DNA of 64,000 bases, taken from the NCBI RefSeq assembly GCF_009193185.1, contig NZ_VUKF01000011.1, positions 1 to 64,000 on the forward strand, read 5' to 3'. Source of the stretch: Georgenia thermotolerans. GTDB lineage: Bacteria; Actinomycetota; Actinomycetes; Actinomycetales; Actinomycetaceae. The notes beneath the pieces were generated by a model. It had not been told where the DNA came from. It was given only the letters and a program-made list of their open reading frames with translations, and ran no database searches. Positions 1 to 64,000 of this stretch are shown here, one piece after another (the stretch's first letter is position 1; each line of letters starts with the position of its first letter). Made by a program: the position numbers and the translations under genes.

Positions 1-1043
1 AGCGGGCCACCGGAGGAGGCGGCGGCGAGCCACCGGGTGGTGGGCGCGCCGGCCGCGGCGCGCCCCTCGCGCAGGGCGCCGAGGACCGCCGTGACGGCGG
101 CGTCCGGGGCCCGCTCGGTGCCCGCGCGCAGCGCCGCGAGCGCCTCGACCTGGTCGTCCGCGCCGGTGGCGAGGGCGAAGAGCTCCTCGCGCAACGAGGC
201 CCAGCCGCGCCGGGTGGTGCGCCGCACGACGCCGACCGACTGCGGGCGCCGGGCGACCAGCCGCAGCCAGCCGCCCAGCTCGGCGACCCGCTCGGCGGGG
301 AGCGGGCCCTCGTGCGGGCCCACGTCGGGGATGAGGAACAGCGGGGCGGAGCCCAGGCCGAGCCCGTCCATCCGGGCGAGCAGGTCGGCCCGCACCGGTG
401 CCAGCACGCCGGCGGGCACCCGGTTGAGGACGACCGCGGTGGTGATCCCGCGGGACTCGGCCTCGGTCAGGGTGCGCCACGGGATGGCGTCGCCGTAGCG
501 GGCCGCGGTGGTGACGAACACCCACAGGTCGGCCGTCTCGAGCAGCTGGACCCCGAGGGCGCGGTTGGGCGCGTGGACCGAGTCCAGGTCGGGGGCGTCG
601 AGGAGGGCCAGCCCCTCCGGCACGCCGTCGTGCACGACCACCTCGGCGAGCTCGGCGAGCGGCTGGCCCTGCACGGCCGGGGCGTCGGCGGGGTGGACGG
701 CGACGACGGGCCGGCGGGTGGTGGGGCGCAGCACGCCCGCCGCGCTCACCTCGGCGCCGACGACGGAGTTGAGCAGCGTGGACTTGCCCGCGCCGCTGGA
801 CCCGCCGAGCACGACGACGGCCGGGGCGGTGGGTTGCTGCAGGCGCGGCAGCAGCCGCGTGCCGAGCTGGGTGAGGACCTGCTCGCGCAGCGCGCGCAGG
901 TCGGCCGCGCCGGGCAGGTCCAGCGGGAAGCGCGTGCGGGCGACCTCGGCCTCGAGGTCGGCCAGGACGTCGCTGCGCGGGGCCGGCGCCTCGGGCGGGT
1001 CCACCTCGGTGGTCACATCAGGCTGGGCGGTCACGACGCCCAT
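1..1043 (-). CDS. Dynamin-like / P-loop GTPase, N-terminal part (runs off left edge)
   Basis: Reading leftwards from an ATG at 1043, an open frame continues to the window edge, giving about 347 residues without a stop. A Walker A motif GGSSGAGKST lies near residues 80-89, followed by a switch-like stretch (VLRPTTRRPVV) and a DxxG-like LLDAPDLDS near residue 145. This arrangement matches actinobacterial 'dynamin family' or 50S-ribosome-binding-type GTPases, often misannotated as ABC proteins. The first 60 residues are acidic and probably helical. No clear ribosome binding site precedes the ATG, and GTG codons at residues 4 and 10 are alternative starts. The C-terminal part is outside the window, so membrane association cannot be judged. 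The gene diverges from the tRNA-Arg gene. GTP binding is a family inference and the cellular role is unknown. Confidence 0.75.
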   Translation of the reverse strand, partial: MGVVTAQPDVTTEVDPPEAPAPRSDVLADLEAEVARTRFPLDLPGAADLRALREQVLTQLGTRLLPRLQQPTAPAVVVLGGSSGAGKSTLLNSVVGAEVSAAGVLRPTTRRPVVAVHPADAPAVQGQPLAELAEVVVHDGVPEGLALLDAPDLDSVHAPNRALGVQLLETADLWVFVTTAARYGDAIPWRTLTEAESRGITTAVVLNRVPAGVLAPVRADLLARMDGLGLGSAPLFLIPDVGPHEGPLPAERVAELGGWLRLVARRPQSVGVVRRTTRRGWASLREELFALATGADDQVEALAALRAGTERAPDAAVTAVLGALREGRAAAGAPTTRWLAAASSGGP

Positions 1044-1171
1044 TGTCGGATACGCCCGCGCCGGGGCCGGTCAACCGGGCCCGGCGCGGCCCGGACCGGG
1101 CGGGGATCGGGGCCTGGGTCACGCCCGCCGAGGCCTGAGGGGACCCTGGTGTTCGCTAATCTGAGGTGTCT

Positions 1172-1244
<73 letters not shown>

Positions 1245-1277
1245 CTCGTGGCGCGCCCGCGCCATCCCGCCATCCCG

Positions 1278-1610
1278 TCAGACGACGTGGTGGCCGCCCC
1301 TGCCCGGCGCCCACTCGGCCCGGTAGTCCGGGTGCCCGTCCCAGACGGCCGCCAGCACCCGCACGGTCGGGCACGGGTACCCGTGCGTGGTGTCGGCCAC
1401 GTTGCCGCACACCAGGCACCCGTCGAAGCCCCAGATGTCGTCGGCCCGCTGGTGCAGGCCCAGGACCGTCCGCACCGCGGCGCACTCGGCCCGCACCCGC
1501 GCCGGGTCGTGCCAGCCGCGCGGCCGCCGTGCGTCGTCGTCGCCGCCGTCCCGGCCGGCGGCCGCCTCCTCCTCGGCGAGCCGGGCCAGGAGGAACTCTG
1601 TGATGCCCAC
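1278..1610 (-). CDS. DUF6221 family small protein
   Basis: A 110-residue protein starting with GTG at 1610 (VGITEFLLARLAEEEAAA). The N-terminal pattern of a short hydrophobic helix followed by an acidic stretch, and the later C-x2-C pair (CLVCG) with HPDYRAEW near the C-terminus, match the actinobacterial DUF6221 family. A longer in-frame version from 1700 adds a low-complexity Arg/Pro segment and is unlikely. Function is unknown in the family. The CxxC pair and a conserved DPARVRAECAAVR segment are visible. It stands alone between tRNA-Arg and orn and reads away from orn. Confidence 0.6.
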   Translation of the reverse strand: MGITEFLLARLAEEEAAAGRDGGDDDARRPRGWHDPARVRAECAAVRTVLGLHQRADDIWGFDGCLVCGNVADTTHGYPCPTVRVLAAVWDGHPDYRAEWAPGRGGHHVV

Positions 1611-1681
1611 GCCCCCATGCTGCCCGGCTCGCGGGCAGCGCACCCGCGGGCGGGACGGCGCCGCGCGACTACCCTGGGCGG

Positions 1682-2353
1682 GTGAGCCGTAACAGTGCAC
1701 CTCAGGACGCCATCGTCTGGATCGACTGCGAGATGACCGGGCTGGACCTCACGAGGGACGCCCTCATCGAGGTCGCGGTCGTCGTGACGGACTCCGAGCT
1801 GCGCCCGCTGGACGCCGGGATCGACGTGATCATCGCCCCGACGCCCGGGTCGGTCGAGAACATGGCCGACGTGGTGCGCACCATGCACACCAGCTCCGGC
1901 CTGCTCGAGGAGCTGCCCGACGGGCTCACGATGGAGGAGGCCCAGCGGCGCGTCGTCGACTACGTCAAGCGGTGGGTGCCCGAGCCGCGCAAGGCGCCGC
2001 TGGCCGGCAACTCGGTCGGCACGGACCGCACCTTCCTCGCCCGGGACATGCCCGAGCTCGTCGATCACCTGCACTACCGGATCATCGACGTCTCCTCCGT
2101 CAAGGAGCTCGCGCGCCGCTGGTACCCGCGGGCGTACTTCCAGTCCCCCGCCAAGAACGGCGGCCACCGGGCCCTGGCGGACATCCTCGAGTCGATCGAC
2201 GAGCTGCGGTACTACCGCGCCGTCCTCTTCCCCGCCGGCGACGGGCCGGACACCGCCTCCGCGCGGGCCGCGGCGGCGGAGGTCACCGCCACGTCGTCGG
2301 CGCTGGCCATCGCCAGGCTCAGCCAGGCGCAGGACGACGCCGCCCGGGCCTGA
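1682..2353 (+). CDS. orn: Oligoribonuclease
   Basis: A 223-residue DEDDh 3'-5' exoribonuclease that degrades 2-5 nt RNA (including pGpG) to mononucleotides in the cytoplasm. The ExoI motif IDCEMTGLDL (Asp15, Glu17) is near the N-terminus. The ExoII region GNSVGTDRTFLARDMPEL and the ExoIII segment KNGGHRALADILESIDEL, with catalytic His and Asp, are all present. The GTG start at 1682 places the exonuclease motif at the normal distance. The ~20-residue Ala-rich C-terminal tail is longer than in E. coli, as is common in actinobacteria. The gene is single and is followed by the tRNA-His gene. Identification is secure. Confidence 0.95.
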   Translation: MSRNSAPQDAIVWIDCEMTGLDLTRDALIEVAVVVTDSELRPLDAGIDVIIAPTPGSVENMADVVRTMHTSSGLLEELPDGLTMEEAQRRVVDYVKRWVPEPRKAPLAGNSVGTDRTFLARDMPELVDHLHYRIIDVSSVKELARRWYPRAYFQSPAKNGGHRALADILESIDELRYYRAVLFPAGDGPDTASARAAAAEVTATSSALAIARLSQAQDDAARA

Positions 2354-2398
2354 CCGCCGGGACGTGAGCCAGACCACCGCGCGACGGTTCGGGGGCCC

Positions 2399-2421
2399 GT
2401 CAAGCATCCGGTATGCTTGAC
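2399..2421. promoter_or_regulatory. Perfect inverted repeat between orn and tRNA-His
   Basis: GTCAAGCAT (2399-2407) and ATGCTTGAC (2413-2421) are perfect 9-base arms separated by 5 bases. It could be the orn terminator (no T-run follows) or part of the tRNA-His promoter, since TATGCT at 2412-2417 resembles a -10 box about 40 bases before the tRNA. Confidence 0.45.
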
Positions 2422-2454
2422 GACTGCTGCGGCCGGACAGCCGCGGCGGTTCTT

Positions 2455-2528
2455 GGTGGGTATAGCTCAGCTGGTAGAGCGCCTGGTTGTGGTCCAGGAG
2501 GTCGCGGGTTCAAGCCCCGTTACTCACC
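2455..2528 (+). tRNA. tRNA-His (anticodon GTG)
   Basis: The cloverleaf has acceptor arms GTGGGTA/TACTCAC plus the extra 5' G (2455) opposite discriminator C (2528), the hallmark of tRNA-His. The anticodon loop TTGTGGT carries GTG, and the T-arm GCGGG TTCAAGC CCCGT ends in a wobble pair. Confidence 0.95.
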
Positions 2529-2535
2529 CCGCACG

Positions 2536-2568
2536 CGAGGGGCGGGTCCGTCACGGACCCGCCCCTCG
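2536..2568 (+). terminator. Hairpin terminator after tRNA-His
   Basis: A perfect 15-bp stem (2536-2550 with 2554-2568) closes a 3-base loop, TCA. No T-run follows, as is usual for high-GC actinobacterial terminators. It also separates tRNA-His from the convergent ATP-grasp gene. Confidence 0.75.
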
Positions 2569-2645
2569 TCGCATCGTGCACCGGCCGGGCGTCGTCGCCC
2601 GGCGCGCCGGCCGCCGTCGCCCCCGGGGGACGACGGCGGCGTCCG

Positions 2646-3557
2646 TCACCAGAACGCGCGCACCGCGATGGCGTCGGCGAAGTTGTCCACGGCACCCGGG
2701 GTGGTGGACAGGTACAGCGAGGCGTCCACGAGGGAGACCTCCATGACGCTCATCGACCCGTTGGGCCCCTCGACGACGTCGATGCGGCAGAACGTCAGCT
2801 GCTCGTCGCGGCCCAGGCGGCTCTTGATGTAGGAGTGGATCGCGCCCCGGACCTCCTCGCCCAGGCGCCACTCGGCGTCGGTCGCCTGCCGGGCGCGGGC
2901 CCTCTCGTGCGGGACCTCCCCGGGCTGGTACGGGCCGTGGAGCATGGCCTCCTTCTCCACGGCGTGGGAGACGAGGCCGTTCATGTAGATCAGCGCCGTC
3001 TCGCCGCGCTTGTCCACCGACTCCAGGTAGCGCTGCACCATGACGCTGCGGCCCTGGGCGAGCAGCTCCGCCGCGTGGTTGATGGCCGACATGCGCGAGT
3101 AGCCGTCCACCGCGGTGTAGCGCCCGGCGTCCTGCGCGCCGGAGGAGATGGCGGGCTTGACCACGAAGTCGCCGCCGGCCGGGAACCGGGTGTGCAGCTG
3201 GTGCTTGCTGAGCTTCTGCTCCGGCTCGAGCCAGAGCGTGGGGATCATCGGCATGCCGCGGTGGGCCAGCTCGATCATGTAGTGCTTGTCGGTGTTCCAC
3301 CGCAGCACGTCGGGGTGGTTGACGATCTTCGGCACCGACTCGGCCCACCGGAGGAACTCCTCGCGGTGGCTGGCGTAGTCGTGCACCGAGCGCAGGACGA
3401 CGAGTCCGGCGGCGGACCAGTCGACGTCCGGGTCGTTCCAGACGGCGATGCGGGGTTCGATGCCGCGCGCGGCGAGGGCGTCGGGCAGAGCGGCGTCGTC
3501 CTCGTCGAGGTTCGGCAGCGCTGCACAGGTGGCGAGGGTCACGATGGGCTTGGACAC
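2646..3557 (-). CDS. ATP-grasp domain protein of unknown substrate
   Basis: A 303-residue protein from the GTG at 3557 (VSKPIVTLATCAALP). The N-terminal third is a Rossmann-like pre-ATP-grasp region that reads a two-digit 'date-like' LPNLDEDDAALPDAL and ends in VVLRSVHDYASHREEFLRW. The middle carries NTDKHYMIELAHRGMPMIPT and GGDFVVKPAISSGAQDAGRY, the ATP-grasp lysine and glycine loop. The C-terminus has LTFCRIDVV and SVMEVSLVDASLYL, which hold the metal-binding Asp and Glu. This resembles RimK/glutathione-synthetase-like ligases, so ATP-dependent ligation of a carboxylate to an amine is expected, but no substrate can be assigned. It is monocistronic and convergent with tRNA-His. A longer ORF to 3782 runs into low-complexity upstream sequence and is not preferred. 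Confidence 0.75.
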   Translation of the reverse strand: MSKPIVTLATCAALPNLDEDDAALPDALAARGIEPRIAVWNDPDVDWSAAGLVVLRSVHDYASHREEFLRWAESVPKIVNHPDVLRWNTDKHYMIELAHRGMPMIPTLWLEPEQKLSKHQLHTRFPAGGDFVVKPAISSGAQDAGRYTAVDGYSRMSAINHAAELLAQGRSVMVQRYLESVDKRGETALIYMNGLVSHAVEKEAMLHGPYQPGEVPHERARARQATDAEWRLGEEVRGAIHSYIKSRLGRDEQLTFCRIDVVEGPNGSMSVMEVSLVDASLYLSTTPGAVDNFADAIAVRAFW

Positions 3558-3880
3558 CGGGCAAACGTATCGCGCGCCGTCGCCGCCCTGCCGCGAAGGA
3601 ACGGCGCCACCCGGCCCCGTCCCGGCCCGGACCGGGCGGCGGCCGCACCCCGGCGGCCGCGGAGGGACCTGGTTCACAGCGGGAACCGTCCGTCTCATGG
3701 GCGGCGTGAGATGCCTCTCAGGGTGGTCACGGTCGGTCCAGATCCTGAGAAACTCGATGTCCGAAGTCGCTCGCGCCGACACACCGGACGACGCTTGACG
3801 TCAATGACGCCCGCTGGGGCGCCCCTCCCCCACACGCCGGACCGACCTGCGCGGGCCCGGACACGAACGAAGGACCACGG
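3558..3880. promoter_or_regulatory. Divergent control region upstream of metQ, no gene seen
   Basis: These 323 bases separate the ATP-grasp gene from metQ. They contain repeated TCTCA/TGAGA elements: TCTCA at 3693-3697 pairs with TGAGA at 3707-3711, and TCTCAGG at 3716-3722 pairs with CCTGAGA at 3744-3750. A perfect palindrome TTGACGTCAA lies at 3795-3804. I looked for the conserved core of SAM riboswitches, common before methionine genes, and did not find it. Protein operators or a non-canonical leader structure are possible. Confidence 0.4.
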
Positions 3881-4771
3881 ATGAAGAACCCCCTGCGCCG
3901 GGCCGCCGCCCTGGCGGCGTCGGCCGTCCTCGCCCTCACGCTGGCCGCCTGCGGTGGCGGCGCCAACGCCGACGCCGCGAAGGGCAGCGAGGACAACCCG
4001 GTCAAGATCGGCGTCGTCGGCTCCTCCGACCCCCAGTGGCCGGTCTTCAAGGACCTCGCCGAGAAGGAGGGGATCTACGTCGACATCCAGAACTTCTCGG
4101 ACTACAACCAGCCCAACCCCGCCCTCGCGGACGGCGACCTGGACCTCAACCAGTTCCAGCACATCCTGTACCTGGCCCAGTACAACGAGGCCGACAACCA
4201 GGACCTCACCCCGATCGGGGCGACGGCCGTGTACCCGCTGGGCCTGTACTCCCAGAAGCACACGTCCGTCGAGGAGATCCCCCAGGGCGGGGAGATCGCC
4301 ATCCCCAACGACGTGACCAACCAGGCCCGGGCGCTCTTCGTGCTGCAGGAGGCCGGGCTCATCACGCTCAAGGACGGCGCGGGCGTCGTGCCCCAGCCGG
4401 CCGACATCGACGCGGCGGCCTCCAAGGTCAAGGTCACCCCGGTGGACGCGAACCAGACAGTCGTCGCGCTGGACTCGGTGGACGCCTCCGTCGTCAACAA
4501 CGACTTCCTCAAGGACGCCGGCCTGGACGCCAACGACGCGCTGTTCGCCGACAGCGCCGAGTCCGAGGGGGCGCGCCCGTACATCAACGTCTGGGTCTCG
4601 CGGGCCGAGGACGCCGACAACCCGACCTACACCAAGCTCGTCGAGCTCTTCCACGACCCGTCCGTGACCGAGGCGGTCAAGGACGCCTCGGGCGGCACGG
4701 CCTCCATCGCGGACCAGCCGGCCAGCGAGCTGCAGGACATCCTCACGGAGGTCCAGGGCAGCCTGAAGTGA
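3881..4771 (+). CDS. metQ: Methionine-binding lipoprotein MetQ
   Basis: A 296-residue substrate-binding protein of the NlpA/MetQ family. The signal peptide (about residues 1-23) has a basic start KNPLRRAA, a hydrophobic core and the lipobox LAAC, so Cys23 or so is lipidated and anchors the protein outside the membrane. The mature part begins with a Gly/Ala linker, then VKIGVVGSSDPQWPVFKDLAEKEGIYVDIQNFSDYNQPN and DLDLNQFQH, the family's signature ligand-binding segments. The ATG follows a purine-rich GAAGGA. It is the first gene of metQ-metN-metI, and a strong hairpin separates it from metN, which fits the usual excess of binding protein over transporter. Methionine as substrate is a family inference. 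Confidence 0.92.
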   Translation: MKNPLRRAAALAASAVLALTLAACGGGANADAAKGSEDNPVKIGVVGSSDPQWPVFKDLAEKEGIYVDIQNFSDYNQPNPALADGDLDLNQFQHILYLAQYNEADNQDLTPIGATAVYPLGLYSQKHTSVEEIPQGGEIAIPNDVTNQARALFVLQEAGLITLKDGAGVVPQPADIDAAASKVKVTPVDANQTVVALDSVDASVVNNDFLKDAGLDANDALFADSAESEGARPYINVWVSRAEDADNPTYTKLVELFHDPSVTEAVKDASGGTASIADQPASELQDILTEVQGSLK

Positions 4772-4780
4772 CCCCGGCGT

Positions 4781-4817
4781 CAGGGCCGACGGCGGGCGCG
4801 TCCCGCCGTCGGCCCTG
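4781..4817 (+). terminator. Intercistronic hairpin between metQ and metN
   Basis: A perfect 16-bp stem (4781-4796 with 4802-4817) has a 5-base loop 10 bases after the metQ stop. There is no T-run. It may be a partial terminator or an mRNA 3'-end stabiliser that sets a high metQ to metNI ratio. Confidence 0.7.
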
Positions 4818-4863
4818 ACCCGTCGGCCGCCCCGACCACCACGACGACCAGGACTAACACCGC

Positions 4864-5907
4864 ATGAGCGAGATCATCCGCCTCGAGGGCGTGCACAAGA
4901 GCTTCGGCGAGGGGCCGGGGGCCGTGCACGCCGTCGAGGACGTCACCCTGTCCATCGACCGGGGCGAGATCTTCGGGGTCATCGGCTACTCCGGCGCCGG
5001 CAAGTCGACGCTCGTGCGGCTGATCAACGGCCTGGAGACCGTCACCTCGGGACGGCTGGTGGTCGACGGCGCCGAGATCTCGGCCATGCGCGAGAAGCAG
5101 CTGCGGGAGGTGCGCCCCGAGATCGGGATGATCTTCCAGCAGTTCAACCTCTTCCCCTCCAAGACGGTCGCCGAGAACGTGGCCTACCCGTTGCGCGTGG
5201 CCGGCTGGGACAAGGCCCGGCGCGAGGCCCGGGTGGCCGAGCTGCTGTCCTTCGTGGGCCTGGCGGACAAGGCCCGCGCCCGCCCCACCCAGCTCTCGGG
5301 CGGGCAGAAGCAGCGCGTGGGCATCGCCCGGGCGCTGGCCAGCGAGCCGAAGATCCTCCTCGCCGACGAGGCCACGTCCGCCCTCGACCCCGAGACCACC
5401 CGCGACATCCTCGGGCTGCTGCGCCGCGTCAACGCCGAGCTGGGCATCACGATCGTCGTCATCACCCACGAGATGGACGTCGTCAAGTACCTGTGCCGCC
5501 GGGTGGCCGTCATGGAGCGCGGCCGCGTGGTCGAGCTGGGCGAGGTCTACGACGTCTTCTCCCGCCCCCGCCAGGACGTCACCCGCCGCTTCGTCGGCAC
5601 CTCCCTGCGCGACCGCCCCAGCCCGGAGGTGCTGGCGCGGCTGGCCGCCACCCACCCCGGGACCCTGGTCACCGTGGGCATCCAGGAGGACACCGGCTCC
5701 TCCGCGCGGCTCATGCGCACCCTCGGCGAGCACGAGGTCGACGGCGCCATCGTCTACGGCGGCATCACCGAGATCGGCGAGCGGCCCTTCGGCTCCCTGA
5801 CCCTGGCCCTGACCGGGGAGGACGAGGCCATCCGGCGGGCGCTGGCCGACCTGGGCGGGTACACGACCGTGCAGGAGTACCCCGAGCTCGAGGAGCTGAA
5901 GCGATGA
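4864..5907 (+). CDS. metN: Methionine ABC transporter ATPase MetN
   Basis: A 347-residue ATPase energising methionine import. Walker A GYSGAGKST lies at residues 41-49, the Q-loop at IFQQFNLFPSKT, the signature LSGGQKQR near 145, Walker B ILLADEATSALD, and the switch histidine in VVITHEMDVV. The last ~80 residues (TLVTVGIQEDTGSSARLMRTL to the end) are the NIL/ACT-like domain, which in characterised MetN proteins binds methionine and shuts off transport. The ATP-binding core and NIL domain are both full length. The stop overlaps the metI start (ATGA). Confidence 0.95.
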   Translation: MSEIIRLEGVHKSFGEGPGAVHAVEDVTLSIDRGEIFGVIGYSGAGKSTLVRLINGLETVTSGRLVVDGAEISAMREKQLREVRPEIGMIFQQFNLFPSKTVAENVAYPLRVAGWDKARREARVAELLSFVGLADKARARPTQLSGGQKQRVGIARALASEPKILLADEATSALDPETTRDILGLLRRVNAELGITIVVITHEMDVVKYLCRRVAVMERGRVVELGEVYDVFSRPRQDVTRRFVGTSLRDRPSPEVLARLAATHPGTLVTVGIQEDTGSSARLMRTLGEHEVDGAIVYGGITEIGERPFGSLTLALTGEDEAIRRALADLGGYTTVQEYPELEELKR

Positions 5908-6566
5908 AGTTCGACTGGGCGGAGAACTGGCCCCAGTTCGCCGAGGCCTTCGGGCAGACGATCTACATCGTCGCCATCGCCATGGGCGTCGGCGGCATCG
6001 TCGGGCTCGTGCTCGGCCTGGCGCTGTACACCACCCGCCGGGGCGGGCTGCTGCAGAACACGGCCGTGTTCACCGTGCTCAACGTGCTGGTGAACTTCAT
6101 CCGGCCCATCCCCTTCGTCATCTTCCTCACCGCCGTCGGGCCGGTCACGATCGCCATCACCGGCTCGCGCATCGGCACCGAGGCGTTCATCGTGCCGGCG
6201 GCGATCATGGCCTCGTTCGCCACCTCCCGGATCGTCGAGCAGAACCTCGTCGCCCTCGACCGCGGCATGATCGAGGCCGCCCGCTCCATGGGCGCCTCGC
6301 CGCTGCGAATCATCTTCACCGTCGTCATCCCCGAGGCGCTCGCCCCGCTGATCCTCGGCTACACCTTCATCTTCGTCGCGGTGGTCGACATGTCCGCGCT
6401 GGCCGGCCTCGTCGGCGGCGGCGGCCTCGGTGACTTCGCGCTGACCCAGGGCTACCAGCGCTTCGACTGGGCAGTCACCTGGATCACCGTGCTGGTCATA
6501 GTCGCGCTCGTGCAGGTGGTGCAGTTCGTGGGCAACTCCCTGGCCCGGCGGGTGCTGCACCGCTGA
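5904..6566 (+). CDS. metI: Methionine ABC transporter permease MetI
   Basis: A 220-residue inner-membrane permease whose ATG overlaps the metN stop. Five hydrophobic segments are visible (residues ~18-40, 55-85, 90-110, ~150-175, 190-212). The EAA loop EAARSMGASPLRIIFTVVIPEALAPLI, which docks on MetN, sits between the third and fourth. GGGGLGDFALTQGYQRFD near residue 170 is characteristic of MetI. It completes the importer and is followed by a long inverted repeat. Confidence 0.95.
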   Translation: MKFDWAENWPQFAEAFGQTIYIVAIAMGVGGIVGLVLGLALYTTRRGGLLQNTAVFTVLNVLVNFIRPIPFVIFLTAVGPVTIAITGSRIGTEAFIVPAAIMASFATSRIVEQNLVALDRGMIEAARSMGASPLRIIFTVVIPEALAPLILGYTFIFVAVVDMSALAGLVGGGGLGDFALTQGYQRFDWAVTWITVLVIVALVQVVQFVGNSLARRVLHR

Positions 6567-6569
6567 CGA

Positions 6570-6613
6570 GCGCCGTCCGACGCCCCTACCGGATACCACT
6601 ATTCGGACGGCGC
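6570..6613 (+). terminator. Inverted repeat after metI
   Basis: Perfect 11-base arms (GCGCCGTCCGA at 6570-6580 and its complement at 6603-6613) flank a 22-base loop just after the metI stop. The loop is long for a terminator, so an operator for the downstream dehydrogenase gene is an alternative. Confidence 0.45.
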
Positions 6614-6728
6614 AAACTCACCTAAGGTCGCAAGGGCCGGCTCGACGAGGAGCCGGGGCCTCGCTCACCGCCGAGCCGGGGCCGAAACGGGCTCAGCGAC
6701 GAGCCGCGGACGACAGGGAGAGCACGGT

Positions 6729-8291
6729 ATGACCCTTCAGGCCGAGAGCAGCACCACGACCGAGACCTCCGGCACCACCTACGCGGCCCCCGGCACCGAG
6801 GGCGCCGTCATGAGCTACGAGAAGCGCTACGACAACTACATCGGCGGCGAGTGGGTGCCGCCGGTCAAGGGCCAGTACTTCGGCAACCCCAGCCCGGTCA
6901 CCGGCGAGGTGTTCTGCGAGGTGGCCCGCGGCACCGCCGAGGACATCGAGCTCGCCCTGGACGCCGCGCACAAGGCCGCGCCGGCGTGGGGGAAGACCTC
7001 CGCCGCCGAGCGGGCGCGGGTCCTCAACCTCATCGCCGACCGGATCGAGGAGAACCGCGAGAAGCTCGCCGTCGCCGAGACCTGGGACAACGGCAAGCCG
7101 GTGCGCGAGACCCTCGCCGCCGACATCCCGCTCGCCGTCGACCACTTCCGCTACTTCGCCGGGGCGATCCGCGCCCAGGAGGGCTCGATCTCCCAGCTCG
7201 ACGACGACACCGTCGCCTATCACTTCCACGAGCCGCTGGGCGTCGTCGGGCAGATCATTCCCTGGAACTTCCCCATCCTCATGGCCACGTGGAAGCTCGC
7301 GCCCGCGCTGGCCGCCGGCAACGCCGTCGTGCTCAAGCCCGCCGAGCAGACCCCGGCGTCGATCCTCTACCTCATGACCCTCATCGGGGACCTGCTGCCC
7401 GCCGGGGTGCTCAACGTGGTCAACGGCTTCGGCACCGAGGCCGGCCGGCCGCTGGCCTCCTCCCCGCGCATCCGCAAGATCGCCTTCACCGGCGAGACCA
7501 CCACGGGCCGGCTGATCATGCAGTACGCCTCCCAGAACCTCATCCCGGTCACGCTCGAGCTGGGCGGGAAGTCCCCGAACATCTTCTTCGACGACGTCAT
7601 GCGCGCCGACGACGGCTTCCGCGACAAGGCGCTCGAGGGCTTCACGATGTTCGCGTTCAACCAGGGCGAGGTGTGCACGTGCCCCTCGCGTGCCCTCATC
7701 CACGAGTCGATCTACGACGAGTTCATCGACCTGGCGATCGCGCGCACCCGGGCGGTCAAGCGGGGCAACCCGCTCAACACCGAGACGATGATCGGCGCCC
7801 AGGCGTCCTCGGACCAGTTCGAGAAGATCCGCAGCTACCTCGACATCGGCAAGCAGGAGGGCGCCGAGGTGCTCATCGGCGGCGAGGTCGACTCCGTCGA
7901 GGGCATCGCGGGCGGCTTCTACATCCAGCCCACGGTGTTCAAGGGCGAGAACTCCATGCGGATCTTCCAGGAGGAGATCTTCGGGCCGGTGCTGGCCGTG
8001 ACGACGTTCAAGGACTACGACGACGCGATCCGCATCGCCAACGACACCCTGTACGGGCTGGGCGCCGGCGTGTGGTCGCGCGACATCGACGTCGCCTACC
8101 GGGCCGGCCGGGACATCCAGGCCGGGCGGGTGTGGACGAACACCTACCACCAGTACCCCGCGCACGCGGCCTTCGGCGGGTACAAGAACTCGGGGGTGGG
8201 CCGCGAGAACCACCTGATGATGCTCGAGCACTACCAGCAGACCAAGAACCTGCTGGTCTCCTACGCCGCCGGCGCGCAGGGGTTCTTCTAA
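6729..8291 (+). CDS. NAD-dependent aldehyde dehydrogenase (AldB/ExaC type)
   Basis: A 520-residue cytoplasmic enzyme oxidising aldehydes, probably acetaldehyde, to acids. The NAD fold segment [23 protein letters not shown], the catalytic Glu in [11 protein letters not shown], and the catalytic Cys segment [12 protein letters not shown] identify the ExaC/AldB subgroup, which has the CTC motif rather than the usual GQxC. The bridging segment [10 protein letters not shown] and the C-terminal [12 protein letters not shown] are normal. The first ~28 residues are a Ser/Thr-rich extension, and an in-frame ATG ([10 protein letters not shown]) near residue 28 is an alternative start. It is followed by DUF779, its frequent partner in alcohol-oxidising loci. 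The zinc alcohol dehydrogenases at 24.6 and 32.2 kb could supply aldehyde, but this is inference. Confidence 0.92.
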
Positions 8292-8299
8292 CCGGCTGC

Positions 8300-8348
8300 G
8301 GGTGCCGGGCGCCCGGGGCCTCGTCCACGCCCCGGGCGCCCGGCACCC
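8300..8348 (+). terminator. 20-bp perfect hairpin between aldehyde dehydrogenase and DUF779
   Basis: Bases 8300-8319 pair perfectly with 8329-8348 around a 9-base loop, starting 9 bases after the dehydrogenase stop. It is probably a strong or partial terminator that lowers DUF779 expression, or a stabiliser of the long upstream mRNA. Confidence 0.75.
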
Positions 8349-8398
8349 GTCAGTCCCGGCCGGACACCTCGGCAGAGACCCGATCGGAGGGGACGACG

Positions 8399-8971
8399 AT
8401 GTCCACGACGGAACACCCGGCCGCCGCCGGGATGCCGGCCCCCGCGGCCGACGCACCGCCCGAGCCGCGCGTGGTGGCCCTGCCGGCGGCGATGGAGCTG
8501 CTGCGCACGCTGCGCGAGCGGCACGGGCCGCTGATGATGCACCAGTCCGGGGGCTGCTGCGACGGCTCGTCGCCGATGTGCTACCCCCAGGGCGAGTTCC
8601 TCGTGGGCGACCGGGACGTGCTGCTCGGGGTGCTCGACCTGCGCCTGGAGGTCGGCGAGGTGCGCGCTGACGCACCCAGCGATGCGGACGGGGTGCCGGT
8701 GTGGATCTCCGGCCCGCAGTTCGACCTGTGGCAGCACACCCAGCTCGTCCTCGACGTCGTCCCCGGCCGCGGGGCGGGCTTCAGCCTCGAGAGCCCGGAG
8801 GGGGTGCGCTTCCTCACCCGCTCGCGCGTCTTCACCGCCGCCGAGGCCGCCGCGCTGTCGGCCGCCGGCGTCCTCACCGGCGCCGCCTGGGAGGACGGCG
8901 CCCGGCCCGCGGCACCCGGCCGGCCCCAGGTGGTGGCGACCGTGGCGGAGGCCTGCGCCTTCCCGCGCTGA
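8399..8971 (+). CDS. DUF779 domain protein
   Basis: A 190-residue protein starting at ATG 8399 after GGAGGGGA. The core from residue ~25 reads LLRTLRERHGPLMMHQSGGCCDGSSPMCYPQGEF, with the conserved GGCCDGS cysteine pair and the following MC. Later come VWISGPQFDLWQHTQLVLDVVPGRGAGFSLESPEGVRFLTRSRVF, typical of DUF779. Characterised genomes often place DUF779 beside acetaldehyde dehydrogenases or alcohol-oxidation genes. Its function is not established, and the cysteine cluster suggests metal or thiol chemistry. The last ~40 residues extend beyond the usual domain. It is downstream of the dehydrogenase across a strong hairpin. Confidence 0.85.
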   Translation: MSTTEHPAAAGMPAPAADAPPEPRVVALPAAMELLRTLRERHGPLMMHQSGGCCDGSSPMCYPQGEFLVGDRDVLLGVLDLRLEVGEVRADAPSDADGVPVWISGPQFDLWQHTQLVLDVVPGRGAGFSLESPEGVRFLTRSRVFTAAEAAALSAAGVLTGAAWEDGARPAAPGRPQVVATVAEACAFPR

Positions 8972-9084
8972 GCGGGGCGGCCGCCGGCGGGCGGCCACGG
9001 GATCCGGGGTGGCGGGGTCGCGGCCCAGGTCAGCCGCGGGGCGCCGCTGTGCCGGATGTCACGCCCCGGCGCCGGGCCCCGGCT

Positions 9085-9113
9085 TTGAGGGCCCGCGACC
9101 CGTGCGCTAAAGT
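9085..9113 (+). promoter_or_regulatory. Likely promoter of tRNA-Lys
   Basis: TTGAGG (9085-9090), a 17-base spacer and TAAAGT (9108-9113) form a recognisable housekeeping sigma promoter about 40 bases upstream of the tRNA. Confidence 0.5.
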
Positions 9114-9151
9114 CATATCTCGCGCCGGGATGCCACGCGGCAAGGCGCCGA

Positions 9152-9224
<73 letters not shown>

Positions 9225-9232
9225 CAGACGGT

Positions 9233-9263
9233 CCCCGTCCTGCTGTGCAGGGCGGGGATTTTT
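9233..9263 (+). terminator. Intrinsic terminator of tRNA-Lys
   Basis: An 11-bp stem (9233-9243 with 9247-9257, one G-U pair) is followed by ATTTTT. It is the only hairpin in the window with a textbook T-run. Confidence 0.85.
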
Positions 9264-9311
9264 CGTGCGGCCGACGCCCGGGATCGTTCGTGCGGCCGAC
9301 GCCCGGGATCG
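9262..9311. repeat. Exact 25-bp tandem duplication
   Basis: The 25 bases at 9262-9286, starting TTCGTGCGGCCGACGC, are repeated without change at 9287-9311. The duplication sits between the tRNA-Lys terminator and the convergent gene ending at 9326. The first copy begins inside the terminator T-run. Confidence 0.9.
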
Positions 9312-9325
9312 CGAGCCGGCCGCAA

Positions 9326-9826
9326 TCACTTCAGCGCGACGGCGACGGCGGCCCACGTCTCCGCGTCGACCTCGCCGCGCGCCCGCGCCAGCACCGCTCC
9401 CCCACGATCGACGACCAGGGCGTGCACCTCCTCCGTCGACGGGATCTGCAGCCGCCGTCGGAACGCGGAGACGTCGGTGAAGACGGTGATCGTGCGGGCG
9501 AGAACCTCCGGGTCGCGGCTGGAGGCGACCATCCCGCCCTCGATGAAGCGGCGCGCCGGCTTCCACCCGATCGACAGCACCGCCAGCTCGACGACGGCGA
9601 CGGGCATGGGTCTCGGCGCGCCGTGCGGGGTGGACGGCACGCCGCCCGCCACCGCCCGGGAGAGCCAGCCGTCGACCACCGGCTGCTGCCAGCGCTGGAA
9701 GGCCACTAGCACCAGGGTCCGCTCGGCCGGCAGCCCGGCCGGCAGGGCCACCGGCTCGCCGAGCAGCGAGCGCCCCTCGAGCGCGGGGAAAGACGGGATC
9801 CGTGCCGCAGCCTGCTGGGTGCTCAT
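9326..9826 (-). CDS. Thioredoxin-like (AhpC/ATP10-like) protein without the redox cysteines
   Basis: A 166-residue protein starting at ATG 9826. The segments LAGLPAERTLVLVAFQRWQQPVVDGWL, VAVVELAVLSIGWKPARRFIEGGM, ITVFTDVSAFRRRLQIPS and VHALVVDRGGAVLARARGEVDAETW follow the strand and helix order of peroxiredoxin/ATP10-like thioredoxin folds. The position where a CxxC or peroxidatic Cys would sit reads QRWQQP, and the whole protein has no cysteine, so it is unlikely to be a redox enzyme. It is isolated and convergent with tRNA-Lys. Assignment rests on the pattern only, and the function is unknown. Confidence 0.55.
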   Translation of the reverse strand: MSTQQAAARIPSFPALEGRSLLGEPVALPAGLPAERTLVLVAFQRWQQPVVDGWLSRAVAGGVPSTPHGAPRPMPVAVVELAVLSIGWKPARRFIEGGMVASSRDPEVLARTITVFTDVSAFRRRLQIPSTEEVHALVVDRGGAVLARARGEVDAETWAAVAVALK

Positions 9827-10048
9827 CGCGCCTCCGTCGGTGCTCGTCCCCACGGCGTCCTCGCCGTGCGCCAAGGGTGCCGCGTGCTGGGCGTCCGCGC
9901 CACGCACAACGCCGTCTGCCCTTGGGGGCCGCGCGCCCGGTGCGGCGGCCCGGGGCGCCGGCGGTGCGCGCCTCCCGCGCCGCGACGTACCGTAGCGGGG
10001 CGCTCCTCGGCACCGGCGTGGTGTGAGCCGCCGCAGGGAGGAGGCCTC

Positions 10049-10900
10049 GTGAATTCCGCGGAGATCGCCCTGCTCGTGCGCACCGCGGTCGGCCTGGCCG
10101 TGCTCGTGGCCCTGACCATCGGGCTGCAGCACTGGCGGCGGTTGCCGCTCGGGGTGCGTCCCCTCACGGCCGTGCTGCGCGCGACGCTGCAGCTCGGCGT
10201 CATCGCCCTGGTGCTGCGCGGCGTGTTCACCTTCCCCGCGCTCGTCGTCGCGTTCGTCGCCCTCATGCTCACGACGGCGTCCCTCACCTCCGGCGCCCGC
10301 CTGCACGAGCTGTGGGCCGGGCGCCGGGCGGCCCTGGCCGGGGTGCTCGCGGGCGGCCTCGCCGCCACCGGCCTCGTCCTGGCGCTGGGCCTGGTGCCCT
10401 TCGACGCGCGCAACATCGTCGCCGTCGGCGGGATCCTCATCGGCAACTCCATGTCCGCCGCCACCCTGTCGGGGCGCAACTTCCGGACCATGGCCCTGGC
10501 CCGCTCCGGCGAGGTGGAGGGCTGGCTCGCCCTTGGCGCCCCGCCGGGCACCGCCTTTGCCGACATCGCCCGCCGCGCCGTCCACGAGGCGCTGCTGCCC
10601 ACCATCGACCAGACCCGCTCCACCGGCCTGGTGACCCTGCCCGGGGCGTTCGTCGGCGCGCTGTTCGGCGGCGCCAACCCGGTCGAGGCGGCCCGGTTCC
10701 AGCTCGTCGTGCTGGCGGGGATCATGCTGACCCAGACCATCACGGGGCTGACCGTTGTCCGGATCCTGTCTGCCGCGCCGGTCCTACCCGCGGCGACTGT
10801 CGCGCCCGCGGCCGTGCCCACGCCCCGTTCCCCGAGGGAGCCGCACCTAGGGCCCCACCGCATCCGCGCGCCGCACCGCCCGCACGCCCACGACGGCTGA
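10049..10900 (+). CDS. FetB-type (UPF0014/YbbM) ABC permease
   Basis: A 283-residue membrane protein starting with GTG at 10049 after GGAGGAGGC. About seven hydrophobic stretches run from residue 5 to 245, with the family hallmarks RATLQLGVIALVLRGVF, ARNIVAVGGILIGNSMSAATLSGRNF, and RSTGLVTLPGAFVGALFGGANPVEAARFQLVVLAGIM. UPF0014 proteins such as E. coli FetB form an iron exporter with the ATPase FetA. No ATPase gene lies next to it here, so it is an orphan permease or uses an ATPase encoded elsewhere. The C-terminal ~40 residues are Pro/His/Arg-rich, which is unusual and could bind metal or be disordered. Confidence 0.8.
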   Translation: MNSAEIALLVRTAVGLAVLVALTIGLQHWRRLPLGVRPLTAVLRATLQLGVIALVLRGVFTFPALVVAFVALMLTTASLTSGARLHELWAGRRAALAGVLAGGLAATGLVLALGLVPFDARNIVAVGGILIGNSMSAATLSGRNFRTMALARSGEVEGWLALGAPPGTAFADIARRAVHEALLPTIDQTRSTGLVTLPGAFVGALFGGANPVEAARFQLVVLAGIMLTQTITGLTVVRILSAAPVLPAATVAPAAVPTPRSPREPHLGPHRIRAPHRPHAHDG

Positions 10901-11046
10901 CGCCGCCGCCCGCGCACGCCCGGGATGCCACCCCGGCCACGATCGGAATGGCGGTCTGGTTCCCGCCTCCCCGCCGGGCATAACCGTCGAACTATGTCCG
11001 ATGGTGCGAAGATGATGGCGACCCGCCCGACGACCTGGAGCCGAAG

Positions 11047-11544
11047 ATGACCCGTCTGCAGCCGGCCACGCTAGCCCCCGACTTCACCCTGCCGGTCGCC
11101 GGCGGCGGCGAGGTCTCCCTCGCCGACCTCCTGGCCCGCGGCGACCGCGGCGTGATCGTCTACTTCTATCCCAAGGCCGCCACACCCGGCTGCACCACCG
11201 AGGCCTGCGACTTCCGGGACAACCTCGCCGCCCTGAGCGGCGCCGGCTACGCCGTCGTGGGCATCTCGGCCGACCCGCTCGAGGACCTCGAGGCCTTCGC
11301 CGCCGACCAGCACCTCACCTTCCCGCTCGCCTCCGACCGCGACCACGCCGTCGCCGAGGCGTACGGCACGTGGGGGCCGGTGACCTTCGGCGGGCGCACC
11401 TTCGACGCCGTCCACCGCTCCACTTTCGTGGTCAACCCGGACGGCACGCTGCGCAGCGCCCAGTACGACGTCGACCCCGTCGGCCACGTCGCCGCGCTGC
11501 GCCGCGACCTCGGGATCGACCAGCCCGCCCCCACCCAGTCCTAG
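11047..11544 (+). CDS. bcp: Peroxiredoxin, Bcp/PrxQ type (first copy)
   Basis: A 165-residue thiol peroxidase. The active-site segment FYPKAATPGCTTEACDFRDNL contains the peroxidatic Cys and the resolving Cys five residues later (C-x4-C), the atypical 2-Cys PrxQ arrangement. VVGISADPLEDLEAFAADQHLTFPLASDRD and RSTFVVNPDGTLRSAQYDV complete the fold. It reduces hydroperoxides in the cytoplasm using thioredoxin-type partners (family knowledge). It is followed after 14 bases by a second, similar gene, which makes this a tandem duplication. Confidence 0.93.
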   Translation: MTRLQPATLAPDFTLPVAGGGEVSLADLLARGDRGVIVYFYPKAATPGCTTEACDFRDNLAALSGAGYAVVGISADPLEDLEAFAADQHLTFPLASDRDHAVAEAYGTWGPVTFGGRTFDAVHRSTFVVNPDGTLRSAQYDVDPVGHVAALRRDLGIDQPAPTQS

Positions 11545-11558
11545 AAACGGAGCCCCTC

Positions 11559-12035
11559 GTGCCGCGTCTCGAACCAGGCGACCTCGCCCCGGACTTCACC
11601 CTGCCCACCGCCGACGGCGGGGAGGTCTCCCTCGCCGACCTGCGCAAGTCCGCCGACCAGGGCGTCGTCGTGTACTTCTACCCCGCCGCCGCCACCCCCG
11701 GGTGCACCAAGGAGGCGTGCGACTTCCGCGACAGCCTCGCCTCCCTCCAGGGCGCCGGCTACGCCGTCGTCGGCGTCTCGCCCGACGGCGTGGAGAAGCT
11801 CGCGAAGTTCGCCGCCGACGAGGCCCTGACCTTCCCCCTGGCCTCGGACACCGAGCACCAGGTGCTGGAGGCCTACGGCGCCTGGGGCGAGAAGAAGAAC
11901 TACGGGCGCACCTACACCGGGGTCATCCGCTCCACCGTCGTGGTGGGCGCGGACGGCGCGGTCACCCTGGCGCAGTACAACGTCAAGGCCACCGGGCACG
12001 TCGCCCGGCTGCGCAAGCTGCTCGGGGTGGACTGA
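11559..12035 (+). CDS. Peroxiredoxin, Bcp/PrxQ type (second copy)
   Basis: A 158-residue paralogue of the preceding gene, starting with GTG at 11559, 14 bases after that stop. The active site ATPGCTKEACDFRDSL keeps both cysteines. The substrate-facing loop differs (GAWGEKKNYGRTYTGVIRSTVVV versus GTWGPVTFGGRTFDAVHRSTFVV) and matches the common Bcp form with the EKKxYGR segment, so the two copies may differ in peroxide preference. They share the same operon. The stop is 5 bases from the convergent membrane-protein gene. Confidence 0.93.
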   Translation: MPRLEPGDLAPDFTLPTADGGEVSLADLRKSADQGVVVYFYPAAATPGCTKEACDFRDSLASLQGAGYAVVGVSPDGVEKLAKFAADEALTFPLASDTEHQVLEAYGAWGEKKNYGRTYTGVIRSTVVVGADGAVTLAQYNVKATGHVARLRKLLGVD

Positions 12036-12040
12036 CCCGA

Positions 12041-13597
12041 TCAGTCCGACGGCGGCGGCCGGGTCGGCGTGGTCGAGCTCCGGTCCGGGCCGCCCCTGGG
12101 CGGCCCGTCCGTGCCCTCGGCGTTGGGGGGCCCGTCGGTGCCTTCTGCCGGGCCGGCCGCCTCGGCCGAAGCCGTCCCACCCGTCGGGCCAGTCTCCTCC
12201 GCGGCCCCCGTCGCACCGGCCTGACCGGCGGCAGCCCCGGTCGACGCCTCCGCCATGGCGGGCTGCGCCGGCGGGTTGCTGAACACCTCGGCGATCACCA
12301 GGAGCAGCCCGGCGATGACGACGACGAGGAGGACGGCGCCCGGCGTCGGGCGGTCGAGGAGCAGGATGACCAGGGCGGCGAGGGCGACGACCACGACCCG
12401 GATGACGTGCCGGTACGTGGCGAGCGGTCCGCCCACGCGTTCGCCGGCGAGCCCGCCCGGCGTGCCGCGCAACCGGCGGATGCGGTCCGTGCCGGAGGCG
12501 AGCGCCCGGCGCAGGCCCACCGCCGCCGCCGAGGGGCCGGTCAGGTAGGCCAGGGCGGTGACGATCACCGCGACGACGAAGACGGTCCGTAGCCCCGTGC
12601 GCAGGAAGCGCACCAGCGTGTCGAACACCGCCGCGGCGGCCCCGCGCGGGAGCACGTCGGGGTTCACGGCCCCGAGGTAGACCGAGCGGACGAACATGAT
12701 CGCCAGGGCGAGCACGATCATCGAGGCGGCCACGCCGAGCCCGACGCCGACCAGGGCTCGGCGGTGCCGCGGCGCGAGGAAGACGCCCGCCGCGAGCACG
12801 ACGAGCGTGACGATCGGCAGCGCCGTCCCGAGGGTGCTCAGCACCGAGAAGGCCGTCTGCGCCGCCGCGACGTTCTGGGCGAGGGTGTCCGACTGGTAGA
12901 TGACGAAGGACTTGTGAATCTCGGGAATCTGCCCGGCGATCGTGATGCCGCGGTCGACGAGGCGGGTCTTGACCAGGTCGATGAACGGGGCGAGGTCGAC
13001 GCTGACGGTGCCGTTGCTCACCTGGACGGCCCCGCCCTGCTTGCCGGTGAGGAGGTTGACCAGCGCCTGGTGCGCGGCGCGGTTGGCCTCGACCCAGACC
13101 TGCGCGAACTGCGGGGAGGCGACGACGGTGTTGACCTGGGTGGTGAGGAACCCCTGGACCCCGCTGGTGATCGGCGCGGCGAGGCCCTCCACCTTCGCCT
13201 TGAGGGGCGCGGGCAGGTCGGTCTGGCCGGCGACGGCCGTCAGCGCCTGCGTGGTCACGCCCTGGACGTCGAGCGCGTCGAAGACCGCGGCGGTGATCTG
13301 GTCGGCCATCGCCTTCTGCAGCCCGGGGTTGTCGATGACCGGGGCAACCGTCTGGACGTAGGCGTCGGTGTCCGTCACCTGGGTGGCGAGCCACGTCGAG
13401 ACCACGGACAGCGGCGCGAGGATGCAGCCCAGGATGACCACCAGCGTGGCACCGACGTTGCGGAGGCGGCCGGGATGCCGGCGCCGCGCCGGCGCGGCCA
13501 CCCCGGCCGCCTGCTCGGTCCGGAGCGCGGCCACCTCGGCGCGCAGTCGCTCGAGCTCCCGACGCTCGTCTGCGCCGAGCTGGGACGTGGCGCTCAT
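12041..13597 (-). CDS. Integral membrane protein of unknown function
   Basis: A 518-residue protein starting at ATG 13597. It has an N-terminal coiled-coil-like segment (ADERRELERLRAEVAALRTEQ), then one TM helix (~residues 48-70), then a ~190-residue predicted extracytoplasmic domain (TDTDAYVQTVAPVIDNPGLQKAMADQITAAVFDAL and onward). Three or four clustered TM helices follow (~245-340), then two more (~395-435), and a low-complexity Gly/Thr/Pro/Glu tail of ~70 residues. The DTDAYVxTVAPLIxxPxVQ pattern recurs in uncharacterised actinobacterial membrane proteins. It is the far end of a minus-strand run also holding the SHOCT and DUF6325 genes. No enzymatic motif is seen. Confidence 0.75.
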   Translation of the reverse strand: MSATSQLGADERRELERLRAEVAALRTEQAAGVAAPARRRHPGRLRNVGATLVVILGCILAPLSVVSTWLATQVTDTDAYVQTVAPVIDNPGLQKAMADQITAAVFDALDVQGVTTQALTAVAGQTDLPAPLKAKVEGLAAPITSGVQGFLTTQVNTVVASPQFAQVWVEANRAAHQALVNLLTGKQGGAVQVSNGTVSVDLAPFIDLVKTRLVDRGITIAGQIPEIHKSFVIYQSDTLAQNVAAAQTAFSVLSTLGTALPIVTLVVLAAGVFLAPRHRRALVGVGLGVAASMIVLALAIMFVRSVYLGAVNPDVLPRGAAAAVFDTLVRFLRTGLRTVFVVAVIVTALAYLTGPSAAAVGLRRALASGTDRIRRLRGTPGGLAGERVGGPLATYRHVIRVVVVALAALVILLLDRPTPGAVLLVVVIAGLLLVIAEVFSNPPAQPAMAEASTGAAAGQAGATGAAEETGPTGGTASAEAAGPAEGTDGPPNAEGTDGPPRGGPDRSSTTPTRPPPSD

Positions 13598-13643
13598 CGG
13601 CGTCGTCCTTCCTGGGCGTCAGCCGCCGGGCCGCACGCGTCCC

Positions 13644-13979
13644 TCAGGGGCCGAGGATCGCCCTCTTCTGGGTCTCGAACTCATAGTTGTTGAGCACACC
13701 CTGGTCCCTGAGGGCGGCGAGCTCCTTGAGCTGGGCGATCTTGGCGTCCATGTCGTCGCCGGGCGGGCTCACCGGCTGCTGCGCCTGCTCCGGCGCATAC
13801 TGCTGCGGCGGCTGGGCGTACTGCTGCGGCGGAGGCGCGTACTGCTGCTGGGGCGCGTACTGCTGCTGTTCCTGCGCTGCCCAACGTCCCTCCTGCCGGC
13901 GCGAGACCCGGTTGGACACGGCGGTCGCCGTACCGGCCACCACGGCGGTCTTCGCGACCCCGCGAAGCAGTCCAGGCAT
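13644..13979 (-). CDS. SHOCT-domain small protein with Gln/Tyr/Pro repeats
   Basis: A 111-residue protein whose ATG at 13979 follows GAGAGGAAGGACC. The N-terminus GLLRGVAKTAVVAGTATAVSNRVSRR is a short hydrophobic segment common in actinobacterial SHOCT proteins. The centre is a low-complexity linker made of QQYAP-like repeats. The last ~35 residues, DAKIAQLKELAALRDQGVLNNYEFETQKRAIL, are a classic SHOCT domain, a short helical pair thought to mediate oligomerisation. It sits between the membrane protein and DUF6325, transcribed in the same direction. Confidence 0.85.
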   Translation of the reverse strand: MPGLLRGVAKTAVVAGTATAVSNRVSRRQEGRWAAQEQQQYAPQQQYAPPPQQYAQPPQQYAPEQAQQPVSPPGDDMDAKIAQLKELAALRDQGVLNNYEFETQKRAILGP

Positions 13980-14015
13980 GGTCCTTCCTCTCACTCAGGC
14001 CTGCGGCCCTCGGCC

Positions 14016-14504
14016 TCAGGCAGCCTTCTCAGCCTCGTCGAGCCTTGCGAGCACCGCCTGCACCGGGATCCTCCCGCTGGCCACGAGCTGGCCACCGGAC
14101 CTCCGGACCGCCGAGGCGAACGGCCCTGCCCAGACGTTCTCGTACACGAGGATCCCCGCCGAGCTCCCGGGCTCGATGATCTTCCCGACCTCCTCGAGGT
14201 CGTCACCGCCGACCAGCCCGGAGGACGCCCCCTCGAACACCTTCAGGTCCAGCTGACCGTCCCGGTCCACATCGCTCAGGCTCATGCCGATCACCGAGCC
14301 GTCCAGCTCCTTGCGGACGAAGACGAAGTCGAAGATGCGGATGAGCCCGCGGTCGACCAGGTCGACCAGCAGCGGGAAGGCCTCCCCCGTCATGCGGTTG
14401 CCGGGAAACTCCACCACCAGGTAGTCGATGGGGCCCATCTGATCGAGCTGCTCGCGATCCTGCTGGAGCTCACGGTCCTCCCCCAGCTGCTCACGGTCGT
14501 CCAT
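14016..14504 (-). CDS. DUF6325 family protein
   Basis: A 162-residue protein from the ATG at 14504, preceded by AGGAGGG. The first ~22 residues are charged (EQLGEDRELQQDREQLDQ). The domain starts at MGPIDYLVVEFPGNRMTGEAFPLLVDLVDRGLIRIFDFVFVRKELDGSVIG and ends with GSSAGILVYENVWAGPFASAVRRSGGQLVASGRIPVQAVLARLD, the DUF6325 pattern. The family is frequent in actinobacteria beside SHOCT proteins, as here. The repeat of a VxxxxxGxxRIxDxxFV strand and a C-terminal A-x-x-R-R-S-G-G element suggests a ferredoxin-like fold. No function is known. Confidence 0.85.
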   Translation of the reverse strand: MDDREQLGEDRELQQDREQLDQMGPIDYLVVEFPGNRMTGEAFPLLVDLVDRGLIRIFDFVFVRKELDGSVIGMSLSDVDRDGQLDLKVFEGASSGLVGGDDLEEVGKIIEPGSSAGILVYENVWAGPFASAVRRSGGQLVASGRIPVQAVLARLDEAEKAA

Positions 14505-14612
14505 GATCGTCCCTCCTGCCTGCGTCCCGCCGGTGCCGGCGCCCCGCCCGTGTCGGTGCTACCGTCGCGCGGCGGAACGGCGCCCCGCGTCGTCTGGCGC
14601 GGATGAATGCGT

Positions 14613-14855
14613 TCACGCCGACGACCCGGGCACCGGCGCGTGCACCCGTCGCACCTCGACGACGTCGAGGCACAGCGCACGCAACCGCGCCAGCAGCCCG
14701 AACAGCTCCGCCTGGTCGGCAACCGCGCCGACGAGCACCGTCGCGGCCGGCGACGGCGTCACCGTGACGGCCCCCAGCTCTTCGACCGCCGAGTCGGGAA
14801 CCGTGCCGCGCAGGCGGATCTCGTAGACGGTGGGAGCCGGAGGGTCATGGTCCAT
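14613..14855 (-). CDS. Single-module 'YEIR' small protein
   Basis: An 80-residue protein from the ATG at 14855 after GGGAGGGG. It reads VYEIRLRGTVPDSAVEELGAV, then TVLVGAVADQAELFGLLARLRALCLDVVEVRRV, a beta-alpha-beta pattern ending in a strand. The same ~60-residue module occurs twice in the protein at 17938-18546. Similar short proteins are widespread and unannotated in actinobacteria as far as I recall. The conserved core is [YF]EIR...G, a short strand, then DQA-L--LL--L and a final hydrophobic strand. It is divergent from the LuxR gene and shares its control region. Function is unknown. Confidence 0.7.
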   Translation of the reverse strand: MDHDPPAPTVYEIRLRGTVPDSAVEELGAVTVTPSPAATVLVGAVADQAELFGLLARLRALCLDVVEVRRVHAPVPGSSA

Positions 14856-15005
14856 GCCATCGCCCCTCCCGTCAGGACGTTCCCCGCTCCGCGGGCCGGG
14901 CAGGTCGTCCCTCCCACCTTGGGACGACAGGAGCGGCGGCACGTCACCCGTGCGGGACGAGGGAGGCGGCCGCGCCGTGGCGGGGTCAGGGGGCTCCCAC
15001 GTCCT

Positions 15006-15042
15006 CGACACGTGTCGCATAATGGAAAAGAACTGCAGTTCT
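15006..15042. promoter_or_regulatory. Two adjacent perfect palindromes upstream of the LuxR gene
   Basis: CGACACGTGTCG (15006-15017) and AGAACTGCAGTTCT (15029-15042) are perfect palindromes of 12 and 14 bases whose centres are 24 bases apart. CATAAT at 15018-15023 lies between them and resembles a -10 box for rightward transcription. They sit in the 281-base region between the divergent 80-residue protein and the LuxR gene, so they are candidate operators for either. Confidence 0.5.
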
Positions 15043-15136
15043 CACACGGTTGCGTCCCCCTGCCGCTCACAGAGGTCGGCCGGTCCACGAGGGCCCGGTG
15101 CCACCGATCGGCCAGGAGGCCGCGGAGGTGCGCGGG

Positions 15137-17863
15137 ATGAGTGCACGGGTCAACGCATCCTCCGCCCCCGGTCCCGGAGACGCGACCGGACGGCGCGGAG
15201 CCGCCGACCCGCGGCTCACCGTCCCGGCACTACCGCATGGCGCGGTGGACCGACCGCGCCTGCGCGGCCTGCTCGACGACGGCGTCGAGGTCCCCCTGAC
15301 GCTCGTCAGCGCACCCGCCGGGACGGGGAAGACGGTCCTCGCCGCCTCCTGGGCGGCCCGAAGCGCGGGGCCGACGGCGTGGGTGACCGTCGACGGCGAC
15401 GACCTCCGGGACGGCGCGCTGTGGCCCCTCGTCCTCCAGGCGCTGCACGGGCACGGCGTCGACCTGGCCGACGAGCCGCCGGGGACCGGCGACCCCGAGA
15501 GCACGCGCCCCTTCCTCACCTCCCTGGCCGCCGCCGTCGCCTCCCGCCCGGCGCCGGTCACCCTCGTCCTCGACTGCGAGACCACGCTCCCGCCGGACGC
15601 GGCGACCGGGCTCGAGCTCCTCCTCAGGCGCGCCGCCGGAGGGTTGCGGCTCCTGCTCCTGACCAGGGCGGACCCGATGCTCCCGCTCCACCGCTACCGG
15701 CTCGACCGCTCGGTGGTCGAGGTCCGGATGGCCGACCTCGCCTTCACGACCGGCGAGGCGCGGGTCCTGCTCGGCCGGGCCGGGGTCCACCTCTCCGCGG
15801 CGGCGATGGAGTCCGTCATGACCCGGACGCGAGGCTGGGCGGCCGGGCTGCGCTTCGCCGCCCTCGCCCTCTCCCGGAGCGACGACCAGGAAGCCGCCGC
15901 CCGGGCGCTGACGGGCGAACGCGGGACGGTGGCCGACTACCTGCTCGCGGAGGTGCTCGACGCCCAGCCGCCGCAGGTCCGAGCAACGCTGCTCAGCACG
16001 AGCATCGTGGACCTGCTCCGGCCCGGCCTGGTCGAGGCGCTCGCGGGACCACGTGCCCGGCGCGACCTCGACCGGCTGGCTCGGGACAACGTCTTCCTCG
16101 ACGAGATCCCCGATCACCCGGGCACCTACCGCCTCCACCCGCTCTTCCGCGAGCTGCTGCGCGCCCAGCTGGCCTACGAGACCCCCGAACAGGTGGCAGC
16201 CCTCGACCGGGTCGCCGCCCGCTGGCTGGCCACCAACGACCTTCCCGTCGAGGCGGTCCGCCACGCGATGGCGGGCGGCGCCTGGGACGACGGCTGCAGG
16301 TACGCGGTCGAGAAGTTCGTCGTGATCCGGCTCCTGGCCGAGCGGCGGCCCGGCCAGCTGCGCGCGCTGCTCGCCGACCTTCCCGACGAGGCGGAGGGTC
16401 CGCACGTCTCCCTCGTGCGCGCGGCGCAGGCCGTCCTCGCCCGCGACGCGTCCGCCGCGGCATCCCACCTGGAGCGGGCCCGGGAGGCCTTCGCGGGTGT
16501 GCCGCTCCCGCCGGCGGCCCAGCTCTCCCTCGGCCTGCTGCAGGGGTTCGAGGCCCGTCTCGCCGGTGACGCGGGAGCCGCGCTCTCGGCGCTCCGGAGC
16601 GCCGAGGGCCTGATCGACCAGATTCCCGAGCGCCCCGAGCGGCGGGACGCCGTTGCCCTGCTCGCCTGGGGCAAGGGCGTGGCACAGCTGCTGGCCGGGC
16701 GGCTCGACGACGCGGTCGAGGCGTTCACCGCGTGCGTCGACCGCGCAGGACGTGGCGGGCCGGAGACGGCGTGGCCGGTCATCGACAGCCTGGGCCAGCT
16801 CGCCCTCGTCGCCGCCCTGCGCGGACAGCTGCAGCGCGCCACGGAGCTGGCCGACCGATCGCTGGCGCTGCGGCAGCGTGCGGCGATCCCGGCGCGGTAC
16901 GGGCCCTGCGCGGCGGAGATCGCCCTGGCCTGGGCGCGCACGGAGGCGTACGACCTCCGGGCCGCGCGCCGCCACCTGGCGCGGGCGGCCGAGGCCGTCA
17001 CGGCCGGCGACGATCCCCTGCCGTGGGCGATGTTCGCCGTCGTCACCGCCCGCGCGCGCCGCGCCCGGGGTGACATGGAGGGTGCCCGGCGGGTCCTCGA
17101 GGACGCCCTCACCGCGGCGCCCCTGCCCGAGTGGGTGCGCGACCGGATCCGCGTCGAGGTCGCCATCCTCGACATCGTCACCGGGGAGCCGGCGCAGGCC
17201 CTGCGCGTCGTGGCCGACGTGGCCGACGCGAGGCTCCCGGAGGCGGCGCTCGTGGCGAGCCGGGCCCAGCTGGCGACCGGGGCGGACGTGACCGACCTCG
17301 CCCCGCTGGACGAGGGGACCACCCTCGCGGCCCGGGTCGACCTCTGGCTCATCGAGGCGTCCCGCCGCCTCGGCCTGGGGGACGAACGAGCGGCCCATCG
17401 TGCGCTCGGACGCTCGCTCCGGCTCGCGGCGCCGGAGACGCTCAGGCGACCGTTCTACGAGGCTCCCGCCGACGTCCGCCGACTGCTGCGAGCGAGCGGC
17501 GATCTCGCCGGGCAGCACGGGTGGCTCAACCCCACCGCGACCGCGCCCCCGGACGGCAAGCGGTCCGCTACGACGCGACAGGGTCGCGACACCCGAGACG
17601 GGCCCGGTGCACGGGCTGCTAGCACGACGCCGACCCCTACCGTCGACGGCGGCGACGGTCCGATCGAGCCCCTCACCCCCAAGGAGCTCGAGGTGCTCGG
17701 GCACCTCGCCGAGCTGCTGACGACCGAGGAGATCGCCGGGGTCATGTTCGTCTCGGTGAACACCGTCCGCACCCATGTGCGCAATATCCTCCGCAAGCTG
17801 GCGGTGTCCCGGCGCAACGAGGCAGTGCGCCGGGCCCGGGCGCTGCACCTCATCGCTGCGTGA
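15137..17863 (+). CDS. MalT-type (LAL-like) LuxR family transcriptional regulator
   Basis: A 908-residue regulator. The ATG at 15137 is preceded by GGAGGTG at a good distance. Walker A in SAPAGTGKTVLAASWA (about residues 55-70) opens a STAND-type ATPase domain, continued by VTLVLDCETTLP and LLLLTRADPMLPLHRYRL. The winged-helix region (YRLHPLFRELLRAQLAYETPEQV) follows, then ~400 residues of tetratricopeptide-like helical repeats. A linker of ~50 residues precedes the C-terminal LuxR HTH (LTPKELEVLGHLAELLTTEEIAGVMFVSVNTVRTHVRNILRKL). In this family an inducer binds the helical repeats, ATP drives oligomerisation and the HTH activates transcription. The inducer is unknown here. It is flanked on both sides by divergent or convergent 'YEIR' module genes, which suggests one regulon. 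Confidence 0.92.
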   Translation: MSARVNASSAPGPGDATGRRGAADPRLTVPALPHGAVDRPRLRGLLDDGVEVPLTLVSAPAGTGKTVLAASWAARSAGPTAWVTVDGDDLRDGALWPLVLQALHGHGVDLADEPPGTGDPESTRPFLTSLAAAVASRPAPVTLVLDCETTLPPDAATGLELLLRRAAGGLRLLLLTRADPMLPLHRYRLDRSVVEVRMADLAFTTGEARVLLGRAGVHLSAAAMESVMTRTRGWAAGLRFAALALSRSDDQEAAARALTGERGTVADYLLAEVLDAQPPQVRATLLSTSIVDLLRPGLVEALAGPRARRDLDRLARDNVFLDEIPDHPGTYRLHPLFRELLRAQLAYETPEQVAALDRVAARWLATNDLPVEAVRHAMAGGAWDDGCRYAVEKFVVIRLLAERRPGQLRALLADLPDEAEGPHVSLVRAAQAVLARDASAAASHLERAREAFAGVPLPPAAQLSLGLLQGFEARLAGDAGAALSALRSAEGLIDQIPERPERRDAVALLAWGKGVAQLLAGRLDDAVEAFTACVDRAGRGGPETAWPVIDSLGQLALVAALRGQLQRATELADRSLALRQRAAIPARYGPCAAEIALAWARTEAYDLRAARRHLARAAEAVTAGDDPLPWAMFAVVTARARRARGDMEGARRVLEDALTAAPLPEWVRDRIRVEVAILDIVTGEPAQALRVVADVADARLPEAALVASRAQLATGADVTDLAPLDEGTTLAARVDLWLIEASRRLGLGDERAAHRALGRSLRLAAPETLRRPFYEAPADVRRLLRASGDLAGQHGWLNPTATAPPDGKRSATTRQGRDTRDGPGARAASTTPTPTVDGGDGPIEPLTPKELEVLGHLAELLTTEEIAGVMFVSVNTVRTHVRNILRKLAVSRRNEAVRRARALHLIAA

Positions 17864-17874
17864 CCTAGGGCCGC

Positions 17875-17963
17875 GTCACCGGGTGATCGATCCCGGGTGC
17901 GGCCGCATGATCGTCGTCCCGGGTCGTCACCGCGTGATCACCGTGAGGTGACCGGGTGATCAC
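17875..17963. repeat. Three GT(C/G)ACCG(G/C)GTGATC repeats between convergent genes
   Basis: Copies lie at 17875-17888, 17926-17939 and 17948-17961, the last two each continuing into the palindrome GTGATCAC (17934-17941, 17956-17963). They begin just after the LuxR stop and overlap the last codons of the convergent two-module gene. They could form alternative hairpins that terminate both transcripts. Confidence 0.6.
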
Positions 17964-18546
17964 CGCGAGCCCCGGCCTCGCCCCTCCTGGGCGCTGCCGA
18001 ACCTCCCGCAAGGTCTGCCCGGGCGTCAGTGCCTGCGACCCCGGTGCCGGTGACGCGTACGCTCTCGACCTCGACGCCAGGGACCGTGAGCGCCCTCAGG
18101 ACGTCGACGAGGCTCCCCGCCTCCGCCTCTGCCACGACGACGAGGTGCCCGGGCACCGTGGTCGCGCGCTGGTGGAGGGCAGCGAGCACGGCCGGGCTCG
18201 GCGCGCCGCCGACGCGAATCTCGTAGGAGACCCGACCCGGGCCACGGACCTCGACGCGACCGCCGGCGTCGCCCACCTCACTGAGAACACCGACCCCGGT
18301 ATGAACAGCCGCTGCCTTCGTCACGGACGGCGCGGCATCCGCCCCCGCCGCAGGTCCCAGCTCGAGCAGCTCGATGCCGAAGTCCGTGAGCCGCCGCAGG
18401 AGCTCGTGCAGGCCGGCCTGGTCCACCGGCGCGGTCGTCAGCATCGTCTGCGGCGGGATCCACACGACCGTCATGCCCGGGCCGCAGGCCGGCCGGACCG
18501 CGTCCGCCGCGCCGTTCAGGCGGATCTCGAACGTCTCCCGGTTCAT
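17938..18546 (-). CDS. Two-module 'YEIR' protein
   Basis: A 202-residue protein from the ATG at 18546, preceded by GAGCAGGAAG. Module A (residues ~4-65) reads TFEIRLNG...VVWIPPQTMLTTAPVDQAGLHELLRRLTDFGIELLELG. Module B (~105-170) reads SYEIRVGGAPSPAVLAAL...VVVAEAEAGSLVDVLRALTVPGVEVESVRV. Both match the single-module protein at 14613-14855. A linker rich in Ala/Val joins them and a basic, disordered tail of ~30 residues ends the protein. It converges on the LuxR gene. The duplicated module suggests a dimer-like ligand- or partner-binding domain. Function is unknown. Confidence 0.65.
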   Translation of the reverse strand: MNRETFEIRLNGAADAVRPACGPGMTVVWIPPQTMLTTAPVDQAGLHELLRRLTDFGIELLELGPAAGADAAPSVTKAAAVHTGVGVLSEVGDAGGRVEVRGPGRVSYEIRVGGAPSPAVLAALHQRATTVPGHLVVVAEAEAGSLVDVLRALTVPGVEVESVRVTGTGVAGTDARADLAGGSAAPRRGEAGARGDHPVTSR

Positions 18547-18853
18547 GGCGCGTGCTTCCTGCTCGGGACCGGTCGCCAGCCCGTCTCGCGGCGCCGGCAG
18601 GGAGGCCGCGCCACCCGCAAGCAACCCGCTACCCAGGGTGCGCGCCCTGGGGGCACGACGGATCCCCCGTGCCGGGTGAGCCCGCCCACTGACGCCCGGC
18701 CGCTGTCGCACCCCTGCCGGTCTCACCCCCGAGGGGTGATGCTGCCCGCCCCGGCCGCTCCCGACGATGGGTCGTGCCGACGGGCCCGGCACGGGGCCGG
18801 GTCCCGGGCGACCGTCACGCGGCCGACCCGGCCACCCGAGGAAGGGACCGACC
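18547..18853. promoter_or_regulatory. Divergent intergenic region with one operator-like repeat
   Basis: This 307-base region separates the two-module protein from the DUF7144 gene. TCACCCC (18723-18729) and GGGGTGA (18733-18739) form a perfect 7-3-7 inverted repeat. I see no gene in it, and the remainder is GC-rich without a recognisable promoter. Confidence 0.4.
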
Positions 18854-19303
18854 ATGGGCGAGCAGACCACGTCGCAGTACCAGGCCCCCGCGCAGCCCCC
18901 CGCACCGTCCGAGCGGGCGACCGCCTGGGCGACCGGCCTGATCACCTTCGCCGGCGTCATGATGATCATGGTGGGTGCGTTCCACATCTTCGCGGGGCTG
19001 GTGGCCCTCTTCGAGCGCACGTTCTACCTGAGCACCCCGAACTACCTCATCACCGTGAACACCACGACGTGGGGGTGGATCCACATCGCCCTCGGCGTCA
19101 TCGTGCTCCTCGCGGGCATCGCCCTGCTCACCGGGCAGGAGTGGGCGCGCGTCGTCGCCGTCGTGCTCGCCGTGCTCAGTGCGATCGCCAACTTCACGTT
19201 CATCCCGTACTACCCGATCTGGTCGCTGACGATCATCGCCCTGGACACCTTCGTCATCTGGGCGCTGGTCTCGCACGGCAACGAATACAAGGCCACGGAC
19301 TGA
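18854..19303 (+). CDS. DUF7144 family membrane protein
   Basis: A 149-residue protein, ATG at 18854 after GAAGGGACC. After a short hydrophilic N-terminus there are four TM helices (about 30-52, 75-97, 100-120, 122-140). The motifs ITFAGVMMIMVGAFHIFAGLVALF, WGWIHIALGVIVLLAGIALLTGQEWARVVAVVLAVLSAIANFTFIPYYPIWSLTIIALDTFVIWALVSHG are diagnostic of the family. The cytoplasmic tail ends in NEYKATD. It is common in actinobacteria near regulatory genes, and its role is unknown. Confidence 0.88.
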   Translation: MGEQTTSQYQAPAQPPAPSERATAWATGLITFAGVMMIMVGAFHIFAGLVALFERTFYLSTPNYLITVNTTTWGWIHIALGVIVLLAGIALLTGQEWARVVAVVLAVLSAIANFTFIPYYPIWSLTIIALDTFVIWALVSHGNEYKATD

Positions 19304-19411
19304 CCCCGCCCCGCCGGTCACCGACCCTCGCGTCGGGCCGGCACGCGCCCCGCGCTCGCCGGGCGGGCGGTCACCGACCATCCGCCACCGTCCCGATAGG
19401 CTGAGGGCCGA

Positions 19412-19496
19412 GCGCGAGTGGCGTAATTGGCAGCCGCGCCAGGTTTAGGTCCTGGTGCCTTCGGGCGTAGGGGTTCGAGTCCCCTCTCGCGCACCA
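19412..19496 (+). tRNA. tRNA-Leu (anticodon TAG)
   Basis: Acceptor arms GCGCGAG/CTCGCGC, anticodon stem CCAGG/CCTGG with loop TTTAGGT (TAG), and the long variable arm typical of tRNA-Leu (TGCCTTCGGGCGT). The T-arm is GGGG TTCGAGT CCCC. CCA is encoded at 19494-19496. Confidence 0.95.
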
Positions 19497-19560
19497 CCCT
19501 GGCGCGTCGGCTGCGCGCCGCCGACCTGGCGGATGCACCGGCTCCGCGCGTGGCGCGTCG

Positions 19561-19960
19561 TCACGTCGCGGGCTGCCCCATGAACCCGTCCAGCGTGAGA
19601 TCCAGCCCGTAGGCGAGCTCGCCGGCGTCGTCGAGCTTGGCGGGCAGCGGCCCCACCTCCGCGAGGTTCCGCAGGAGCTTGCCCACCGTCTCCGCCGACG
19701 GCGCCCCGGGCTCGGGCGGACCGCCCGCCTGCGCCCTTCGGCGCGTCGATCTCGGCGTGGACGACTGGGCTCCCCCGTCCAGCAGCGCTGCCCGGTCGGG
19801 GAAGGACGAGCAGAGGCGTCATCGTCGACACCCCTGGCTCCGCGGCGAGGCTACGCATGCTCAGCCCCTCGACCCCCTCGGCGGCGATGAGCGCGAGCGC
19901 CCACCCCGTGCGCCACGTCACAGCGCTCGTCCCGGTGGTGGAGACGCCTCTACTCCTCAC
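19561..19960 (-). pseudogene. Decayed TetR family regulator gene
   Basis: Reading leftwards from 19960, the first frame gives WALALIAAEGVEGLSMRSLAAEPGVSTMT, the start of a TetR HTH. The frame then breaks inside the recognition region. The continuation SFPDRAALLDG, normally directly attached as 'LYRHFPDRAALLDA', is found one frame over. That second frame runs on through KLLRNLAEVGPLPAKLDDAGELAYGLDLTLDGFMGQPAT and stops at 19561, a typical TetR C-terminal ending. The total is about 133 codons against ~190 in a normal TetR protein, so a frameshift plus a large internal deletion are both needed. It is divergent from the ABC exporter genes at 20107, whose regulator it probably was. Confidence 0.75.
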
Positions 19961-20106
19961 GGCCGAGACGCCGCGGAGAAGATCCGCCTCGCCGCTGAGC
20001 CGCCCAACCCCGGACCGCCCCTAGTTTTACGACCGGCGCCCGTCCCTCCTGTCGGGCGCCCCCCTCGTCCTTCCTGCACCACCCCCTGCGAACAAGGAAG
20101 CCCTCC

Positions 20107-20871
20107 ATGACCGAGACCATGCTCACCGAGGCGCCGGCGACGTCGCGCGACGTCGCCGCCCGAGTCCTCCACGCCCGCAAGGAGTACGGCACCGGCGACT
20201 CCAGCGTCGTCGCGCTCGACGACGTCAGCGTCACCTTCGACGCCGGCGCCTTCACCGCCATCATGGGCCCCTCCGGCTCGGGCAAGTCCACCCTCATGCA
20301 CTGCCTCGCCGGCCTCGACACCCTCAGCTCCGGCCAGGCCTTCATCGGCGGCACCGACCTCGCCACGCTCTCCGACGCCGAGCGCACCGTGCTGCGCCGG
20401 GACCGGCTCGGCTTCGTCTTCCAGGCCTTCAACCTGCTGCCGACCCTGACCGCCGCGGAGAACATCTCCCTCCCGGCCGACCTGGCCGGCCGCAAGCTCG
20501 ACCGGGCCTGGATGGACACCGTGGTCTCCACGCTCAAGCTCGGCGACCGGCTGGGCCACCGCCCCTCCCAGCTGTCCGGCGGCCAGCAACAGCGCGTCGC
20601 CGTCGCCCGCGCCCTCGTCTCCCGGCCCGAGGTGGTCTTCGGTGACGAGCCGACCGGCGCCCTGGACTCCAAGACCGGCACCGAGCTGCTCAGGTTCCTG
20701 CGCACCGCCGTCGACGAGCTGCGCCAGACGGTTGTCATGGTCACCCACGACCCGGTCGCCGCCTCCTACGCCGACCGGGTGATCTTCCTGGTCGACGGCG
20801 CCGTCGTCGAAGAGCTCGCCGCCCCCACCCGCGACGACGTGCTCGAGACCATGAAGCGGCTGGGTGACTGA
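20107..20871 (+). CDS. ABC exporter ATPase, MacB/LolD type
   Basis: A 254-residue ATPase with Walker A GPSGSGKST at about residues 54-62, Q-loop VFQAFNLLPTLTAAENI, signature LSGGQQQR, Walker B VVFGDEPTGALD and switch histidine VMVTHDPVAASYADRVIFLVDG. The PTGALDSKTG segment is typical of MacB-type families that pair with FtsX-like permeases, and one follows 2 bases later. The N-terminal ~18 residues are an extension. It likely powers efflux of a drug or peptide or a membrane-extrusion step. Confidence 0.93.
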   Translation: MTETMLTEAPATSRDVAARVLHARKEYGTGDSSVVALDDVSVTFDAGAFTAIMGPSGSGKSTLMHCLAGLDTLSSGQAFIGGTDLATLSDAERTVLRRDRLGFVFQAFNLLPTLTAAENISLPADLAGRKLDRAWMDTVVSTLKLGDRLGHRPSQLSGGQQQRVAVARALVSRPEVVFGDEPTGALDSKTGTELLRFLRTAVDELRQTVVMVTHDPVAASYADRVIFLVDGAVVEELAAPTRDDVLETMKRLGD

Positions 20872-20873
20872 CG

Positions 20874-23393
20874 ATGTTCAAGGTCTCCCTGCGCAGCCTC
20901 CTCGCGCACAAGCTGCGCCTGCTCCTCACCGTCCTGAGCGTCACCGTCGGCGTCGCCTTCGTCTCGGGCACGTTCGTGCTCTCGGACACGATGAGCAAGG
21001 CGTTCGACGAGCTCTACGCCGGCCTGACCAAGGGCACCGACGTCGCGGTGCGCACCAAGGCCGCCTACACCGACATCACCACCCAGGGCCAGCTCCGCCC
21101 GCTCGACGACGACCTGATCGAGACCGTCGCCGACGTGCCCGGCGTGGCCGCGGTCGAGGGCAGCCTCACCGGCTTCGCCCTCGTCCTCGACAAGGACGGC
21201 GAGCCGATCCAGCCCGGCGGCGCGCCCACCCTCGGCGCCAACGCCCCGGCGAACCCGCTGCTCATGGGCAGCTTCTCCTACCGCTCCGGCGAGGCACCGA
21301 CCGCCGCGGACGAGGTCGCGATCGACGCCGCGACGGCCGAGAAGGCCGGCCTCGCCGTCGGCGACGAGGTCACCGTCATCCTCGAGGGCGGCCCGAAGGC
21401 CTTCACCCTCGTGGGCATCACGGGCTTCGGCGAGACCGACAGCCTGGCCGGGGCCACCATGGCCTCCTTCGAGATGGCCACCGCCCAGGAGCTGCTCGGC
21501 AAGACCGGCAAGGTCGACCAGATCAACATCGCCGCCGCCGACGGCATCGATGCCGACGACCTGCGGGCCGACGTCGCCGCCGTCCTGCCGGCCGGCACCG
21601 AGGCGCTGACCGGCGAGAAGCTCGCCGAGGAGGGCTCCGCCGCCGTCCGCGAGGGCCTGGGCGTGTTCACCAACATCCTGCTCGCCTTCGCCGGGGTCTC
21701 CCTCCTCGTCGGCTCCTTCGTCATCTGGAACACCTTCAACGTCATCGTCGCCCAACGCCGCCGCGAGGTCGCCCTGCTGCGGGCCGTCGGTGCCAAGCGC
21801 AGCCAGGTGCTCGGCGGGCTGATCGTCGAGGCCGGCGTCATCGGACTCGTCTCCTCCGGCCTGGGCCTGGCGGCCGGCGTCGGTCTCGCCGTCGGCATCC
21901 GCGAGATGCTCGCCTTCGTCGGCATCGAGGTGCCGACCACCTCCGCGGCCGTCGAGCCGCGCACCATCGTCGCGTCGCTGCTGGTCGGCGTCGTCGTCAC
22001 GGTGATCGCCGCGGTGGTCCCGTCCTTGTCCGCCACCCGCGTCGCCCCGGTGGAGGCGCTGCGCGAGGCCCTGCCCACGGCCAGCAGCATCGGCACCGTC
22101 CGACGCGTCGTCGGCGTCGTGCTGCTGCTCGCCGGGCTCGGCGGGCTCGTCGCCGCCGCGGCCGTGCGCGACCAGCCGATCCTCACCGCCGTCGCGGCCC
22201 TGGCCGCGTTCGCCGGCCTGGTGGCGTCGGGCCCGCTGCTCGCCCGCGGCATGGCCGCGCTGGCCGGCCGTGGCCGGCAGGGCGGCGGCTGGCGGCTCGC
22301 CGCCCGCAACATCGCCCGTGCGCCGCAGCGGGCGGCCGCGACCGCGCTGGCCCTGACCATCGGCCTGACCGTGGTCTCCGCCGTCGCCGTGACCGCTGAG
22401 TCGGCCAAGGACTCCATCGAGGGCATGGTGGGGGGCGGCATGCGCTCGGACCTCCTCCTCAAGCCGCTCGGCCAGGGCAGCGGGATCAGCCCCGAGGTCG
22501 CCCTGGTGCTGCGCGAGCACGACGCCGTCGACACCGTGGTGGAGCTGCGCTTCTCCGGCGCCCGGGTGCAGGACGCGAACACCTTCGTGGCCGGCACGGA
22601 CATCGAGGGCATCGAGGAGGTGGCCGACCTCGGCATCACCGCCGGCACGCTGGCCGACTTCCGCCCGGGCACCATGCTCCTGGGCACCGACCAGGCCAAG
22701 GCCTTCGGCCTGAAGCCGGGCGACAGCATCACGGTCACCTTCCCCGAGACCGGTCCGGTGGACCTGGACGTGGCGGCCACCTTCGACGGCGACGACCTCG
22801 TCGGCTCCGCCTACCTCGTCGCCATGGAGGACTACGCCGCGAACGTCACCTCCCGGCTCGACTCGGCCATCCTCCTCACCACGACCGGCGAGGGGACCGG
22901 CAAGGACACGGTGAGCGACGCGCTCGCCGCCTACCCGAACGTCAACGTCCAGGACGCCGACGACCTCACCGCCGACGCGCGGGCGCAGGTCGACCAGATG
23001 CTCGGGATCGTCACCGCGCTGCTCCTGCTCGCGGTCATCGTCGCGGTGCTCGGCATCGTCAACACGCTCATCCTCTCCGTGGTCGAGCGGACCCGGGAGC
23101 TGGGCCTCATGCGGGCGGTGGGTGCGACCAAGCGTCAGGTGCGTGCGGTGGTGCGCCGCGAGTCCGTGCTCATGGCCCTGCTCGGCGCCGTGACCGGCGT
23201 CGTCCTTGGCACCGCCGCCGGCGTCGCCCTGGCGCGGTCACTGAGCGACTCGGGGATCACCTCGCTCAGCGTCCCGGTCCCCACCCTGGCGATCTACCTC
23301 GTCGTGGCGGCCATCGTGGGCGTGCTCGCCGCGGTGGGTCCGGCCCGCCGGGCCAGCCGGGTGGACGTGCTGCGCGCGATCACGGTCGAGTAA
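20874..23393 (+). CDS. FtsX-like ABC permease (MacB-type, two-FtsX form)
   Basis: An 839-residue permease starting 2 bases after the ATPase stop. An N-terminal helix (residues ~15-37) precedes an extracytoplasmic domain of ~220 residues. A first FtsX domain of about three helices (~260-400) contains NTFNVIVAQRRREVALLRAVGAKRSQV, the ATPase-docking motif. Two further helices, a second extracytoplasmic domain (~500-690) and a second FtsX domain follow, with NTLILSVVERTRELGLMRAVGATKRQVRAVV. Two docking motifs in one chain suit the ATPase dimer. The pair is an exporter of unknown substrate, formerly TetR-regulated. Confidence 0.92.
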   Translation: MFKVSLRSLLAHKLRLLLTVLSVTVGVAFVSGTFVLSDTMSKAFDELYAGLTKGTDVAVRTKAAYTDITTQGQLRPLDDDLIETVADVPGVAAVEGSLTGFALVLDKDGEPIQPGGAPTLGANAPANPLLMGSFSYRSGEAPTAADEVAIDAATAEKAGLAVGDEVTVILEGGPKAFTLVGITGFGETDSLAGATMASFEMATAQELLGKTGKVDQINIAAADGIDADDLRADVAAVLPAGTEALTGEKLAEEGSAAVREGLGVFTNILLAFAGVSLLVGSFVIWNTFNVIVAQRRREVALLRAVGAKRSQVLGGLIVEAGVIGLVSSGLGLAAGVGLAVGIREMLAFVGIEVPTTSAAVEPRTIVASLLVGVVVTVIAAVVPSLSATRVAPVEALREALPTASSIGTVRRVVGVVLLLAGLGGLVAAAAVRDQPILTAVAALAAFAGLVASGPLLARGMAALAGRGRQGGGWRLAARNIARAPQRAAATALALTIGLTVVSAVAVTAESAKDSIEGMVGGGMRSDLLLKPLGQGSGISPEVALVLREHDAVDTVVELRFSGARVQDANTFVAGTDIEGIEEVADLGITAGTLADFRPGTMLLGTDQAKAFGLKPGDSITVTFPETGPVDLDVAATFDGDDLVGSAYLVAMEDYAANVTSRLDSAILLTTTGEGTGKDTVSDALAAYPNVNVQDADDLTADARAQVDQMLGIVTALLLLAVIVAVLGIVNTLILSVVERTRELGLMRAVGATKRQVRAVVRRESVLMALLGAVTGVVLGTAAGVALARSLSDSGITSLSVPVPTLAIYLVVAAIVGVLAAVGPARRASRVDVLRAITVE

Positions 23394-23408
23394 GCACCTC
23401 GCACGACC

Positions 23409-23446
23409 ACGACGGCGGTGCCCGCTCAGGCGGGTGCCGCCGTCGT
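23409..23446 (+). terminator. Terminator of the ABC exporter pair
   Basis: A 17-bp stem (23409-23425 with 23430-23446, two wobble pairs) has a 4-base loop 15 bases after the permease stop. The outer arm ACGACGGC/GCCGTCGT recurs in two other terminators of this window. Confidence 0.75.
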
Positions 23447-23581
23447 CGTCTGCCCCGCGGCCGGCGCGCGGTGGCGATGACGGGCCGGCGGTGGCGCCGG
23501 CGTCGTCGCGCGGGGACGACGACGGACCCGGGCCCGCGAGGCGACGTCGCGCGGGGCGCCCCGGCGCGATAGAAACAGAGG

Positions 23582-24118
23582 GTGAGCGAAATCGCGAGCG
23601 GCGACCTCGGCCCCTGGCTGTCGCCCGACGACCTGGCCATGGTGCGCCGCAAGGTGCCCATCCTCTACATCGACGCCCTGCCCGTGCGGGTGGACTCCCA
23701 CGGCGACCTCGAGGAGGTCGGGCTGCTGCTGCGGGCCACCGCCGCGGGCACCATCTCCCGCGCGCTGGTCTCCGGGCGGGTGCTCTTCCACGAGACGATC
23801 CGCGAGGCGCTGGCGCGCCACCTGGAGAAGGACCTCGGGCCGATGGCGCTGCCGCGGCTGCCCGTCTCGCCGGTGCCCTACGCCGTCGGGGAGTACTTCC
23901 CCACCCCCGGCAGCCCGTTCTACGATCCGCGCCAGCACGCCGTCTCGCTCGCCTACGTCGTCCCGGTCGTCGGGGACTGCCGGCCCAGCCACGACACCCT
24001 CGAGCTGACCTGGCTGACCCCCGCCGAGGCGCTGACCCCCGAGGTCATCGGGGACCTGAGCGAAGGACACGCGAGCCTGCTGCGGCAGGCCCTGGCTCAC
24101 CTGGGGAGGTTGCGCTGA
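23582..24118 (+). CDS. NUDIX-like hydrolase, DUF4916 family
   Basis: A 178-residue protein starting with GTG at 23582. The pattern LGPWLSPDDLAMVRRKVPILYIDALPVRVDSHGDLEEVGLLLRATAAGTISRALVSGRVLFHETIREALARHLEKDLGP is diagnostic of DUF4916, with a NUDIX-like helix (HETIREALARHLEKDLG) that is weaker than the canonical GX5EX7REUXEEXGU box. PTPGSPFYDPRQHAVSLAYVVPVVGDC and LTWLTPAEAL follow. A nucleotide-diphosphate substrate is likely but unassigned. It overlaps DUF3054 by one base. Confidence 0.85.
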   Translation: MSEIASGDLGPWLSPDDLAMVRRKVPILYIDALPVRVDSHGDLEEVGLLLRATAAGTISRALVSGRVLFHETIREALARHLEKDLGPMALPRLPVSPVPYAVGEYFPTPGSPFYDPRQHAVSLAYVVPVVGDCRPSHDTLELTWLTPAEALTPEVIGDLSEGHASLLRQALAHLGRLR

Positions 24119-24522
24119 TGGAGACCGATCCGGAGCCCGTGGCCGACAGCGCCACCAACCCGTGGCGGTGGTTCGGCATCGACGTGCTGTGCGTGCTCGT
24201 CTTCGCGCTCGTCGGCATGCTCTCGCACGGCTCGCCGCTGTCCGGCTACCCCGGCACGGCATGGCCCTTCATCGTCGGGCTCGTCGTGGCGTGGATCATC
24301 CCCGGCACCCGCGACGTCCCGACCATCCTGTGGCCCACCGGGGTGGTGGTCTGGGCCGTGACCACGGTGGTGGGCCTCGCGCTGCGGTGGGCCACCGGCG
24401 GCGGGGTGTCCGGCGCCTTCCCGCTGGTCACCGCCGTCGTGCTGGCGATCCTCCTCATCGGGTGGCGGGTCGTGCCCGAGGTGGTCCAGCGCCGCCGGGA
24501 GCGGCAGGGCCGTTACCTCTGA
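24118..24522 (+). CDS. DUF3054 membrane protein
   Basis: A 134-residue protein whose ATG overlaps the previous stop (TGATG), with GGGGAGG as ribosome binding site. Four hydrophobic segments are visible (about 18-35, 45-60, 65-90, 97-115). WRWFGIDVLCVLVFALVGMLSHG, GTAWPFIVGLVVAWII and FPLVTAVVLAILLIGWRVVPEVV match DUF3054. Function is unknown. It is translationally coupled to the NUDIX gene. Confidence 0.88.
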   Translation: METDPEPVADSATNPWRWFGIDVLCVLVFALVGMLSHGSPLSGYPGTAWPFIVGLVVAWIIPGTRDVPTILWPTGVVVWAVTTVVGLALRWATGGGVSGAFPLVTAVVLAILLIGWRVVPEVVQRRRERQGRYL

Positions 24523-24573
24523 CCGGCGCGCCCGGGCCCGCAGGCCTGACGGCTCTGCGGGCCCGGGCGAGGG

Positions 24574-25644
24574 TCACTCGCCCATCGTCATGACGATGCG
24601 GCCGTCGATGCGCCCCTCCTCCATCTCGGTGAAGATGTCGTTGATCTCCGCCAGCGGGCGGGTGGTGAACGTCGGGGTCACCTTGCCGCGGGCGAAGAAG
24701 TCCAGCGCCTCCTCCATGTCCTTGCGGGTGCCGACGATCGAGCCGCGCACGGTCAGCCCGAACAGCACCGTGGTGAAGATGTCCAGCGGGAACTGCTCCG
24801 GGGGCAGGCCCACCAGCGACACCGTGCCGCCGCGCCGCAGCGCGGCCACGGCCTGCGGGAAGGCGTGGGCGTTGACGGCCGTGACGAGGGCGCCGTGCAC
24901 GCCGCCGGTCTGGGCGGTGAGCGCCGCGGCGGGGTCCTCGACGGTGCGGGCGTTGACGGTGACCTCCGCGCCGTGCCGGCGGGCGAGGTCGAGCTTGGCG
25001 TCGTCGACGTCGATCGCCGCGACCCGCAGGCCCATGGCGACGGCGTACTGGACGGCGATGTGGCCCAGGCCGCCGATGCCGGAGACGAGCACCCACTGGC
25101 CGGGGCGGGTGTCGGTCATCTTCAGACCCTTGTACACCGTGACCCCGGCGCACAGGATCGGGGCGACAGCGGCGAGGTCGACGCCGTCGGGGATGATCGG
25201 GCAGTAGCGCGAGTCGACGAGCATGTACTGGCCGAAGGAGCCGTCCACCGAGTAGCCGCTGTTCTGCTGGCGGGGGCACAGGGTCTCCCAGCCGGTCTCG
25301 CAGTACTCGCACTCCCCGCAGGCGCTGGCGAGCCAGGCGTTGCCGACCCGCTCGCCCACGCGCACCCGGGTGACGGCCTCGCCGACGGCGACCACCGTGC
25401 CGGCGCCCTCGTGGCCGGGGATGAACGGCGGGGCCGGCTTGACCGGCCAGTCGCCGTGGGCGGCGTGGAGGTCGGTGTGGCACACGCCCGTGTACTCGAC
25501 CTTGACCAGCGCCTCGAACGGGCCAGGCGTGGGCACCTCGACGGTGTCCACGCTCAGTGGCGCGCCGAGCTCGCGGACGACGGCGGCCCGCATCCGCTCC
25601 GGGGCCGCGGGGGTGGTGGGCGTGGTGGGGAGGGTCTGCGTCAT
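24574..25644 (-). CDS. adhP: Zinc-dependent alcohol dehydrogenase, AdhP type
   Basis: A 356-residue medium-chain dehydrogenase oxidising primary alcohols with NAD. The catalytic zinc ligands are in VCHTDLHAAHGDWP and GHEGAG, with Cys in ILCAGVTVYKGLK. The structural-zinc lobe CGECEYCETGWETLC has all four Cys. GIGGLGHIAVQYAVAMGLRVAAIDVDD is the NAD fold, where the Asp after the second strand favours NAD. It starts at ATG 25644. A second, differently liganded enzyme is at 32163. It is monocistronic and adjacent to rdgB. Confidence 0.93.
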   Translation of the reverse strand: MTQTLPTTPTTPAAPERMRAAVVRELGAPLSVDTVEVPTPGPFEALVKVEYTGVCHTDLHAAHGDWPVKPAPPFIPGHEGAGTVVAVGEAVTRVRVGERVGNAWLASACGECEYCETGWETLCPRQQNSGYSVDGSFGQYMLVDSRYCPIIPDGVDLAAVAPILCAGVTVYKGLKMTDTRPGQWVLVSGIGGLGHIAVQYAVAMGLRVAAIDVDDAKLDLARRHGAEVTVNARTVEDPAAALTAQTGGVHGALVTAVNAHAFPQAVAALRRGGTVSLVGLPPEQFPLDIFTTVLFGLTVRGSIVGTRKDMEEALDFFARGKVTPTFTTRPLAEINDIFTEMEEGRIDGRIVMTMGE

Positions 25645-25785
25645 GGGGGTTCACCTCTGATCGCGGGGCCTCGCGCAGAGGCCCGATGGTCCGCGCCGGT
25701 GCGGCGCTGGAACCAGTCAACGCGCCCCCCGCGGCCGGCGAGAGGGACCGGAGTCCCGGCCGCGCGGTGACCCCGCCTGCCCCGC

Positions 25786-26412
25786 CTACCCCAGGGCCGC
25801 GACGATGTGCGGCGCCAGCGCTCGGAACGCCTTGCCCCGGTGGCTGATGGCGTTCTTCTCCTCGGCGCTGAGCTCGGCGGCGGAGCGCGTCTCCCCCGCC
25901 GGCTGCAGGATCGGGTCGTAGCCGAAGCCGCCCGAGCCGCGCGGCGCGGTGAGCAGCACCCCGGGCATGTGCCCCTCCTCGACGACCTCGAGGCCCGCCG
26001 GCGTCACCAGCGCCGCCGCGCAGGCGAAGTGGGCGCCGCGGTGCGGGGCGGGCACGTCGGCGAGCTGGGCGAGGAGCAGCTCGAGGTTGGCCCGGTCGTC
26101 GCCGTGCCGGCCGGACCACCGGGCGGAGAAGACCCCCGGCGCCCCGCCGAGGACGTCCACGCACAGCCCGGAGTCGTCGGCGACCGCGGGCAGCCCGCTC
26201 GCGGCAGCCAGCGCCCGGGCCTTGATCAGGGCGTTCTCGGCGAACGTCACCCCGTCCTCGACCGGCTCGGCGGCGCCGAGGTCCTTGGCCCCGACGACGG
26301 ACTCGGGGTCGAGCCCGGGCAGCTGCGGGGCGAGGATGTCGCGCAGCTCGCGCACCTTGTGGAGGTTGTGGGTGGCCAGTACCAGCCGGGTGCCGGGGGG
26401 CGCCGGGGTCAC
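25786..26412 (-). CDS. rdgB: Non-canonical purine NTP pyrophosphatase RdgB/HAM1
   Basis: A 208-residue enzyme hydrolysing ITP, dITP and XTP to monophosphates, keeping deaminated purines out of nucleic acids. Motifs: [16 protein letters not shown] at the N-terminus, then [64 protein letters not shown] and [13 protein letters not shown]. The GTG start at 26412 overlaps the rph stop (GTGA), so translation is coupled. The rph-rdgB order is classical in actinobacteria. Confidence 0.95.
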
Positions 26413-27188
26413 GCGCGACGCTCCAGCGCCCGGGCGAGGGCGTCGGCCTGCAGCTGGCGCAGCTGGGCGGTGCCGACGACGGCGAGGTCGAGCAGGGCGT
26501 CGAGCTCGCCGCGGTTGAACGGCGCCCCCTCCGCTGTGCCCTGCACCTCGACGAAGTCCCCCGAGCCGGTGACGACGACGTTCATGTCCGTCTCGGCCCG
26601 CACGTCCTCCTCGTAGGGCAGGTCCAGCACCGGCCGGCCGTCGATGATGCCGACGGACACGGCGGCGACCGAGTCGGTGAGCACGGGCTTGGAGGCCTTC
26701 GGGGTGATGAGGCCCTTGGCGGTGCCCCACGCGACGGCGTCGGCGAGGGCGACGTAGGCCCCGGTGATCGCGGCGGTGCGGGTGCCGCCGTCGGCCTGGA
26801 GCACGTCGCAGTCGAGGACGATGGTGTTCTCCCCCAGGGCGGAGACGTCGATGATGGCGCGCAGCGAGCGGCCGATCAGGCGCGAGATCTCGTGGGTGCG
26901 CCCGCCGACGCGGCCCTTGACCGACTCGCGCTGGCTGCGGGTGGAGGTGGCGCGCGGCAGCATCGCGTACTCGGCCGTCACCCAGCCCTCGCCCGAGCCC
27001 TGCCGCCAGCGCGGCACCCCCTCGGTGAAGGAGGCCGCGCACAGCACGCGCGTGCGACCGAACTCCACGAGCACGCTGCCCTCGGCGGCGTCCAGCCACC
27101 CCCGGGTGATGCGGACCTCGCGCAACTCGTCGGGCCGGCGTCCGTCGGCGCGCAGCGTGGTGGCGGTCGGTGGGGTCTGAGAGCTCAT
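26409..27188 (-). CDS. rph: Ribonuclease PH
   Basis: A 259-residue phosphorolytic 3'-5' exoribonuclease that trims tRNA 3' ends. Motifs include [67 protein letters not shown], and [23 protein letters not shown], the conserved phosphate-binding and catalytic segments. [33 protein letters not shown] is also canonical. The ATG at 27188 ([11 protein letters not shown]) was chosen over an upstream ATG at 27218 because it is closer to the conserved core. It is the first gene of rph-rdgB and lies divergent from marR. Confidence 0.95.
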
Positions 27189-27234
27189 GCCACCGAGGCT
27201 ACCCGGCGCCTCCGACACCCTCGCCGCCTTGTTC

Positions 27235-27265
27235 GTTAGGCACCCTTTCTATTAGGGTGCCTAAC
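27235..27265. promoter_or_regulatory. MarR-type operator
   Basis: GTTAGGCACCCT (27235-27246) and AGGGTGCCTAAC (27254-27265) form perfect 12-base arms around a 7-base spacer, ending 1 base before the marR ATG at 27267. Its length and dyad are typical of a dimeric MarR site, and its position would block transcription or ribosome access. Autoregulation by the adjacent MarR protein is the simplest reading. Confidence 0.8.
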
Positions 27266-27266
27266 T

Positions 27267-27767
27267 ATGCCCCCGTCCGACCCCGACGACCTGCTGCGCC
27301 TCGCGGACCAGTTCCGCGCCGTGCTGCGCGACGCCGTCTTCCTCATGCGCTCGCTCGACCTCGACAGCGGCGTGAGCTCCTCGCACCTCTCGCTGCTCAA
27401 CGCCCTCGCCGCCGGTCCGCTGCGGGTCAACGCCGTGGCGCGCCGCCTCGGCGTCAAGGTGCCCAGCGCGACCGAGCAGATCATCCGGCTCGAGAAGGCG
27501 GGCCTGGTCCAGCGCTCCCCCGACCCCTCGGACGCCCGCGCGGTGCTGGTGCACCTGACGTCCGCCGGGGACGAGGTGCGGGAGCGGGAGAACCGCCGGC
27601 GCAGCGAGGCGGTGGCCGCCGAGCTCGGCCGGCTCCCGGCGGCCGACCGGGACGCCATCGCGGCGGGGCTGCGGGCGCTCGAGCGGTTCGACGTCTCGCT
27701 GGGGCAGAGCCTGCGCGAGGGGCCGGGACGGGAGCGGACGGCTGAGGCAGGAAGGACCGCGCGGTGA
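27267..27767 (+). CDS. MarR family transcriptional regulator
   Basis: A 166-residue winged-helix repressor. The helix-turn-helix lies at residues ~50-75 (LNALAAGPLRVNAVARRLGVKVPSATEQIIRLEKAGLVQR) and the wing at SPDPSDARAVLVHLTSAGDEV. Flanking helices supply the dimer interface. The ATG follows the operator directly, so the mRNA leader is very short. It overlaps the MFS gene by four bases (GTGA), so regulator and exporter are co-translated. A repressor relieved by a small aromatic or drug ligand is expected. Confidence 0.92.
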   Translation: MPPSDPDDLLRLADQFRAVLRDAVFLMRSLDLDSGVSSSHLSLLNALAAGPLRVNAVARRLGVKVPSATEQIIRLEKAGLVQRSPDPSDARAVLVHLTSAGDEVRERENRRRSEAVAAELGRLPAADRDAIAAGLRALERFDVSLGQSLREGPGRERTAEAGRTAR

Positions 27768-29062
27768 AGGACGGCATGGTGGGCACGCTGGACACGGACG
27801 TCGACGGGCGGCAGCTGGGGCCCGACGTCGGGACGGCGACCGGGGCGGCGCCCGCGGCCGGGGCGGCCGTCACCATCGGCGAGCAGGAGAAGGCCTCGCT
27901 GCGCAAGCAGCCCAAGGCGGTGTGGGCGACGGCGCTGGCCGCGGCCTTCGCGTTCATGGGCATCGGCCTGGTCGACCCGATCCTGCCGGCGATCGCGGCG
28001 AACCTCGACGCCAGCCCGAGCCAGGTGTCCCTGCTGTTCACCAGCTACTTCACCGTGAACGCGTTCGCGATGCTCCTGACCGGGTTCGTCTCGACGCGCA
28101 TCGGGGGCAAGCGGACGCTGCTGGTGGGCCTGGCGGTCATCGTCGTCTTCGCCACCCTGGCCGGCACGGCGGGCAGCGTCGACGCGCTCGTCGGTTTCCG
28201 GGCCGGCTGGGGGCTGGGCAACGCCCTGTTCGTGGCCACCGCGCTCGCCGTCATCGTCGGCGTGGCCAGCGGCGGGGCCTCGACGGCGATCATCCTCTAC
28301 GAGGCCGCGATGGGAGTGGGCATGGCGCTCGGCCCGCTGCTGGGCGCCCTGCTGGGCGGGTGGCAGTGGCGCGCGCCCTTCTTCGGCACCGCCACCCTCA
28401 TGGCCGCGGCCTTCCTGGCCCTGGTCACGCTGCTGCCGCGCACGCCCGCGCCGGCGGTGCGGACCCGGCTGCGCGACCCGCTGCTGGCGCTGGGCCACAA
28501 GGGGCTGCGCACCGCCGCCGGCAGCGCGATCTTCTACAACTACGGGTTCTTCACGATCCTCGCCTTCACCCCGTTCGTGCTGGGCATGGACGCCTACGGC
28601 ATCGGCGCGGTGTTCGTGGGCTGGGGCGTCATGGTGGCCATCTTCTCGGTGATCGTCGCCCCGCGGGTGCAGGCCCGCTTCGGCACGGTGCGCACCCTCT
28701 CCACGGTGCTCGTGCTGCTGGCGCTGGTCATGGCGGGCTACGCGGCGGCGGCCGGCCGGTCGGCGCCCGTCGTCGTCGCCCTCACCGTCGCCTCCGGGGC
28801 GCTGCTCGGGGTCAACAACACGCTGTACACCGAGCTGGCGATGTCGGTCTCGGACGCCCCGCGCCCCGTGGCCTCCGCGGGCTACAACTTCGTCCGCTGG
28901 CTCGGCGGCGCGGTCGCGCCCTTCGCCGCCACCCGCATCGGTGAGGTGTTCGGCGCGTCGGTCACCTACCTGGTCACCGCGGCGCTCGTGCTGGTCGGCG
29001 CGGCGATCGTGCTCGGCGGGCGTCGCTACCTCAGCGCGCACGCACCCGCGCCGCTGAGCTAG
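27764..29062 (+). CDS. MFS efflux transporter
   Basis: A 432-residue transporter, GTG start at 27764 overlapping the marR stop. A ~45-residue hydrophilic N-terminus precedes 12 TM segments. Motif D-like MGIGLVDPILPAIAANLDASPSQVSLLFTSYFTVNAFAMLLTGFVSTRIGGKRTLLVG includes the motif A loop (G-x-x-S-T-R-I-G-G-K-R), and motif C-like GLGNALFVATALAVIVGVASGGA follows. It resembles drug/H+ antiporters. The MarR partner and shared operator suggest induction by the exported compound. The substrate is not identifiable. Confidence 0.9.
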   Translation: MKDGMVGTLDTDVDGRQLGPDVGTATGAAPAAGAAVTIGEQEKASLRKQPKAVWATALAAAFAFMGIGLVDPILPAIAANLDASPSQVSLLFTSYFTVNAFAMLLTGFVSTRIGGKRTLLVGLAVIVVFATLAGTAGSVDALVGFRAGWGLGNALFVATALAVIVGVASGGASTAIILYEAAMGVGMALGPLLGALLGGWQWRAPFFGTATLMAAAFLALVTLLPRTPAPAVRTRLRDPLLALGHKGLRTAAGSAIFYNYGFFTILAFTPFVLGMDAYGIGAVFVGWGVMVAIFSVIVAPRVQARFGTVRTLSTVLVLLALVMAGYAAAAGRSAPVVVALTVASGALLGVNNTLYTELAMSVSDAPRPVASAGYNFVRWLGGAVAPFAATRIGEVFGASVTYLVTAALVLVGAAIVLGGRRYLSAHAPAPLS

Positions 29063-29117
29063 CGGCCGATCCCCCGGCCGCCGGGCCGCACCACCTCCGG
29101 GTGGCGCCGGCGGCAAC

Positions 29118-29159
29118 GACGACGGCGCCCCCTCCCCGGCGGGAGAGGGCGCCGTCGTC
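29118..29159 (+). terminator. Terminator of marR-MFS operon
   Basis: A 13-bp perfect stem (29118-29130 with 29147-29159), extended inwards by CTCCC/GGGAG after one mismatch, has a 4-base loop. The outer arm GACGACGGC/GCCGTCGTC is shared with other terminators here. It is also the boundary facing the convergent ppc gene. Confidence 0.75.
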
Positions 29160-29180
29160 ACCGCTGTCGCGTCATGCGCG

Positions 29181-29275
29181 AGATGACGTCTCGCGACCGA
29201 GATGACGCCTCGCGACCGAGATGACGCCTCGCGACCAAGATGACGCCTCGCGACCGAGATGACGTCTCGCCGGGT
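29181..29275. repeat. Five-unit 19-bp tandem repeat array
   Basis: Units begin at 29181, 29200, 29219, 29238 and 29257, consensus AGATGACGCCTCGCGACCG. Units 2 and 4 are identical, unit 3 differs at one base, unit 1 has T for C at one position and unit 5 diverges after 14 bases. The first and last units contain GACGTCTCG instead of GACGCCTCG. The flank of the first unit gives a 7-bp hairpin CGCGAGA-TGACG-TCTCGCG. The array fills the gap between the MFS terminator and the ppc stop. Confidence 0.92.
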
Positions 29276-29288
29276 GGGGCGGGGCGGG

Positions 29289-31997
29289 TCAGCCGGTGTT
29301 CTGCAGGCCGGCGGCGACGCCCTTGAGGGTGAGCAGCAGCAGCCGCTGCTGGTCCTCCACCTCGGTCTCGCTGAGCTCGCAGGAGGAGTCGCGCAGCACC
29401 CGCAGCGCGCGCAGCTGCAGCAGCGAGAGCGCGTCGACGTAGGGGTTGCGCAGCTGGACGGCGCGGCCGAGCACCCGGTGCCCCTCGAGCAGGCGGGTGT
29501 GGTCGGTGATGGCCAGCACCCACTTGGTGGTCAGGTCGAGCTCGGCGAGGACCTGCTCGGCCAGGTCCGGCCGGTCGCCCAGCTCGAGGTAGCGGCGGGC
29601 GATGCGCGGGTCGGTCTTGGCCAGCGACATCTCGACGTTGTCGATCATCGTGCCGAAGAGCGGCCACTCGGCGTAGGCGGTGCGCAGCAGGTCGAGGTCG
29701 TCTACCTCCTCCAGCGCCGAGCCGAGGCCGTACCAGCCGGTGAGGTTGATGCGCGCCTGGGTCCAGGCGAAGTTCCACGGGATGGCCCGCAGGTCCTCCA
29801 GCGACTCCACGCTCAGCCCGCGCCGGGACGGGCGCGAGCCGATGGCGAGCAGCCCGATCTCCTCCTGCGGGGTGACCTCGGCGAACCACGGGGCGAAGCC
29901 GTCGGCGTGGATGAGCGAGAAGAACCGCTCGCGGGAGGTGGCGTCGAGGTGCTCGGCCAGCCCGGCGTAGCGGCGGGCCGCCTCGGCGTTGCGCCGCTCG
30001 ATCGAGGGCGCCGAGGCCATGAGCGTCGCGGCCGCCACCTGCTCGATGTGCCGGACGGCGATGTCGGGGTTGCCGTAGCGGGCGTTGATGACCTCGCCCT
30101 GCTCGGTGACCTTGAACCGCAGGTCCACCGAGTGCGGCGGCTGGGCGAGGATCGCCCGGTTGGCCGGGCCGCCGCCGCGGCCCAGCGCCCCGCCGCGGCC
30201 GTGGAACTGGGTCAGGCGGATGTCGTTGGCCTCGGCCCACTCCGCGATGCGCTGCTGCGCCTCGTACAGGGCCAGGGTGGCCGAGACCGGGCCGACGTCC
30301 TTGGCGGAGTCGGAGTAGCCGAGCATGACCTCGACCTGCCGGCCGGTCTGCTCCAGCCGCCGCTGCACCCACGGAAGGGAGAGCATCTCGTCGAGGATGC
30401 GCGGGGCGTTCTGGAGGTCCTCGAAGGTCTCGAACAGCGGGATGACGTCGAGCACCGGCGCCTGGCCGGGGCCGAGCGCCCGCTCGGCGAGGGTGTACAC
30501 GTCGGCGAGGTGCTGCGCGGACTTGGTGAAGGAGACGATGTAGCGCCGGCACGCCTCGACGCCGTGGCGGGCCTGGACGGCGGCGATCGCCCGGAAGGTG
30601 TCGAGGACCTCTTCGGGCGGGACCGCCGGGGCGCTCACCGAGGACGGGTCGTCCAGCCACGCCAGGGTCTGGGCGTGCACCTTGGAGTGCTGGCGCACCT
30701 CCAGCTGGGACAGGTGGAAGCCGAAGGTCTCCACCCGCCAGATGAGCTCCTGGAGGTTGCCGTAGGCGGCCCGGCTGGCGCCGGCGGCCACCAGGGAGTC
30801 CTGGACGACGCCGAGCTCGGCGCGCAGGTCGTCCGCGCCGGCGTAGGCGAGGTCGGCGTCGCGACGGCGGGTGGCGGCGATGCGCTCGGCGACGACGAGG
30901 AGCACCTGGCGGTGACTCTCCCCCGGCGAGTGCGCGGCGGCCTGCGCGGCGAGCTCCGGGGAGAGCTGGCGCTGGCGGTTCCACAGGGCGGTGAGGTCGG
31001 CGCTGGGCGGGGTGAACCGGTCGTCCAGGGTCAGCTCGAGCGCCACCTCGCGGGCCACGCGCTCGAGCCCGCTGAGGATCCGCTCCGAGGCCTGCGCGGC
31101 CGCCTGCCGGGTGATGGCGGCGGTGACGTTGGGGTTGCCGTCCCGGTCCCCGCCGATCCAGGTGCCCAGGCGCACGAACGCCGGGGCCAGGGGCGCCCGC
31201 CGGCCGCGGTCCTCCCCCAGCAGCCAGTCGTCCAGGCGGCGGTAGACCCGCGCGAAGACGTCGAAGAGCGAGGTGTCGAACACGGCCAGGGAGGTGCGCA
31301 CCTCGTCCAGCGGGGAGGGGTTGGACGGGCGCAGCTGGGCGGTGCGCCAGAGGTTGTCGATCTCGGCGAGCAGCTGGCGGCGGTTCTCCTCCAGGGCGCC
31401 CGGGCCCCACCGCGGGTCGTCGCGCTCGGACATCAGCTCGGTGACGCGCCGGATGCTGCTCGCCACGGCGTTGCGCCGCGCCTCGGTCGGGTGGGCGGTC
31501 AGGACCGGGTGGAAGCGCATGCGCGCCAGGCGGCGCCGGGCCTCCTCCTCGCCGACCTCGGCGGCGAGGTGGGTCAGCGCGGCGGCGACGGAGTCCGAGG
31601 GGCGCTGCTCGGTCAGGGGCACCTCGCCCTCGCGGGCGCGCAGCGTCCGCACCCGGTGCAGCTCCTCGGCGAGGTTGGTCAGGTGGAAGTAGCACGTAAA
31701 CGCGCGGGCGACCTCCTCGGCCCGCTCGGTGGTGAAGGACTCCACGAGCTCCTCGGCGGCCGCGAGGTGCTCGCCGCCAGGCTCCTCGAGGGCCGTGATG
31801 GCCAGCGCGCGCAGCCGCTCGACGTCCTCGTACAGGCCCGGGCGGCCGTACTCGCGCAGCACCTCGCCGAGCAGCCCGCCGAGCAGGCGCACGTCCCGGC
31901 GCATCGCCTCGGGGATCTCGTGCCGGGCGGCCCCACGGGCGCTCTCGGCGGCCGGGGCGGCGGGCGCGGGTGCGGACGTGGGGTCAACCTCGCTCAT
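29289..31997 (-). CDS. ppc: Phosphoenolpyruvate carboxylase
   Basis: A 902-residue anaplerotic enzyme that carboxylates PEP to oxaloacetate. Conserved motifs occur in order: VLTAHPTEARRNAVASSIRRVTELM (catalytic His, ~residue 168), GGDRDGNPNVTAAITRQ, FGFHLSQLEVRQHS, GYSDSAKDVGPVSATLALYEAQ, FHGRGGALGRGGGPANRAI (Gly-rich catalytic loop), GSRPSRRG, and the C-terminal LKGVAAGLQNTG, the diagnostic QNTG end. Length is normal. It converges on the MFS gene across the tandem array. Allosteric sites (e.g., for aspartate) cannot be judged from the sequence. Confidence 0.97.
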   Translation of the reverse strand: MSEVDPTSAPAPAAPAAESARGAARHEIPEAMRRDVRLLGGLLGEVLREYGRPGLYEDVERLRALAITALEEPGGEHLAAAEELVESFTTERAEEVARAFTCYFHLTNLAEELHRVRTLRAREGEVPLTEQRPSDSVAAALTHLAAEVGEEEARRRLARMRFHPVLTAHPTEARRNAVASSIRRVTELMSERDDPRWGPGALEENRRQLLAEIDNLWRTAQLRPSNPSPLDEVRTSLAVFDTSLFDVFARVYRRLDDWLLGEDRGRRAPLAPAFVRLGTWIGGDRDGNPNVTAAITRQAAAQASERILSGLERVAREVALELTLDDRFTPPSADLTALWNRQRQLSPELAAQAAAHSPGESHRQVLLVVAERIAATRRRDADLAYAGADDLRAELGVVQDSLVAAGASRAAYGNLQELIWRVETFGFHLSQLEVRQHSKVHAQTLAWLDDPSSVSAPAVPPEEVLDTFRAIAAVQARHGVEACRRYIVSFTKSAQHLADVYTLAERALGPGQAPVLDVIPLFETFEDLQNAPRILDEMLSLPWVQRRLEQTGRQVEVMLGYSDSAKDVGPVSATLALYEAQQRIAEWAEANDIRLTQFHGRGGALGRGGGPANRAILAQPPHSVDLRFKVTEQGEVINARYGNPDIAVRHIEQVAAATLMASAPSIERRNAEAARRYAGLAEHLDATSRERFFSLIHADGFAPWFAEVTPQEEIGLLAIGSRPSRRGLSVESLEDLRAIPWNFAWTQARINLTGWYGLGSALEEVDDLDLLRTAYAEWPLFGTMIDNVEMSLAKTDPRIARRYLELGDRPDLAEQVLAELDLTTKWVLAITDHTRLLEGHRVLGRAVQLRNPYVDALSLLQLRALRVLRDSSCELSETEVEDQQRLLLLTLKGVAAGLQNTG

Positions 31998-32162
31998 GCC
32001 GCCAGGCTACCCACGCCCGGCGCGCGGCGAACCGGCGGGCCGACGGGTGGACCGGGCGCGCGGCCCGGCCCGGGCGCGTGGCTTGCGCGGGGACGAGGAG
32101 CGTGGCGGCCAGGGCGGACCTGCCCGGCGGCGGGCGGGACGGGCCGCGACTTTCCCGGGTTT

Positions 32163-33197
32163 CTACCGGGACGGGACGAGGATCCCCCGGCCCACGAGGC
32201 GGCCCTGGTCGAGGTCGTGCATGGCGTCGGCGAAGGCGTCGAGCTCGTAGGTCTGGGTGTGAAGTGTGATGCGCCCCTCAGCGGTGAGCGTCATGAGCTC
32301 GACGAGGTCGTCGTAGGTGCCCACGAGGTTCCCGACGACGTTGATCTCCCGGGAGATGATGTCGATGGTGTTCAGCCGCACGGTGCCGCCGTAGCCGATG
32401 ACGAAGTAGTCGCCGCGGTTGCGCAGCAGCTGGGGGCCGAGCAGCTCGGTGCCGTGCTCGCCGACGAAGTCGAGGACGACGTGCGCCCCGCCGTCGGTGA
32501 CCTCGCGCACCGCGTCCGCGACCTGGGCGTCGTCGCGGGCGAGGACGGTCTCGTGGGCCCCGAGCGAGCGGGCCAGCGCCAGCGCCTCCTCGGAGCGGTC
32601 GACCACGGTGATGTGGGCGGTGGTCAGCGCCGCGAGGGACTGGATGCCGATGTGGCCGAGGCCGCCGGCGCCGATGCTCACCACGTGGGTGCCCGGCCGC
32701 AGCCGCGGCGCGGCCTTGCGCACGGCGTGGTAGGCGGTCAGGCCGGCGTCGGCGAGGGCGGCGACGTCGCGCGGCTGCAGCGCGGGGTCGAGCTTCACGA
32801 CGGCGCGGGCGTTGGTGAGCATGTACTGCGCCATGCCGCCGTCGACGTTGAGGCCGGGGAACGTGGCGTTCTCGCAGTGGGAGTCCTGCCCGATCCGGCA
32901 GGCGTGGCACAGCCCGCACGTCACCAGCGGGTGCATGATCACCGTGTCGCCCACCGCCACGTTGGAGACGGCCGAGCCCACCGCCCGCACCCAGCCGGCG
33001 TTCTCGTGGCCGAGGGTGTAGGGCAGGCGGGGATGCTGGATCGGCTCCCACTGCCCCTCGACGATGTGCAGGTCGGTGCGGCACAGCCCCGCCGCGCCGA
33101 CCTCGACGAGCACGTCCCAGGGGCCGCGCACCTCCGGCTCGGGCACCTCGTCCAGAGTGGGCATCTGCTGGTACTCGTGCAGCCTCACAGCCTTCAC
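32163..33197 (-). CDS. NAD-dependent zinc alcohol dehydrogenase (ADH-A like)
   Basis: A 344-residue medium-chain dehydrogenase. The catalytic zinc ligands are Cys in GLCRTDLHIVEGQW, His in LGHENAG and Asp in LADAGLTAYHAV. The Cys-His-Asp set is like that of Rhodococcus ruber ADH-A, rather than Cys-His-Cys as in the AdhP copy at 24.6 kb. The structural zinc lobe is CGLCHACRIGQDSHC. GAGGLGHIGIQSLAALTTAHITVVDRSEEAL is the NAD fold. The GTG start at 33197 (VKAVRLHEYQQMP) follows GAGGGAGAAG; a longer ORF to 33269 is low-complexity and rejected. ADH-A relatives oxidise secondary alcohols. It reads towards ppc with a 165-base gap. Confidence 0.9.
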   Translation of the reverse strand: MKAVRLHEYQQMPTLDEVPEPEVRGPWDVLVEVGAAGLCRTDLHIVEGQWEPIQHPRLPYTLGHENAGWVRAVGSAVSNVAVGDTVIMHPLVTCGLCHACRIGQDSHCENATFPGLNVDGGMAQYMLTNARAVVKLDPALQPRDVAALADAGLTAYHAVRKAAPRLRPGTHVVSIGAGGLGHIGIQSLAALTTAHITVVDRSEEALALARSLGAHETVLARDDAQVADAVREVTDGGAHVVLDFVGEHGTELLGPQLLRNRGDYFVIGYGGTVRLNTIDIISREINVVGNLVGTYDDLVELMTLTAEGRITLHTQTYELDAFADAMHDLDQGRLVGRGILVPSR

Positions 33198-33305
33198 GGC
33201 GCTTCTCCCTCGACCTCGTCGTCGACGTGCTGGTGGGCCAAACCCAGCAGAATCCACCACGGAGGTCAAGGAGCCCGCCCGGGCGGCGTCCGGACGGCGC
33301 GGCCG

Positions 33306-34295
33306 CTACGGGGCGTGCCCGCCGGTCAGTGCTTCACCGAGCGGGGTGCGGACGTGAACGACCCGCGGGCCCTCCCGCCGGGAGTCGACCAGGCCCGCCG
33401 CGCGCAGGAGGGCCAGGTGGTGCGAGGCCGTGGAGACCGCCAGTCCCTCGGCCGCGGCGACCTCACTGGTCGACAGCGGTCCGCGCAGGGCGAGCAGCAC
33501 GCCGGCGCGTCCTGTCCCGAGCAGGGCCTTGAGCGCGCCGGCGATGTCGACGGCGGGCTCGGCCCACCGCTCGGAGACGCCGAGGGCGGGGTAGAACAGC
33601 GTCGGCTGGGCGGGCGGCTCGGTCACGACCGAGCACCGAGGCGCCATGACCGAGGGCGCCAGGACCAGCCCGCTGCCGGCACAGTCCAGCACCTCCTCGT
33701 GCAGGCGGAGCCGCACGCGGACGGCGTGCGGCGCCCAGCTCACCCCCTCGTGCAGGCTGTCCACCATCTCGCCGACGCCGTAGATCGTCGTGCGGCGCGA
33801 CCGCGCCCCGATGTCGGCGCGAAGGATCCGCTCGAGCCGGGGCCAGTACGGACCGAGCAGGGCGTCCCAGCACCGCTTCCAGGCGTCGGCGACGACCGAC
33901 CGCGCCCGTCCGGGGTCGTCGGCCATCGCGCGCAGCACCCGCTGCTCGGCGCCCGTGGTGCGTTCGACGCGCTTGAGCAGGTCCACCCGCATGGGCCCGG
34001 GGTCGGCCTCGCGCAGCCGCGCGAGCTCCTCGTCCGGGCCGAGGTCCCATTCCGGTGTCGAGGTGAGGAAGTCAGGCATGTACCCGTCGGGGCCGACCAG
34101 CAGGCCCAGGAGCTCGAACGCGGCCGCGGGCACCTGTCCGCGCGTGCGGCGCAGCCATCCCCACTGGAGCGGGTGGTAGTGCGGCTGCGCGAGCACCCTC
34201 ACCGCGTGCGCGAGCTCGTGCCCGGGAGAGACGCCGAAACGGATCGCCGAGAGGTCGTCCGGCGCAAGCCGGAACTCGACGACTTTTCGATCCAT
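33306..34295 (-). CDS. ArsR-like regulator with DUF5937-type N-terminal domain
   Basis: A 329-residue protein. The first ~240 residues match the DUF5937 sensor-like pattern (VVEFRLAPDDLSAIRFGVSPGHELAHAVRVLAQPHYHPLQWGWLRRTRGQVPAAAF, and VRVRLRLHEEVLDCAGSGLVLAPSVMAPRC). The last ~85 residues are a winged HTH: LGTGRAGVLLALRGPLSTSEVAAAEGLAVSTASHHLALLRAAGLVDSRREGPRVVHVRTPLGEALTG, with STASHHLALLRAAGLV as recognition region. No CxC metal site is visible, so metal sensing is unlikely. It is divergent from DUF4287. The target is unknown. Confidence 0.85.
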   Translation of the reverse strand: MDRKVVEFRLAPDDLSAIRFGVSPGHELAHAVRVLAQPHYHPLQWGWLRRTRGQVPAAAFELLGLLVGPDGYMPDFLTSTPEWDLGPDEELARLREADPGPMRVDLLKRVERTTGAEQRVLRAMADDPGRARSVVADAWKRCWDALLGPYWPRLERILRADIGARSRRTTIYGVGEMVDSLHEGVSWAPHAVRVRLRLHEEVLDCAGSGLVLAPSVMAPRCSVVTEPPAQPTLFYPALGVSERWAEPAVDIAGALKALLGTGRAGVLLALRGPLSTSEVAAAEGLAVSTASHHLALLRAAGLVDSRREGPRVVHVRTPLGEALTGGHAP

Positions 34296-34416
34296 GTCGA
34301 AACCCTAGTGGGGTGGCTGCGGCCTCTACGAGGCTGAGCGGGCGTCGGCGGGCGAACCGGCCGACGCGGTCAGATCGGCACCGCCCGATCCACCCCATGA
34401 CTCAGGAGAACCGCTG

Positions 34417-34710
34417 ATGTCCTTCCAGGCCTACCTCGACAACGTCGAGACGAAGACCGGGCTGACCCCGCGCCAGCTGATCGACCTCGCCCACGAGCAG
34501 GGCTTCGGTCCCGGGAGCAAGGCCACGCCCGTCGCCTCCTGGCTCAAGGAGACCTACGGGCTCGGCCACGGCCACGCGATGGCCCTCGTCCACGTCATCA
34601 CCAAGGGCGCCCGGATCAGCACCAAGCACGTCGGGTCGACGGGCTCGCACCGCGACGCCGGCGACCGCCTCTGGCTCGACGGCAAGGACAGCCGGCCGAC
34701 GGACTGGTGA
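34417..34710 (+). CDS. DUF4287 domain small protein
   Basis: A 97-residue protein starting at ATG 34417 after AGGAGAA. The segment SFQAYLDNVETKTGLTPRQLIDLAHEQGFGPGSKATPVASWLKETYGLGHGHAMALVHVITKGARISTKHVGSTGSHRDAGDRLWLDG matches the DUF4287 family. In other bacteria DUF4287 is often fused to DUF5655 or is a single small domain, as here. A helical, possibly DNA- or nucleotide-binding, fold is suggested by the basic face. It is divergent from the ArsR-like gene, which may regulate it. Function is unknown. Confidence 0.85.
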   Translation: MSFQAYLDNVETKTGLTPRQLIDLAHEQGFGPGSKATPVASWLKETYGLGHGHAMALVHVITKGARISTKHVGSTGSHRDAGDRLWLDGKDSRPTDW

Positions 34711-34753
34711 CCCCGTCGAGCGCGACCGCGGACGGGCCGCCGCCCGCGACGGC

Positions 34754-35548
34754 CTACAGGGTCCAGGTGGCGCCCGGCGCGGCGAGGTCGACCGGCCCGG
34801 CGTAGACCTCGTGCGCCTCGGCGCGCACGACCTCCGGGTCGGTCCACGGCTGCAGGTGGGTGAGCACCAGGCGGCGCACGCCGGCCGCCGCGGCGACCTC
34901 CCCGGCGCGCCGGCCGGTGAGGTGGATGCCGCGCACGGTGTCGCGGCCCTCCTGGAACGCGGCCTCGCTGAGCAGCAGGTCGGCGTCCCGGGCGAGGTCG
35001 ACGAGGCCGTCGCACGAGTCGGTGTCGCCGGTGTAGGCGAGGCTCACCTCGCCCGCGCCGCGGTCGCTCGGGCCCGTCACCCGGATGCCGTACGCGGGCA
35101 CCGGGTGGCGCACGGGGAAGACCTGCAGGCGCATCGGCCCGACCTGGACCACCCGGCCCGGGGCGTGCTCGAGGAAGCGGAACTGGCCGGCGTAGTCCTC
35201 CTCGGCGGGGTCCCCGCCCACCCCGCGCACCCGCTCGAGCGCGCCGGCGGGGGCGTGCACGGGCAGCGGGTCGAGCGCGCCGTCGGGGTGCCAGCGGCGG
35301 TAGACCTGCATGCCGATGATGTCGACCATGTGGTCGGCGTGCAGGTGCGACAGCGCCAGGACGTCGACGGCGGCGGGGTCGACGTGGTTCATCAGGGCGC
35401 CCATGGCGCCGGGGCCGAGGTCGAGCACGACGGACCAGGTGCGGGTGCGGCCCTCGGCGTCCGGGCCGTCGGCCTGCACGAGGTAGCACGACGCCGCGGA
35501 GGCGGGCCCGGACATCGAGCCCGAGCAGCCGACGACCGTGAGCCTCAC
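34754..35548 (-). CDS. MBL-fold metallohydrolase
   Basis: A 264-residue protein from the GTG at 35548. The metal-binding motif [18 protein letters not shown] (HxHxDH) lies near residue 70, then [12 protein letters not shown], the Asp in [13 protein letters not shown] and the late His in [10 protein letters not shown]. The order resembles RNase Z-like and CPSF-type MBL proteins. In many actinobacteria this gene follows murI. Here its start overlaps the murI stop (GTGA), so the four genes clpS, DUF2017, murI and this one are tightly spaced. The substrate is unknown; cyclic nucleotide or RNA processing are both possible. Confidence 0.88.
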
Positions 35549-36369
35549 CGCGCGCCCTCCAGCTGGTCGGCCGGCTGGACGGCGGCGACCTCGGGGCCGA
35601 GAAAGCGGCGCGCCAGGCGGGCGAAGGAGCCGGGGTCCCCGGTGGCGAGGAAGCGGTGCTCGGGCGGGCCGGCGTCGGGGTCGCGGGAGAGGTCGTGGGC
35701 GACGAGAGTGCGGTAGACGTCCTTGGCGGTCTCCTCGGCGGAGGAGACCAGGGTGACGTCCTCGCCCATGACGTAGCTGATGACGCCGGTGAGCAGCGGG
35801 TAGTGGGTGCAGCCGAGGACGAGGGTGTCCACACCGGCGTCGCGCACCGGGGCGAGGTACTCCTCGGCGGCGCGCAGCACCTCGGGGCCGGAGGTGACCC
35901 CCCGCTCGACGAACTCGACGAACTTCGGCGCCGCGGCCATGGTCAGCTCCAGCTGCGGGGCGGCGGCGAAGGCGTCGCGGTAGGCGCCCGAGTCGATGGT
36001 GGCGCGGGTGCCGATGACGCCGACCTTGTTGGTGCGGGTCGCGGCGACGGCGCGGCGCACGGCCGGCCGGATGACCTCGACCACCGGCACGCCGGCGTCG
36101 ATGGCGTAGCGCTCGCGGGCGTCGGCCAGCACGGCGGCGGAGGCGGAGTTGCACGCGATGACGAGCATCTTCACGCCGGAGAGGACCAGGCGGTCCATGA
36201 CGTCCAGGGCGAGGGCGCGCACCTGGGCGATCGGCTTGGGGCCGTAGGGGGTGTTGGCCGTGTCGCCGATGTAGAGGATCGACTCACCGGGCAGCTGGTC
36301 GATCACCGCGCGGGCGACCGTCAGGCCGCCCACCCCGGAGTCGAATATTCCGATAGGTGAATCGTCCAC
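35545..36369 (-). CDS. murI: Glutamate racemase
   Basis: A 274-residue enzyme making D-glutamate for peptidoglycan. The GTG start at 36369 gives [27 protein letters not shown], the family N-terminus. The two catalytic cysteines are in [12 protein letters not shown] and LGCTHYPLL, and [12 protein letters not shown] and [12 protein letters not shown] are conserved. It is third in the operon clpS-DUF2017-murI-MBL, with an 11-base gap from DUF2017. Identification is secure. Confidence 0.95.
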
Positions 36370-36380
36370 AGCGTTGGAGC

Positions 36381-37070
36381 CTAGTGCGCGGGCCGACGCC
36401 GCCGCATCGAGTCCAGGAGTGACTCCTGCCACCATGTCAAGGCGGCGTACATGGTCGCCAGCGCGTCGGTGACCTCGTCGTCCTCGGTGCGCTCGCGCCG
36501 GCGCATCCGCCCGGGCCGGCGGGCGCGGGCGTAGACCTCCTCGGCGTCGTCCTCGTCCTCGATGCCGAGGCGGGAGGCGAGCACGAGCCGCACGTCGGTC
36601 AGGGCCGCGAGCCAGGCGCCCTCCTGCCCGGTGCGCACGACGACGGCGTCCTGCGGGCCGGTCGGCACGCACAGCTCGCGCCACACCGTCTCCAGCCGGG
36701 AGACCTTCCCGGCGCGCAGCGCGTCCTCGGTCAGCGACCGCAGCTCGGCGGACAGGGCGGGGTCGTCGTGGCTCATCGGCGGCAGCAGCCGGGCCAGGGC
36801 GGGGTCCTTCGGGGCGTCGGGGGCGGCGTCGCCGGCGGGGTCGAAGTCGAGCGCGGCGAGCACGGCGTCGTCGCCGGTCAGGCGGCTGCCCTGGGCGTAG
36901 AGCACCTCGGGCAGCGGCGAGCCGGGCCGGGCCGGGGCGCCCGAGCCCGCCTCCGTCAGCCGGGTGCCGAGCAGCTCGGCGGTGTCGGCGACCAGCCGGG
37001 CGACGACGGTGCGCTCGGCGGGCTCGAGGCGGGCGGCGTGGCCGCCGGGGACCGGGACGAAGGCGTGCAC
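36381..37070 (-). CDS. DUF2017 family protein
   Basis: A 229-residue protein starting with GTG at 37070, immediately after the clpS stop (TAGGTG). Conserved segments: [80 protein letters not shown], and [30 protein letters not shown], ending in [15 protein letters not shown]. It is all-helical by pattern. DUF2017 is almost always beside clpS and murI in actinobacteria; a link to N-end-rule proteolysis is plausible but unproven. Confidence 0.88.
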
Positions 37071-37400
37071 CTACCGCCCCTCCTGCTCGAGGGTGGCCCA
37101 CAGGCCGTAGGAGTGCATCGCCTGCACGTCCACCTCCATCTGCTCGCGGGCGCCGTGGGAGACCACCGCCCGGCCCTGGGTGTGCACCTGCATCATCAGC
37201 CGGGTGGCGGTGGGCTCGTCGTAGCCGAAGTAGGTCTGGAAGACGAACGTCACGTAGCTCATGAGGTTGACCGGGTCGTCCCAGACGATGGTGCGCCAGG
37301 CCCGGTCGGGCACCGCCGCCGGGGACGACGACGTCGCCTCCTGCTCGGCCGGGGCGGAGACGGTGCCGGGTCGGGGCAGCACGGCGGGGGCGGGACTCAC
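37071..37400 (-). CDS. clpS: ATP-dependent Clp protease adaptor ClpS
   Basis: A 109-residue adaptor that hands N-degron substrates to the ClpA/ClpC unfoldase. The GTG start at 37400 precedes a ~27-residue flexible Pro/Ala/Ser N-terminus, as required for function. The core reads [71 protein letters not shown], with the substrate-pocket DDPVN and the histidine in VHTQGRAVV. It is the first gene of the operon and is divergent from pncB with 87 bases between. Confidence 0.93.
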
Positions 37401-37487
37401 GCCCTCCACTGTAGGGAGTCGGCTCGGCGGGGCGTACCACCGCGGCCGCCTCTGCGCGCGGCCCACCGGCGCCACTACCGTGGGCCC

Positions 37488-38855
37488 ATGCCACCAGCCA
37501 GCACCGCGTTGCTCACCGACATGTACGAGCTGACCATGATCGAGGGCGCCCTGCGCTCGGGCACCGCCCAGCGGCGCAGCGTCTTCGAGGTGTTCAGCCG
37601 CCGCCTGCCCGGCGGGCGCCGCTACGGCGTGGTCGCCGGTACCACCCGCGTGCTCGACGCGGTCGAGGCGTTCCGGTTCGGGCCCGCCGAGATCGACTAC
37701 CTCGCCGGGGCGGGCATCGTCGGCGACGAGACGCTGGACTTCCTGCGCGAGTACCGCTTCCGCGGCTCGATCCTGGGCTACGGCGAGGGCGAGTGCTACT
37801 TCCCGGGCTCCCCCATCCTCACCGTCCAGGGCACCTTTGCCGACGCCGTCGTCCTCGAGACCGTCATCCTGTCCATCCTCAACCACGACAGCGCCGTGGC
37901 CGCCTCGGCCTCCCGGATGACGACGGCCGCCCACGGCCGGCCCTGCCTGGAGATGGGCGCGCGCCGCACCCACGAGTGGGCGGCGGTGGGCGCCGCCCGG
38001 GCCGCCGTCGTCGGCGGGTTCGTCGGCACGTCCGTGCTCGAGGGCGGGCGCTCCTACGGCATCCGGGCCATCGGCACCGCGGCCCACTCCTTCACCCTCG
38101 TGCACGACGACGAGGAGGCGGCCTTCGCCGCGCAGGTCGCCACGATGGGGCCGGGCACCACGCTGCTGGTGGACACCTACGACGTGCCGCGGGGCGTCGC
38201 GCGGGCGGTCGCGGCGGCGCGCGCGGCCGGCGGGGAGCTCGGCGCGGTGCGCCTGGACTCCGGCGACCTCGTGGCGCAGGCGTTCACCGTGCGCCAGCAG
38301 CTCGACGCGCTCGGCGCGACGAGCACCAAGATCACCGTCACCTCCGACCTCGACGAGTACGCCATCGCCGCCCTGGGCGCCGCCCCGGTCGACTCCTACG
38401 GGGTGGGCACCAAGCTCGTCACCGGCTCGGGCCACCCCACCGCCGAGCTCGTCTACAAGCTCGTCGCCCGCGAGGACGCCACCGGCCGGATGGAGGAGGT
38501 CGCCAAGGCCTCGGCGTCCAAGGCCTCGGTCGGTGGTCTCAAGGTCGCCGGGCGGATGCGCGACGGCGCGGGCCGGGCCGTGGAGGAGCTCGTCGTCGCC
38601 TGCGGCAGCGTCGAGCAGGGGCTGGCCGAGCTCGACCGGGTCGGCGCCCGGCCGCTGCAGGTCGAGCTGGTGCGCGACGGGGAGATCGTCGAGGAGCACC
38701 GCGGGCCGGGCGCCCTGGCTGCGGCGCAGCGGCGCCACCTGGCCTCGCGCGCGGAGCTGCCCTACGACGCCTGGCGGCTCAGCGAGGGCGAGCCGGGCAT
38801 CCCCACCCGGATGATCGACGTCGAGAAGGCGGACGAGCCGGAGTTCATGGTCTGA
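37488..38855 (+). CDS. pncB: Nicotinate phosphoribosyltransferase
   Basis: A 455-residue enzyme that converts nicotinate and PRPP to nicotinate mononucleotide in NAD salvage, using ATP. The N-terminus [75 protein letters not shown], the phosphohistidine segment [21 protein letters not shown] and [10 protein letters not shown] are all present. The short C-terminal domain is normal. It is divergent from clpS, as in many actinobacteria, and ends in a strong terminator. Confidence 0.95.
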
Positions 38856-38866
38856 CGCCGACCGCA

Positions 38867-38911
38867 ACGACGACGGCGCGGCCTCCCCGTGGGAGGCCGC
38901 GCCGTCGTCGT
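38867..38911 (+). terminator. Terminator of pncB
   Basis: A perfect 21-bp stem (38867-38887 with 38891-38911) with loop CGT starts 11 bases after the pncB stop. Its outer arms ACGACGACGGC match other terminators in the window. It may serve the convergent small membrane-protein gene too. Confidence 0.85.
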
Positions 38912-38924
38912 CTGGCGGTGGGGG

Positions 38925-39080
38925 TTACACCCGTGACTTGCCCCGGTTGAGCAGGGACATGATCAGCGAGATCACCACGAGGGCGATGCCGATCCAGATC
39001 AGCACCTTCGCGGCGGAGATCGCGACGCCGAGCACGAGCATGACGACGCCGACGATGATGAGGATGAGCCAGAGGGACAT
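38925..39080 (-). CDS. Small hydrophobic membrane protein
   Basis: A 51-residue protein from the ATG at 39080 after GGAGGA. Two TM helices (about 3-22 and 25-43) read LWLILIIVGVVMLVLGVAISAAKVLIWIGIALVVISLIMSLL and end in NRGKSRV, a basic cytoplasmic tail. Such tiny proteins are common in actinobacteria, and stress-related roles have been suggested. No partner gene is evident. Translation is supported by the strong ribosome binding site. Confidence 0.72.
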   Translation of the reverse strand: MSLWLILIIVGVVMLVLGVAISAAKVLIWIGIALVVISLIMSLLNRGKSRV

Positions 39081-39222
39081 GTGGTCCTCCTTCGCTGAGC
39101 AGACCGGCACGGTGCCGGCCAGGACGTGTTTCGCCTGCTCAGAGAGTGGCAGTGGTCGGGCCAGTCCGCATCCGGAAGGGGCTTGACCGTCCCGCGCGGT
39201 CCGTGCTAGGCGCGCCGGCCGG

Positions 39223-41055
39223 TCAGTTCCGGCCGACGAACCACTTGCGCAGCAGGGAGATGCGCGCCTCGATCTCCTCCGTGCGCGCCAGCGCCACCTC
39301 CGGGCCGCCGCACCGGCTGCGCAGCTCGGTGTGCACCACGCCGTGGGGCTTGCCCGAGCGCCGCGACCAGGCCGAGACCAGGGTGTTGAGCTCCTTGCGG
39401 GCCGCGGCACGGCGGCGGTGGTCGTCCACCCCGGCGTTCTGGTGCCGGGCGGCCTGGGCCTTGGCCTGCCGCTTCTGCGCCTTGACCTGCTCGGCCTGGC
39501 GGGCCCGCAGCAGGGCGGTGACCTGTTCGGGGTCGAGCAGCCCGGGCAGGCCCAGGTACTCCTGCTCCTCCACCGAGCCGACCTCCGCGCCGGTGCCGAA
39601 CTCGCCGCCGTCGAAGAGGACCTTGTCGAAGGTCGCCTGGGCCTCGAGCGCCTCGAACCCGGGCAGAGTGAGCTCGCCGGAGGCCTTCTCCTCCCGGTTG
39701 GCCGCGGCCACCAGGGCGTCCTCCGGGGTGAAGAAGGTGCCCTTCTCCTCGGCGGTCTGCACCCGGTCGAGGGCGTGGTCGCGCTCCACCTCGAGCTCGT
39801 TGGCGAGCCCGAGCAGGTGGGCGACGGAGGGCAGGAACACCGACGCCGTCTCGCCCCGGCGCCGGGCGCGCACGAAGCGGCCCACGGCCTGGGCGAAGAA
39901 CAGCGGCGTGGCCGTCGCGGTGGCGTAGACGCCGACGGCCAGGCGCGGGACGTCGACGCCCTCGGACACCATGCGCACCGCCACCATCCACCGCTGCTGG
40001 CCGGCGGCGAAGTCCTCGATGCGCTGGTTGGCGCCCTCGTCGTCGGACAGGACGACGACGGCGGGCTCGCCGGTGATGGAGTGCAGGGTCTTGGCGTAGG
40101 AGCGCGCGGAGTTCTGGTCGGTGGCGATGACCAGGCCGCCGGCGTCGGGCACCGAGCGGCGCACCTCGCTCAGGCGCTGGTCGGCGGCGGAGAGGACGGC
40201 GGGGATCCACTCGCCCTTGGGGTCCAGCGCGGTGCGCCAGGCCTGGTTCATCATGTCCTTGGTCAGCGGCTCGCCCAGCTGGGCGGCGACCTCGTCGCCG
40301 GCCCGGGTGCGCCAGCGCATCTGGCCGGAGTAGCTGAGGAAGATGACCGGGCGCACGACGCCGTCGCGCAGGGCGTCGCCGTAGCCGTAGGAGTAGTCGG
40401 CCTTGGAGCGGCGGATGCCGTCGCCGTCGCGCTCGTACTGCACGAACGGGATGGCGGCGGTGTCGGAGCGGAACGGGGTGCCGGTCAGCGCCAGCCGGCG
40501 CCGGGCCGGCTCGAACGCCTCACGGACGGCGTCGCCCCAGCTCAGGGCGTCGCCGCCGTGGTGGATCTCGTCGAGGATGACGAGCGTGGGCTCGGCCGTG
40601 GTGCGGTTGTGGTGCAGGGCGGGGTTGGCGGCCACCTGGGCGTAGGTGAGCGCCACGCCGTCGAAGCTCGCGCCGTGGCGGCCCTGGGCGTTCTTGAAGT
40701 TCGGGTCGATCTGGATGCCGACCCGGGCGGCGGCGTCGGCCCACTGGGTCTTGAGGTGCTCGGTGGGGCACACCACCGTCACGCGCCGCACGACCCCGCG
40801 GGCGAGCAGCTCGGTGGCGATGCGCAGGGCGAAGGTCGTCTTGCCGGCGCCGGGGGTGGCGACGGCGAGGAAGTCGCGGGGCTGCTGCTCCAGGTAGAGC
40901 TGGAGCGCCTCGGCCTGCCAGGCACGCAGGCGCGACGCCGTCCCCCAGGCCGCGCGCGCCGGGAAGGCGGGCGAGAGCTGCTCGGCCGCGGCCGTGGAGA
41001 CGACCGTGGGGCCGGTGGGGGGCGTCGACGTCCTGCGCTGGTGCGGGGCGGTCAC
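39223..41055 (-). CDS. DEAD/DEAH-box helicase-like ATPase
   Basis: A 610-residue superfamily 2 protein. Motifs in order: Q-like LRAWQAEALQLYL, Walker A ATPGAGKTTFAL (~residue 70), motif Ia VVCPTEHLKTQW, II VILDEIHHGG (DEIH), III LALTGTPFRSD, then motif V RMVSEGVDVPRLAVGVYAT and VI FFAQAVGRFVRARR. The ~220 C-terminal residues are charged and carry KAQKRQAKAQAARHQ. It starts with GTG at 41055, overlapping the DUF3039 stop (GTGA). Relatives are found next to DUF3039 in most actinobacteria, so the pair is likely functional. The nucleic-acid substrate is unknown. Confidence 0.92.
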   Translation of the reverse strand: MTAPHQRRTSTPPTGPTVVSTAAAEQLSPAFPARAAWGTASRLRAWQAEALQLYLEQQPRDFLAVATPGAGKTTFALRIATELLARGVVRRVTVVCPTEHLKTQWADAAARVGIQIDPNFKNAQGRHGASFDGVALTYAQVAANPALHHNRTTAEPTLVILDEIHHGGDALSWGDAVREAFEPARRRLALTGTPFRSDTAAIPFVQYERDGDGIRRSKADYSYGYGDALRDGVVRPVIFLSYSGQMRWRTRAGDEVAAQLGEPLTKDMMNQAWRTALDPKGEWIPAVLSAADQRLSEVRRSVPDAGGLVIATDQNSARSYAKTLHSITGEPAVVVLSDDEGANQRIEDFAAGQQRWMVAVRMVSEGVDVPRLAVGVYATATATPLFFAQAVGRFVRARRRGETASVFLPSVAHLLGLANELEVERDHALDRVQTAEEKGTFFTPEDALVAAANREEKASGELTLPGFEALEAQATFDKVLFDGGEFGTGAEVGSVEEQEYLGLPGLLDPEQVTALLRARQAEQVKAQKRQAKAQAARHQNAGVDDHRRRAAARKELNTLVSAWSRRSGKPHGVVHTELRSRCGGPEVALARTEEIEARISLLRKWFVGRN

Positions 41056-41429
41056 TCCCCGCTTCCCGAGGAGGCGCCGTCACGGCCGCGGCCGCGACCG
41101 AAGGGCCAGCCTCGGCCCTTGCCGCCTTCGTCCCCGGGCGGGTTCATGCCCTCGTAGATGGCCTTGCAGGTGGGGCAGACCGGGTACTTCTTGGGGTCGC
41201 GCCCGGGCGTCCAGACCTTCCCGCACAGGGCGACGACGGGCTGGCCCGTCACGGCCGACGCGGTGATCTTGTCCTTGCGCACGTAGTGGGCGTAGCGCTC
41301 CTCGTCCCCCGGGGAGACCTGCTCGCGCAGCTCCTCACGCTCGAGCACACCGGTCCCGGCGGCCGGCTGCGTGGAGGGCGAGGCGGGCGGCTGGGGGCCG
41401 GTGGGCTGGTCGGGGGTCGTCGAACTCAT
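41052..41429 (-). CDS. DUF3039 small zinc-ribbon-like protein
   Basis: A 125-residue protein starting at ATG 41429. The core from residue ~35 reads GVLEREELREQVSPGDEERYAHYVRKDKITASAVTGQPVVALCGKVWTPGRDPKKYPVCPTCKAIYEGM. It contains C-x(~17)-CPTCK, so three cysteines in a ribbon-like pattern. The remainder is low-complexity (N-terminal Pro/Thr/Ser, C-terminal Gly/Arg). DUF3039 genes conserve this pairing with the downstream helicase. An adaptor or RNA-binding role is possible but unproven. Confidence 0.85.
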   Translation of the reverse strand: MSSTTPDQPTGPQPPASPSTQPAAGTGVLEREELREQVSPGDEERYAHYVRKDKITASAVTGQPVVALCGKVWTPGRDPKKYPVCPTCKAIYEGMNPPGDEGGKGRGWPFGRGRGRDGASSGSGE

Positions 41430-41550
41430 GGGAGCCAGTCTAAGCACGCCCACCCGGCTGAGGTCCGTGTGCGCGGGGGCGTGTGGCGCGCCCCTCGCCG
41501 GCGCCGGCCGGGCTCCTCCGTCGGCGGGCCGCCGGGCCGGGGCGCCGCCG

Positions 41551-42336
41551 TCAGAGGCCCTGCCAGGCGGGCTTGCCGGCGAACGCGTCGCGGTAGTACT
41601 CGGCGAGCTGCAGGCCGGAGGCGGCGGCGTCGTCGAGCAGGACGGTGGCGTGCGGGTGGTGCTGCATGATCGTCGCCGGCCAGCGGGCGCTGACGGTGCC
41701 CTCGACGAGCTGGTGCACGGCCTCGGCCTTGGCCCGGCCGGTGGCCACGAGGACGAGGTGGCGGGCCGACATGATCGTCGCCAGGCCCTGGGTGAGGCAG
41801 TGGCGGGGCACTAGCCCGACGTCGCCGCCGAAGAAGCGGGCGTTGTCCGCGCGGGTCTGGGCGGTGAGGGTCTTCAGGCGGGTGCGCGAGGCGAGCGAGG
41901 AGCCCGGCTCGTTGAAGGCGATGTGCCCGTCGGTGCCGATGCCGAGCAGCTGCAGGTCCACCCCGCCGGCGTCGGCGATGGCGGCCTCGTAGGCGGCGCA
42001 GGCGGCCGGCAGGTCCTCGGCGTTGCCGTCCGGGCCCTGGACGGCGTCGGGCGGGATGTCCACCCGGGAGGCGAACTCCCGGTCGATGACGTTGCGGTAG
42101 CGCTCGGGATGGTCGGCGGGCAGTCCCACGTACTCGTCGAGCATGAACGCCCGGGCCCGCGCGAAGGAGACGCGGCCGGCGGCGCAGCGGCGGGCCAGCT
42201 CGTCGTAGACCGCCAGGGGGCTGGAGCCGGTGGCCAGGCCGAGCACGGCGTCCGGCTTGGCGGCCAGCAGCCGCTCGATCGCGTCGGCCACCAGCACGGC
42301 GATGGCCTCGGCGCTGGGCTGGATGACGACCTCCAC
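41551..42336 (-). CDS. nagB: Glucosamine-6-phosphate deaminase
   Basis: A 261-residue enzyme that converts glucosamine 6-phosphate to fructose 6-phosphate and ammonia, the last step of amino-sugar use. Motifs: LGLATGSSPLAVYDELARR, FMLDEYVGLPADHPERYRNVI, LLGIGTDGHIAFNEPGSSLASRTRLKTL, and VGLVPRHCLTQGLATIMSARHLVLVATGRAKA. The catalytic Asp and His sit in MLDEY and GHIAFNEP. No nagA gene lies adjacent here. It is preceded by a strong terminator of the upstream HU gene and appears monocistronic. Confidence 0.95.
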   Translation of the reverse strand: MEVVIQPSAEAIAVLVADAIERLLAAKPDAVLGLATGSSPLAVYDELARRCAAGRVSFARARAFMLDEYVGLPADHPERYRNVIDREFASRVDIPPDAVQGPDGNAEDLPAACAAYEAAIADAGGVDLQLLGIGTDGHIAFNEPGSSLASRTRLKTLTAQTRADNARFFGGDVGLVPRHCLTQGLATIMSARHLVLVATGRAKAEAVHQLVEGTVSARWPATIMQHHPHATVLLDDAAASGLQLAEYYRDAFAGKPAWQGL

Positions 42337-42455
42337 GCGGGGTCTCCTCCTTGGCGAGCGCTCAGGACCGCCGCGGGCGGCGGGTCCGGGATGTGGGTGC
42401 GGGTGCGGGTGCGGCCGGCGTACGAGCCGGGGATCCGGCGTCCGGGCCGGGATGT

Positions 42456-42490
42456 GAGGACGGGCAGGGCCCGCGGCCCTGCCCGTCCTC
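42456..42490 (-). terminator. Terminator of the HU gene
   Basis: A perfect 15-bp stem (42456-42470 with 42476-42490) with loop CCGCG begins 17 bases after the HU stop on the minus strand. No T-run follows. Confidence 0.8.
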
Positions 42491-42507
42491 GGCGCATCAG
42501 CGCGACG

Positions 42508-42789
42508 TCACTTGGCGACGGCCTTCTTCAGGGCCGAGCCGGCGGAGATCTTGACGCCGTAGCCCGCGGGGATCTGGATCTCCTCGCCGGTACGGGGGTT
42601 GCGGCCGGTGCGGGCGGCGCGCTCGACACGCTCGACGCTCAGCAGGCCGGTCACCTTGACGGGCTCCCCCTTGCTCAGGGAGTCGACCAGGACCTCCTGC
42701 AGCGCCGACAGGGCGGCGTCGGCCTGGGACTTGGTGAGCGAGGAGCGCTCGGCGACGGCGGCGACGAGCTCGGTGCGGTTGACGGACAT
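42508..42789 (-). CDS. hup: HU family DNA-binding protein
   Basis: A 93-residue nucleoid protein. It starts with MSVNRTELVAAVAERSSLTKSQADAALSALQEVLVDSLSKGEPVKVTGLLSVERVERAARTGRNPRTGEEIQIPAGYGVKISAGSALKKAVAK, the whole HU fold, including the beta-arm RNPRTGEEI with the conserved proline that intercalates DNA. It lacks the long Lys/Ala-rich C-terminal tail found in mycobacterial and some other actinobacterial HU proteins. The ATG at 42789 follows GAGAGG. It is monocistronic and terminated by the hairpin at 42456. Confidence 0.93.
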   Translation of the reverse strand: MSVNRTELVAAVAERSSLTKSQADAALSALQEVLVDSLSKGEPVKVTGLLSVERVERAARTGRNPRTGEEIQIPAGYGVKISAGSALKKAVAK

Positions 42790-43077
42790 GGAAAACCTCT
42801 CATCGTTCGGTTCGGGCGCTGCGTTTCGGCGCCGCTGCGCCCAGACATTACGCACCGCCCGCCGAAGTTGTCGCTTTCACGCGCCGATTTTCCGCGTGTC
42901 CACGCGGTTTGCGGGCCGACACGGCCCCGCCGGGGCGCCGCGGGCACCACTTCGGCAGCACCTGCCGACGAACCGGCGTGGCGGCCCGCCCGGCGCGGCG
43001 GGGCGGGCGGGGCGCGGCAGGATGGTGCCGATCACGGGTACGAAAGGCGCGGCGTGGGCCGCGCGAGAGGAGACGAC

Positions 43078-44073
43078 ATGGAGCAGCGCACGCTCGGCCG
43101 CACCGGCCGGCAGGTGTCGGTGGTGGGCCTCGGCACCTGGCAGCTCGGGGCCGACTGGGGCGAGGTGGACGAGGGCACCGCGCGCGGCGTGCTGGCCGCG
43201 GCGGCGGAGGCCGGGGTGACCTTCTTCGACACCGCGGACGTCTACGGCGACGGGCGCAGCGAGCAGATCATCGGCGGGTACCTGCGGGACAACCCGGGCC
43301 TGGACGTCACGGTGGCGACGAAGATGGGACGGCGGGTGGCCCAGGTGCCCGAGGCCTACCACCTCGAGGCCTTCCGGGAGTGGACGGACCGTTCCCGCCG
43401 GAACCTCGGCGTCGACCGGCTCGACCTGGTCCAGCTGCACTGCCCGCCGTCCGCCGTGCACGCCAGCGACGCGGTCTTCGACGCGCTGGAGACGCTGGTG
43501 GCGGAGGACCGCATCGCCGCCTACGGGGTGAGCGTGGAGACCAGCGCCGAGGCGCTGGACGCCATGGCCCACCCGAACCTCGCCACCGTCCAGATCATCC
43601 TCAACGTCTTCCGGCGCAAGCCGCTCGAGGAGGTCCTGCCGACCGCGGCCGCGCGCGGGGTGGGCATCATCGCCCGCGTGCCGCTCGCCTCGGGGCTGCT
43701 CACCGGGCGGTACGGCCACGACACCCGGTTCGCCGCGTCCGACCACCGCACCTTCAACCGCGACGGCAGCGCCTTCGACGTCGGGGAGACCTTCTCGGGG
43801 GTGGACTACGACACCGGCGTCGACGCCGCGCAGGAGTTCGCCCGGCTCGTCGCCGACCTCGGACCGGCCGGCGCGACCCCGGCGCAGGTCGCCCTGCGGT
43901 GGGTGATCCAGCAGGCGGGCGTGAGCACGGTGATCCCGGGGGCCCGCACGCCCGAGCAGGCGCGGGGCAACGCCGCGGCCGCCGGGCTGCCGGAGCTGTC
44001 GCCCGAGCTCCTCGACGCGCTCGAGCGGCTCTACGACGCGCGCATCCGCGAGCAGGTGCACGCCCGCTGGTGA
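43078..44073 (+). CDS. Aldo/keto reductase
   Basis: A 331-residue NADPH-dependent oxidoreductase with the TIM-barrel pattern of the AKR family. The catalytic Asp and Tyr are in FFDTADVYGDGRSEQIIG, the Lys in TVATKMGRR and the His in LVQLHCPPSA. The C-terminal VSTVIPGARTPEQARGNAAAAG is the cofactor-binding tail. It starts at ATG 43078 after GAGAGGAGACG. The carbonyl substrate is unknown, and relatives act on sugar or quinone aldehydes. It converges on the CoA-transferase gene with 1 base between stops. Confidence 0.9.
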   Translation: MEQRTLGRTGRQVSVVGLGTWQLGADWGEVDEGTARGVLAAAAEAGVTFFDTADVYGDGRSEQIIGGYLRDNPGLDVTVATKMGRRVAQVPEAYHLEAFREWTDRSRRNLGVDRLDLVQLHCPPSAVHASDAVFDALETLVAEDRIAAYGVSVETSAEALDAMAHPNLATVQIILNVFRRKPLEEVLPTAAARGVGIIARVPLASGLLTGRYGHDTRFAASDHRTFNRDGSAFDVGETFSGVDYDTGVDAAQEFARLVADLGPAGATPAQVALRWVIQQAGVSTVIPGARTPEQARGNAAAAGLPELSPELLDALERLYDARIREQVHARW

Positions 44074-44074
44074 C

Positions 44075-45580
44075 CTACCACGCCAGCGCGGCCGCCCCGT
44101 ACGGCGCCGGCGGGGCGGGGTAGTCCAGCGGTTCGCCGTCGACGGCGAGGGGCGGGGGAACGTAGTCCAGGTCGCCGTAGGCGGAGGCGCACCGGCGCAG
44201 CGGCACGGCGGGCCCCGCGCCGGCCCCCGCCGCCGACGGCGCCCCGGCTCCCGTCGCCGTCGGCGAACCGGCCCCCGCCGGGGGTCCGGCGGGCCCCTCC
44301 CCCGGCGGCGCGCCCAGGCCCAGCAGCTCGGCCGCGACCCGCGCCAGGGCGACCCGGGCCACCCCGCCGCCGTGGTCGGCCCGACCCGCGAGCATCCGCA
44401 TGACGGCGGCGCCCACGAGGTAGCCGGTGGCAAAGTCGAGGGCCTGCACCGGCAGCGCGCCGGGCCGCCAGGCCGGCCCCTCCCGCCCCGGCCTCTGCTC
44501 TCCCGGATGCCCCTCCCCCGTCCCGTAGACGGAAGCGATGCCGGTGGCGACCTGGACGATGCTGTCGAAGCCGCGCTCGTGGCCCCACGGGCCGGTCGGC
44601 CCCCAGGCCGACAGCTCGGCGACGACGAGGCCGGGCCGGCGGGCCAGGACCGCCTCGGCGTCCAGGCCGAGCCCGGCGAGGGCGCCGGGCCGGTAACCGG
44701 TGACGAGGACGTCCGCGCCGGCGAGCAGCTCGTCCACCCGGTGCCGGGTGACCGGGTCGGTCAGGTCGGCCACGGCGGAGCGCTTGGCGAACCCGGTGTC
44801 GAGGTGCTGGTCGAGCAGCTCGGGGTTGTCCGGGGGGTCGATGCGCAGCACGTCGGCCCCCAGGGCGCCGAGCAGCCGGGTGGCGGTTGGGCCGGCGAGG
44901 ACCCGGGTCAGGTCGAGCACGCGCACGCCGGCCAGCGGCGGGCCGTCGGTGGGCGCCGGCGCGCGGCCGGGCGCGTCGGTGCGCGCGAGGTCGACGAGCG
45001 GCAGGTCGGCGACCAGGCGGCCCTGCTCGTGGGCGCGCCACTGTGCGGGGGTGCGCAGGGCCGCGGCGACGCCCCCGGCGGCACGCACCCGGGTCTCGAC
45101 CGTGTGGGCGGGCAGGGCCGCCACGGCCTCGGCCACCGCCGCGCGGGCGCCGTCGTCGTCGGGTGGCAGGCCCAGGGCGGTGAGCAGCGCCCGGCGGTGG
45201 TGGGGGTAGTTGGCGTGCACCCGCACCCAGCCGTCGGCCGCGGGGTAGAAGGTCGACAGCGGCGCCCACGCCTCCGGGGCGCGGCCGGCCACCCGCAGGT
45301 GCCGGAAGTCGTCGAACGCGGCGGCGACGTGCCGGCTGTCGAGGGAGACCCAGCGCGGGGCGCCGCGGCGGTCCGCGAGCGCGGCGGCCGCCCGCGCCGC
45401 CTCCCGGACGCTGCCCACCGCGAGGGCCTCGACGTCGAGCGGGCCGGCCCAGATGCGGCGCGGCCCGGTGACGGTGACGCCGTCGGCCGCGGCGTCGTCG
45501 CCGGGGCGGAGGACCGGCGCGCTGGAGAGCTCCGGCCAGGGCGTCGGCGCCGCCGGCCCCTGGGTGTCCTGGGTGGTCAT
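44075..45580 (-). CDS. Family III (CaiB/BaiF) CoA-transferase with permuted arrangement
   Basis: A 501-residue protein. The family III N-terminal core (PPLAGVRVLDLTRVLAGPTATRLLGALGADVLRIDPPDNPELLDQHLDTGFAKRSAVADLTD, then DVLVTGYRPGALAGLGLDAEAV and GFDSIVQVATGIASVYGTGEG with the catalytic Asp) begins only near residue 210. The preceding ~200 residues (FDDFRHLRVAGRAPEAWAPLSTFYPAADGWVRVHANYPHHRRALLTALG, and AALRTPAQWRAHEQGRLVADLPLVDL) look like the C-terminal half of the same family. The order of the two halves is therefore swapped relative to CaiB. A Gly/Ala/Pro-rich linker near residue 430 is low-complexity. The acyl substrate is unknown. Confidence 0.8.
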   Translation of the reverse strand: MTTQDTQGPAAPTPWPELSSAPVLRPGDDAAADGVTVTGPRRIWAGPLDVEALAVGSVREAARAAAALADRRGAPRWVSLDSRHVAAAFDDFRHLRVAGRAPEAWAPLSTFYPAADGWVRVHANYPHHRRALLTALGLPPDDDGARAAVAEAVAALPAHTVETRVRAAGGVAAALRTPAQWRAHEQGRLVADLPLVDLARTDAPGRAPAPTDGPPLAGVRVLDLTRVLAGPTATRLLGALGADVLRIDPPDNPELLDQHLDTGFAKRSAVADLTDPVTRHRVDELLAGADVLVTGYRPGALAGLGLDAEAVLARRPGLVVAELSAWGPTGPWGHERGFDSIVQVATGIASVYGTGEGHPGEQRPGREGPAWRPGALPVQALDFATGYLVGAAVMRMLAGRADHGGGVARVALARVAAELLGLGAPPGEGPAGPPAGAGSPTATGAGAPSAAGAGAGPAVPLRRCASAYGDLDYVPPPLAVDGEPLDYPAPPAPYGAAALAW

Positions 45581-45590
45581 GGCGCCTTGC

Positions 45591-46577
45591 CTACACCACG
45601 TCGCGCCGGCGGAACACCACCGCCGCGAGCACGACGACGGCCGCCACCAGCACGAGGAGGTAACCGGTGCTGCGGCCGAGCGACAGCTCGTGCGTGATGA
45701 GGTCGCACATCCGTCCCTGCGGCCCGGTGGTGCAGTCGGGGATCGAGTAGGAGGTGCCGCCCAGGATCCAGCCCTCGATGTTGGGCCGGACCAACCACGG
45801 CTGTGAGCGGGGCAGCGCCGAGCCGACGACGCCCTCGACGACGACGAGGTAGCCGACGGCGAGCCCGAGCACGGCCGCGGTGTGGCGCAGCAGGAACCCC
45901 AGGGCCGCCCCGGCGACGGCGGCCAGCACGGTCAGGGCGAGGATCCGCAGCATCGTGCCCGCCGTCGCGCGCCAGGCCGCCGCGGTCATCGAGCCGGCGG
46001 CGTCGGCCCCGGAAGTGATCAGCCAGGCGCCGCCGACGAGCACGAGCAGCAGGACGACGGCGGCCGGCGCGGTCCCGAGGCCGGCGGCGAGCACCTTCGA
46101 GCCATACACCCGCAGGCGTCGCGGCTCGAAGGTGAGCCAGCTGGTCATCGCGCCGGTGCTCAGCTCGGCGGCGGTGGCGGTGGCGCCGACGAGGAACGCG
46201 AGCAGCAGGAGGACGAACGCGTGGAGAGTCAGCGTGGTGGGCAGGCTCTCCGCGAGCGGCTGGACGGTGGTGAGGAAGTGCTCCGGCTGCGGGCCGAGCT
46301 GGTCGCAGCCGAAGTCGACGTCCTGGCCCTGGGCGCGCTGGTCCGCCTCGTCCTGCCGGCACTGGGCGACGATCTGCTCGCCGTTGCGCTCCCAGTCGGC
46401 GCGCGCGTCGTCGTACCACTGCTGGGCCTGGGCCTGCTCGGCGGGCGTCATGGGCTGGGCGGCGGTCCAGGCGGTGAGGAGGAAGAACCCGGTGACCACC
46501 ACGCCGGCGAGGAGGGCGAGGATCACCAGGCGGCGGCTGAACAGGCGCCGCAGCTCCACCCGGGTCAGGCGCGTCAC
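45591..46577 (-). CDS. ABC-2 type permease
   Basis: A 328-residue permease, GTG start at 46577 overlapping the ATPase stop. It has one TM helix near residue 20, a ~80-residue extracytoplasmic segment (AQAQQWYDDARADWERNGEQIVAQCRQDEADQRAQGQDVDFGCDQL, two cysteines), then five TM helices from ~115 to 320. GCVTMTSWLTFEPRRLRVYGSKVLA-like context (MTSWLTFEPRRLRVYGSKVLA) is a typical ABC-2 coupling segment. It forms an exporter with the upstream ATPase. The substrate is unknown. Confidence 0.88.
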   Translation of the reverse strand: MTRLTRVELRRLFSRRLVILALLAGVVVTGFFLLTAWTAAQPMTPAEQAQAQQWYDDARADWERNGEQIVAQCRQDEADQRAQGQDVDFGCDQLGPQPEHFLTTVQPLAESLPTTLTLHAFVLLLLAFLVGATATAAELSTGAMTSWLTFEPRRLRVYGSKVLAAGLGTAPAAVVLLLVLVGGAWLITSGADAAGSMTAAAWRATAGTMLRILALTVLAAVAGAALGFLLRHTAAVLGLAVGYLVVVEGVVGSALPRSQPWLVRPNIEGWILGGTSYSIPDCTTGPQGRMCDLITHELSLGRSTGYLLVLVAAVVVLAAVVFRRRDVV

Positions 46578-47563
46578 GACTCCTCCCCCGCGGCTCCCGC
46601 ACGGCCGGCCGGGACCGGCTGGGCCGCCCCGGACCCGGGATGCTCGCCCAGCCCGGCGCCCGCCGTGAGCTCGAGGAAGACCGACTCGAGGTCGCGGCGC
46701 AGCGGCACGAGCTCGTGGACGTAGAGACCCTGGCGGGCCAGCAGGTAGGTGATGCGCGCCGGGTCTGGGGTGCCGCGCACGCGCAGGCCGGGCCCGTCGC
46801 GCTCGACGAGGAGGCCCTTGGCGGTGAGCAGCCGCTCGGCGGCGTCGACGTCGGCCACGCCGACCCGGACGCTGAGGTCGCCGCGGGCGCCGATGACCTG
46901 CGCGACCGGCCCCTCGGCGAGCAGCCGCCCGTGGCCGATGATGGAGACGGTGTCCGCCACCTGCTCGACCTCGGCGAGGATGTGGCTGCTGACCAGCACG
47001 GTCGCGCCGGCCTCGCCGAGCCGGCGCATCGTCTCGCGGATCTCGCGGATGCCGGCGGGGTCCAGGCCGTTGGTGGGCTCGTCGAAGATGAGCAGGTCGG
47101 GGGACTTCAGCAGCGTGGCCGCGATCGCCAGGCGCTGTTTCATGCCGAGGGAGTAGCCGCGGTAGCGGTCCCGCGCCCGCTCGGCGAGCCCGGTCTGCTC
47201 GAGGACCTGGCCCACCCGGGCGGGCGGGGCGCCGATCGCGCCGGCGAGCAGCCGCAGGTTCTTCTCGCCGGAGAAGGCGGGGAAGAACCTCGGCGACTCC
47301 ACGATCGCCCCGACCCGGGCCACCACGTCGGGCAGCCGCTCGGGGACCGGCTCGCCGAAGATGCGCATCGTGCCGGCGTCGGCCCGGACCAGGCCCAGCA
47401 GCATACGGATCGTCGTCGTCTTGCCCGAGCCGTTGGGCCCGAGGAACCCGTGCACCCCGCCGGCCGGCACGCGCAGGTCGAGCTCCTGCACGGCCACGCG
47501 GCGGCCCCGCCGGCCGCGGTAGGTCTTGCGCAGCCCGGCGGTCTCGATCGCCAGCACGCTCAT
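46574..47563 (-). CDS. ABC exporter ATPase (drug/ABC-2 type)
   Basis: A 329-residue ATPase. Walker A GPNGSGKTTTIRML (~residues 42-50), signature YSLGMKQRLAIAATLL, Walker B LLIFDEPTNGLDPAGI and switch His in VLVSSHILAEVEQ. The C-terminal ~110 residues, including the Gly/Pro-rich end, extend beyond the core as in multidrug ATPases. It pairs with the downstream permease through a GTGA overlap. It is divergent from the VOC gene. Confidence 0.92.
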   Translation of the reverse strand: MSVLAIETAGLRKTYRGRRGRRVAVQELDLRVPAGGVHGFLGPNGSGKTTTIRMLLGLVRADAGTMRIFGEPVPERLPDVVARVGAIVESPRFFPAFSGEKNLRLLAGAIGAPPARVGQVLEQTGLAERARDRYRGYSLGMKQRLAIAATLLKSPDLLIFDEPTNGLDPAGIREIRETMRRLGEAGATVLVSSHILAEVEQVADTVSIIGHGRLLAEGPVAQVIGARGDLSVRVGVADVDAAERLLTAKGLLVERDGPGLRVRGTPDPARITYLLARQGLYVHELVPLRRDLESVFLELTAGAGLGEHPGSGAAQPVPAGRAGAAGEES

Positions 47564-47711
47564 CCGGCCTCCTCCCGCGGGGCCGGGCGGGCGCCGCGGC
47601 CTGCGCGGATGCTATCGGCGAACCGGATGGGCCCGGACCGGAACGAGCTGCCCGGGCGCCCAGGTGGGAAAACGCGTGACATCGGAGCCCGGGGCGGCCA
47701 CCCTGGCGCGC

Positions 47712-48119
47712 ATGACCTCCTTCGTCTCGCACACCAGCATCGACTGCACCAACACCTACGAGCTGAGCGAGTGGTGGAAGAAGCTCCTGGGCTACGTCGA
47801 CCTCGCTGACGACCCGAACGACCCCGGCGACGAGGAGTGCATGATCGTCGACCCGGACGGCGGGCACCGGCTGCTGTTCATCGAGGTGCCGGAGGGCAAG
47901 GCGGTCAAGAACCGCATCCACCTCGACCTCCGGCCACGCGAGGGCACGCGGGACCAGGAGGTCGAGCGCGTGCGCCGGCTCGGTGCGCGAGAAGTCGCGG
48001 ACCGTCGCGGGCAGTACGGTCCCGGCACCGGATGGGTGGTCTTCGCGGACCCGGAGGGCAACGAGTTCTGCGTCCTGCTGTCCGTGGACGAGCGGGCCGC
48101 CCTGGCGCGCACGGAGTAG
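47712..48119 (+). CDS. VOC family (glyoxalase/bleomycin-resistance-like) protein
   Basis: A 135-residue protein, ATG at 47712. It has the beta-alpha-beta-beta-beta repeat of VOC domains: SFVSHTSIDCTNTYELSEWWKKLLGYV, then MIVDPDGGHRLLFIEVPEGKAVKNRIHLDLRP and WVVFADPEGNEFCVL. The N-terminal His (SHTSID), the His in IHLDLRP and Glu in NEFCVL are candidate metal ligands. Proteins of this short type are usually binding or isomerase domains of unknown substrate. No glyoxalase II is nearby. Confidence 0.85.
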   Translation: MTSFVSHTSIDCTNTYELSEWWKKLLGYVDLADDPNDPGDEECMIVDPDGGHRLLFIEVPEGKAVKNRIHLDLRPREGTRDQEVERVRRLGAREVADRRGQYGPGTGWVVFADPEGNEFCVLLSVDERAALARTE

Positions 48120-48120
48120 C

Positions 48121-48180
48121 GCGGAGCAGGACGGGCGCGCTCGCAGCGGCGCGGAACAGGGCGGACGCGCTCGCACCGAT
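48121..48180. repeat. 30-bp imperfect tandem repeat, two copies
   Basis: 48121-48150 and 48151-48180 align with six mismatches over 30 bases. A fragment (GGAACAG) recurs near 48202. It fills the gap between the VOC gene and the convergent threonine aldolase gene. Confidence 0.6.
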
Positions 48181-48219
48181 TCGCCGGGACGTGCCCGCAC
48201 GGAACAGTGCCCCGGCGAT

Positions 48220-49245
48220 CTACCCCAGGTGCCGCGCGAGCACGGCGACCAGCGCCTCGACGTCCTCCTCGGTGGTGTCGAAGGAGGCGACGGCGCGCAC
48301 CACCCCCGCACGGGCGTCCCAGGCCAGCACGGGCGCCTCGGCCACGACGGCCGGCAGCGCCGCGGGCGGGACGGGGACGAAGACGGCGTTGGCCTCGACC
48401 GGGTAGACGGGCTCGACGCCGAGCTCGCCCAGCCGGGCGGCGAGCAGGTCGGCGGCGGCGTTGGCGTGGGCGGCGTTGCGTCGCCACAGGTCCTCGGTGA
48501 GCAGGGCGAGCAGCTGGGCCGAGACGAAGCGCATCTTCGAGGCCAGCTGGGTGGTGGCCTTGCGCAGCCGGTCGACCGGCTCGGCCAGGTCCGGCGCCAG
48601 GACGATGACGGCGTCGCCGGGCAGGCCCCCGTTCTTGGTCGCGCCGAGGGAGACGACGTCGACGCCGGCGTCGGCGGTCAGCTCGCGCAGGGTCGTGCCC
48701 AGGCGGGCGGCCGCGTTGGCGAGGCGGGCGCCGTCGACGTGGACGCGGGCCCCGCGCGCCCGGGCGAAGGCGGTCAGCTCGGCGAGCTCGGCGACGGTGT
48801 AGGTGGTGCCCAGCTCGGTGCTCTGGGCGACGGTGACCGCGGCCGGCCGGGCGTGGTGGACGGTGCCGTCGTCGGCGTCGAAGGCCGGGGCGAGCAGCGC
48901 GGGGGTGGCCTTGCCGGCCGCCGCGGGCACGGTGACCAGGCGCATGCCGCCGACCAGCTGGGGGGCGGTGGACTCGTCGGTGACCATGTGCGACTCCGCC
49001 GTCGCGACGGCCGCCTCCCACGGGCGCAGCAGCGCTTTGAGCGCGAGGACGTTGGCGCCGGTGCCGTTGAAGACGGGGAAGACCCGCGCGTGCGGACCGA
49101 AGTGCTGGCGGACCCGCTCCTCCAGGGCCGCGGTGACCGGGTCGGCGCCGTAGGAGGGCGCGTGCCCCTCGTTGGCGGCGGCCAGGGCGGCGAGCACGGC
49201 GGGGTGCGCGCCGGAGGAGTTGTCGGAGAGGAATCCACGCGTCAT
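48220..49245 (-). CDS. Low-specificity L-threonine aldolase
   Basis: A 341-residue PLP enzyme that cleaves L-threonine or beta-hydroxy amino acids to glycine plus aldehyde. From ATG 49245: MTRGFLSDNSSGAHPAVLAALAAANEGHAPSYGADPVTAALEERVRQHFG, the family start. FPVFNGTGANVLALKALLRPWEAAVATAESHM holds the ring-stacking His, VHVDGARLANAAARLG the cofactor-binding Asp, and SLGATKNGGLPGDAVIVL the Schiff-base Lys. The aldehyde released could feed the dehydrogenases elsewhere in the window. It diverges from the GH92 gene, with a 146-base gap. Confidence 0.92.
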   Translation of the reverse strand: MTRGFLSDNSSGAHPAVLAALAAANEGHAPSYGADPVTAALEERVRQHFGPHARVFPVFNGTGANVLALKALLRPWEAAVATAESHMVTDESTAPQLVGGMRLVTVPAAAGKATPALLAPAFDADDGTVHHARPAAVTVAQSTELGTTYTVAELAELTAFARARGARVHVDGARLANAAARLGTTLRELTADAGVDVVSLGATKNGGLPGDAVIVLAPDLAEPVDRLRKATTQLASKMRFVSAQLLALLTEDLWRRNAAHANAAADLLAARLGELGVEPVYPVEANAVFVPVPPAALPAVVAEAPVLAWDARAGVVRAVASFDTTEEDVEALVAVLARHLG

Positions 49246-49391
49246 GGACGTATTCTCTCCGGCGGCGCCGCTGGCCCCTTCCGGGGACCTCGCCGCGCCG
49301 AAACGCGTCGGCGGTTCCGTCACGACACGGACAGCCTCCGGCCGTAGTGTGCGGCCACGGGGCAGGCGGGACACCGCGGAGAGGGGGGCTC

Positions 49392-51623
49392 ATGATCGAC
49401 GCTGTCGACCCGTTCATCGGGACCGAGCCGACCGACCTGCCCGCGCCCGTCGGGCTGGCGGCGACGTGGTGGTCGCCCAAGCCGCAGATCGGCAACACCC
49501 ATCCCGGCGCTACCTTCCCGCTGGGCATGGTCTCCGCCTGTGCCTACTCCGGCGCCTACCCCACCGGCTACGGCCGCTACGACCTGAGCACCGAGGGGGT
49601 GCCGGCCCCGATCCACGACCGCCAGCTTGCCTCGGGCCTCGCCCACTTCCAGCAGTCCGGCACCGGGGCGATCCGCAAGTACTACAACTACTTCCGCGTC
49701 TCGCCGATGCTCGAGCCGCTCGACGCCCTGGGCACCTCCTGGGCGCTGCACGACGAGGAGGCCGCGCCGGGCTGGTACGCCGCGACGCTGGACACCGGCA
49801 TCCGATGCGAGGTCACGGTGGGTCCCAAGAGCGCCGTGCACCGCTACACCTTCCCCCGCCACCGCGACGCCCGGCTCGTCGTCGACTTCTCCCACGGCGG
49901 CCTGGAGATCCCCTTCGGCAGCACCGTCCCGCTGCGCGCGTACCTGCAGTCCGTCGCTCCCGGGGCGGCCCAGGGCGAGATCGTCGTCGAGGGCGCGCCG
50001 CTCGCCGTCCACGTCGAGTGCGACGCCGACCAGTGGCGCCAGCTGCTGTGGTACGACCGGCGGCTCATGCCCGGCGGCACCCGGCTCGACTTCGATTCCA
50101 TCCGCCCCACCACCCTGCGCCCGTTCGGCCTGATGTGGGCCGGCCCCACCAGGGCCGGGCAGAGCGTGGAGCTGCGCTTCGGCTTCTCCCTGCGCGGGCC
50201 CGAGCAGGCCCGCGAGAACCTCTACCGCGACTGCGGGCCCGGGCCCACCAGCTTCGCCGCCCGCCGGGAGGCGACGACGCGCACCTGGCGCGAGCACCTC
50301 GACCTCGTGCGGGTCGACGCCCCCACCCCCGAGCGCAAGACCGTGTTCTCCACGGCCCTGTACCACTCGCTGATCAAGCCGTGCCTGGCGCCGGCGGAGA
50401 GCCCGTTCTGGCCCGGCCCGGGCCCGTTCGCGTTCGACGTCAGCACCATGTGGGACATCTACCGCACGCAGCTGCCGCTGCTGACCACGCTGGTGCCCGA
50501 GCGCGCCGTCGAGCTGGCCCGGGCGCTGCTGACCGTCTGCGAGGAGGAGGGGAACCTGCCCATCGGCTACCGGATGGCCAAGGGTGCCGACCGGTTCAGC
50601 CGCCAGGGCAGCGCGCTGGCGCACACCCTGCTCGCCGACCTGTGCGAGCTAGGACTGCCCGGCATCGACTGGGACTGGGCCCTGGCGCTGATGCACATCG
50701 ACCTGCGCCGCGACTACGGCGAGGACTTCCTCCTGCGCGGCCTGGCCCACCCGGTCAGCCACACCCTCGACCTGGCCATGGGGTACTGGTGCACCGCGAA
50801 GGTGGCGCGCCACGTGGGCGACGGCACGCTGGCGGAGGAGCTCGAGCGCCTCGCCGACCGCTGGGTCAACGCCTTCGACCCCGCCACCGGGCTGCTGCGG
50901 GACTCGACCTTCTACGAGGGCGGGCGGTGGAACTACTCCTTCCGGCTCGTGCACGACATGGCCGCCCGCATCGGCCTGACCGGCGGTGACGCGGCGTTCG
51001 TCGGCCTCCTCGACCGGTTCTTCGGGTTCGGGGCGGAGCCGGTGGCGCTGCCCGGCGTCCACCCCGGCGCCGAGGAGCTCGCCCGCGGCTACGCCCTGGA
51101 CCGGTTCGAGGGGCTCAACAACGAACCGGACATGGAGGCCCCGTGGGCCTACCAGTACGCCGGCCGCCCGGACCGGACGGCGGAGGTGGTCCACGCCGTC
51201 GTCCACCAGCGCTTCGGCACCGGCCGCGGCGGCCTGCCCGGCAACGACGACTCCGGCGGGCTGAGCTCGTGGTACGTGTGGGCCTCGCTGGGGCTGTTCC
51301 CGGTGGCGGGCCAGAACCTCGTCCTGCTCAACGCTCCGGCGCACGAGCACGCCGAGATCACCATCGGCCCGGAGGTGCTCAGCATCGACACGACCGGCTT
51401 CGTCCCGCCCGAGCGTGGCGGGCCGGCGCAGTACGTGCGCGCCGCGCGCCTGGACGGCGCCCCGCTCGAGCGCAGCTGGCTCACCGCGGCCGAGCTGCGC
51501 CGCGGCGGCCGGCTCGAGCTCGAGCTCGGGCCCACCCCGACCGGTTGGGGATCGACGCCGCGCCCGCCGTCCCACCCCGGCAGAATCACCCCGACCACCC
51601 CAGCACCGGAGGTACCCGCGTGA
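49392..51623 (+). CDS. GH92 family glycosidase (alpha-mannosidase type)
   Basis: A 743-residue protein starting at ATG 49392. The N-terminal beta-domain carries QIGNTHPGATFPLGMVSACAYSGAYPTGYGRYDLS, typical of GH92. The C-terminal helical catalytic domain has FDVSTMWDIYRTQLPLLTTLVPERAVEL, LDRFEGLNNEPDMEAPWAYQYAGRPDRT and GLPGNDDSGGLSSWYVWASLGLFPVAGQNLVLLNAP, with the conserved Glu and paired Asp of the inverting mechanism. No signal peptide is visible, so it appears cytoplasmic, which is unusual for GH92 enzymes that digest external glycans. Exo-alpha-mannosidase activity is a family inference. The stop overlaps the glycosyltransferase start (GTGA). Confidence 0.92.
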   Translation: MIDAVDPFIGTEPTDLPAPVGLAATWWSPKPQIGNTHPGATFPLGMVSACAYSGAYPTGYGRYDLSTEGVPAPIHDRQLASGLAHFQQSGTGAIRKYYNYFRVSPMLEPLDALGTSWALHDEEAAPGWYAATLDTGIRCEVTVGPKSAVHRYTFPRHRDARLVVDFSHGGLEIPFGSTVPLRAYLQSVAPGAAQGEIVVEGAPLAVHVECDADQWRQLLWYDRRLMPGGTRLDFDSIRPTTLRPFGLMWAGPTRAGQSVELRFGFSLRGPEQARENLYRDCGPGPTSFAARREATTRTWREHLDLVRVDAPTPERKTVFSTALYHSLIKPCLAPAESPFWPGPGPFAFDVSTMWDIYRTQLPLLTTLVPERAVELARALLTVCEEEGNLPIGYRMAKGADRFSRQGSALAHTLLADLCELGLPGIDWDWALALMHIDLRRDYGEDFLLRGLAHPVSHTLDLAMGYWCTAKVARHVGDGTLAEELERLADRWVNAFDPATGLLRDSTFYEGGRWNYSFRLVHDMAARIGLTGGDAAFVGLLDRFFGFGAEPVALPGVHPGAEELARGYALDRFEGLNNEPDMEAPWAYQYAGRPDRTAEVVHAVVHQRFGTGRGGLPGNDDSGGLSSWYVWASLGLFPVAGQNLVLLNAPAHEHAEITIGPEVLSIDTTGFVPPERGGPAQYVRAARLDGAPLERSWLTAAELRRGGRLELELGPTPTGWGSTPRPPSHPGRITPTTPAPEVPA

Positions 51624-52906
51624 CCCAGCCCGACCGCCGCCTCGTGATCGTCGTGCGCGCCGACCCCGTCATCTGCGGTCACTCCGGCGAGGCCCGCAAC
51701 CTCGCCGAGGCGGCCCTGGACCGCGGGTTCGACGAGGTGCGCATCATCACCTGGCCCCTCGACCGGCTCGAGGCGGCCGGGCTGCCGCTCAAGCCGCTGG
51801 ACCGGGTACTGCCCTACCGGGAGGGCATCGTCGTCGAACGGCCCGCCCCGGTCGGGGACTACAAGGTGCCCGACGGGCGCTACCTCGCCGGTCTCACCGG
51901 CCGCCTCGTCGAGCTCTTCACCGACGGCGTGCCCACGGTGTGCCTGTCGCTCTACCTCAGCCCGCACACGGTCGCCGTCGCCGACGCCGTCCGGGTCGCC
52001 CGCGACACCGGGCTGCCGGTCGACGTCACGACGATCGCCGAGGCGGTCGGCTCCGACGTGACGAACGTGGTCCGCGCGTGCGTGGAGGAGGACCGCTTCG
52101 GTGCCGCGGCGCACGTGCTCTCGAGCTACCTCAGCCAGGACGTGTGCCTGGCCGTCTCGGAGTACACCCGCGACCTCATCGTGGCCGAGGCCGCCCAGAT
52201 CGACGCCCGGCACGGCACCGACTTCGCCCGCCGCTGCCGCGAGCGCATCGGCATCTCCTACCCCGCCATCGACACGGCCGCCTACCTCGACCTCGACGGC
52301 GGCGAGCTCGACGCGCACCTGGCCCGCCGTGGCCTGGAGGCGGGCGGCTACGTGCTGTTCCTCTCCCGCCTCGCCCACGCCAAGGGCGTCGACGATCTCA
52401 TCGCCGGCTTCGCCCGCAGCCGCACCCGCGACCACGCCTGGCTCGTCATCGCCGGGCGGGGCCCCGACGCGGCCGCGCTGCGCGAGGCGGCGGTGGCCTC
52501 CGGGGCGGCCGAGCGCATCACCTTCCTCGACGACGTCTCGGACGAGGAGAAGCCCTACCTCATGGCCGGCAGCGCCGCCTACGTGCTGCCGAGCAAGCCG
52601 CGGCCGGAGTTCGTCGAGACGTTCGGCATCGCCCTGGTCGAGAAGATGCTCGCCGGCGGCGGGCCGGTCATCACCACCGACACCGGCGGCATCGGCGAGG
52701 CGGTCGGGGACTGCGCGCTCATCGTGCCGGTGGAGGACCCCGACGCCGTCGCCGCGGCCCTCGACCGGGCCGTGCTCGACCTCTCCCCCGGCGAGCGGGC
52801 GGCCTGGGAACGGCGGGCCCGGGCCCACGCCCTGCAGTTCGACCGCGCCGAGGTCTTCGACCGGATGTTCGCGCGGCTGCCGCAGGTGGTGGCCGAGGTC
52901 GGCTGA
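51620..52906 (+). CDS. GT4-like glycosyltransferase
   Basis: A 428-residue protein, GTG start at 51620 overlapping the GH92 stop. The N-terminal half (LVIVVRADPVICGHSGEARNLAEAALDRGFDEVRIITWPLDRLEAAG) is a Rossmann-like acceptor domain. The C-terminal half has the GT-B donor pattern: YVLFLSRLAHAKGVDDLIAGFARS, WLVIAGRGPDAAALREAAVASGAAERITFLDDVSDEEKPYLMAGSAAYVLPSKPRPEFVETFGIALVEKMLAGGGPVITTDTGGIGEAV. The EFVETFGIALVE segment is the E-x7-E nucleotide-sugar motif. The sugar is unknown. Translational coupling with a mannosidase suggests a joint glycan pathway. Confidence 0.9.
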   Translation: MTQPDRRLVIVVRADPVICGHSGEARNLAEAALDRGFDEVRIITWPLDRLEAAGLPLKPLDRVLPYREGIVVERPAPVGDYKVPDGRYLAGLTGRLVELFTDGVPTVCLSLYLSPHTVAVADAVRVARDTGLPVDVTTIAEAVGSDVTNVVRACVEEDRFGAAAHVLSSYLSQDVCLAVSEYTRDLIVAEAAQIDARHGTDFARRCRERIGISYPAIDTAAYLDLDGGELDAHLARRGLEAGGYVLFLSRLAHAKGVDDLIAGFARSRTRDHAWLVIAGRGPDAAALREAAVASGAAERITFLDDVSDEEKPYLMAGSAAYVLPSKPRPEFVETFGIALVEKMLAGGGPVITTDTGGIGEAVGDCALIVPVEDPDAVAAALDRAVLDLSPGERAAWERRARAHALQFDRAEVFDRMFARLPQVVAEVG

Positions 52907-52976
52907 GAGCAGCGTCTCTCCACCGGGGCGCCCGCCCGTGTGGCGGGCGCCCGAAACGTCCCGGTACTCTCGACGG

Positions 52977-53116
52977 CGGAGGGGAGTATTCCCACTCGGT
53001 GGCAGCCGTCAGCACAGCGGGTGATGACGTCCGCTCGGCGCCACCAGTCCCACGGCCGATGGGCCGCGCGGGGCGGAAGAGACCTCCGGTACCTGATCGA
53101 CCCGACGTACCGGAGG
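52977..53116 (+). promoter_or_regulatory. yybP-ykoY (Mn2+) riboswitch controlling terC
   Basis: The 5' segment GGAGGGGAGTA (52978-52988) and the 3' segment GAGACCTCC (53079-53087) match the conserved ends of the yybP-ykoY aptamer. The P1 stem CGGAGG (52977-52982) pairs with CCTCCG (53083-53088). The same 3' strand lies in CCTCCGGTAC (53083-53092), which pairs perfectly with GTACCGGAGG (53107-53116), the terC ribosome binding site. The two pairings are mutually exclusive, so ligand-stabilised P1 would free the ribosome binding site. Mn2+ is the known ligand of the class, and TerC genes are common targets. Confidence 0.78.
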
Positions 53117-53121
53117 ATCTG

Positions 53122-54162
53122 TTGGACGTTTCCGCGCTCGCCTGGATCGTGCTCGGCGGCATCATCGTCGCGATGATCGCCGTCGACCTCATGGGACACG
53201 TGCGCAAGCCGCACGCGCCCAGCCTCAAGGAGGCGACCTGGTGGTCGCTCGCCTACATCGCCATGGCCGTCGTGTTCGGCTTCATCGTCTGGGCCGCCTG
53301 GGGCTCGGGCTACGCCGGGGAGTACTTCGCCGGCTACGTCACCGAGAAGAGCCTCTCGGTGGACAACCTGTTCGTCTTCGTCATCATCATGGCGGCGTTC
53401 AAGGTCCCGCGGGAGCACCAGCAGAAGGTGCTCATGTGGGGCATCATCATGGCCCTGGTCATGCGCGGCGTCTTCATCGCCGTCGGCGCGGCGGTCATCA
53501 GCGAGTTCGCCTGGGTCTTCTACCTCTTCGGCGCGTTCCTCATCTACACCGCCTACGCCCAGGCCAGGCAGGGCGTCGAGAAGCCCGAGCACCACAACGC
53601 GGACGAGTATCACGAGAACGCCCTGGTGCGCGGCGTGCGCCGCATCTTCCCCGTCACCGACGGCTACGAGGGCGGCAAGCTCTTCCACCGCGAGGACGGC
53701 AAGCGGTACCTCACGCCGCTGCTCATCACCATCCTCGCCATCGGCACCGCCGACCTGATGTTCGCCGTCGACTCCATCCCGGCGATCTTCGGCCTCACCC
53801 AGGAGCCGTACCTGGTCTTCGCCGCGAACGCGTTCTCGCTGCTCGGCCTGCGTCAGCTGTACTTCCTCATCGACGGCCTGCTCGACCGGCTCGTCTACCT
53901 CCACTACGGCCTCGCCGCGATCCTCGGCTTCATCGGGGTCAAGCTCGTCATCCACGCCCTGCACGAGAACGAGGTGCCGTTCATCAACGGCGGCGAGCCC
54001 TGGCACGGGCTGCCCGAGCCGACCATCGCCGTCTCGCTGGGCTGGATCGTCGGCGTCCTGGCGGTGACGGTCGTGGCGAGCATCTGGAAGAACAAGAAGG
54101 ACGCCCGGCTCGCGGCCTCTAGCGCCACGGGAGCCCAGGAGGTCGAGCACGCCGAGCGCTGA
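53122..54162 (+). CDS. TerC family integral membrane protein
   Basis: A 346-residue membrane protein. I chose the TTG at 53122, 5 bases after the GGAGG (53112-53116) that the riboswitch hides; the CTG before it is too close. About nine TM segments are visible. TerC motifs are WSLAYIAMAVVFGFIVWAAWG, ITEKSLSVDNLFVFVIIMAAF-like (TEKSLSVDNLFVFVIIMAAFKVP), RGVFIAVGAAVI, and TADLMFAVDSIPAIFGLTQEPYLVFAANAFSLLGLRQLYFLIDGLL. The two conserved Asp (SVDN, AVDS) lie in the metal path. TerC relatives export Mn2+ (E. coli Alx, B. subtilis MeeF/MeeY). Mn2+ handling fits the riboswitch. Confidence 0.93.
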   Translation: MDVSALAWIVLGGIIVAMIAVDLMGHVRKPHAPSLKEATWWSLAYIAMAVVFGFIVWAAWGSGYAGEYFAGYVTEKSLSVDNLFVFVIIMAAFKVPREHQQKVLMWGIIMALVMRGVFIAVGAAVISEFAWVFYLFGAFLIYTAYAQARQGVEKPEHHNADEYHENALVRGVRRIFPVTDGYEGGKLFHREDGKRYLTPLLITILAIGTADLMFAVDSIPAIFGLTQEPYLVFAANAFSLLGLRQLYFLIDGLLDRLVYLHYGLAAILGFIGVKLVIHALHENEVPFINGGEPWHGLPEPTIAVSLGWIVGVLAVTVVASIWKNKKDARLAASSATGAQEVEHAER

Positions 54163-54220
54163 GCCGCTCGAGCCGCGGCGCAGGGCCGGTCCGTCCGACC
54201 CCCGGCCCGTCGGCCACGAG

Positions 54221-54244
54221 GGCCGCCTCCCCCGGGAGGCGGCC
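54221..54244 (+). terminator. Terminator of terC
   Basis: GGCCGCCTCCC (54221-54231) pairs with GGGAGGCGGCC (54234-54244), with CCCGGG as apparent loop, 58 bases after the terC stop. Confidence 0.65.
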
Positions 54245-54256
54245 GTCGTCGTCGGC

Positions 54257-54303
54257 CGTCAACCAAGGGTTGACGACCCCTGATCGTCAACCTACGGTTG
54301 ACG
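54257..54303. promoter_or_regulatory. Two perfect 19-bp operators abutting the Clp-N/HTH gene
   Basis: CGTCAACC-N3-GGTTGACG occurs exactly twice, at 54257-54275 and 54285-54303. The centres are 28 bases apart and the second ends one base before the ATG at 54305. The sites would block RNA polymerase or the ribosome. The adjacent protein has a helix-turn-helix and is the obvious candidate ligand. Confidence 0.82.
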
Positions 54304-54304
54304 C

Positions 54305-54994
54305 ATGACGACACCCCACGTGCGCCTCGACGACCTCATCGGTGCCATCGACTCCACCGAGGACGCCCCGCTGGACCGGCTCAGCCGGGCCGTCGCCCTG
54401 GCCGAGCACCTCGACGAGGTGGCGGACTCCCTCATCGGCCACTTCGTCGACCAGGCCCGCCGCTCCGGCGCGTCGTGGTCGGAGATCGGGCGCAGCATGG
54501 GGGTGACCAAGCAGGCCGCCCAGAAGCGCTTCGTGGACCGCAACGGCCCCGGCCCCCTCGACCCCAGCCAGGGCTTCAGCCGGTTCACCGACGAGGCCCG
54601 GGCCGCCGTCGTCGCCGCCCAGGAGCGCGCCCGCGAGGCCGGCAACGCCGCCATCGGCGTGCCCCACCTCGTGCTCGGCCTCCTCGGGGACCCCGCGGGC
54701 ACCGCCGCGCGCGCCATCACGGCCCAGGGGGTCGCGATCGAGGACGTCGCCAGGACGGCGACGGCCACCCTGCCGCCCGCGGCGGACGCGGTGCCGGACA
54801 TCATCCCCTTCGATGCACACGCCCGCGCCGCCCTCGAGCGCACCTTCGCCGAGGCCCAGCGCCTCGGCGCGGAGGCCGTGGGCGGGGAGCACCTCCTACT
54901 CGCGGTCCTCCTCGTCGAGGACGGCACGGGGGTGCTGGCCGGGCTGGGCGTGAGGCCCGAGGCCGTCGAGGCCTTCGTCGCCGCCGAGCGATGA
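54305..54994 (+). CDS. Helix-turn-helix protein with Clp N-terminal (ClpC-N-like) domain
   Basis: A 229-residue protein. Residues ~15-82 are an all-helical segment with VADSLIGHFVDQARRSGASWSEIGRSMGVTKQAAQKRFVDR, a convincing helix-turn-helix (ASWSEIGRSMGVTKQAAQKRF). Residues ~95-229 form two Clp N-like repeats: FTDEARAAVVAAQERAREAGNAAIGVPHLVLGLLGDPAGTAARAI and DAHARAALERTFAEAQRLGAEAVGGEHLLLAVLLVEDGTGVLAGLGV. Clp N domains bind substrates and adaptors of ClpC. The gene abuts two perfect inverted repeats, so it is probably an autoregulated DNA-binding sensor of protein quality. There is no ATPase domain. Function is inferred. Confidence 0.82.
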   Translation: MTTPHVRLDDLIGAIDSTEDAPLDRLSRAVALAEHLDEVADSLIGHFVDQARRSGASWSEIGRSMGVTKQAAQKRFVDRNGPGPLDPSQGFSRFTDEARAAVVAAQERAREAGNAAIGVPHLVLGLLGDPAGTAARAITAQGVAIEDVARTATATLPPAADAVPDIIPFDAHARAALERTFAEAQRLGAEAVGGEHLLLAVLLVEDGTGVLAGLGVRPEAVEAFVAAER

Positions 54995-55068
54995 TCGCGC
55001 ACCGCACCCGGCGCGGGGACCCCTCACCAGGGTCCCGCGCCGGGTGCGGCGGCTCCCGCGGCAGCCGG

Positions 55069-56613
55069 TCAGGCGAGCGGTTCCGCGGTGCCGGTGGCGT
55101 CCGCCACCGGCGTGGCGGCCCGCACCGCCGGGCCGGGCCGGGCCGGCGCGCGGTAAGCGGCCGTCACGTCGGCGACGATGACGTCCTCGGTGTACTTCGC
55201 CGCGACGATCGGGCCGAGGACGGCGTAGACGGCCGCGGCGGCGACACCGCCGGCGAGCCAGCTCAGGTCGACCCCACCCAGCGCCGTGGCGACCGGCCCC
55301 CGGAAGACCGGGAGGACGCCGTACATGAACAGCCAGGTGCAGAACACCCCGACGAAGAAGGCCACGTAGGCGGCCCAGTTCAGGTCCGGCAGGCGCCGGG
55401 TGCCCGGCGCGTCGAAGAGCCGGTCCACCCGCACCGCCTGGCGCTCGATGCGGTAGTAGTGCACGAGCATGATGCCGCCCCAGGTGGCGACCCAGGCGAC
55501 CAGCCCGATCAGCCAGGAGTCGAGGACCGCGGCGAAGTTCTCCTGGAAGATGAAGAAGATGACCACGAGCATGGCCAGCACGCCGACCAGGACGCTGAGC
55601 GTGCGGCGCGGGATCTTGATGTCCAGGGCCTGGGTGGCCACCGAGAACGTGTAGATGTTGAGGATGTTCGTGGCGATGGGGCCGTGGAGGACGAGCAGCA
55701 GGACCGGGACGGCGAGCGCGCCGAAGTTCTCGACGATCAGCTGGCCCGGGTCGACCGTGCCGTTCTTCGTGGCCAGCGTGGCCCCGAGCACGCCGAGCCA
55801 CACGACGGGGACGAACTGCCCCAGGGTGCTGGCCAGGTACAGCTTCCGGCGCGGCATGGAGGTGGAGACGAAGCGGGAGTAGTCGGCCGCGTAGGTGAAC
55901 CAGGTGATCCCCCAGCCGATGCCGATGGCCGTCATGATGGCGGTCATCGCGGCCAGCCGCTCGCCGCCGGCGAGGACGGCGCCGGAGGGCCCGGCGTAGG
56001 ACCAGTCGATGTCGAGGAAGAACCACGCGACCACGGACATCAGCACGAGGATCGCGATGGTCGGCGGCACGGTCCACCGCTCGAAGGCCGCGATCGCGCG
56101 GTATCCGCGCCAGGAGATCGCCACCTGGACGGCCATGAGGAACGCCGCGACCAGGATCCGGGCGGGATAGTTCGCGGCGGTCGGGTCGACGACGCCGAGC
56201 TTGCCCAGCAGCGCCATGACGAGGTCGAGGATGATCCAGGTGTTGACGGCGCACCAGCCGATGGACAGCGCGCCCTGGATGCAGGCGGGCAGGTAGTTGC
56301 CGCGCCGGCCAAAGGCCGCCCGGGACAGCACCATCCCGGTCACGCCGGTCTTCTGCCCCATGAGGACGAAGAGGCCGAAGATCGCCATTCCGATGAGGTT
56401 CCCGAGGATCAGGACGGTCAGCGTGTCGGCCAGCCCCAGGCCGAGGCCGACGCCGAGGGCGCCCAGGACCCAGTTGATCGGCGCGATGTTGGCGCCGCAC
56501 CAGATCCAGAACTGTCCGGACACCTTGGTCGTGCGGGCGCCCTCGGGGATGGGCTGGAGCTGTTGCTCGAGATCGTGGACGGATGCCGAGTCGTGCGAAG
56601 ACGTCGTCGTCAT
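55069..56613 (-). CDS. NCS1 family nucleobase permease (CodB-like)
   Basis: A 514-residue transporter, ATG at 56613 after GAAGGG. About 12 TM helices are visible. Family motifs: FWIWCGANIAPINWVLGALGVGLGLGLADTLTVLILGNLIGMAIFGLFVLMGQKTGVTGMVLSRAAFG, IGWCAVNTWIILDL, ISWRGYRAIAAFERW, and WFTYAADYSRFVSTSMPRRKLYLASTLG. NCS1 transporters bring in cytosine, uracil, allantoin or hydantoins. It is divergent from the PucR regulator, so purine- or allantoin-linked control is plausible. The C-terminal ~30 residues are Ala/Pro-rich. Confidence 0.92.
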   Translation of the reverse strand: MTTTSSHDSASVHDLEQQLQPIPEGARTTKVSGQFWIWCGANIAPINWVLGALGVGLGLGLADTLTVLILGNLIGMAIFGLFVLMGQKTGVTGMVLSRAAFGRRGNYLPACIQGALSIGWCAVNTWIILDLVMALLGKLGVVDPTAANYPARILVAAFLMAVQVAISWRGYRAIAAFERWTVPPTIAILVLMSVVAWFFLDIDWSYAGPSGAVLAGGERLAAMTAIMTAIGIGWGITWFTYAADYSRFVSTSMPRRKLYLASTLGQFVPVVWLGVLGATLATKNGTVDPGQLIVENFGALAVPVLLLVLHGPIATNILNIYTFSVATQALDIKIPRRTLSVLVGVLAMLVVIFFIFQENFAAVLDSWLIGLVAWVATWGGIMLVHYYRIERQAVRVDRLFDAPGTRRLPDLNWAAYVAFFVGVFCTWLFMYGVLPVFRGPVATALGGVDLSWLAGGVAAAAVYAVLGPIVAAKYTEDVIVADVTAAYRAPARPGPAVRAATPVADATGTAEPLA

Positions 56614-56656
56614 GGCGCAGCCCTTCGGGGAGAGTGATCGAGACGTGCGCAGAATC

Positions 56657-56683
56657 GTGCGCGTTGTGAACCAGCGCACACAA
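56657..56683. promoter_or_regulatory. Inverted repeats in the permease-pucR divergent promoter region
   Basis: GTGCGC (56657-56662) pairs with GCGCAC (56674-56679), and TTGTG (56664-56668) with CACAA (56679-56683). Further GTGCGC and GCGCAC-like elements lie just outside. The region is 116 bases, so a shared PucR site is likely. Confidence 0.45.
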
Positions 56684-56729
56684 GACGCACACTGTCCCCC
56701 ATGAATCACCGCATGGCTGACATTTCGTC

Positions 56730-58259
56730 ATGGCACTGACGCTGGAGGCCGTGCTACGGCACCCCAGTCTCGCGCGCGGCGAGCCCCGGGTGGTCGCCGG
56801 TGCCGCCGGCCTGCAGCGCCGCGTCCGATGGATCCACTCCAGCGAGGTCCTCGAGATCGCCGCCCTGCTGCGCGGCGGCGAGCTGCTGCTCACCGGCGGG
56901 GAGATGCTCGGGGCAGCATCGGAGGAGGACCAGCGGCGGTACGTGCGCGAGCTGGCCGCGCGGCGGGTCGCCGGCGTGGGCATCGAGACGGCCCGCAGCC
57001 TGCCGGCGGTGCCGCCGCCGCTCCTGGCCGAGGCCGAGCGTCTGGGCTTTCCGGTGGTCGAGCTCCGACGGCGCATCCCCTTCGTCGACGTGGCCGAGGC
57101 GGTCAACGCCGAGCTGGTCAACGCCTCGGTCGTCCGGCTGCGCTTCGGCGGCGAGCTCGCGCACGCGTTGTCCGCGCTGCTCACGCACGGCGGCGACGCG
57201 CACGCGCTGCTGGACCTGGTCGTCCGGCGCACCGGCGCCGCGGCCGCCCTCTACGACAGCCGCGGTGCGCTGATGCTCCAGCTGCCCCAGGAGGACGGCG
57301 AGGCGGGCGGCCCGGCGCCGTCGCCCGCCGCGGGGCTGACGCCGTCGCCCGGGGGCCTCACGTCGCGCATCACCGTGCGGGGTGCGCACGCCGCCACCCT
57401 CGTGCTCACCCCCGGCCCGGACAGCGACCCCGACCTCCTCGGTGTCGTCGGCGAGCACGCCAGCGAGGCGCTCGGGCTGGCGCTGCTGCGCAGCCGCCCG
57501 CCGTCCACCCGCGACCTGGCCGGCAGCGAGCTCGCGCGGCTGGCGACGGCCGGGCCGCAGGAGCGCGGCCGCCTGACCCAGCTCGCCCAGATCCTGGCCA
57601 TCGATCCGGCGAACCCGGTCGTGGCAGTCGCGCTCGTCACCGCCGCCACGAGCACCGGCCTGCCCGGCCTCGACGCGCTCCTCCAGCGCCACGGGCGCGT
57701 CGCGATGGACGCCTCCGAGACGCAGGTGCGCATCGTGCTGTCGTTCGCCGACCGGCGCCACGCGGCCCACAGCCGGCACGAGCTCGCCGACCGCCTCGCG
57801 GCCTGGGCCCAGGATCTCGAGGCGGTGGGCGTCGGCGTCGGCCCCGTCGTCCCGGACCTGGCGTCGGTGGCGACCTCGATGGAGGCGGCCGAGGCGGCGG
57901 TGCGGGACCGGGCCACCTACGGCCCCGGCTGGGCGGTCGACGCGACCACCGCCGCCGTCGAGCACCTGCTCGACGCGCCGGACCTCCGCGCCCGCCGCGA
58001 GCTGTTCGTCCGCGGCCAGCTGGCGATGCTGCTGGCGCTGCGCCCGGTCGAGGGCGAGACGCTCATGCACACGCTGGAGACCTACTTCGACTGCGGGTGC
58101 AACAAGACCCGGACGGCGGAGCTGCTCCACCTGCAGCGCCAGTCGCTCTACGGGCGGCTGGAGCGCGCGTTCGGGCTGCTCGGCGGCGACCCGACGGGGA
58201 CGGACCGGGCGCTGCCCCTGCACCTGGCCCTGCGCCTGCGTCAGCGCCTGAGCAGTTGA
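56730..58259 (+). CDS. PucR family transcriptional regulator
   Basis: A 509-residue regulator, ATG at 56730. The N-terminal PucR domain (residues ~5-125) reads VLRHPSLARGEPRVVAGAAGLQRRVRWIHSSEVLEIAALLRGGELLLTGGEML, the purine-catabolism regulator signature. A central GGDEF/CdaR-like domain spans ~270-400. The C-terminal HTH is TLETYFDCGCNKTRTAELLHLQRQSLYGRLERAFGLLG. PucR-type proteins control purine or allantoin catabolism in Bacillus and many unrelated pathways in actinobacteria. It is divergent from the NCS1 permease, its probable target. Confidence 0.92.
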   Translation: MALTLEAVLRHPSLARGEPRVVAGAAGLQRRVRWIHSSEVLEIAALLRGGELLLTGGEMLGAASEEDQRRYVRELAARRVAGVGIETARSLPAVPPPLLAEAERLGFPVVELRRRIPFVDVAEAVNAELVNASVVRLRFGGELAHALSALLTHGGDAHALLDLVVRRTGAAAALYDSRGALMLQLPQEDGEAGGPAPSPAAGLTPSPGGLTSRITVRGAHAATLVLTPGPDSDPDLLGVVGEHASEALGLALLRSRPPSTRDLAGSELARLATAGPQERGRLTQLAQILAIDPANPVVAVALVTAATSTGLPGLDALLQRHGRVAMDASETQVRIVLSFADRRHAAHSRHELADRLAAWAQDLEAVGVGVGPVVPDLASVATSMEAAEAAVRDRATYGPGWAVDATTAAVEHLLDAPDLRARRELFVRGQLAMLLALRPVEGETLMHTLETYFDCGCNKTRTAELLHLQRQSLYGRLERAFGLLGGDPTGTDRALPLHLALRLRQRLSS

Positions 58260-58395
58260 TCCAGGCGGGACGCTCGGGCGGAAGACGCCGGGCCAAGGCG
58301 GATTGCGCAACGCCGCACATCGGGGGGCATCGTGGTGCGCGCTGCCCCCAGGCGTGCCGGGCTCCTCCGAGCACAGCGCCCGGTCGACCGCTCGC

Positions 58396-58418
58396 ATTGA
58401 TCGCTCGCATGAATCAAT
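58396..58418. promoter_or_regulatory. AT-rich inverted repeat upstream of the cat remnant
   Basis: ATTGAT (58396-58401) and ATCAAT (58413-58418) flank 11 bases. It is conspicuously AT-rich within this GC-rich 260-base gap and overlaps a repeat of TCGCTCGCAT. It may be a surviving regulator-binding site of a catechol operon. Confidence 0.4.
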
Positions 58419-58519
58419 ATCGCGGGATCTTGTCCTGGTGTTTGATGAACGCTCCTTCTAGCGTACGTAGCGGCCGCACAGCGGTGTGCATCACGGCCAC
58501 GATCGGTGGAGGAGGGGCG

Positions 58520-58702
58520 ATGGAGCTTCGGCACCTGCGATTCGCGGCTGCTGTGGCATCCACCCTGCAGTCCGGCCGCGCCGCCGACCTGCTCACCGAG
58601 CCCCTGCAGATCCGCGACGGCGAGCTCGGCGTCCGTCCCGGACCCGGCCTCGGCGTCGAGATCGCCCCTGACAAGCTGCCCCACTACCGCACAGACACCT
58701 GA
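58520..58702 (+). pseudogene. Chimeric remnant: LysR start joined to muconate-cycloisomerase end
   Basis: A 60-codon open frame starting at ATG 58520 after an excellent ribosome binding site (GGAGGAGGGG). Residues 1-~22 read MELRHLRFAAAVASTLQSGRAA, resembling the start of LysR regulators (consensus MELRHLRYFVAVAEE...GRAAERL). From residue ~23, DLLTEPLQIRDGELGVRPGPGLGVEIAPDKLPHYRTD is the extreme C-terminus of an enolase-superfamily muconate cycloisomerase. Over 600 codons of the two parents are missing. It lies 67 bases upstream of catA, where catR and catB normally reside. I read it as a deletion scar, not a working protein. Confidence 0.6.
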
Positions 58703-58769
58703 ACCCGGCCGGGGCGGTCCTTCGCTCCGGTCTCCCTACCGCAACGACGCACTACGAGGGAGAACCACG

Positions 58770-59633
58770 ATGTCAGACAAGATCGAGGTCGCCACCGCCG
58801 CCGCCTCCGGGGCGAACGCGACGGCGCACTTCACCTCCGACAAGTCCCCGTACGACGCCGTCAAGGAGACGCCCAAGGAGCGCGTGAGCCTGCTGGCGAC
58901 CGAGGTGCTCTCCGCGATCCACGACACCATCCGGAAGCACCACGTCACCTACGACGAGTACATCGCACTCAAGGCGTGGCTGATCGAGGTCGGCGAGGAC
59001 GGCGAGTGGCCGCTGTTCCTCGACGTGTGGGTCGAGCACGTCGTCGAGGAGGTCAACACCTCGCACCGTCAGGGCTCGAAGGGCGCCATCGAGGGCCCCT
59101 ACTACGTACCGAACGCGCCCGAGCGCGCGACCGACGGCGTGGGCACCATCCCGATGCGCGACGACGAGGGCGGCACCCCGCTGGTATGGACGGGGACGGT
59201 CACCGCCGTGGACGGCACCCCGCTCGAGGACGCCAAGGTTGAGCTCTGGCACGCCGACGACGACGGGTTCTACTCGCAGTTCGCCCCCGGTCTGCCCGAG
59301 TGGAACCTGCGCGGGACGTTCTCGGTCGGAGCCGGCGGGGCCTTCGAGATCCACACCGTGCAGCCCGCTCCGTACCAGATCCCGACCGACGGCTCGTGCG
59401 GCCGGCTCATCGCCGCCGCCGGCTGGCACGCGTGGCGCCCGGCCCACCTGCACGTCAAGGTGTCGGCGCCCGGGTACGAGCTGCTCACCGCCCAGCTCTA
59501 CTTCCCGGGCGACCCGCACAACGACGACGACATCGCCCAGGCTGTGAAGCCCGAGCTCCTGCTCGACCCGCGGCCCCAGCCCGACGGTTCGGCCACGGTG
59601 GACTACTCGTTCGTTCTCGACCCCGTCGCGTGA
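58770..59633 (+). CDS. catA: Catechol 1,2-dioxygenase
   Basis: A 287-residue non-heme Fe(III) intradiol dioxygenase that cleaves catechol to cis,cis-muconate. The N-terminal helical dimerisation domain (VKETPKERVSLLATEVLSAIHDTIRKHHVTYDEYIALKAWLIEVGEDGEWPLFLDVWVEHVVEEV) precedes the catalytic beta-core. The Fe ligands are the Tyr in GPYYVPNAP, the Tyr in PAPYQIPTDG, and the two His in HAWRPAHLHVKVSAPGY. ELWHADDDGFYSQF and QLYFPGDPHNDDDIAQAV are also canonical. The ATG at 58770 follows GAGGGAGAA. It follows the catR/catB remnant, and no catB or catC lies in the window, so muconate use depends on genes elsewhere. Confidence 0.95.
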   Translation: MSDKIEVATAAASGANATAHFTSDKSPYDAVKETPKERVSLLATEVLSAIHDTIRKHHVTYDEYIALKAWLIEVGEDGEWPLFLDVWVEHVVEEVNTSHRQGSKGAIEGPYYVPNAPERATDGVGTIPMRDDEGGTPLVWTGTVTAVDGTPLEDAKVELWHADDDGFYSQFAPGLPEWNLRGTFSVGAGGAFEIHTVQPAPYQIPTDGSCGRLIAAAGWHAWRPAHLHVKVSAPGYELLTAQLYFPGDPHNDDDIAQAVKPELLLDPRPQPDGSATVDYSFVLDPVA

Positions 59634-59840
59634 GCCGCTGGCGACGGCGTCACGGTGCTCATCCGCCGTCGGCGCCGTCGTCCTCACCTCGATCAGGGGT
59701 CGAGCAGACATGTCGAGGTCATGGCAGCAGCCGTTGGGCGGCGGCTGGAGAAACAAAACTGTCCTCCGCTCGAGGTCCCTCCCCAGACGGGGCGGTGGGC
59801 CTCTTGCGGAGGACAGCAGGGAGCAGATGCTCAACGATCT

Positions 59841-59874
59841 GGCAGGTCGGGTGTCGGAAGACACGCGACCTGCC
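59841..59874 (-). terminator. Terminator of ssrA
   Basis: GGCAGGTCG (59841-59849) pairs with CGACCTGCC (59866-59874), with an inner GTGTC/GACAC stem, immediately downstream of the tmRNA 3' end on the minus strand. Confidence 0.75.
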
Positions 59875-59878
59875 TGAC

Positions 59879-60246
59879 TGGTGGAGATGGCGGGAATCGA
59901 ACCCGCGTCCGACGGCGTGATTTCAGGGCTTCTCCGGGTGCAGTCTGCTGACGATTTTCTCGGCCCCAGCGATCACGCAGACATGTCGCTGACGGGCCCA
60001 GTCACCTAAAAGTCCCCGTAACCCCGATGACGAAGGCTACGAGCAGTGGCTCTCTAGATGACGCCAGGAACCGGGGCGAGAGCTACCTCGGGCTGACGGA
60101 GTTCGGAACTCGCTCAGGCGGCGAGGGCGAACTCGGTGCGCTTGGAATCGGCACCTATTGGTTTGCAGAGAGCGTTGACGAGATGACTCTGCATCCTCGA
60201 CCCGCTTCTCCTGAAACGACGACCATCGTCGAAACCGATCATCCCC
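59879..60246 (-). ncRNA. ssrA: Transfer-messenger RNA (tmRNA)
   Basis: Read on the minus strand, the 5' end GGGGATG (60246-60240) pairs with CATCTCC before the encoded CCA (59879-59881), and GGCGGGAATCGAACCCGCG in the plus sequence is the T-arm. The tag reading frame at 60152-60114 encodes ADSKRTEFALAA and a stop, a typical actinobacterial proteolysis tag ending in ALAA. The length (368 nt) is normal. With SmpB (gene at 63061) it rescues stalled ribosomes and targets incomplete proteins to Clp proteases, tying it functionally to clpS in this window. Confidence 0.95.
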
Positions 60247-60394
60247 CTGTGCAGTTATTTCCCGGCCTCCCCCTCGCGGGGTCCGCCGGTGTCTCCATGC
60301 TACGGGGTCAACCAGCCCCGGGGCACGTTCATTCCCGTCCACGACGGTGTGACGCACCTCTCCGGTCGCACAGCCTCCCCGCCGGGCGGCCACA

Positions 60395-61450
60395 TCAGGC
60401 GGGGGCCGGCCAGCCGAGCTCGGCGTCGACGAGCTGCTTGGCCCGCCCGAGCAGCTCGATGGCCCGCAGGGACTCGCGCTGCGGGACGCCGGAGACGTCC
60501 ATCTGGAAGTTCTGCCGGTCGTGGCCGAGATAGCCGTGCAGGGTGACGATCCGCTCCGCCACCGTCTCGGGCGAGCCGACGACGAACGCCCCGTGCCGCC
60601 CGGCCTGCATCTCGTAGGACATCCGGGTCGGCGCGGCGAACCCGCGCTCGCGCGCCAGCTTGGCGGCGGCGTCGAGCTGGTAGGGGTAGAAGGTCTCCAG
60701 GGCGGTGGTGTCGTCGTCGGCGAGGAAGCCGTGGACGGAGACCGAGACGTGCCGGCGGGCGGCCGGGTGCCCGGCGCGGGCGAAGGCCTCGCGGTAGAGC
60801 TCGACGAGCGGCGCGAAGCGGCGCGGTTCGCCGCCGATCACCGCGTAGTTGACCGGCAGGCCCACGGTGCCGGCGCGCACGGAGGACGCCGGCGACCCGC
60901 CGGTGGCGATGCCGATGCGCAGGTGCTCGCCCAGGTCCGGCTTGTCGGCGGGCCGGGGCCAGACCTGCGCGTCGACGAGGGGCGGGCGGAACCGGCCGGA
61001 CCAGGTCACCGGGTTGCCGGCGTCCAGGGCGAGGAGCAGGTCGAGCTTCTCCTCGTACAGCTCGTCGTAGTCCTCCAGGCTGGCGCCGAAGAGCGGGAAG
61101 GACTCGATGAACGACCCGCGCCCGGCGAGCAGCTCCACCCGCCCGCCGGAGAGCTGGTCCATGGTGGCGAACTGCTGGTAGACCCGCACGGGGTCCTCGG
61201 TGGACAGCACGGTGACGGCGGAGCCGACGTGGATGCGCTCGGTGCGGGCCAGCGCCGCGGCGATGACGCTGGCGGGCGAGGAGATGGCGTAGTCGGGCCG
61301 GTGATGCTCTCCCACGCCCGCGTAGTCCAGCCCGACCTCCTCGGCGAGGCGCACCCGCTCGAGGATCTCCCGCAGACGCTGGCCCGGGGAGACGCGGGCG
61401 GCGCCGGGCCGGGTGTCGAGGTCGCCGAAGGTGTAGATGCCGAGCTGCAT
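60395..61450 (-). CDS. LLM class flavin-dependent oxidoreductase
   Basis: A 351-residue luciferase-like monooxygenase fold. The N-terminus QLGIYTFGDLDTRPG, GLDYAGVGEHHRPDYAISSPASVIAAALARTERIHVGSAVTVLSTEDPVRVYQQFATMDQLSGGRVELLAGRGSFIESFPLFG, and GIATGGSPASSVRAGTVGLPVNYAVIGG are typical of the 'putative LLM, probable oxidoreductase' group. A flavin (FMNH2 or F420) is expected; in actinobacteria F420 is possible. The substrate is unknown. It ends close to the tmRNA gene and starts 59 bases from doxX in the same direction. Confidence 0.9.
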   Translation of the reverse strand: MQLGIYTFGDLDTRPGAARVSPGQRLREILERVRLAEEVGLDYAGVGEHHRPDYAISSPASVIAAALARTERIHVGSAVTVLSTEDPVRVYQQFATMDQLSGGRVELLAGRGSFIESFPLFGASLEDYDELYEEKLDLLLALDAGNPVTWSGRFRPPLVDAQVWPRPADKPDLGEHLRIGIATGGSPASSVRAGTVGLPVNYAVIGGEPRRFAPLVELYREAFARAGHPAARRHVSVSVHGFLADDDTTALETFYPYQLDAAAKLARERGFAAPTRMSYEMQAGRHGAFVVGSPETVAERIVTLHGYLGHDRQNFQMDVSGVPQRESLRAIELLGRAKQLVDAELGWPAPA

Positions 61451-61509
61451 GATGGTGGGAACGTCCCCGACGGCCTGCTATTCCGGACCGCGCCGGACAG
61501 CCGCCCGGG

Positions 61510-61935
61510 TCAGTCCCGGCGCGAGGTGATCTCGTCGACGAGCAGGGACCACGCGATGCCCGCCATCCAGACGTCCTTGGCGATCACGGTCCCGTTCTGG
61601 GTCGGCCGGAGGCTGCCCTCCTGCGTCAGGCCGGGCACCTTGGTGTACAGGCGCAGCAGCGCGCCGGAGAAGCCGGCGAGACCGAGCGCGGCGAGCCAGG
61701 TGGGCACGATCGGCAGGAGGAGGGCCGAGCCGAGCGCGATCTCGGCCGTCGAGAGCAGCCTGCCGAAGTCCTTCGCCGACAGCTGACCGAACTGCGGGAA
61801 GGCCTGGACGGCCATCTGCTGCAGCCCGGCCGCCGCCTCCTCGGTGAGGCCGCGCTTGGTGATCCCCGAGTTGAGGATGAACGCGCCGGTGGCGAGACGG
61901 GCGGGGACGTGACGCAGCCTGAGGGGAAGACCCAT
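61510..61935 (-). CDS. DoxX-like membrane protein
   Basis: A 141-residue protein. The ATG at 61935 was chosen because GGAGG lies 5 bases ahead; an upstream GTG (61968) gives a longer ORF. Residues PARLATGAFILNSGITKRGLTEEAAAGLQQMAVQAFP, STAEIALGSALLLPIVPTWLAALGLAGFSGALLRLYTKVPGLTQEGSLRPTQNGTVIAKDVWMAGIAWSLLVDEITSR include about three to four hydrophobic helices and the loop GTVIAKDVWM. It is DoxX-like, a group sometimes linked to redox homeostasis. It lies upstream of the LLM gene on the same strand. Confidence 0.78.
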   Translation of the reverse strand: MGLPLRLRHVPARLATGAFILNSGITKRGLTEEAAAGLQQMAVQAFPQFGQLSAKDFGRLLSTAEIALGSALLLPIVPTWLAALGLAGFSGALLRLYTKVPGLTQEGSLRPTQNGTVIAKDVWMAGIAWSLLVDEITSRRD

Positions 61936-62158
61936 GGGAACCTCCACGGTCGTGCGGGTCTGCGCCACACGCTAACCCCGCCCCTTGCCGGGTGCACGAG
62001 GGCGGAGAGGGGCCCGCGCGATGCCGGCCCGGCCGTTCCGGGGCTACCCGGCGCGGGCGTGCCGGCCGCCTCCCGCTCCACCCGGCCGCCGCCCTCCGGC
62101 ACCAGCCGCTACCCCGCGCACCAGCGCGGAATAGTCCGACGAAAGCGGACATTATGTC

Positions 62159-62176
62159 TATGATTGAACGTTCAAT
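62159..62176 (+). promoter_or_regulatory. Promoter -10 box overlapped by a perfect palindrome
   Basis: TATGAT (62159-62164) is a good -10 box for the gene at 62224. The palindrome ATTGAACGTTCAAT (62163-62176) overlaps its end. A TetR-type repressor would fit such a site, but no TetR gene is adjacent. Confidence 0.55.
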
Positions 62177-62223
62177 TGGACCCCGGCGCTCGGAGGAGGC
62201 CGGGAAGAAGGAAAGAGCAAGAC

Positions 62224-62913
62224 GTGATCGTCTACAACGAGCTCATCGCCATCACGGCGGGAGCGGGACTCCTGGGCTTCGCGAAGTTCCTCGGGGACCT
62301 GATCCGCAAGGAACGGATCGAGAGCGAGGGCTGGGCGGGGTTCTTCGGCGTCACCGGCCTGCTGCTGTTCGTCCTGGGGGTGCACACCACCGTCACGTGG
62401 CCCTACGGCGGCAACGGCTTCGAGTACGCCAACATCGCGTTCGGCCAGCCGGCGGCAGGCTTCGGCGCGCTGCTGCTGCTGGCCGCGATCTACCTGTGGC
62501 GCCACCGGGCGCTCTACGCGGGTGAGGTCGAGGCGGCGAACACGAAGACGCTCCAGGCGCTCAAGCCGGCCGGCATCTTCGTCGGCGTCCTCGGCCTGGG
62601 GATGGCGGTCATCGCCATCTCGTTCGTCCGTTACCAGCTGGGGGCGGCGCCCCCGGAGGAGCCCATCTCGGGCCGCTTCGGCCACCTGCCGATCCTCGAG
62701 GCGCTGTTCCTCGGCGGCCTGTGGGGCGTCGTCGCCCTCGGCGCGCTGCTCTTCGCGATCGCGCTGTGGACCGGCCGTCCGCAGCTGCTGCGCTGGGCGG
62801 TGTGGGCCTGGGTCATCGGCGGCGTCGTCTTCACCCTGTTCGGGGCGCTGAACTTCTACACGCACCTCGGCATGTACTACAACATCGCGCACGGCACGAT
62901 GATCAAGTGGTAG
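62224..62913 (+). CDS. DUF981 family membrane protein
   Basis: A 229-residue protein, GTG start at 62224 after AAGGAAAG. Six TM helices are visible (about 8-25, 38-55, 72-92, 113-135, 160-185, 192-215). YNELIAITAGAGLLGFAKFLGDLIRKERIESEGWAGFFGVTGLLLFVLGVHTTVTWPYG and FGALNFYTHLGMYYNIAHGTMIKW match DUF981. Function is unknown. The palindromic site at its promoter suggests single-repressor control. It is convergent with smpB across a terminator. Confidence 0.85.
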   Translation: MIVYNELIAITAGAGLLGFAKFLGDLIRKERIESEGWAGFFGVTGLLLFVLGVHTTVTWPYGGNGFEYANIAFGQPAAGFGALLLLAAIYLWRHRALYAGEVEAANTKTLQALKPAGIFVGVLGLGMAVIAISFVRYQLGAAPPEEPISGRFGHLPILEALFLGGLWGVVALGALLFAIALWTGRPQLLRWAVWAWVIGGVVFTLFGALNFYTHLGMYYNIAHGTMIKW

Positions 62914-62937
62914 CCAGCTGAGGCGATGCTCGCGACA

Positions 62938-62971
62938 GGGGGCCGGGAGAAGCGATCTCCCGGCCCCCTTT
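62938..62971. terminator. Bidirectional terminator between DUF981 and smpB
   Basis: A perfect 13-bp stem (62938-62950 with 62956-62968) with a 5-base loop is followed by TTT. It lies between convergent genes. Confidence 0.8.
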
Positions 62972-63060
62972 CGCGTTGCCTTGCGCGGGCGCCCCGGTGC
63001 CGCGCTCAGGCGTGGACGGTCCGGCCCCGGGAGTCCCGCCGGCCCTCCCCACCCCGCCGG

Positions 63061-63582
63061 TCAGAGGTGCCGGCGCAGGCTCATCGCCCGCTGCGCCTCG
63101 CGCTCGTCCTGCTTCTCGCGCAGGGTCTGGCGCTTGTCCCACTCCTTCTTGCCGCGGGCGAGGGCGATCTCCACCTTGACCCGGCCGCCGGTGAAGTACA
63201 GCTCGAGCGGCACGATCGTGTGCCCCTTCTCGCGGGTCTTCACGGCGAGCTTCTCGATCTCCTGCTTGTGCAGGAGGAGCTTGCGCTTGCGGCGCGGGCC
63301 GTGGTTGGTCCACGAGCCCTGCGCGTACTCGGGGATGTGCACCCCGTGCAGCCACGCCTCGCCGCGGTCGATCTCCACCCAGCCGTCCACCAGGGAGGCC
63401 CGGCCCATGCGGAGGGCCTTGACCTCCGTGCCCATCAGCGAGATGCCGGCCTCGAACGTGTCGTCGATGTGATAGTCGTGCCGCGCCTTCTTGTTGCGCG
63501 CGATCACCTTGCGGGCATCCGCCGCCGCCTTGGCCTTCTGGGCCGGCGTGAGCTTCGTCGTCGCGGCCTTCGTGCCAGCCAC
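63061..63582 (-). CDS. smpB: SsrA-binding protein SmpB
   Basis: A 173-residue partner of tmRNA that occupies the decoding centre during ribosome rescue. The GTG start at 63582 has GGGAGG 7 bases ahead. Core motifs: [78 protein letters not shown] and [38 protein letters not shown], with a basic tail. The first ~25 residues are a Lys/Ala extension. It is about 2.8 kb from ssrA, separated by three genes. Confidence 0.95.
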
Positions 63583-63851
63583 CGTTTGCCTCCCTCACCG
63601 TCGCGCCCTGGGGCACCTCGCTCGCCGTGCCCTTCTCGCGCGGCCGGCCCACGCCGGGCCGACCTCCAAGGGTAGGCCAGGCCGGGCCGGCGGCTCGACC
63701 TCATTGCCCCGGGTTTGCCGACGGCGTAGCCCGAGAGCCCCCACCCGGGGCCGGCCCCCCGGCGGGCCCGGGCGGCACGGTCCAGGACAACCGCTGGCAA
63801 CCGCGCGGCACCGGTATCGCCGGGCGCGAGCGCGCGGCTATGTTGACGGGC

Positions 63852-64000
63852 ATGACGTGGTTCAAGCGCGAGGCCGAGGTCATCTCCCGCCCCGAGATCG
63901 AGGAGATGGTGCAGCAGACGATCGACGAGGCCAAGCAGCGGCTCGGCCTGACCGAGCTCAAGCGGGTCCTCCTGCTGCCGCCGGACCTCACGCGCGCCCA
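63852..64000 (+). CDS. LarA-like (DUF2088) protein, N-terminal fragment cut by window edge
   Basis: The open frame from ATG 63852 to the window end reads MTWFKREAEVISRPEIEEMVQQTIDEAKQRLGLTELKRVLLLPPDLTRA. The segment RVLLLPPDLTRA is the conserved N-terminal nucleotide-cofactor-facing start of nickel-dependent lactate racemase-like (LarA/DUF2088) proteins. Racemase activity or another LarA-type reaction cannot be decided from 49 codons. TATGTT at 63837-63842 could be its -10 box with a very short leader. Confidence 0.6.
   Translation, partial: MTWFKREAEVISRPEIEEMVQQTIDEAKQRLGLTELKRVLLLPPDLTRA

Follow-up and report, generated by a model that had tools for sequence, protein, structure and literature searches.

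A probable yybP-ykoY-type manganese riboswitch in the leader of an actinobacterial terC gene

The terC gene and its leader

We analysed the leader of a terC/alx gene in a window of 64,000 nucleotides from Georgenia thermotolerans (contig NZ_VUKF01000011.1). The gene lies on the forward strand at 53122-54162, with a TTG start codon, 346 codons extending to 54159, and a stop codon at 54160-54162. Its product matches PF03741 (E 1.3e-54) and scores 391.4 bits against the NCBIfam model TIGR03718 (R_switched_Alx), whose cut-off is 246.4. The TerC of Georgenia ruanii JCM 15130 (locus L062) is 94% identical to the window protein.

The leader elements are likewise on the forward strand. P1.1, a consensus helix of the aligned leaders, is formed by CGGAGG at 52977-52982 and CCTCCG at 53083-53088. 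The L1 sequence (GGGGAGTA in the DNA, GGGGAGUA in the RNA) occupies 52981-52988 and has its first two G in common with P1.1. It is followed by the 5' strand of P1.2, UUCC at 52989-52992, whose partner is located at 53075-53078, and by the P3 arm with its loop L3 (52998-53045), in which CGUCA stands at 53007-53011. A variable region at 53046-53074 takes the place of P4; its length and sequence differ among relatives, and a local hairpin is predicted there. The 3' strands of P1.2 and P1.1 lie together at 53075-53088 (GGAA-GAGA-CCUCCG) and include AGACC at 53080-53084.

The shared strand CCUCCGGUAC (53083-53092) has two possible partners, the P1 5' strand and the ribosome site. The ribosome-site arm of the predicted OFF hairpin, GUACCGGAGG (53107-53116), contains the Shine-Dalgarno sequence GGAGG at 53112-53116. 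When the pairs were indexed in the window, the helix between CCTCCGGTAC (53083-53092) and GTACCGGAGG (53107-53116) proved exact, with 10 perfect base pairs. An earlier note, made from the letters of this DNA, had described the P1 strands, this hairpin, the buried ribosome site and the TTG start, and all of them are present where it placed them. Further parts of the aptamer, namely the CGUCA loop, the variable region and the P1.2 and P3 helices, go beyond its description. The hairpin alone is little proof of a switch, since the window is GC-rich and contains many perfect inverted repeats of 10 bp: they have 97 start positions, many overlapping, against a mean of 13 in 20 first-order simulations. 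The fold of the whole leader gives a z of -1.92 relative to shuffled sequences, with 7 of 200 shuffles folding as well.

A possible -10 promoter element, TACTCT, is found at 52963-52968 and starts 18 nt before GGGGAGTA. A TANNNT hexamer starting 30 to 14 nt upstream of GGGGAGTA is present in 61 of 111 leaders, compared with a mean of 10.7 and a maximum of 19 in 200 shuffles; in 51 leaders it starts at -19 to -16, and TACTCT is the window copy. From the position of this element, the RNA would start near the foot of P1. Scanning by consensus gave no complete sigma-70 promoter. Nor did a scan between aptamer and gene give an intrinsic terminator, and no U-run follows the hairpin. The aligned start codon in 61 leaders, the window included, is ATG in 27, GTG in 16 and TTG in 11, while seven alignments begin inside the gene; L062, the nearest relative, uses GTG. 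With TTG spread in this way among the leaders, the idea that it adds a layer of control finds no support. Elsewhere in the window, a tmRNA gene is located at 59879-60246 on the reverse strand (RF00023, 159.9 bits).

Aptamer conservation and distribution

Among 69 terC loci, window included, 61 carry GGGAGTA and AGACC at a suitable spacing before the gene; the pattern is absent from the other eight (L026, L054, L059, L061, L068, L070, L071 and L072). It is also present in 16 of 20 further stretches (L073-L092). From the 61 motif-bearing leaders we chose 28 by hand for spread, with the window as one row, and aligned them (alignment A1). GGGGAGTA, CGTCA and AGACCT (AGACCU in the RNA) are invariant in all 28. 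The invariance of the leaders at GGGAGTA and AGACC is partly selected because these motifs were used to choose them; CGTCA played no selecting role.

The helices of the aptamer are supported by covariation. Compensatory double changes occur in at least one of the 28 sequences at 18 of the 25 predicted pairs, and RNAalifold, given no input structure, returned P1.1, P1.2, P3.1 and P3.2. In P1.2, three of the four pairs show double changes, in 8, 10 and 2 of the 28 sequences. Covariation also supports P3. P1.1 is weakly supported in this alignment, where two of its five pairs show double changes, one pair in 1 sequence and the other in 2, and better supported across 110 leaders, where position 4 covaries between the strands as G-C in 89 and A-U in 14. 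The window aptamer is well beyond chance.

We built a covariance model, R1, from the 28 actinobacterial terC leaders, with E. coli excluded. The window leader, itself one of the rows used for training, scores 90.5 bits with R1 (E 6.3e-20 in the 64 kb). Another terC leader of the same genome (G000:C105:102818-102945; L073, L096) scores 85.9 bits and has the same 10-bp hairpin over its ribosome site; it was not used for training, although the closely similar L035 leader of G. ruanii was. R1 also matches the alx leader of E. coli, with 45 bits and an E of 6e-10 in 6 kb, which shows homology to that leader; the E. coli mntP leader was not found by R1. The elements of the metal core, L1 (GGGGAGUA together with AGACC) and CGUCA of L3, are present in the window, and all three are also found in alx. 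A53011, within CGUCA, is the probable counterpart of A41 of the Lactococcus lactis riboswitch. A41 is reported to contact Mn (PMC9190785).

Matches to R1 extend to metal-transport genes other than terC. Behind 29 R1 loci of other genomes, which are the better-scoring matches and not a random sample, tblastn identified TerC in 18 and a P-type cation ATPase in 7, and the training rows include no ATPase leader. The window riboswitch and its relatives thus stand upstream of Mn-homeostasis genes, TerC/Alx here and TerC or P-type ATPases elsewhere. These metal-transport genes, together with the alx match, lend R1 independent support. At L121 (G203, about 1501-2948), an R1 match precedes a gene for a Na/Ca-exchanger family protein (by Pfam). 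At L125 (G128, about 1501-2830), a match with all three strands changed precedes a gene for an M50, site-2-protease-like peptidase with a CBS domain (by Pfam), which is an unexpected target. Neither tblastn nor a further look recognised a match for the gene behind L106, and the L110 sequence runs out at the edge of its contig. Overall, the CGUCA loop, the covarying pairs, the alx match and the R_switched_Alx protein family agree with the earlier note in placing a riboswitch of the yybP-ykoY class before a terC gene.

Two further RNA observations were made at these loci. Eight Geodermatophilus and Blastococcus loci (L042, L043, L044, L048, L049, L050, L051 and L057) carry the riboswitch twice, the second copy lying behind the first terC gene, at about 2880-3450, and ahead of another gene. 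Near the terC gene of a relative, L009 carries a guanidine-III riboswitch at 3072-3136 on the reverse strand (RF01763, 70.9 bits).

The Rfam model of the class behaves differently from R1. A search with RF00080 had been put forward in the earlier note as a check, with the lack of a hit as one part of a refutation, and cmscan with Rfam 15 reports no match to it in the window, either at the gathering score or at E <= 10. At the gathering score, RF00080 is also absent from 20 loci of relatives and 20 loci of the phylum search; the Ruania relative L037 has a sub-threshold match of 28.8 bits, with an E of 1.3e-6 in 171 bases. The missing match is weak evidence against the class because the E. coli leaders also did badly: in alx (L093 871-1006) the model reports none at E <= 1e-3, and mntP (L094 962-1058) reaches 41.6, short of the cut-off of 45. 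In a whole-genome control, 3 of 14 genomes were matched (E. coli, B. subtilis and C. vibrioides), two of these three above the cut-off. The RF00080 model of Rfam 15, with 177 positions, may by now be too narrow. With the more stringent filters applied to large genome sets, RF00080 matched 10 of 296 actinobacterial genomes at E <= 1e-3, one of them above the cut-off, and R1 matched 67 of 296 at the same threshold, the window's own genome included. The usual annotation route therefore misses much of this branch, and metal regulation of actinobacterial TerC and ATPase genes is probably under-annotated.

Competing pairings of the shared strand

In the window, CCUCCG at 53083-53088 both closes P1 and begins the left arm of the ribosome-site hairpin. 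We assessed this arrangement in a set of 114 leaders, 111 of them distinct and 110 with enough downstream sequence. A switch helix was counted where the shared strand pairs, G-U allowed, with a stretch 3-13 nt before any start triplet. Controls either dealt the strands among leaders or shuffled the regions, with 40 trials each. Switch helices of 5 or more pairs are found in 91 of 110 leaders, against means of 88 with dealt strands and 38.5 with shuffled regions; taken by itself, the count at this limit is barely informative on whether strands pair within their own leader. Longer helices are more discriminating. At least 8 pairs are formed in 61 of 110 leaders, against means of 42.5 for dealt strands (maximum 49) and 3.4 for shuffled regions (maximum 8), and at least 10 pairs in 27 of 110, against 12.4 (maximum 19) and 0.5 (maximum 3). 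The mean best helix is 7.88 pairs, compared with 7.19 with swapped strands (sd 0.10, maximum 7.47 of 200). Strands thus pair better within their own leader than with other leaders, even though CCUCCGG is common to most of them.

A mutually exclusive switch predicts that a change in the shared strand will be matched in both of its alternative partners. An earlier tally of eight leaders with such joint changes was set aside as partly circular, the ribosome-site arm having been chosen because it pairs. We replaced it with a pairing-free table in which only GRAGG and a start triplet define the ribosome site. The table covers 86 of 110 leaders and omits the 24 that have no GRAGG site, among them four of the first eight joint-change leaders (L019, L020, L108 and L124). 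Across the P1 strand, the shared strand and the ribosome site, position 4 reads G-C-G in 73 leaders, A-U-A in 5, A-U-G in 3, G-U-G in 3, C-U-G in 1 and G-C-A in 1. A site A accompanies a shared-strand U in 5 of 12 leaders and occurs in 1 of the other 74 (Fisher p 1.3e-4); it accompanies a P1 A in 5 of 8 and occurs in 1 of the other 78 (p 9.4e-6), both statistics ignoring relatedness.

All three strands have changed jointly in 5 of the 86 leaders. One is from Miniimonas (L052), and the others represent four different families (L104, L106, L115 and L125). The genes behind them encode TerC (L052), an ATPase (L104 and L115) and the M50 protease-like protein (L125). L106 is a doubtful case because no known gene was recognised behind it. 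Two findings count against the switch: three leaders with A-U in P1 retain G in the site, and 24 of 110 lack a GRAGG site altogether. The five joint changes are suggestive of mutually exclusive pairing and not conclusive. As dealt strands already reach 88 of 110 at 5 pairs, support for the switch rests on the longer helices together with the pairing-free table. The competing pairings that the earlier note had claimed are exact in the window, and in the wider leader set the 61 long helices and five joint changes speak for them. Mutually exclusive pairing is accordingly supported, though not proven, and less strongly than the aptamer.

Energetics, proposed mechanism and known systems

Predicted fold energies for the window leader, which leave out tertiary docking and metal, are -86.0 kcal/mol for the OFF form, -81.2 for OFF with P1.2 and P3 also held, and -70.5 for the ON form. 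OFF is thus predicted to lie below ON by 10.7 or 15.5 kcal/mol, depending on the constraints. The same relationship is seen in the 91 leaders that were selected because they have a switch helix of 5 pairs or more, the 19 of 110 with no such helix being left out: ON minus OFF is positive in 89 of them, with a median of 9.0 kcal/mol, and in 79 the OFF form comes to within 0.5 kcal/mol of the minimum. The gap probably exceeds what metal binding could pay at equilibrium. Given the energies of the window and of the 91 leaders, a simple two-state equilibrium is doubtful. The energies suggest that the RNA would rest in the OFF form and that metal would have to act in the interval between completion of the aptamer and synthesis of the ribosome-site arm. 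With the ligand-free form predicted to be 11-15 kcal/mol more stable, folding during transcription would probably decide the outcome.

The mechanism that we propose is as follows. The RNA probably starts just before P1. As the aptamer emerges, Mn2+ would dock L1 onto L3, so that P1 closes and captures the strand at 53083-53088. Closure of P1 would leave the ribosome site free, and TerC would be made. When metal is lacking, the 53083-53088 strand would instead pair into the 10-bp hairpin with 53107-53116, burying GGAGG and switching translation off. Of related riboswitches, that of L. lactis is reported to have its P1.1 stabilised by Mn2+ in competition with a terminator hairpin (PMC9190785), and that of E. 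coli mntP is reported to act on the ribosome site (PMC11647493). We consider it highly likely that the window carries a yybP-ykoY (manganese) riboswitch in a TerC/Alx-family leader, with Mn2+ turning translation on and the choice made during transcription. Within this reading, we infer the ligand and the timing of the choice, and the competing structures are what point to ON as the direction, which the earlier note had predicted as well.

Three other explanations were weighed. That the leader is a mere GC-rich inverted repeat and not a regulated RNA is barely credible. Perfect repeats are common in the window and the fold is just modestly better than its shuffles, as this explanation would have it, but the 90.5-bit R1 score, the match to alx, and the conservation and compensatory changes of the helices argue strongly against it, and we rejected a chance hairpin on these grounds. 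It is also improbable, though less so, that the fold has been kept while its specificity drifted to another metal or ligand. The assignment of Mn2+ to the actinobacterial branch is a comparative one, and the Na/Ca-exchanger-like and site-2-protease-like proteins, at one locus each, would suit such a drift. Against this stand the main targets, TerC and P-type ATPases, which fit Mn homeostasis, and CGUCA, invariant in 28 leaders and including the adenosine that we match to the Mn-contacting A41.

The remaining explanation, somewhat less improbable and still unlikely, accepts the yybP-ykoY aptamer and has it act mainly on transcription, for example through Rho-dependent termination in the untranslated leader, with translation secondary. 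A leader free of ribosomes could expose Rho sites, and riboswitch and Rho are reported to work together in E. coli mntP (PMC11647493). However, the scan for an intrinsic terminator between aptamer and gene was negative, the P1 3' strand forms long helices with candidate ribosome sites more often than swapped strands do, and helices onto the ribosome site occur before ATPase genes too. We therefore prefer the translational manganese switch.

Earlier work has established the class of riboswitch, the ligand that the class senses, its occurrence upstream of terC/alx and ON regulation acting at the ribosome site, and the biology of the window switch is as expected for the yybP-ykoY family. The window offers a case in which the design of a translational Mn switch can be read from the sequence. 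Among titles and abstracts of the open-licence literature, we found no actinobacterial description of this platform; reports on C. glutamicum and C. pseudotuberculosis do exist there. What may be new, and we offer it tentatively, is a large actinobacterial Mn-riboswitch branch that Rfam largely misses, that is translational with an OFF hairpin so stable that the choice is kinetic, and that has unexpected targets (site-2-protease-like and Na/Ca-exchanger-like).

Several known systems resemble the window leader in part. NCBIfam TIGR03718 is a protein family whose name suggests riboswitch control, the RNA being outside the model. The Corynebacterium glutamicum cg2157 terC leader is another yybP-ykoY leader of an actinobacterial terC gene, a likeness drawn from its published description; it is reported to have scored 49.13 with the Rfam of 2013 and to have been observed in RNA-seq (PMC3890552). 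As with RF00080, the window has GGGGAGUA and AGACC ends, a CGUCA loop and helices P1.1, P1.2 and P3, and such RNAs stand before TerC and P-type ATPase genes. In contrast to RF00080, the window has no Rfam 15 match, our consensus has no P2 between P1 and P3, and the window uses a ribosome-site hairpin and not an intrinsic terminator. The E. coli alx leader shares the core and P3 design, the R1 match and a downstream TerC-family gene. It differs in having about 80 nt between AGACC and the start codon, whereas the window has a short hairpin, built on the 3' strand of P1, directly before the gene.
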